This document shows positions 1 to 22,293 of a stretch of DNA of 22,293 nucleotides, in pieces (position 1 is the stretch's first letter; every line of letters begins with the position of its first letter). The DNA is from a virus. The DNA is taken from positions 1-22,293 of IMG/VR virus record IMGVR_UViG_3300030107_003943. One strand, 5' to 3'. Below the pieces are notes generated by a model. The model worked only from the letters and a program-made list of their open reading frames with translations, had not been told where the DNA came from and ran no database searches. The position numbers and the translations under genes are program-made.

Positions 1-12
1 GGGATTTTTTGC

Positions 13-18
13 TATTAT
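13..18 (+). promoter_or_regulatory. Possible -10 box (TATTAT)
   Basis: TATTAT lies about seven bases before the first base of the nested hairpin at 25-114, which would place the transcription start at its foot. Any -35 element would lie outside the window, so this is weak. The preceding GGGATTTTTT at 1-10 could be the tail of a terminator for an upstream gene. Confidence 0.25.
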
Positions 19-24
19 ATAAAT

Positions 25-114
25 GTGGAGGGGGGTTGAGCATCCCTGAGACTCTTAATTAGACTGAGTAAATCAGTTAGCATAGAGTCAGACATCTGCT
101 AATCCCTCTCCCAC
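25..114 (+). promoter_or_regulatory. Nested multi-helix leader RNA element
   Basis: Four nested helices can be drawn by eye in the 5' leader of the first gene. The outer helix pairs 25-35 with 103-114, with one bulged C at 110 and two G.U pairs. It is extended by 36-37 with 101-102 and 39-42 with 97-100. A second helix, GACTCT (50-55) with AGAGTC (84-89), and an apical hairpin, ACTGA (63-67) with TCAGT (73-77) and loop GTAAA, sit inside it. No T-loop or anticodon arm is recognisable, so it is not a tRNA. It could be a regulatory leader or a small RNA. Folding was done by eye only. Confidence 0.4.
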
Positions 115-146
115 ACTAACCAAAGTCCCTTTAATTCTTTTTACTT

Positions 147-485
147 ATGAGAAAAATTGAAAGACAAATGAATTTCGCAATCTCAAATAAGGGTAATTGG
201 TCATCATCAAATACCAGAGTTGAGTATAACGAAAATACAAATTGTTCTTCTGTTTATCTACATGGTCATCAAATTGCAACCCTTTGCCATGAAACTAAAG
301 CAGTTAAATTGTCTTCCTGTGGATGGCAAACAGTGACTACAAAATCACGACTAAATGCTATTTTAGAAGAGGTTAATTACGGTTGTAAAGTATTCCAAAA
401 GCAGTTTAATTGGTTCTTAAGAACTAATAATCAGACAGTTGATTTTTGGGATGGTATGATACTATGTGGAGGACAAATCCTCTAA
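147..485 (+). CDS. Conserved hypothetical phage protein (YLHG / TTKSRLNAIL family)
   Basis: This encodes a 112-residue soluble protein of unknown function. Visible blocks are YLHGHQIA (37-44), LSSCGWQT (55-62), TTKSRLNAIL (64-73), FQKQFNWF (83-90) and DFWDGM (99-104). From memory, small proteins with a VYLHG...SSCGW...TTKSRLNA pattern are common in marine cyanophages and have no assigned role. The first ATG at 147 has no clear Shine-Dalgarno sequence. A second in-frame ATG at 168 lies behind GAAAGA and could be the true start, giving 105 residues. The stop codon sits on the upstream edge of a terminator hairpin, so most transcripts probably end here. There are no membrane segments. It is the first gene of a cluster of very small genes and is probably expressed early, by analogy with other accessory genes of T4-like phages. 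Confidence 0.8.
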   Translation: MRKIERQMNFAISNKGNWSSSNTRVEYNENTNCSSVYLHGHQIATLCHETKAVKLSSCGWQTVTTKSRLNAILEEVNYGCKVFQKQFNWFLRTNNQTVDFWDGMILCGGQIL

Positions 486-514
486 GAGATAGTAACAACA
501 ACTATCTCTTTTTT
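484..514 (+). terminator. Rho-independent terminator after the 112-aa gene
   Basis: A perfect 10-bp stem pairs AAGAGATAGT (484-493) with ACTATCTCTT (501-510) around a 7-nt loop, followed directly by TTTT. The left arm overlaps the stop codon of the preceding gene. Its stem is AT-rich, so partial read-through into the next genes is possible. Confidence 0.75.
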
Positions 515-515
515 C

Positions 516-530
516 TGCCCTTTATTATTA
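516..530 (+). repeat. 15-nt leader repeat, copy 1
   Basis: TGCCCTTTATTATTA is found here, six bases before the ATG at 536, and again at 686-700. It lies directly after the terminator U-tract. It may be a shared leader or translation-enhancing element, or a trace of gene duplication. Confidence 0.6.
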
Positions 531-535
531 ACGTA

Positions 536-667
536 ATGAACTCTTATTCACCTGACCTTTATAACATTATTCTCGAAGAATATGAAGCTTCAGGTAATAA
601 ACTATTTTACGATATGTTCGGTGTCTTAGATGATAACGAACCGTACAAAGTTATACGAGGTGACTAA
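536..667 (+). CDS. Small hypothetical protein, MNSYSPDLYN type
   Basis: This encodes a 43-residue acidic protein of unknown function. The reading frame stays open upstream, but the ATG at 536 is preferred. The protein from there begins MNSYSPDLYN, which closely matches the start of the 47-residue protein at 1089 (MNTYSPEMYN), and the upstream extension would run back through the terminator hairpin. The region after the shared N-terminus differs between the two proteins. There is no signal peptide or membrane segment. The gene follows a terminator and a 15-nt leader repeat, with no obvious Shine-Dalgarno sequence. It is separated by 44 bases from the next gene in the same direction. No function is proposed. 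Confidence 0.65.
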   Translation: MNSYSPDLYNIILEEYEASGNKLFYDMFGVLDDNEPYKVIRGD

Positions 668-685
668 CACTAATTCATCTCAAAT

Positions 686-700
686 TGCCCTTTATTATTA
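686..700 (+). repeat. 15-nt leader repeat, copy 2
   Basis: This is the second exact copy of TGCCCTTTATTATTA, ending 12 bases before the ATG at 712. The first copy is at 516-530. The recurrence just upstream of two adjacent small genes suggests a common regulatory role or shared ancestry of the gene starts. Confidence 0.6.
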
Positions 701-711
701 CTCAACTGACT

Positions 712-900
712 ATGTTTATAGTATTCACTTCACCCAATAAGTTCACAAAAACTTATACTGAAGCAACCAAGATTGCGGATGCTCATTATCAATCAACAGG
801 TGAAATTGTTGCTGTTGAAAGATCAGAACATCACGGAGATTACAGGACTAATAGTTATCTTAATACTGTTAATCCTTGGCGTACTCTTCACAACTATTAA
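712..900 (+). CDS. Small hypothetical protein (62 aa)
   Basis: This encodes a 62-residue soluble protein of unknown function beginning MFIVFTSPNKF. The middle (EATKIADAHYQSTGEIVAVERSE, around 17-39) looks like a short helix followed by a strand, a layout typical of tiny phage accessory proteins. An in-frame TTG at 685 would add nine residues but falls inside the 15-nt leader repeat, so the ATG at 712 is chosen. The gene is third in the + strand cluster, and the next gene begins eight bases after its stop, which suggests co-transcription. I recognise no catalytic motif, signal peptide or membrane segment. Likely expressed early with its neighbours; function unknown. Confidence 0.6.
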   Translation: MFIVFTSPNKFTKTYTEATKIADAHYQSTGEIVAVERSEHHGDYRTNSYLNTVNPWRTLHNY

Positions 901-908
901 ATACAATC

Positions 909-1082
909 ATGTTACAATTTCACAATTTCCCTAGACAATTTGTAAAACGCAAATTAACAATTAGGGAGCGAAAGTATTTAAAGTGGAGTACATCTTATAG
1001 AGACAAATCATGGGTATTCTTTACAAGAATTGAAGATGATTTCCGTCTCTTAAATAAACCTTATTCACTCATTCTTAATTAA
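909..1082 (+). CDS. Small basic hypothetical protein (57 aa)
   Basis: This encodes a 57-residue protein rich in Arg and Lys in its first half (RQFVKRKLTIRERKYLKW, around 9-26), with aromatic residues in WVFFTRIEDDF (35-45). The strong positive charge would be compatible with nucleic-acid or host-protein binding, but nothing in the sequence proves this. The ATG at 909 is chosen over an in-frame TTG at 876, because the TTG lies inside the preceding gene and the ATG gives a clean 8-nt spacing. The next gene starts six bases after this stop, so both are probably co-transcribed. The function is unknown. Confidence 0.6.
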   Translation: MLQFHNFPRQFVKRKLTIRERKYLKWSTSYRDKSWVFFTRIEDDFRLLNKPYSLILN

Positions 1083-1088
1083 CAATCA

Positions 1089-1232
1089 ATGAACACTTAT
1101 TCACCAGAAATGTATAACGAGATTGTGGAATATCACAATTTTCGATATGGTAAATTCAGTGAAATTCCCTATCCTAATGTAACAATTAATGAGAAGGAAT
1201 TAAAGCAATTAAATGTTAATCAGAAAAGGTAA
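1089..1232 (+). CDS. Small hypothetical protein, MNTYSPEMYN type
   Basis: This encodes a 47-residue protein of unknown function, too short for ordinary ORF length cut-offs. Its start, MNTYSPEMYNEIVEYHNFRYG, mirrors the protein at 536-667: MN, then S/T, YSP, an acidic residue, a hydrophobic residue, YN, and further Ile/Glu positions. The two look like divergent paralogues sharing an N-terminal helix. The C-terminal half is Asn- and Lys-rich (NEKELKQLNVNQKR). It starts six bases after the preceding stop and is the last gene before a strong terminator at 1336. There is no membrane segment or recognisable domain. Confidence 0.6.
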   Translation: MNTYSPEMYNEIVEYHNFRYGKFSEIPYPNVTINEKELKQLNVNQKR

Positions 1233-1335
1233 TCTGAAGCTTCATAGAGGAAAGTAACCGCCTGATAATAGAGTGCAAAACTAACAACAAAGAGTGGGAA
1301 CTTTGCTTGTTATGTGTGTGTTAAGTGGGTTAATT

Positions 1336-1367
1336 AGGAGAGGTCTGGGAAACCTCTCCTTTTTTTT
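1336..1367 (+). terminator. Strong rho-independent terminator of the small-gene cluster
   Basis: A perfect 9-bp GC-rich stem pairs AGGAGAGGT (1336-1344) with ACCTCTCCT (1352-1360). The loop has 7 nt, and the stem is followed by T run 1360-1367. The hairpin ends the cluster starting at 147. The 100 bases between the last stop and this hairpin show no gene. Confidence 0.9.
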
Positions 1368-1399
1368 ATGCCTTCTTAATTATTAACAATTAAGGGGGT

Positions 1400-1542
1400 T
1401 TTTCCACAGGTAATGTATACTTTCTGTGGAAAACTATGTTTTTATGTGTTAAAAATGGTCTAATAAATAGGGGAGCATTGTTTATACCTTTTCCACATGT
1501 TTGTTGAAAAGTAATAAGAATAGGTGGAAATCTTGTGGAATA
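1400..1542. other. Cluster of DnaA-box-like nonamers (TTTTCCACA)
   Basis: Three exact copies of TTTTCCACA occur within 98 bases: 1400-1408 (+), 1425-1433 (-) and 1489-1497 (+). One-mismatch copies lie at 1502-1510 (-) and 1534-1542 (-), and a two-mismatch copy at 1522-1530 (-). TTTTCCACA is the DnaA-box form known from cyanobacterial origins; the E. coli form is TTATCCACA. The first two copies form an inverted pair (TTTTCCACAG / CTGTGGAAAA) with a 14-nt spacer and no following T-tract, so it is not a terminator. The stretch 1368-1679 contains no convincing gene. An AATAAATA octamer at 1462-1469 and a small hairpin GAGCGT/ACGCTC (1569-1592) are the only other visible structures. Replication-origin, host-DnaA titration or regulatory roles are all possible. 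Confidence 0.5.
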
Positions 1543-1679
1543 AGTGTTAGTTTTCTTGTGATCTAAGCGAGCGTAGTATAACACGAACGCTCTGAAATTG
1601 CAATACCCCCGATTACATTTTGTAGGGATATTAGCATTTCATAACTATAAAGAATTATGTCTAAATACACTCATAATTC

Positions 1680-1708
1680 TTGACAGTATCTCCCAGATAT
1701 TGTAGAAT
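1680..1708 (+). promoter_or_regulatory. Sigma70-type promoter TTGACA-N17-TAGAAT
   Basis: A perfect -35 (1680-1685) and a five-of-six -10 (TAGAAT, 1703-1708) are separated by exactly 17 bases, with TG just before the -10. The start would be near 1715, giving a ~23-nt leader with GGAG at 1725-1728 placed nine bases before the ATG at 1738. This is host-RNA-polymerase style, as expected for early genes of T4-like phages. Confidence 0.8.
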
Positions 1709-1737
1709 ACTTATAGTTACTTACGGAGTCTAATCTC

Positions 1738-1917
1738 ATGGCAGTTTCTTACTACAACCAAACGAAGAATAGGTATAGAATAACGCTAGAATTAGACGTA
1801 GAAGATGACTTTAATCCACGGCAAATTGACTGGAATAAAGTATTAGAATTGCACAGTAATGAGTCAGTAGAAAGTTATACTGAAGACCTGAGTAATACAG
1901 TCAGTTTTTATTACTAA
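1738..1917 (+). CDS. Small hypothetical protein MAVSYYNQ (59 aa)
   Basis: This encodes a 59-residue acidic protein of unknown function. The N-terminal half alternates polar and hydrophobic residues (NRYRITLELDVEDDF, 11-25), suggesting a beta hairpin. It is followed by PRQIDWNKVLEL (28-39), a likely short helix, and an acidic/Ser-rich tail ending SFYY. The start is well supported: a consensus sigma70 promoter lies just upstream and GGAG sits nine bases from the ATG. Its first 12 bases, ATGGCAGTTTCT, are repeated exactly at the next gene (1995). It has no membrane segment or known motif. A weak hairpin ACTAAC/GTTAGT (1913-1918/1930-1935) overlaps its stop codon. Confidence 0.7.
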   Translation: MAVSYYNQTKNRYRITLELDVEDDFNPRQIDWNKVLELHSNESVESYTEDLSNTVSFYY

Positions 1918-1962
1918 CCGTATAACACAGTTAGTATAAAGGGGGGACTGCTAAAGTGTCCT

Positions 1963-1968
1963 TATAAT
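1963..1968 (+). promoter_or_regulatory. Consensus -10 box TATAAT upstream of the 36-aa gene
   Basis: TATAAT lies 27 bases before the ATG at 1995, the same geometry as at the promoter of the preceding gene. No good -35 box is present 16-18 bases upstream, where the sequence is a G-run (1941-1946). It may need an activator or may be fortuitous. Confidence 0.45.
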
Positions 1969-1994
1969 GTATACACCAACTAAAGGTAAATTGC

Positions 1995-2105
1995 ATGGCA
2001 GTTTCTATTAACGAAGATGCTCTATTCTTTGCTCTCGAAGATGCAAACAATGGTAGAGAATTACTAGAGGTTATTGACAGTTTCGTCTCTGAAGCTTCTG
2101 AGTGA
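1995..2105 (+). CDS. Very small hypothetical protein MAVSINED (36 aa)
   Basis: This encodes a 36-residue, strongly acidic, probably helical peptide (MAVSINEDALFFALEDANNG, then RELLEVIDSFVSEASE). The function is unknown. The start is supported by AAGG at 1983-1986, eight bases upstream, and by a TATAAT at 1963. Its first 12 bases, ATGGCAGTTTCT, are identical to those of the gene at 1738. The helical Leu/Phe-rich pattern suggests a protein-binding peptide, but this is only a guess. It is followed by a terminator-like hairpin at 2133. Confidence 0.6.
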   Translation: MAVSINEDALFFALEDANNGRELLEVIDSFVSEASE

Positions 2106-2132
2106 TTAGTAACAACAATTGAATAGCATATT

Positions 2133-2164
2133 AGGGCGGAGTTATTGACACTTTGCCCTTTTTA
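2133..2164 (+). terminator. Weak terminator-like hairpin
   Basis: AGGGC (2133-2137) can pair with GCCCT (2155-2159), and a T run follows to 2163. The 17-nt loop contains TTGACA, the -35 box of the next promoter. With a 5-bp stem it is a modest terminator, but its place 28 bases after the 36-aa gene makes sense. Confidence 0.45.
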
Positions 2165-2173
2165 TGTTATGAT
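2145..2173 (+). promoter_or_regulatory. Sigma70-type promoter TTGACA-N17-TATGAT
   Basis: A consensus -35 (2145-2150) and near-consensus TATGAT (2168-2173) are 17 bases apart. The promoter overlaps the preceding terminator-like hairpin. Nothing long lies immediately downstream; the first possible products are the 20-codon ORF at 2286 or the ATG-less ORF at 2457, so it may also make a non-coding transcript. Confidence 0.7.
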
Positions 2174-2285
2174 ATAAAATATAAACAACTGTGTAGGCAC
2201 TATGTAACACTCAACGCACCACAATCAGCAGCCCTTAATTAACACTAATTGACACTCATATTACAGTGCTTAATTAACAGTCTAA

Positions 2286-2348
2286 ATGGCAGTATTTGGG
2301 CGTTGTTATTATATCGTTGCGTCGGGCGTTGCGTTATTAAAAAGCTAA
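2286..2348 (+). CDS. Questionable 20-aa ORF beginning ATGGCAGT
   Basis: This short ORF encodes MAVFGRCYYIVASGVALLKS. It is listed because it begins with ATGGCAGT like the genes at 1738 and 1995, and because AGTCTAA precedes both this ATG and the one at 1738. The peptide is hydrophobic over residues 8-18. It has no clear Shine-Dalgarno sequence, so it could be a tiny membrane peptide, a degenerate copy of the duplicated start region, or chance. Confidence 0.25.
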   Translation: MAVFGRCYYIVASGVALLKS

Positions 2349-2383
2349 ACAACCCTAACCTACAGAGGTGACAATTCGAGTTG

Positions 2384-2440
2384 TATATAAAAAAACCGCT
2401 AAAATTTTCCCAGACCCAATTACCTTTCTATATAAAAAAA
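2384..2440 (+). repeat. Direct repeat TATATAAAAAAA, 45 bases apart
   Basis: Exact 12-nt copies lie at 2384-2395 and 2429-2440, each followed by [CT]CGC. AT-rich, promoter-like spacing elements of this kind can be regulatory; no function can be assigned. Confidence 0.4.
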
Positions 2441-2456
2441 TCGCCCTAATAATATT

Positions 2457-2630
2457 GTGCAGAATACCTTTCACATATATCTAAAAGATCGGTGTTTATT
2501 TAAGAATTTAAATGAAGATGAGTTTGACATAATATGGGGAAGGTTATATCATTCTTATTGGGACGACATAACATATGAAGAAGTATCAGATATTATTACA
2601 AGTGATATAGCAGGTGACGATAGTTATTAA
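2457..2630 (+). CDS. Acidic hypothetical ORF without an ATG (GTG start assumed)
   Basis: The frame is open from 2436 to the stop at 2628-2630. It reads like a real protein, with NLNEDEFDIIWGRLYHSYWD (18-37) and EEVSDIITSDIAGDDSY (41-57) when counted from GTG at 2457. The pattern of acidic and aromatic residues and two likely helices argues against chance. No in-frame ATG exists, so either GTG at 2457 is used (57 residues, no evident Shine-Dalgarno sequence) or the 5' part of an older gene has been lost. It is close to the next promoter at 2662. The function is unknown. Confidence 0.4.
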   Translation: MQNTFHIYLKDRCLFKNLNEDEFDIIWGRLYHSYWDDITYEEVSDIITSDIAGDDSY

Positions 2631-2661
2631 TGTAGGGAATATACGGCACTAATCTTTTAGC

Positions 2662-2690
2662 TTGACTTATACATATAATTACCTTATAAT
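2662..2690 (+). promoter_or_regulatory. Strong sigma70-type promoter TTGACT-N17-TATAAT
   Basis: TTGACT (2662-2667) and TATAAT (2685-2690) are spaced by exactly 17 bases. The start would be near 2697, leaving a ~17-nt leader that contains GAAGG at 2697-2701 before the ATG at 2714. A second TATAAT at 2674-2679 overlaps the spacer. This is the best host-type promoter of the window. Confidence 0.85.
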
Positions 2691-2713
2691 TGGATTGAAG
2701 GTATTAAACTATT

Positions 2714-3484
2714 ATGGCAAAAGGATTTACCGTTAAAGCAAATACGCCCAAGGTTACTAAAAAAGAAGACTGGGATATTGCTGCTATTAAAGAACGGATG
2801 AAAGGAAAGACAATTGTATTTTGTCTACCAGGAAGAGGATGTTCATATATCTTTCTGAAGAATTTTGTACAACTCTGTTTTGATATGGTTCAAAATGGAA
2901 TGAGTATACAAATCTCTCAGGATTACTCTTCTATGGTAAACTTCGCAAGATGTAAGTGTCTAGGAGCAAATGTATTACGTGGTCCTAAGCAGATACCTTG
3001 GGATGGTAAACTCAAGTATGACTATCAGTTATGGATTGACTCGGATATTGTCTTTGACTCAAACAAGTTCTGGCAGTTATGTGACTTGTCTGTTCCTGCA
3101 GAAGGTGAAGAGAGAGGTATTACTGCTGGTTGGTATGCTACAGAGGATGGTAAAACTACATCTGTCGCACACTGGTTAGAAGAAGATGATTTCCGCAGCA
3201 ATGGTGGAGTCATGAATCATGAAACTGTTGATTCTATGGGTAAGCGTAAGAAGCCATTCACCGTAGATTACACAGGTTTCGGTTGGGTAATGATTAAGAA
3301 GGGTGTATTTGAATCACTTGAGTATCCTTGGTTTGCTCCTAAGATGCAAGTATTTGAATCTGGTGCAGTTCAGGATATGTGTGGAGAGGATGTTAGTTTC
3401 TGTCTAGATGCTAAAGAGGAAGGACACGAGATCTGGTGCGATCCTCGGATACGTGTAGGTCACGAAAAAACTCGTATTATCTAA
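2714..3484 (+). CDS. Putative GT-A-type glycosyltransferase
   Basis: This encodes a 256-residue soluble protein. A Rossmann-like start is suggested by KTIVFCLPGRGCSY (32-45). A DxD-type motif follows strand LWIDSDIVF (106-114, Asp109 and Asp111), as in GT-A glycosyltransferases that bind a nucleotide sugar through a metal ion. Downstream are AGWY (138-141), VDYTGFGWVMIKKGVFE (184-200), GEDVSFCLDAKEEGHEIW (224-241) and a late His250 in RVGHEK. The ED plus late His arrangement resembles the catalytic-base and metal-binding region of GT2-like enzymes. Homologues of this type occur in marine cyanophages, where they are usually hypothetical; acceptor and sugar cannot be predicted. A strong sigma70 promoter precedes it, and the next gene starts nine bases after the stop, so it probably heads an early operon ending at 4071. 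Confidence 0.6.
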   Translation: MAKGFTVKANTPKVTKKEDWDIAAIKERMKGKTIVFCLPGRGCSYIFLKNFVQLCFDMVQNGMSIQISQDYSSMVNFARCKCLGANVLRGPKQIPWDGKLKYDYQLWIDSDIVFDSNKFWQLCDLSVPAEGEERGITAGWYATEDGKTTSVAHWLEEDDFRSNGGVMNHETVDSMGKRKKPFTVDYTGFGWVMIKKGVFESLEYPWFAPKMQVFESGAVQDMCGEDVSFCLDAKEEGHEIWCDPRIRVGHEKTRII

Positions 3485-3493
3485 AGGGGTATT

Positions 3494-3673
3494 ATGACGA
3501 CTTTAACTAGAATAGTTAAGAATGCCGTTACTGATGACTTATGGGATCTCTCTGCTGAGATCCTCACCGAACTCTCTCGTAGGGATGAGGTTGAATACCG
3601 TATCTCGGCCGTAAGTGACTCGGTAGAAAAAAAGGTGGCGAAACTAAAAGAACCACCTAAAAGAGCAGTATAA
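3494..3673 (+). CDS. Small charged helical hypothetical protein (59 aa)
   Basis: This encodes a 59-residue protein, MTTLTRIVKNAVTDDLWDLS followed by AEILTELSRRDEVEYRISAV and a Lys/Pro-rich tail (KKVAKLKEPPKRAV). It is probably mostly helical, with a hydrophobic face in 14-28. The ATG at 3494 lies nine bases after the glycosyltransferase stop, behind AAAGGGG, a good Shine-Dalgarno sequence. Its stop codon overlaps the next ATG (TAATG at 3671-3675), which suggests translational coupling to the small membrane protein. I recognise no domain. A cytoplasmic partner of that membrane protein is possible but unproven. Confidence 0.7.
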   Translation: MTTLTRIVKNAVTDDLWDLSAEILTELSRRDEVEYRISAVSDSVEKKVAKLKEPPKRAV

Positions 3674-3894
3674 TGGCATCAACTAAAACTATTACAACTC
3701 AAAAGATAATTGATATAGTTAAAGAGAAGTGGCAACTCTTCGGGGTAACCGCATTTATTATCTTTATTCTTCAGTTATTATCATCTAAAGTGCTTCTATC
3801 CGTTTTCCTCGGATTAGTTGTTACTGCATTAATACCTTCTGATGCAGTAAAAAAGGTTGTGAAGAAGGTAACTACCAAAACAAAGGGAGATTAA
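3673..3894 (+). CDS. Small membrane protein (73 aa)
   Basis: This encodes a 73-residue protein with a polar N-terminus (1-21), a continuous hydrophobic stretch around 23-54 (FGVTAFIIFILQLL, a short SSK, then VLLSVFLGLVVTALIP) and a Lys-rich C-terminus (KKVVKKVTTKTKGD). The hydrophobic span fits one long or two short transmembrane segments, with a likely cytoplasmic positive tail. Size and layout would be compatible with a holin-like or other phage membrane protein, but there is no lysin gene next to it, so I do not name it holin. The start overlaps the preceding stop (TAATG). The next gene starts four bases after its stop. Confidence 0.75.
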   Translation: MASTKTITTQKIIDIVKEKWQLFGVTAFIIFILQLLSSKVLLSVFLGLVVTALIPSDAVKKVVKKVTTKTKGD

Positions 3895-3897
3895 TTT

Positions 3898-4041
3898 ATG
3901 GCTAAAATGTTTAATACCAACACTGGTACTAATATAGAGGCAAAACCTAAAAAAACACGTCAAGGATTAGGTAAACACACTACATATTCTGCTACTTCTC
4001 GAAATAAAGCAAAAAAACGCTACCGAGGACAAGGTAAATAA
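3898..4041 (+). CDS. Small basic protein (47 aa)
   Basis: This encodes a 47-residue, very basic protein: MAKMFNTNTGTNIEAKPKKT, RQGLGKHTTYSATSRNKAKK, RYRGQGK. About a third of its residues from 16 onward are Lys or Arg, and the C-terminus KKRYRGQGK is reminiscent of small conserved basic proteins in T4-like cyanophages. It could bind nucleic acid or an acidic partner; nothing more specific can be read. It starts four bases after the membrane-protein stop and is the last gene before the terminator at 4048. Its stop codon lies within the A/T-rich octamer AATAAATA (4037-4044), a late-promoter match. Confidence 0.7.
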   Translation: MAKMFNTNTGTNIEAKPKKTRQGLGKHTTYSATSRNKAKKRYRGQGK

Positions 4042-4044
4042 ATA
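4037..4044 (+). promoter_or_regulatory. T4-type late promoter AATAAATA
   Basis: This octamer matches NATAAATA, the late-promoter form of T4-like phages, recognised by the gp55 sigma-like factor. A start 6-7 bases downstream would fall in the left arm of the terminator at 4048-4065, so late transcripts would lack most of the hairpin and could read into 4089 and beyond. Confidence 0.5.
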
Positions 4045-4071
4045 AAAGGGACTCTTCGGAGTCCCTTTTTT
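4044..4071 (+). terminator. Strong terminator with UUCG tetraloop
   Basis: GGGACTC (4048-4054) and GAGTCCC (4059-4065) form a perfect 7-bp stem closed by C(UUCG)G, a very stable tetraloop. The stem is flanked by AAAA upstream and TTTTTT (4066-4071) downstream. It ends the unit that starts at the 2662 promoter. The flanking A and T tracts could also make it work for transcripts on the - strand. Confidence 0.93.
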
Positions 4072-4088
4072 ATTGTAAGAGAACTAAA

Positions 4089-4235
4089 ATGGAACCAAAA
4101 ATGCTACGTGAGATTAATAATGATGCTATCACACCTAAAAAACGTGATAAAAAGGTACAAAATGACCTTTATGAGAAGAAAGAAGATGGCGATTTCTATG
4201 CAGGACTCGATTATGAATCAGATTACATGAATTAA
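4089..4235 (+). CDS. Small charged hypothetical protein (48 aa)
   Basis: This encodes a 48-residue protein, MEPKMLREINNDAITPKKRD, KKVQNDLYEKKEDGDFYAGL, DYESDYMN. The first half is basic (KKRDKK, 17-22) and the C-terminus strongly acidic and Tyr-rich. No domain is recognised. It stands between the early-unit terminator and the late promoter before gp25. A second ATG at 4101 (MLREI) is an alternative start, and no clear Shine-Dalgarno sequence separates the two. It might be expressed late, from the AATAAATA at 4037. Confidence 0.6.
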   Translation: MEPKMLREINNDAITPKKRDKKVQNDLYEKKEDGDFYAGLDYESDYMN

Positions 4236-4238
4236 GCT

Positions 4239-4246
4239 GATAAATA
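4239..4246 (+). promoter_or_regulatory. T4-type late promoter GATAAATA before gp25
   Basis: GATAAATA matches NATAAATA of T4-like late promoters. Transcription would start near 4252, about 14 bases before the gp25 ATG, leaving no room for a distinct Shine-Dalgarno site. Its placement at the head of the baseplate operon supports it. Confidence 0.75.
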
Positions 4247-4266
4247 ACTATTATTAATATAATTTC

Positions 4267-4668
4267 ATGCCTCTAGAACGGGTTAGTCAAGGATTTAAGG
4301 ATATCAGTATGTCTTTTGAGAGCAATCCTCTCACTAAAGACCTTATTGCGATCAAAAATGAGACTGCGATTGCACGTTCTATACGAAATATAGTATTTAC
4401 ACTGCCTGGAGAGAAGTTTTTTAACCCAAGTTTTGGTTCTGATATCTCTGGATCACTATTTGAGAATATTGATGACATTACAGGAGGTATAATTGAGGAT
4501 CAACTACGTCAATCTATCAATAATTATGAACCAAGAGTGAATTTGATGGAAGTACGAACTAATCCTAACTTTGATAATAATGCTTTTGATGTAACTATTA
4601 CGTATGAAGTGGTTGGAGCAGATATTCCACCACAAGAATTAGAATTTGTGTTGCAACCAACAAGATAA
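4267..4668 (+). CDS. 25: Baseplate wedge subunit gp25
   Basis: This encodes a 133-residue protein, close to the 132 of T4 gp25, of the gpW/gp25 lysozyme-like family (TssE in type VI secretion). The family hallmark EPRV is at 88-91 in NNYEPRVNL. ETAIARSIRNIVFTLPGEKF (32-51) and NPSFGSDI (53-60) are also typical of gp25. In T4, gp25 sits in the baseplate wedge core and binds gp6 and the sheath initiator, so it links baseplate to tail sheath. The start at 4267 follows a late-promoter octamer at 4239. The stop is followed after one base by the gp6 ATG, so the two are almost surely co-translated, matching stoichiometric assembly of the wedge. Confidence 0.95.
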   Translation: MPLERVSQGFKDISMSFESNPLTKDLIAIKNETAIARSIRNIVFTLPGEKFFNPSFGSDISGSLFENIDDITGGIIEDQLRQSINNYEPRVNLMEVRTNPNFDNNAFDVTITYEVVGADIPPQELEFVLQPTR

Positions 4669-4669
4669 A

Positions 4670-6652
4670 ATGCCTTTAGTTAATTTTGCTAACCTAGATT
4701 TTGATCAGGTTAAGACTACTCTTAAAGAATACCTACAATCCAACTCAAATTTTACGGATTATAACTTTGAGGGATCTAATTTATCGACTATTTTAGACGT
4801 ATTAGCATATAACACCTACATTACTTCTTATAATGCTAACATGGTTGCCAATGAGGTATTCATTGATAGTGCAACTTTAAGAGAAAATGTAGTATCATTA
4901 GCAAGAAATATAGGATATTTACCTCGTTCAAGGACTGCAGCAAGAGCAACAGTTAGTTTTTATGTAGATACATCAAATGTTATCCCTGTTCCTGCTTCAT
5001 TAACCCTTAGAGCAGGTCCAGTAGCTGCAACTTCCAGTGCTTTTGGTAATTCTTCACTTGTTTTTTCCATTCCAGAAGATATTACACGACCAGTTAGAGA
5101 TGGTAAGGCATATTTTAACGATATTAACATATATGAGGGTACTCTTTTAACTTCAGAATTCACAAAATCATCTTCAGACCCAAATCAGAAGTTTATTTTA
5201 CCAAATTCAGGTATTGATACGTCTTTAATTAAGGTTTCTGTTAAAAGTAACTCATTTGCGACAGCTGAGACTCAATATAGTTCTCAAAATAGTCTTTTTG
5301 ACATTACTGGTGAGTCAAAAGTCTTCTTTTTACAGGAAGTAGAGGATGAAAGATATGAAGTGTTCTTTGGAGATGGTATTTTTGGTAAAAAACTAGAGGA
5401 AGGTAACGTTGTTATTGTAGATTACATTGTTTCTAGTGGTGATGGTGGAAATGGAGTTCAAAATTTCCAATTTTCTGGAAAAATTACATATTCAAGGAAT
5501 GCTCAAGAATATAATGTTGTAAATGGTATCTCTTTATTAACTACTGGGTTACAATCTTCGGGTGGTGAACAAATTGAAGCAGTTGAATCGATTAAAAAGT
5601 ATGCTCCTCGTGTATATGCTTCTCAAAACCGAACTTTAACAGCAAATGACTATGAAACTCTAATTCCAGCTAAAATTTATCCTGAAACAGAGTCAATTTC
5701 CGTTTTTGGAGGGGAAGATTTAGTTCCACCTCATTATGGAAAGGTTTTTATTAGCATAAAACCCCGTTCTGGCGACTTTTTACCAAATTTAGTCAAAGAA
5801 AACATTAGAATGAAGTTGAAACAGTATGCAGTAGCTGGAATTGTTCCAGAAATCCTTGATTTGAAATATTTGTATATTGAAGCACAATCAAAAGTTTATT
5901 ATAACAGTAATTTAGCACCTTCAGGAGCTGATGTTTCAAGTTTAGTGCAAAATAATGCAAATAAGTATGCAGAATCGACAGAATTAAATAGATATGGTGC
6001 AAGATTTAAATATAGTAAATTCTTGAATATTATTGATCAAAGTCAAGATAGTATTACCTCAAATATTACTACATTGACAATGAGAAGAGATTTGAGAGTA
6101 TCTTTGAATACTTTTGCTGAATATTCTATTGGTTTTGGTAATCAATTTCATATTAAAAATATGAGTGGGTATAATATTAAATCTTCTGCATTTTATGTGC
6201 AGGGAAATAATAATCCTCTTTATATTGGTGATATTCCTAACACAAATAGAGAAGTTGGTAATTTATTCTTCTTTACTGTTCCTAGTGTAAATTCAACAAC
6301 TCCAACTATTGTTAAAAGAAACGTAGGAACAATTGATTATATAAGTGGTATTGTGACCTTAAATCCAGTTAATATTTTATCAGGAAAAATTAAAGATGGT
6401 CAAACAATTGTAGAAATTGAGGCATGTCCTTATTCAAATGACGTTATCGGATTACAGGATCTTTATTTGCAACTAGATATAAGTAATAGTACGTTTGAAA
6501 CTGTTGTTGATGAAGTTTCTTCGGGATTGGATCCTTCAGCATCAAACTACGTTGTATCTTCAAGTTACTCTAATGGAACTTTGGTACGATCAGGTGGAAG
6601 AAATGATGATAATACCATTACAGGCACATCTACTGTAGCAACAACTTACTAA
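4670..6652 (+). CDS. 6: Baseplate wedge subunit gp6
   Basis: This encodes a 660-residue protein, the same length as I recall for T4 gp6, of the gp6 / baseplate J-like family. Typical parts are the N-terminal block FEGSNLSTILDVLAYNTY (33-50) with SATLRENVVSLARNIGYLPR (67-86), the J-like VFFGDGIFGKKLEEGN with VDYIVSSGDGGNG (around 230-265), and YAPRVYASQNRTLTANDYET (around 310-330). gp6 dimers join neighbouring wedges into the inner baseplate ring. The frame opens with TTG at 4646 inside gp25, but the ATG at 4670, one base after the gp25 stop, gives the expected MPLVNFANLDF start. The C-terminal ~160 residues are Ser/Thr/Asn-rich. The giant gene follows after 17 bases, with AAGAG as a weak ribosome site. 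Confidence 0.95.
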   Translation: MPLVNFANLDFDQVKTTLKEYLQSNSNFTDYNFEGSNLSTILDVLAYNTYITSYNANMVANEVFIDSATLRENVVSLARNIGYLPRSRTAARATVSFYVDTSNVIPVPASLTLRAGPVAATSSAFGNSSLVFSIPEDITRPVRDGKAYFNDINIYEGTLLTSEFTKSSSDPNQKFILPNSGIDTSLIKVSVKSNSFATAETQYSSQNSLFDITGESKVFFLQEVEDERYEVFFGDGIFGKKLEEGNVVIVDYIVSSGDGGNGVQNFQFSGKITYSRNAQEYNVVNGISLLTTGLQSSGGEQIEAVESIKKYAPRVYASQNRTLTANDYETLIPAKIYPETESISVFGGEDLVPPHYGKVFISIKPRSGDFLPNLVKENIRMKLKQYAVAGIVPEILDLKYLYIEAQSKVYYNSNLAPSGADVSSLVQNNANKYAESTELNRYGARFKYSKFLNIIDQSQDSITSNITTLTMRRDLRVSLNTFAEYSIGFGNQFHIKNMSGYNIKSSAFYVQGNNNPLYIGDIPNTNREVGNLFFFTVPSVNSTTPTIVKRNVGTIDYISGIVTLNPVNILSGKIKDGQTIVEIEACPYSNDVIGLQDLYLQLDISNSTFETVVDEVSSGLDPSASNYVVSSSYSNGTLVRSGGRNDDNTITGTSTVATTY

Positions 6653-6669
6653 GAGATTAATCCAATAAA

Positions 6670-9600
6670 ATGACCATAAAAAGAGTTCAATTTAGTAATA
6701 TTGTTCAGAATCAGTTGCCTACTTATGTTAGGACTGATTTTCCATTAATCTCTGAGTTTTTAAAGACATATTATCAAGCACAAGAGTTTCAAAGTGCTCC
6801 TATTGACCTGGTTCAAAACATTGATCAATATACTAAAATTAGTGAGCAAACTGGATTAACCGAAACTACAATTCTTGATGCTAATATTACTGAATATGAT
6901 ACAACGATCCCTGTACAAGCACTTCCTAATGGAACAAAGGGATTTCCAGACTCTTATGGATTGATAAAGATTGATGATGAGATAATCACATATACAGGAA
7001 AAACAGCTACTTCTTTCACTGGTTGTGTTAGAGGATTTTGTGGTATTTCCAATTATAAATCTGAGGGGGATCCAGAGCAACTTGTTTTTGATCAAACAAC
7101 GGCTGTTGCTCATGATGGTAATTTATTTGATTCTAATACAGGTGCAATAAGTCGTAAGGGAGTTAAGATTCATAATTTAACAGTTCTTTTCCTTAAAGAA
7201 TTTTTAGTTAAATCAAAAAAACAATTATTACCTGGATTGGAAGATAGAACCTTATCTTCGGATTTAGATCAAAATATTTTTATAAAACAAGCAAAAGATT
7301 TTTATTCAAGTAAAGGTACTGATAAATCTTTTGAAATTTTATTTAAAGCCTTATATGGTAAGAGTGTAGAAATTATAAGACCAAGAGATTTTCTTTTTAC
7401 TCCTTCTAATGCAAACTTTAGAATAACTAACGATTATGTTGTTGAAGCATACGATGGAGACCCATTAGACTTAGAACAAGCAACACTATACCAAGATGCT
7501 TTTGGCGACCTTACAAAGGCATATGGACCCGTTACAAACATCGAAAAGATTGATGTTGGTGTAGGACAAACCTACTACAAACTAAGCATGGATGCTGGTT
7601 ATAATAGGGATTCAAGAGTTGATGGTGCTGTATATGGTAATTTCTCTGTTCATGCTCAAACAAAGGTAATTGGTGATGTTGGAGTTGGTCAATCTTTTAT
7701 AGATGTTGATTCAACTGTTGGATTTGCTCATTCAGGTAATTTAGATGTAGTTTATAGTGATTCTACTTCGGGTATTATTTCATACACTTCATTAACTGTA
7801 AATGAATTTCAAGGAGTCTCTAATGTTGTAGGAATAATTTCTGATACATCTAATATTGGTATTAACACTTATGCATATGGAGCAGCCTTTGGTAATCCCG
7901 ATGAAACAGTTAAAGTAAAAATAACTTCAGTATTAAAGAAACTTGATTATCCTAAAGATACTTATTCTTATTCAGATAATGATAAAGCACGAATTAAAAC
8001 TTTAGGTATTAATGATAAGAAATTTAAATCAAGAGATTGGTTTTATAATACTGCACCCATCTATAAAGTTCATAGTATAGAATTATTAGATTCTTCTGAT
8101 TATACATATAAAGTTAATTTATTCAAACTTCATTATCTTAGAGTAGGTGATTCTGCAGCAATTGTTCCTCCTGATGGTATTCCATTAGCAACAACTGTAA
8201 TTGACATTACAGGTGATACTTCTATGACTATTAGAGGTCAGGGAGTTCTTGATATTAGTGCTACTTATACCTTTAAGAGAAATATTTTAAAAACTTTATC
8301 TAATGTTTTAACTGGAGCACAAGTATACTCCACTAATGTTCTGAATACTTATAAAAATGATGGTAAATTATTAGTTGCATCTTCATCTATACCTTCTTAT
8401 AATTCTCAGGCACTTAATACCACTTATAGAAAGGTTACCTTTAGTGGAACTTTTGTTGGAGAAGATTTATTAATTGGGGATCATACATTCCGTACAGGTG
8501 ATGCAGTTTGGTATTCATCTAATACAATAGAACAAACTTATACTGATCCACTAACTCTTGAATCAAAGATTAGATTTGTTGAAGGACCTAAGTTGTTTGA
8601 TGAAGGCCTTTATTTTGTAAAAAGAGATACTACAAGTGCTTTAACAATTAAATTAGCAACTAGTAGATCAAATCTTTATAACCAAGATTATGTCAGTATT
8701 GAAAGTGAAAGAATTGTTACCGACAATACTATCACACCTTATAAGTTCAATGATAAGGCATTAAAATCACAAAGATTAGTAAGAGAAGTATGTCCACCAA
8801 ATAATGATGGAGTAGTTACTGAAACAATTCCTGGTGCTACTGGTATTTTAATTAATGGTGTTGAGGTTCTTAATTATAAATCAAATGATCTTATTAGATA
8901 TGGTAAAATTGAAGAACTTGAAGTTACTTCAAGTGGATCTGGTTATGATGTAATTAATCCACCAGTTTTAAATGTTTCTGATACTGTTGGATCTGGTGCT
9001 ACTGGGTATGCAGGTATTACTGGAACTTTAACTGAAATCAGAGTAACTGATGAAGGTTTTGACTATGAAGATATTCCTACTATAAAGATTGCTGGTGGTA
9101 ATGGTCAAGGGGCTTCTGCTTCAGTTAATATGAAGTTGGTTGATCATGCACCTCTTTTCAATTCGGAAGGTGCTGCAGAAAAAGTAGGACTTACAACTAA
9201 TACAATTGGATTTAGTACATATCATAAATTTAGAAATGCTGAGAAAGTAGTTTATATAACTGATGATCAGTTAGCAGTTGGTGGAATTACTACTGAGGCA
9301 GTTTATCATGTTCATAAGGTAGATGACCATACAGTTAAAATTCATAAGACAGAAGGAGATGCAATTGCTGGTATCAATACTGTTGATTTGACTTCTTATG
9401 GATTAGGTCAACATAAATTAAAATCTTATAACAAAAAATCTGTATTAGAATCTATTAATATAGTAAATTCAGGAGTTGGGTATCAAAATAAGAAATTATC
9501 TGCAGTTGCTACTGGAATTAATACAGCATTAAATTCAATTAATATAAAAAACCATCTTTATAAGAATGGTGAGATTGTTACCTATTCATCTACAGGAACA

Positions 9601-12600
9601 GAAATTAGTGGAGTATCTTCATCTAATCAATATCAAGTTATTGTTGTTGATAATGATAATTTCAAACTTGCTAATGCTGGAGTGGGTGGAACTAATAGTT
9701 CTAATTACGATAAGGGAATTTATACAGAATTTAGTGATATAGGAAGTGGAGTCCATCATTTTAATTATCAACCAATCACTGTTTCTTTAACTGGTAAGGT
9801 TGGTATATCTTCAATAGGAACAGAAACATTTGAAGCTACTGTTCAACCTGTTTTTAGAGGTGAATGTACTTCAGTTCATTTGGAAAATACTGGAGTAGGA
9901 TATGGTTCATCAGATATTGTTAATTTTGATCGTCCACCTGAGGTAACTTTAATTCCAGGAGCAGAAGCACAACTACAACCTATTGTTGATGGTGCTGGTA
10001 AGATATATGAAGTTCTAGTATTAAATGGCGGTAAGCAATATATTTCACCACCTGATTTGGTAGTAAATGGTAGTGGAGTAGGTGCTGTAGTAACTCCTAT
10101 TATAGAAAATGGATCAATAATTTCAGTTAAGGTTCTTGAGAGTGGTGTTGGGTATAATGCAAGTGATACTACAATAGATGTTGTGTATGCTGGATCAGGA
10201 GTTAAATTTAATAGTGTTCTTCAATCTTGGAGAATTAATTTATTTGAAAAGAATTTTAATTCATTTACGGATGATGATGGATTTATTACCGAGGGACGTA
10301 ATGCAGATTATGAACTTCAATATACTCACATATATGCACCTCGTAAATTAAGAGAGGCTGTATATGCAAGAAATTCTGCTGGTGATGTTTTATATGGTAA
10401 ATCTGATCTAACAAGAGTTTCTAGTGTTGAAGTTGAGTCTACAGATCATTCTCCAATAATTGGATGGGCATATGATGGAAATCCAATATATGGTCCTTAT
10501 GGTTATGTTGAACAAACTGGTGGTGCAGTAACTTTGATGAAGTCTGGTTATTCATTAAACTTAAAAGAAAATAGACCACCATCCGATGCTTTCCCTGAAG
10601 GTATATTTGTTGAAGATTATTCTTATAAGAAAATAACAAACGAATCTTATCTAGATGAAAATAATGGAAGATTCTGTGTTACTCCAGAATACCCATTAGG
10701 AACTTATGCATATTTTGCAACTATTGATCCTATTGCTTCTGATACTGGTGGTCCTTTTAATCAATACAGAAGACCAATATTTCCTTATTTAATTGGAGAT
10801 AATTATCAGTCTATTCCTAATGATTTTAATTATAGATCAGATTCTAATCAAGAATCTTATAAATTAAAGGATACTGCCTGGTTAAGAAATATTGATCCTT
10901 ATAATTTAATGGAAGGTAATCTACAATATGAATATGTTTTCCTTCCAAATAAATTAAATCAAGTTACTGATATTAGTACAGTAAATCCAGGTGTTATAGA
11001 CACTGTTGGAATTGAAACGGGTGGTAATCTTTATAGGGTTGGTGATAAAGTAGTATTTGATAATGTAGGGACTGAGGGAACTGGAGTAAATATTCAAGCT
11101 TCTAGAATTCTTGGTAAAGAAGTAAGTTATATCAGTGTTGCATCAAGTACTGTGACTGGAGTAGAGATTTATCCTGCTTCTAATAAAGGTGTATATCAAT
11201 TAGTTGCTGCTGGTCCACATGGATTTAAAGATAATGATTTAGTTTCGATTAGTGGGTTATCTACTACTTCATCTAAGATTGGTGGAGTATGGAGAGCAGG
11301 TATTACAACAACTGCGTTTACCTTAACTGGAATTGGTACTACAACTATTGGAGTTGCTGCAGATAGTGTAACTGGAATAGTTACTTACTTTAACGTTAAA
11401 GGAGATCTTACAGAATTAAGATCTAATGATGTTTTAGGGATTGGAACAGAACAAATTAAGGTTCTAAATGTTGAACCAGAATATTCTAGATTTAGAGCTC
11501 TTAGAGGAATTAATACAACTGGAGTTGCTCATACTGTTACTACAGTACTTAATTTAGATCACAGAACTATAAAGGTTAATGCTGGATTTAATACCACTTA
11601 TGATTATAGAGTAAATAATGAACTTTACTTTGAACCACTTCATACTGTTGGACTTGGTACTATTGCTGCAGGACCTGGAGGTACTGCTGTTGGGGCTGGT
11701 TATACCCTTGATTTAGGTAATCCAAATCCTGGAGTTGGAGTAAGTGAAATATTTGTTCCACTTAGATCACTTTATATTAGGAATCATGGATTAGAAACAG
11801 GAGATCAATTAACTTACAACACAAATGTAGGTGCTGGATTGTCTGTTATGTTGGATACTCAATCAACAACTCAGATAACAACATTAGCAGATCAAACGAC
11901 TGTTTATGCTGCAAGGATTAGTAATGATTTAATTGGTATATCAACTGTTAAAGTTGGTGTAGGTACAACAGGAACTTTTGTTGGAATTGCAAGTACAGAA
12001 CAAAGTTCTTCTACAATGTACTTTACTGGTCTTGGAACTGGTTTATACCATAGTTTCGTAACTAACTTTAGTCCAATTACTGCAGAGATTACTAGGAATT
12101 TAGTCACTGTTGCAACTGCTTCTACTCATGGATTAGAAGGATCAGATACTGTTTGGATTGATGTAAATCCATCTAATACAGGAATTAATACTTTTGTTTA
12201 TAATGATTTTAATAGAAGACTTACCGTTAATGCAGAAGATTTTACTGCTGCTGGTGTTAATACATCAACGAATGCAATAACCATTACTGATCATGGATGG
12301 GAAAGTGGAACGAAGGTTATCCATACCGCAACTACTCCTGCTGCAGGGCTTTCTAATAATGGAATTTATTATGTATTCAGAGTTGATGATAATACAATTA
12401 AATTAACGGACAATAAGTATAATGCAACTACATTAAAACCACCTATTATTGGTATTACTAGTGCATCTGCGGGAACAATCAGACCAATTAATCCCCCAAT
12501 TAAAGTTTATAAAAATTCTACTGTAACATTTGATCTTTCTGATGGATCTTTATCTTATGTTAATAATGGAACTGAATATCCTGCTTTTGAATTAAATTTC

Positions 12601-15600
12601 TATAAGGATCAAAATTATACTGAAATATGGGATAAATCTACAGATTCAACATTGTTTAATGTTCTAAGAACTGGAACTGTTGGTATAACTGCTGATGCTA
12701 AAGTTACATTAACTGTTAATGATAAAATCCCTCAAACTCTTTTCTATAGACTTGATCCAATACATGAAAGCGATCTTCCTACACCTAAGAGTGAAATTGT
12801 AGTTGACAAAGAAGTTAATTCCTCAAGTCAAGTTCAGAGTAAAGAGAGTGTATATAATGGAAGATATAATATTGGCATAACTTCAACAACAACATTTACT
12901 TATAGCATTGCTGAAACTCCTGAACTTAGTACTTATAGTTCTGCACCTGCATTACTTTCATATGAGACTGATTCTTCTTTAGCTTTTGGTGCTATATCTA
13001 AGTTTGAAATTAAGAATCCTGGAAGAAATTACTATTCACTTCCTGGTATTACTACTATTAATTCGGGTACTGGTGCAGGTGCTATTATTAGTGTTGGTAG
13101 TTCTACTATTGGTAGAGTTGGTAAAACTAATATTCAGAATATTGGTTATAATTTCCCAATTGATACTACGATAAGACCTGAAGTTAATTTGGGAACTATA
13201 CTTGATATGGAAGTTTTCACATCTTTTGAGTCTATTGGGATAAACTCAAGAGGAAGAGGATATAGTTCTGCACCACAATTATTAGTATTTGATGGAAAAA
13301 CTAAGAAACAAATTAAAGATATAGATTTGAAATATGAATTGGGTGATACAAATGTTACTATCCTTAAGAACACTACTGGAATGAGTAATGTAGCACCTAC
13401 TATTCTTCCTACACAGAATAATAATGGTGTTGGTATTTCTACTGTTGGATGGTCTACTAGTACATATGACGTAACACTTACTTTAAATACTGGATTTAGT
13501 ACAGAAAATTCATTCCCGTTTGCAGTAGGTGATAAGATACTTGTTGAAGGTGTTAGTGTTGGGGTTGGATCTACTGGAGCAGGATATAATTCTGCAAATT
13601 ATGATTATAAACTCTTTACAGTTAATGGACTTGATCAGAATTTAGGTGGAATTGGTGGAACTATTGGTTATAGACTTGATAACTCATTATTGGATGGAAG
13701 GGTACCTGGAGAATTTAATTCAACAAATTCTATAGGAAGAGTAATTCCAGAGAAATATTTCCCATTATTTAATGTTAAATTAAAACCAAATGATTTCTTA
13801 GAAGGTGAAACTGTTACTTCTGGAGATAATACGGGTTTTGTTGAATCTTGGGATCCTAAAGTTGGAGTTCTTAATATATCAACTTCTGATGAATTTGAAA
13901 AAGACGATATTATTCTTGGAGAGAGTTCTAATAGTCAAGGAAAAATTGAATCTGCTTTGGATTTCCATAGTACTTTAGAAACGGGAGTATTCTCTAGAGT
14001 AGAAAATGGTTGGGAAACTTCTTCTGGATTTATTAATGACAACGTACAAAGAGTTCAAGATAGTTTATACTATCAGAATTTCTCTTATTCATTAAAATCT
14101 GAAGTTGATTTTGATACATGGAATGATGTTGTTTCTTCAACTAATCATACTGCAGGATTTAAGAAGTTCTCTGATTATCAATTAATTTCACCTACAAATA
14201 CATCAGAAGCTACATCTAGTGTTGGATTGTCAACTGATCAAACTAATGTAGATATTGTAAGTGATCTTATTGGTACTGGTGATCTAAATTGTGTTCATGA
14301 TTTTGATTTAGTCTCTGAAAATGCACTTGCTCATGATCGTGGAACTTATTCAGATGAAGTAGTATTTAATAGTACAATTCTTACGGATTACTTTGAATCC
14401 GTAGGTAATAGAGTTCTAGAAATTGATGATATGAGTGGATCTTTTAATAGTAATCCACGTTCTACTCCTTTTAGTGTTGTATCTCAATTCCCATTGAATT
14501 CAAGGCAGTGTATGAAGTATATCACCTATGTAAGAGATAGGAGATATGTTGGTCAAAGACAGATCATGGTGGTTGATCTTGTTCATGATGATTCCTTTGG
14601 TTATATCAACCAGTACGGTCAAGCAGGAACAGTTTATCCTCTTGGTTCATTTGACTTTAATATTATTGGTACAGATGGAAGATTATTATTCTATCCCAAT
14701 AAGTTTAAGGTTAATGATTATGATGTTGTAGCTGTTGCTTATAATCTTGATAATAATCTTTTGGGAATTGGTAGTACTAGTCTTGGTTGTGCGGAAATAT
14801 TTACAAGTAGTACTGCAATTGCAAGTGGAGCAACTGAAACTCTTGTTTCTATTGGTTATACTTACAGATCATTAAAGGTCTTAGCATCTATTACTGGTTC
14901 TACTCATAATGAGTATGAAATGGAGGAGATTAATCTTATCCATGATGGAACTACTGTTGATATAATGGAGTATGGTCAACTTACTTCTAATCTTACTAAT
15001 TATGTTAATGTATCTGGATTTGGAACTTTTGTACCATCTATCTCAGGAACTGATATTAATCTTGATTTTAAGGCAAATACAGGTATTGCTTGTACTGTTA
15101 ATACCATTGTAGTTGGACTCAGTAGTGAAGCATATGTTGGTGTTGATACTAATCAACTTAAACATGTTGATTTAGAGTCTAGAACTACAACTATTGCAGC
15201 TTCTGGTTCTCCTGGTATACACACAGTTGGTAAATATCTAACTTTATCAGGTACAGATGATCATTATGATGCTGCTTACTTTATGATTCAGGTTTCTGAT
15301 ACAACTAATAAGACTTATGAGATGTCAGAACTATTGATGGTTGATGATTATAACACTGATTTGGGAACTACTGAGTCATATATTGTTGAATATGGTAATG
15401 TTGCAACTGTGTCTGGATTAGGAACCTTTGGAGCACAGGTTAATACGAGTGCAAGTGCCAAATATTCTGAATTGATGTTTACTCCTAATGCGGGTATTGC
15501 CGTACAGGTTAAGGTGTTTATGAATGCCTTCCAGATTCAAGATGATGAGAAGGATATTATTGAATTTGCTAATGGTTCTATAGAGACAGTTTATGGTCTC

Positions 15601-18600
15601 TATGAAGGAACTGAGAACTCAATTAAGAGATCATTCCCATTAACTCATAGGGGTAATGATATCTTCAATAAAGATTTCATTGGTAATGATTCAACTATTG
15701 TAAGTACTATAAATGATACGATTAGATTGCCTAATCATTTCTTTGTTACGGGTGAAAAAGTAAAATATGTTCATGCTGGTTCTGGTACTACCATGGCTAT
15801 TGGTTGTGAGACAACTACTTTTAGTGGAGTTGGTGTAACTGATAAATTACCTGGCGATCTTTATATCTACAAGGTTAATGAAGATTCTGTTAAGATTGCT
15901 ACAAGTGCAGAGAATGCTTTAAAAGTGATTCCTGAAGTTGTTGGTATTAATACAGTTGGAATCGGAGTTTCTCATAGATTTGCAGCAATCAATCAAAACT
16001 CAAAGGCTTTACTTGCTCTTGATAATATTATTCAATCTCCTGTTGTTGCAACTTCAGTAACAACTGGTCTTGCTAAGACATGTTATACAACAGATGATCT
16101 ATTAACCTTTACTGGTATTACATCCTTTATTGGTGGAGATTTGATTAAACTTGGTGATGAGATAATGAGAATTGATGGAGTTGGTATTGGTAGTACTAAT
16201 GTCATAAGAGTTCGTAGACCTTGGATGGGAACTACTTTACAGAATTATGCACCAGCTACTCAAGTAACTAAGGTTAAAGGAAATTATAATATCGTAGCAA
16301 ATACTTTAACATTCTCTGAAGCACCTTATGGAAACCTTCCATTTGGTACATCTACTAATCCGCCTGATGATAGAGATTGGACAGGTATATCAACATCTTC
16401 AAGTTTCCAAGGAAGAACGTTTATGCGTTCGGGTGTTGAGGATACCACAGATGAAACTTATGCAAAGAATGTAGTTCTTGATGATATTTCTACAGAATTT
16501 ACTGGATCTAGAAGAAACTTTAATTTAAAATCAGACGGATCTAATATTACTGGTATTGCTACTGCTAATGGAGTAATTCTTATTAATGATGTATTCCAGG
16601 GACCAGGTGCTTTATTAGATTATACAATGAATGAGAATGCTGGTATTACCTCTATTAGGTTTACTGGAACTGCAACATCTATTGGTAGTGATGTTAATAC
16701 TTCAAATCTTCCTATTGGTGGTGTAATTGTATCTGTTGGATCTACTGAAGGATGGGGATATCAACCTCTAGTTGCTGCTGGTGGTACTGCTACAGTATCT
16801 ACTGCAGGAACTATTAGTGCTGTTACTCTTAGCAATGCTGGATCTGGATATAGATCAGGTATTGGACAATTAGTTAATGTTGGTATCCAAACTCAATCAG
16901 ATGCTGATACTACAAGAATAACTGGTATTGGTACTGCCTTTATTGGAACTGATGGAGCTTTAACTGGTATTGCAGTTACTAATACAAAAGTAATATACAG
17001 ACCAAGAGATATTTCTAATGTTGGATACAACTCAGTAACTGGTATCAGTACAATCACAACTGGACGTGATCATGGATTAAGTGTTGGTGATGAGATTGCA
17101 CTTTCAGGAATCGCACTTACTTGTGAATATGCTCCTCCTTTAGGAATTAACACTGCAATTTATGATGGCGTTGCTGGTATTATGACAGTCTTTACAACTA
17201 CTGCTCATGGATTAGTAGTTGGTAATAAGACTAAGGGTAATGTAGTAATGACTGGATTAGCATTTACTTGCGATCTTGATAGTGGAGCATATCAGCATAT
17301 CTACCCAAGAAATAGAGATAGATTCTATGATACTGCAATTGAAGTTACTGGAGTTGGAAATACATTAACTGCAAGCAATGCTGTATATGATCCTGTAGTG
17401 GGTATTGTTACTATCACAACAACTGCTAATCATGGACTGGCAATTAGTGATAAGATTACTATTGCTGATAATTCATTAACCTTTACATGTGCTAAAGATA
17501 ATGATGCTACTAAGCATACCTATCCTAGACCTGGTGATTATGCAAGTGGTAGATGGTTATCTGTTCTATCTGTTCCTGGTGCTAAGAGATTTTCTGTTAA
17601 GATTCTTGATTATACTCCTTCAACTAATACTACTGCCCATACCTTCGTTGAGGCTGCATCTTCTGGTATTACTACACAAACTGGAGATATAACATTTAAT
17701 GTAACTGCTGCTGATCCTAAGTTCCAATATGCACATACATTTGTTGGTGTTGGTACAACTGGACCAGTTAAGAGTGGTGGTGCATATGCTCATAACTTTA
17801 TTGGAGCAAAACCTGGAGCATTGATCAGTGGTGGTAGTTATCTCCATTCATTCTCAAGTGCAGTAACTGGTGGAGTAACTATTACAGGGGTAGGTACAAC
17901 TACCCCCACAGACGCTACATATGACGCTGAGACGGGCGATTTAGTACTTACCATCTCTAACCATGGTGGTGTTGTTGGAGGCACTGTAGGGATCGCTACA
18001 GGAGGTATTTCATTCAAGTGTTCTATGGATGGATATGAGACTATTCATGCATATCCTCGTCAAAGTGATCCAATTGGTGAAACAACTGCATCTATTACTG
18101 AAGTAACAGGAGATACTGTTACGATCAATGTTGGTATTTCTACTTTAGTTACATTTACTCCGACTGGTGCTACTTATGATGGTGCTACTGGAGATATGGT
18201 TCTAACTGTATCGAGTCATGGTTTACGTGGTTCTACAGCACATACCGTAGTACATGCAGACTATAATCCTACTACAGGTATTATGACGTGTATGGTTCCA
18301 AACCATCCATTTGTTAATGGAGATAGAGTTAAGTTTGCTGATAATTCTTTGACCTTTACTTGTGCAAAAGATAGTCATGCAACTAACCATACTTATCCAA
18401 GAGTATCTGATCCTAATGCTAATAAGTGGTTATCAGTTACTGGTGTAACTACCAGCGTCTTTGAAGTTCAGGTATTGGATACAATTCCATCCACAAATAC
18501 TGGTATTCATACCTTTGTTAGTGCAACTACTAATGGTATGACAAAAGCAGGAGAATCGGTTCGTTTAGCAAATGAAGGATTTACATTTACTTGTGAAATG

Positions 18601-21024
18601 GACCAACATGGTAGTGAGCATTCTTATCCTCGTGGTACGGATCCAGCGTATAATACTTCAGTATCTGTTGGATCAACAACTGCTGATACTCTTACATTAA
18701 ATGTTGGAAGAAGTCCATTTAGACAATATCCTGCTAATACTGCAACTTACTACCAGACAACTGGTGATATGGTAGTTGGAGTAGGAACTCATAATATAAC
18801 GCAAGGAGATACTATTAAACTTGGTAGAGAATCATTAGTCTTTACTTGTGATAAGGATAGTAATGCTACTAGACACAAGTATCCTAGAGAAGGTGATCCA
18901 TCTTATGCAGGTGTACCAGTTGCAGGTATTGTAAGTGCAACAGGATTTAGTGTTGATATTGGTGTTACAACAACTACTAATTACTACACTGGGCAAGGTA
19001 GTGCATCAGTTCAACCTGTAATTATTGCTCCTAGACCAACTGACGAAGCTGCACCTGGTGCAACAGTTCTAACAGTTATTAATAATAAGTCTTTTGAGGT
19101 TCAAACTGGAATTTCTTCACGTAGACATTACTATGCAAGAGGTGGACGTGTTGATAAACCAATGGAAGTTGTAATTGATGATCCACTTTCTTATACTAAT
19201 ATTCCTCTACAATATGCTACTGGAAGTAGTGGTATTGGATCCGAAGCAACCATTGACATTGTAGTTGGACAAGGATCTAGTGTAACTTACTTTACAATGA
19301 ATAATACTGGTTATGCTTACGGTATGAGTGAGACATTAACAGTTCCATTTGGTGGTGGAAGTGGAATTCCTACAAGTACTTCCTTTACAAATAATCAATT
19401 TGAAATTGAAGTTACTAAAACCTTTACTGATGAGTTTACTGGATGGACGGTTGGAACATTAGAAGCACTTGATGATATTGCTGGTCTCTTTAATGGTGGA
19501 AGAATGAATTTCCCATTAACACTAAATGGAACTCAGGTTTCTATTAGAGCTGGTAAGGGATCTGTTGTTAATGTTCAAGATGTTCTTCTAATCTTTATTA
19601 ATGATATTCTTCAGGTTCCTGGTAAGGGATATAAATTTGATGGTGGTAGTATTATTGAATTTACTGAAGCACCTAAAGATGGTGATACTTGTAAGATCCT
19701 TTTCTATAAGGGAACTGGAGATGATGTAGATGTTGTCTTTAGAAATATTATTGAAACCGTTAAGGTTGGTGATGATCTACAAATCTTTAATAAGGATGAT
19801 CAAGGAACTTACTGGAAAGAGGATCCTAGAACAGTTACTGCTGTAACATCTACAGATACGGTGGATACCGTACCATATTATGGTCCTGGTAATACTTCTA
19901 TTGAATCGATGCTACGTCCTGTTAAATGGTGTAGACAGACTGAAGATAAGATTATTAATGATCTTCCTGTTGGAAAATCTAGAGAATTGTATGAACCAAT
20001 TATTAATCCAACATCTCATATTATTCAATCTGTTGGTATTGGATCTACAATGGTTTATGTTAGTAGTGTAAGACCATTCTTTAATCCACAGAATGAAATT
20101 GCAACTGCTTTATTAAGTTTCCAAGATAAAGTTAAGATTGTAAGACCTGCAGGTACTAAAGTTGCTGCTGCGGCAACGGCTGTAGTTTCTGTTGCAGGAA
20201 CTATTTCTTCCTTTACTATATCTGAAGGTGGTGTTGGATATGGTGCTACACCTACTGTAAGTATTGGTAAGACTACTGTTGGAGTTGGTACAACTGCTGA
20301 TGCTATTGGAACTGCTTCTATTACTAATGGAGTGGTTACTGGTATTGCAGTTTCAGTTCAAGGATCTGGTTATAGTCAATTAAGTCCTCCTGCAGTTCTC
20401 ATTGGTCCACCTACTACTAAAGAAGAAGAGAACAGTGTTAATGATTATCATGGGGATGAAGGTGTTATAGTTGGATTTGGTACAACAGCAGTGGGTGTAG
20501 GTACAACCGCATTTATGTTTGACTTCTTTATTCCAGTTGATTCTCCATTAAGACAATCTCTTTATATGGTGGATTCTGCTGCTAGTGGAAGTCTTACAAC
20601 CGTCAGTACATTAGTTTCTGGTGACTTCTTTATTGTGGATGAATCTAATGTTGGTAGTGCAACTACATCCATAGTCTCTATTACTAAAGATACTCTTGAT
20701 ACAGTTGGTACGGGAATATCCTTTATAGATAATGTATATCAAGTTTATAGTGCAGAAACTGTACAAGTAAATATTCTAGGTGTTGGTTATACTGATGTTA
20801 GAAGAATATTTGCAGCAGTTAAAGATCCAATGCACTTTGGATCTACTTCTGGAATTACTTCTTCTCCTGATTATGGTAGATATAGTTGGGGTAAAATAGA
20901 CATGGTATCTAGAGGTCTCACTACATCTTATACTGCATATACTTCAAGCGGAGTTGTAGGTCTAACTACTTCTCCAAGCGTTGAAAGATCTGCTTCTCTG
21001 AAGTATAAGTCTTATAACGTTTAA
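6670..21024 (+). CDS. Giant baseplate/virion protein, gp7-like N-terminus plus repeat modules
   Basis: This encodes an unbroken 4784-residue protein, in the gp6-gp8 interval where T4 has gp7 (1032 aa). Residues 1-290 look like the conserved C-terminal part of gp7: FPLISEFLKTYYQ (24-36) and DFYSSKGTDKSFEILFKALY (210-229) recall T4 gp7 DFYSTKG...FLFKVLY. Next come GxGY modules (756, 935, 1075, 1159), a YHYH-like domain (1200-1370) and HGL modules (1517, 1706, 1820). NDNVQRVQDS is at 2456-2465, followed by a ~134-aa tandem duplication (2705-2970), two INDxxQxPG modules (3305, 4310) and seven C-x8-H-x-YPR repeats (3480-4075), the first degenerate. The C-terminus holds YSWGKI (4738). There is no signal peptide or membrane segment. 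It probably joins wedge assembly through the N-terminus and exposes the repeats at the virion surface, possibly for host contact. N- to C-terminal GC content rises. Homologues vary greatly in length among cyanophages. Confidence 0.93.
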   Translation: MTIKRVQFSNIVQNQLPTYVRTDFPLISEFLKTYYQAQEFQSAPIDLVQNIDQYTKISEQTGLTETTILDANITEYDTTIPVQALPNGTKGFPDSYGLIKIDDEIITYTGKTATSFTGCVRGFCGISNYKSEGDPEQLVFDQTTAVAHDGNLFDSNTGAISRKGVKIHNLTVLFLKEFLVKSKKQLLPGLEDRTLSSDLDQNIFIKQAKDFYSSKGTDKSFEILFKALYGKSVEIIRPRDFLFTPSNANFRITNDYVVEAYDGDPLDLEQATLYQDAFGDLTKAYGPVTNIEKIDVGVGQTYYKLSMDAGYNRDSRVDGAVYGNFSVHAQTKVIGDVGVGQSFIDVDSTVGFAHSGNLDVVYSDSTSGIISYTSLTVNEFQGVSNVVGIISDTSNIGINTYAYGAAFGNPDETVKVKITSVLKKLDYPKDTYSYSDNDKARIKTLGINDKKFKSRDWFYNTAPIYKVHSIELLDSSDYTYKVNLFKLHYLRVGDSAAIVPPDGIPLATTVIDITGDTSMTIRGQGVLDISATYTFKRNILKTLSNVLTGAQVYSTNVLNTYKNDGKLLVASSSIPSYNSQALNTTYRKVTFSGTFVGEDLLIGDHTFRTGDAVWYSSNTIEQTYTDPLTLESKIRFVEGPKLFDEGLYFVKRDTTSALTIKLATSRSNLYNQDYVSIESERIVTDNTITPYKFNDKALKSQRLVREVCPPNNDGVVTETIPGATGILINGVEVLNYKSNDLIRYGKIEELEVTSSGSGYDVINPPVLNVSDTVGSGATGYAGITGTLTEIRVTDEGFDYEDIPTIKIAGGNGQGASASVNMKLVDHAPLFNSEGAAEKVGLTTNTIGFSTYHKFRNAEKVVYITDDQLAVGGITTEAVYHVHKVDDHTVKIHKTEGDAIAGINTVDLTSYGLGQHKLKSYNKKSVLESINIVNSGVGYQNKKLSAVATGINTALNSINIKNHLYKNGEIVTYSSTGTEISGVSSSNQYQVIVVDNDNFKLANAGVGGTNSSNYDKGIYTEFSDIGSGVHHFNYQPITVSLTGKVGISSIGTETFEATVQPVFRGECTSVHLENTGVGYGSSDIVNFDRPPEVTLIPGAEAQLQPIVDGAGKIYEVLVLNGGKQYISPPDLVVNGSGVGAVVTPIIENGSIISVKVLESGVGYNASDTTIDVVYAGSGVKFNSVLQSWRINLFEKNFNSFTDDDGFITEGRNADYELQYTHIYAPRKLREAVYARNSAGDVLYGKSDLTRVSSVEVESTDHSPIIGWAYDGNPIYGPYGYVEQTGGAVTLMKSGYSLNLKENRPPSDAFPEGIFVEDYSYKKITNESYLDENNGRFCVTPEYPLGTYAYFATIDPIASDTGGPFNQYRRPIFPYLIGDNYQSIPNDFNYRSDSNQESYKLKDTAWLRNIDPYNLMEGNLQYEYVFLPNKLNQVTDISTVNPGVIDTVGIETGGNLYRVGDKVVFDNVGTEGTGVNIQASRILGKEVSYISVASSTVTGVEIYPASNKGVYQLVAAGPHGFKDNDLVSISGLSTTSSKIGGVWRAGITTTAFTLTGIGTTTIGVAADSVTGIVTYFNVKGDLTELRSNDVLGIGTEQIKVLNVEPEYSRFRALRGINTTGVAHTVTTVLNLDHRTIKVNAGFNTTYDYRVNNELYFEPLHTVGLGTIAAGPGGTAVGAGYTLDLGNPNPGVGVSEIFVPLRSLYIRNHGLETGDQLTYNTNVGAGLSVMLDTQSTTQITTLADQTTVYAARISNDLIGISTVKVGVGTTGTFVGIASTEQSSSTMYFTGLGTGLYHSFVTNFSPITAEITRNLVTVATASTHGLEGSDTVWIDVNPSNTGINTFVYNDFNRRLTVNAEDFTAAGVNTSTNAITITDHGWESGTKVIHTATTPAAGLSNNGIYYVFRVDDNTIKLTDNKYNATTLKPPIIGITSASAGTIRPINPPIKVYKNSTVTFDLSDGSLSYVNNGTEYPAFELNFYKDQNYTEIWDKSTDSTLFNVLRTGTVGITADAKVTLTVNDKIPQTLFYRLDPIHESDLPTPKSEIVVDKEVNSSSQVQSKESVYNGRYNIGITSTTTFTYSIAETPELSTYSSAPALLSYETDSSLAFGAISKFEIKNPGRNYYSLPGITTINSGTGAGAIISVGSSTIGRVGKTNIQNIGYNFPIDTTIRPEVNLGTILDMEVFTSFESIGINSRGRGYSSAPQLLVFDGKTKKQIKDIDLKYELGDTNVTILKNTTGMSNVAPTILPTQNNNGVGISTVGWSTSTYDVTLTLNTGFSTENSFPFAVGDKILVEGVSVGVGSTGAGYNSANYDYKLFTVNGLDQNLGGIGGTIGYRLDNSLLDGRVPGEFNSTNSIGRVIPEKYFPLFNVKLKPNDFLEGETVTSGDNTGFVESWDPKVGVLNISTSDEFEKDDIILGESSNSQGKIESALDFHSTLETGVFSRVENGWETSSGFINDNVQRVQDSLYYQNFSYSLKSEVDFDTWNDVVSSTNHTAGFKKFSDYQLISPTNTSEATSSVGLSTDQTNVDIVSDLIGTGDLNCVHDFDLVSENALAHDRGTYSDEVVFNSTILTDYFESVGNRVLEIDDMSGSFNSNPRSTPFSVVSQFPLNSRQCMKYITYVRDRRYVGQRQIMVVDLVHDDSFGYINQYGQAGTVYPLGSFDFNIIGTDGRLLFYPNKFKVNDYDVVAVAYNLDNNLLGIGSTSLGCAEIFTSSTAIASGATETLVSIGYTYRSLKVLASITGSTHNEYEMEEINLIHDGTTVDIMEYGQLTSNLTNYVNVSGFGTFVPSISGTDINLDFKANTGIACTVNTIVVGLSSEAYVGVDTNQLKHVDLESRTTTIAASGSPGIHTVGKYLTLSGTDDHYDAAYFMIQVSDTTNKTYEMSELLMVDDYNTDLGTTESYIVEYGNVATVSGLGTFGAQVNTSASAKYSELMFTPNAGIAVQVKVFMNAFQIQDDEKDIIEFANGSIETVYGLYEGTENSIKRSFPLTHRGNDIFNKDFIGNDSTIVSTINDTIRLPNHFFVTGEKVKYVHAGSGTTMAIGCETTTFSGVGVTDKLPGDLYIYKVNEDSVKIATSAENALKVIPEVVGINTVGIGVSHRFAAINQNSKALLALDNIIQSPVVATSVTTGLAKTCYTTDDLLTFTGITSFIGGDLIKLGDEIMRIDGVGIGSTNVIRVRRPWMGTTLQNYAPATQVTKVKGNYNIVANTLTFSEAPYGNLPFGTSTNPPDDRDWTGISTSSSFQGRTFMRSGVEDTTDETYAKNVVLDDISTEFTGSRRNFNLKSDGSNITGIATANGVILINDVFQGPGALLDYTMNENAGITSIRFTGTATSIGSDVNTSNLPIGGVIVSVGSTEGWGYQPLVAAGGTATVSTAGTISAVTLSNAGSGYRSGIGQLVNVGIQTQSDADTTRITGIGTAFIGTDGALTGIAVTNTKVIYRPRDISNVGYNSVTGISTITTGRDHGLSVGDEIALSGIALTCEYAPPLGINTAIYDGVAGIMTVFTTTAHGLVVGNKTKGNVVMTGLAFTCDLDSGAYQHIYPRNRDRFYDTAIEVTGVGNTLTASNAVYDPVVGIVTITTTANHGLAISDKITIADNSLTFTCAKDNDATKHTYPRPGDYASGRWLSVLSVPGAKRFSVKILDYTPSTNTTAHTFVEAASSGITTQTGDITFNVTAADPKFQYAHTFVGVGTTGPVKSGGAYAHNFIGAKPGALISGGSYLHSFSSAVTGGVTITGVGTTTPTDATYDAETGDLVLTISNHGGVVGGTVGIATGGISFKCSMDGYETIHAYPRQSDPIGETTASITEVTGDTVTINVGISTLVTFTPTGATYDGATGDMVLTVSSHGLRGSTAHTVVHADYNPTTGIMTCMVPNHPFVNGDRVKFADNSLTFTCAKDSHATNHTYPRVSDPNANKWLSVTGVTTSVFEVQVLDTIPSTNTGIHTFVSATTNGMTKAGESVRLANEGFTFTCEMDQHGSEHSYPRGTDPAYNTSVSVGSTTADTLTLNVGRSPFRQYPANTATYYQTTGDMVVGVGTHNITQGDTIKLGRESLVFTCDKDSNATRHKYPREGDPSYAGVPVAGIVSATGFSVDIGVTTTTNYYTGQGSASVQPVIIAPRPTDEAAPGATVLTVINNKSFEVQTGISSRRHYYARGGRVDKPMEVVIDDPLSYTNIPLQYATGSSGIGSEATIDIVVGQGSSVTYFTMNNTGYAYGMSETLTVPFGGGSGIPTSTSFTNNQFEIEVTKTFTDEFTGWTVGTLEALDDIAGLFNGGRMNFPLTLNGTQVSIRAGKGSVVNVQDVLLIFINDILQVPGKGYKFDGGSIIEFTEAPKDGDTCKILFYKGTGDDVDVVFRNIIETVKVGDDLQIFNKDDQGTYWKEDPRTVTAVTSTDTVDTVPYYGPGNTSIESMLRPVKWCRQTEDKIINDLPVGKSRELYEPIINPTSHIIQSVGIGSTMVYVSSVRPFFNPQNEIATALLSFQDKVKIVRPAGTKVAAAATAVVSVAGTISSFTISEGGVGYGATPTVSIGKTTVGVGTTADAIGTASITNGVVTGIAVSVQGSGYSQLSPPAVLIGPPTTKEEENSVNDYHGDEGVIVGFGTTAVGVGTTAFMFDFFIPVDSPLRQSLYMVDSAASGSLTTVSTLVSGDFFIVDESNVGSATTSIVSITKDTLDTVGTGISFIDNVYQVYSAETVQVNILGVGYTDVRRIFAAVKDPMHFGSTSGITSSPDYGRYSWGKIDMVSRGLTTSYTAYTSSGVVGLTTSPSVERSASLKYKSYNV
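7297..7380 (+). other. gp7-like motif within the giant protein
   Basis: Residues 210-237 read DFYSSKGTDKSFEILFKALY then GKSVEIIR. From memory, T4 gp7 has DFYSTKG, then a Lys/Phe helix FLFKVLY and NEEVEIE in its C-terminal third, so this is the best anchor for calling the N-terminus gp7-like. A profile comparison would settle it. Confidence 0.6.
10267..10780 (+). other. YHYH-type domain inside the giant protein
   Basis: About residues 1200-1370 contain HSPIIGWAYDGNPIYGPYG (1260-1278), then NGRFCVTPEYPLGTYAYFAT (1332-1351) and a Pro-rich end. This conserved arrangement is that of the YHYH domain found in marine cyanophage structural proteins and some bacterial secreted proteins. The biochemical role is not established; conserved Tyr/His/Asp suggest metal or ligand binding. 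Confidence 0.75.
14782..15580 (+). repeat. Tandem ~134-residue duplication within the giant protein
   Basis: Two successive beta-rich domains share the order YEM[ES]E, then EYG[QN][LV], then G[FL]GTF. Positions are YEM 2749 and 2883, EYG 2767 and 2907, GTF 2785 and 2918, so the period is 133-140 residues. Sequence identity outside these anchors is modest, indicating an old duplication. The domains resemble a beta-sandwich arrangement. Confidence 0.7.
17110..18895 (+). repeat. Cys-x8-His-x-Tyr-Pro-Arg repeat array
   Basis: Six complete copies of F-[TK]-C-x8-H-x-Y-P-R lie at Cys 3534, 3607, 3784, 3898, 3975 and 4060, each with exactly eight residues between Cys and His. A degenerate copy (LTCEYAPP) precedes them. 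Copies 3607 and 3898 share a long variant ending W-LSV...F-V..LD..PSTNT..HTF, and the others a shorter one. Each unit also contains a [ADN]xYD..TG start and an HGL/GD turn. Spacer units with [TN/S]F after His (HTF, HNF, HSF; 3657, 3689, 3708, 3726, 3947) are inserted among them. Confidence 0.85.
17887..17906 (+). repeat. Perfect 7-bp hairpin inside the giant gene
   Basis: GGGGTAG (17887-17893) and CTACCCC (17900-17906) are separated by GTACAA. It opens a ~120-base stretch with about 50% GC and uncommon codons (ACC CCC, GAC GCT, ACG GGC), against the AT-rich surroundings. It could be a recombination joint or an mRNA structure. Confidence 0.6.
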
Positions 21025-21030
21025 ATCCTT

Positions 21031-21042
21031 AATAAATAAATA
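21031..21042 (+). promoter_or_regulatory. Overlapping late promoters AATAAATAAATA before gp8
   Basis: Two overlapping NATAAATA octamers (21031-21038 and 21035-21042) lie between the giant gene stop (21024) and the gp8 ATG (21056). The implied start sites leave only about 7-12 bases of leader, with no Shine-Dalgarno sequence. An independent promoter here would give extra gp8 expression beyond read-through of the 14-kb giant gene. Confidence 0.65.
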
Positions 21043-21055
21043 AAAAGTTCCAAAA

Positions 21056-22293
21056 ATGGCTGCCATAATAACTGATCAGATCAGAATATTAAATGCGAAG
21101 AATTTTGTGTCTGGAGTGCAAACCAGCACTAATTCATATTATTCTTTTATTGGTTTACCCAATGCAACTGATATTCAAACTGATTGGGATGCTGATCCCC
21201 CTTCCCCAAAAGATAATTTTGATGAAGAGAATGATTATTGGGATACTATTATTGCTCTGAAGAAGATTACTTCTACGGATGTAAGGCAAGTTGTTCAGAA
21301 GAGATTATGGACATCTGGAACTACTTACGACATGTATCGTAGTGATTATAGTCGTACTAATACCGCAGCAGTATCTGGTGCAACTAATTTATACAATGCA
21401 ACTTTTTATGTAATCAATACTGATTATAGAGTTTATGCTTGTCTAAGAAATGGAATTGATCCTGATAATCCTAATGGAAAACCTTCACTTGATGAACCAA
21501 CATTCACAGATCTAGAACCAAGAGCAGCTGGAACTAGTGGTGATGGATATCTTTGGAAGTATCTTTATACAATCAAACCAGGTGATATTGTAAAATTTGA
21601 TTCTACAGATTTTATTCCTGTTCCTGATGCATGGGAAACAAATACTGATGATTCAGCAGTTAGAGATAATGCTGTTGATGGATCTATCAAAGTTGTAACT
21701 ATTACTGATAGGGGTGTTGGCGTTGGAACTGCTAACAGAACTTACAGTAGAGTTCCCATTAGAGGTGACGGTACTGGAGCAGAGTGTACTATTGTTGTTA
21801 ATAATGATCAACAAGTAGAATCTGTAACCGTCTCGAATCAAGGACAAAATTATACTTTTGGAAATGTTGATCTTGTGGAAGGTGGAGTTCCTACTGGATC
21901 TACTAGACCAACCTTTGATGTAATCATGTCTCCACCTGGTGGACATGGTTCTGACATCTATAGTGAATTGGGTGCATATAATGTTCTCTTATATTCAAGA
22001 ATTGAAAATGATATTGAAAATCCTGATTTTGTAACAGGTAATCAAATAGCACGAGTAGGTATTGTTGAGAATCCAAAAGCCTATGGAACAACTGCTAATT
22101 TGAGTTTGGATAAAGCAAGTGCTACTCAAGCATTAAGATTAACTGGTGCTGGTTATAGTAGTGCTACTTTTACAGCAGATGCGTTTGTTACTCAAACAGT
22201 TGCTACTGGATCTACTGCTGTAGCAAGAGTTGTAAATTATGATCAAACAACTGGTGTATTGAAATTATGGCAAGATCGCACTATGGCTGGATT
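21056..22293 (+). CDS. 8: Baseplate wedge subunit gp8 (cut by window end)
   Basis: At least 412 residues are in the window and the frame stays open at its end. The start MAAIITDQIRILNAKNFV, then YYSFIGLP (24-31), WDADPPSPKDNFDEENDYWD (43-62) and TDLEPRAAGTSGDGYLWKYL (153-172) are typical of cyanophage gp8. In T4, gp8 (334 residues) is a wedge component next to gp7 and gp10. The present protein is already longer than that. Its middle holds glycine-rich modules, RGVGVG...RGDGTGAECTIV then VSNQGQNYTFG (around 220-275), and TGAGYSSATF (around 362-371). They resemble the GxGY modules of the giant neighbour. The ATG at 21056 is chosen because it matches the expected N-terminus and lies just behind the late promoters. 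Confidence 0.92.
   Translation, partial: MAAIITDQIRILNAKNFVSGVQTSTNSYYSFIGLPNATDIQTDWDADPPSPKDNFDEENDYWDTIIALKKITSTDVRQVVQKRLWTSGTTYDMYRSDYSRTNTAAVSGATNLYNATFYVINTDYRVYACLRNGIDPDNPNGKPSLDEPTFTDLEPRAAGTSGDGYLWKYLYTIKPGDIVKFDSTDFIPVPDAWETNTDDSAVRDNAVDGSIKVVTITDRGVGVGTANRTYSRVPIRGDGTGAECTIVVNNDQQVESVTVSNQGQNYTFGNVDLVEGGVPTGSTRPTFDVIMSPPGGHGSDIYSELGAYNVLLYSRIENDIENPDFVTGNQIARVGIVENPKAYGTTANLSLDKASATQALRLTGAGYSSATFTADAFVTQTVATGSTAVARVVNYDQTTGVLKLWQDRTMAG

Follow-up and report, generated by a model that had tools for sequence, protein, structure and literature searches.

A Cys-x8-His-x-Tyr-Pro-Arg motif recurs along one giant protein encoded in the window (the whole stretch of 22,293 nucleotides that we analyzed, from a 22-kb virus record whose closest matches at the DNA level are records of marine viruses and Synechococcus phages), and its strict spacing raises the question of what the motif does. 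The original prediction had read the six complete copies as a possible metal-binding or covalent-linkage module. We addressed this question by delimiting the repeat in the window and its relatives, by modeling its structure and by weighing the candidate roles against how each motif residue is conserved. The open reading frame (ORF) lies on the + strand at 6670–21024 and encodes 4784 residues. C-x8-H-x-Y-P-R matches it exactly six times, all within 17269–18888, with motif starts at residues 3534, 3607, 3784, 3898, 3975 and 4060 (DNA starts 17269, 17488, 18019, 18361, 18592 and 18847; 42 bases each). Neither C-x8-H nor YPR occurs in the 4784 residues outside these six copies, and the ORF contains 21 Cys in total. 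At the DNA level, the motif pattern gave six matches on the + strand and none on the − strand, and a reversed control pattern gave none in the window, confirming both the exact spacing and the placement of the copies.

Each motif lies within a longer unit, which we delimited on the + strand by combining the motif match with a unit hidden Markov model (HMM). Unit 1 (17146–17370) carries CDLDSGAYQHIYPR at 17269–17310, and unit 2 (17368–17616) carries CAKDNDATKHTYPR at 17488–17529; unit 3 (17902–18144) carries CSMDGYETIHAYPR at 18019–18060, unit 4 (18244–18483) carries CAKDSHATNHTYPR at 18361–18402, unit 5 (18484–18717) carries CEMDQHGSEHSYPR at 18592–18633, and unit 6 (18733–18972) carries CDKDSNATRHKYPR at 18847–18888. 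The count of six complete copies was correct, but a seventh, truncated copy at 17011–17127 (+ strand; unit HMM hit), which keeps the Cys and has no H-x-YPR, had gone unmentioned. The HMM also detected the N-terminal part of a further, motif-free unit at 18157–18228 (+ strand). The claim that every unit has only one Cys fails for unit 4, which contains both Cys 3874 and Cys 3898. Units 2 and 3 are separated by a spacer (17638–17860, + strand) of short (A/Y)-x-H-(T/N/S)-F repeats. This second, shorter repeat between barrel units, H-(T/N/S)-F-(V/I/S), is also found all along the main − strand ORF of another collected locus (L101), in places with a spacing of ∼18 to 19 residues, and at least four copies of H-(T/N/S)-F-x-x-A are present in 31 ORFs among the collected loci.

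The giant ORF occupies the gp7 position of a T4-like marine cyanophage and encodes a baseplate wedge protein, as assigned from its phrog_2885 match, its neighbors and its annotated equivalents. In a profile search, phrog_2885 ("baseplate wedge subunit") matched residues 4 to 3660 of the 4784 (E = 0, 3831.6 bits), and baseplate wedge genes flank the ORF on both sides, matching phrog_261 and phrog_219 upstream and phrog_438 downstream. A gp25-like gene (4267–4668) and a gp6-like gene (ending at 6652) lie upstream, and a further baseplate wedge gene begins at 21056. In the ORF list, the gp6-like ORF starts at a TTG within gp25 (window 4646–4670); translation more likely begins at the ATG at 4670. 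Positions 500–2700 of the window, ∼2 kb between the first ORF and a conserved phrog_1574 gene (2714–3484), hold short ORFs only. Giant equivalents in cultured cyanophages are annotated as gp7 (P-SSM4, S-RIM8, P-RSM3 and Syn30) or as virion structural protein; these cyanophage gp7/phrog_2885 proteins share gene order, family and giant size with the window ORF and bear the same units, although motif copy number varies from phage to phage (strict counts of six in the window, four and three in relatives, and 11 in a P-RSM6 stretch). Pelagimyophages and cyanomyophages have been reported to be without T4 gp7, apparently substituted by VrlC, whose operon also encodes YHYH and other binding domains (PMC7029224). 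Compared by position and domain alone, the window ORF resembles this type of gp7 replacement, occupying the corresponding place and containing a YHYH domain at residues 1255 to 1353.

We then asked how far the unit extends beyond the window. An HMM seeded with the six window copies and iterated over 174 loci, which is the search that the original prediction had proposed, did uncover a family: 937 units, of which 514 are nonredundant (<70% identity). The unit is ∼80 residues long, the gap between consecutive units is usually 5 to 6 residues (the peak of the spacing distribution), and one ORF reaches 23 units. Profile searches placed the unit in no Pfam or NCBIfam family, consistent with the earlier statement that no named domain was recognizable, and the literature searched held no description of the repeat; it is a distinct module defined by the strict motif. 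Two protein queries, the second being the family consensus, returned 246 and 329 phage records, all of them cyanophage or marine-virus, and some module-bearing proteins carry a tail fiber annotation. Two of the collection hits (L152 and L160) contained no unit. Bacterial carriers of the unit were considered and rejected; genome-assembly hits were mostly to marine metagenome-assembled genomes, and the single isolate contig tested matches a cyanophage. That 188-kb contig (L164, NZ_RMVE01000006.1) is filed under Nonlabens xiamenensis; the 8 kb tested gave a 98.7% match to cyanophage P-TIM40 (188.6 kb), and the contig is, therefore, probably a cyanophage genome inside a bacterial assembly.

Alignment of the 514 nonredundant units yielded the family signature F-x-C-x2-D-x5-[H/K]-x-Y-P-R-x2-D-P. 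The Cys/His/YPR spacing originally described stands, but as an invariant set it was too small, lacking the Phe at Cys−2, the Asp at Cys+3 and the Asp-Pro after YPR. Cys is present in 99% of units (507/514) and the Pro of YPR in ∼100%, with Phe at Cys−2 in 90%, Asp at Cys+3 in 89%, Tyr and Arg in 91% each, and Asp at Cys+16 in 92%. The His position is different: it holds His in 354 units (69%), Lys in 101 (20%) and other residues in 59 (11%), and the His share is an upper estimate because the loci were collected by a DNA pattern that favors the His form. In a set chosen by tblastn, where retrieval did not demand His (n = 119), His fell to 74 (62%) and Lys rose to 33 (28%), with 12 others, while Cys was kept in 118. 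Cys was retained in all 354 His units, in 100 of the 101 Lys units and in 53 of the 59 others. The idea of a Cys/His functional pair thus fails, elsewhere in the family, on the conservation of its His. Rare units depart further from the signature; one in L065 (− strand ORF, residues 547–622) has Ser for Cys and Glu at the His position with YPR intact.

The exchange also occurs between orthologs and within single proteins. At the position orthologous to window His3793, in unit 3, two relatives of ∼60% identity (L015 and L016) have Lys, and 40 ORFs combine at least two His units with at least two Lys units. On a tree of 220 units, at least 34 His/Lys state changes were needed compared with a mean of 54.7 when labels were shuffled, indicating that the exchange has happened repeatedly and is in part inherited, with the caveat that repeats of 80 residues give poorly resolved trees. 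As judged from these sequences, another basic residue can replace the motif His, and the His is not coupled to the Cys. Against its nearest relatives (L012–L014), the window showed no amino-acid and three to four silent changes in the 36 motif codons, compared with 88 to 101 amino-acid and 133 to 152 silent changes in the 632 other codons. From the lack of amino-acid changes in the motif codons, we infer that the motif is under purifying selection and does not merely reflect recent duplication.

To place these residues in a structure, we used an AlphaFold2 model of unit 4 (18241–18486) built with 115 units. It is one compact domain (pLDDT 92.9, pTM 0.78) with seven strands (5–9, 14–18, 29–31, 37–40, 49–52, 63–67 and 73–77) and a short turn at 42–44, where model residue equals alignment column plus one. 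Column pairs 37–50, 37–48 and 39–48 co-vary, which fits an antiparallel hairpin formed by the pre-Cys strand and the strand bearing H-x-Y. Cys and His, which the metal or cross-link proposal needed close together, are probably on the same side of this one hairpin, as suggested by model strands 37–40 and 49–52 and the co-varying columns. Phe, Cys, His/Lys and Tyr would face inward, because conserved and variable columns alternate along the hairpin. A three-unit model was poorer (pLDDT 78, pTM 0.43) and does not fix the arrangement of the units.

The closest fold in the PDB was the phi92 endosialidase (4hiz; Foldseek probability 0.99, TM 0.57, E 0.27), and no PDB fold match reached E <0.001. VIA-align gave Z scores of 5.5 to 5.7, in a range (Z <8) that may reflect a common arrangement, with a phage FCWL1 head-to-tail chain (9jlf), endoNF (3gvj, residues 428–490), phi92 and UBA1/UBA6; UBA1 and UBA6 chains made up many of the top rows (Z 4.3–5.6), where a common arrangement is again possible. 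Among predicted viral structures, there were 26 matches at E ≤0.001; those with names are Synechococcus phage proteins, and many have none. Pfam profiles gave weak hits to the same folds, all below curated cut-offs: End_beta_barrel (PF12195) reached at best E 0.03 among 62 units and 17.4 bits on an undecorated module (cut-off 35), and E1_FCCH (PF16190) reached E 0.071 in one unit and 13.3 bits on an undecorated stretch (cut-off 29.5). Sequence searches yielded no convincing PDB relative. A three-repeat hit to an iota-carbonic anhydrase (sum E 3e-6, single repeats ≥0.94) was rejected as chance.

The giant ORF itself provided a further comparison. The iterated HMM found at least six β-barrel modules without the Cys/YPR hairpin, hereafter called undecorated, with the core H-x-x-x-x-G-D-x-V, at 8473–8661, 9184–9351, 9514–9675, 11764–11946, 12253–12411 and 15700–15903 (all + strand), of which the third also matches End_beta_barrel weakly (E = 0.0043, under the curated cut-off). 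Hits of the undecorated-module HMM overlap decorated units 16 times, and a profile–profile comparison of the two kinds was marginal (E 0.014–0.018, probability 1–2%). Given the fold matches, the weak Pfam hits, and the undecorated modules with their overlaps, the simplest reading of the decorated unit is a small β-barrel to which a hairpin has been added. The endosialidase β-barrel is of comparable length, belongs to phage virions and is the best PDB fold match; however, the C/D/HK/YPR hairpin is not seen there and the Pfam scores stay under the cut-off. We found no sialidase propeller in the window protein. The E1 FCCH domain has weak profile hits and structural rows in common with the unit, but its biology is different and at most the fold type would be shared.

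We favor, with moderate confidence, the interpretation that the motif is the framework of an added hairpin and that the repeated units line up as a chain of beads within the baseplate wedge. The six copies would be tandem, independently folding β-barrel domains of ∼80 residues joined by ∼6-residue linkers, located in the distal third of the gp7-position wedge protein and resembling the endosialidase-barrel/E1-FCCH type of small β-barrel. In this interpretation, C-x2-D-x5-[H/K]-x-Y-P-R-x2-D-P would make up the added β-hairpin and its return loop, with Phe, Cys, His/Lys and Tyr on the inner side packing onto the barrel and Asp(+3), His/Lys(+9), Arg(+13) and Asp(+16) presumably forming a charge network that holds the loop. 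The strict Cys–His spacing would then reflect a fixed hairpin register; such a structural latch is likelier than a Cys–His metal site because His is so often Lys elsewhere. With the three-unit model poorer than that of one unit, the geometry of the proposed bead chain is tentative, and exposed loops may contact host-surface glycans by analogy with the endosialidase barrel.

The added-hairpin interpretation accounts less readily for the Cys, whose conservation exceeds that of Asp, Tyr and Arg and, among units of <70% identity, goes beyond what mere burial usually needs; a chemical role for it is, therefore, possible. One alternative is that the Cys is the functional residue, forming an interchain or interdomain disulfide or another covalent link (for example, to the Lys variant), with His incidental; such links would make the wedge array more rigid once it has been released into oxygenated sea water. 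Among proteins at large, Lys–Cys NOS bridges have been documented (PMC8964421); in the arrays, which reach 23 units, a single Cys is repeated from unit to unit, and Cys persists where H and YPR decay, in the L175 locus described below. Yet the units contain no second conserved Cys, no pairing partner was found, the column alternation would place the Cys inside beside Phe, and a Cys–Lys bridge is inapplicable to the 69% of units with His. A cross-linked shaft had also been suggested, but T4 gp7 is not known to form a trimeric shaft. We consider this alternative unlikely. As a separate observation, L175 (FZLS01000008.1, a Rhodobacteraceae bin) has 12 unit hits in one ORF, where H and YPR are often gone and Cys remains; it is a natural series of decaying motifs.

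A second alternative, which we regard as quite unlikely, is that the hairpin contacts a host glycan or receptor, so that its motif residues are kept for binding and not for folding. In the K1F endosialidase, the polysialic-acid site is in the β-barrel, and barrel-loop mutations such as S460R change host discrimination (PMC12632334); the presence of the modules in proteins annotated as tail fibers and the variable copy number would also suit such a role. However, host-contact surfaces usually diversify, yet no part of the unit varies less than the hairpin core, and no glycan-binding family scored above threshold.

The remaining alternative is the metal site, in which the Cys and His of each unit, with a barrel His or ligands from a neighboring chain, would bind Zn or Fe. 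The C-x8-H spacing is constant in the window, the two residues probably share one face of the modeled hairpin, and a second conserved His is available at column 21 (87% of units). That His is, however, present in >90% of the undecorated modules, which are without Cys, and is thus a feature of the base fold. Lys does not ordinarily coordinate metals, and Lys in 20 to 28% of units and other residues in ∼10%, with Cys retained, together with the direct replacement of His by Lys in orthologs, argue strongly against a Cys–His site. With no second conserved Cys per unit to take its place, metal coordination is highly improbable. A catalytic Cys-His-Asp triad was rejected because of the same His/Lys exchange.

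Giant structural proteins of marine cyanophages very commonly contain this unit, a domain so far without annotation, and its fold and signature make it possible to divide large proteins now annotated as "hypothetical" or "virion structural" into domains. They also single out one question, the near-total retention of the Cys. Each barrel could carry a conserved chemical site centered on this Cys, with His and Lys as alternative partners, which would make a covalent or redox-sensitive cross-link repeated along the cyanophage baseplate arm. We think this rather improbable; if true, such a repeated Cys-centered cross-link would add a new mechanism by which phage tails are strengthened.
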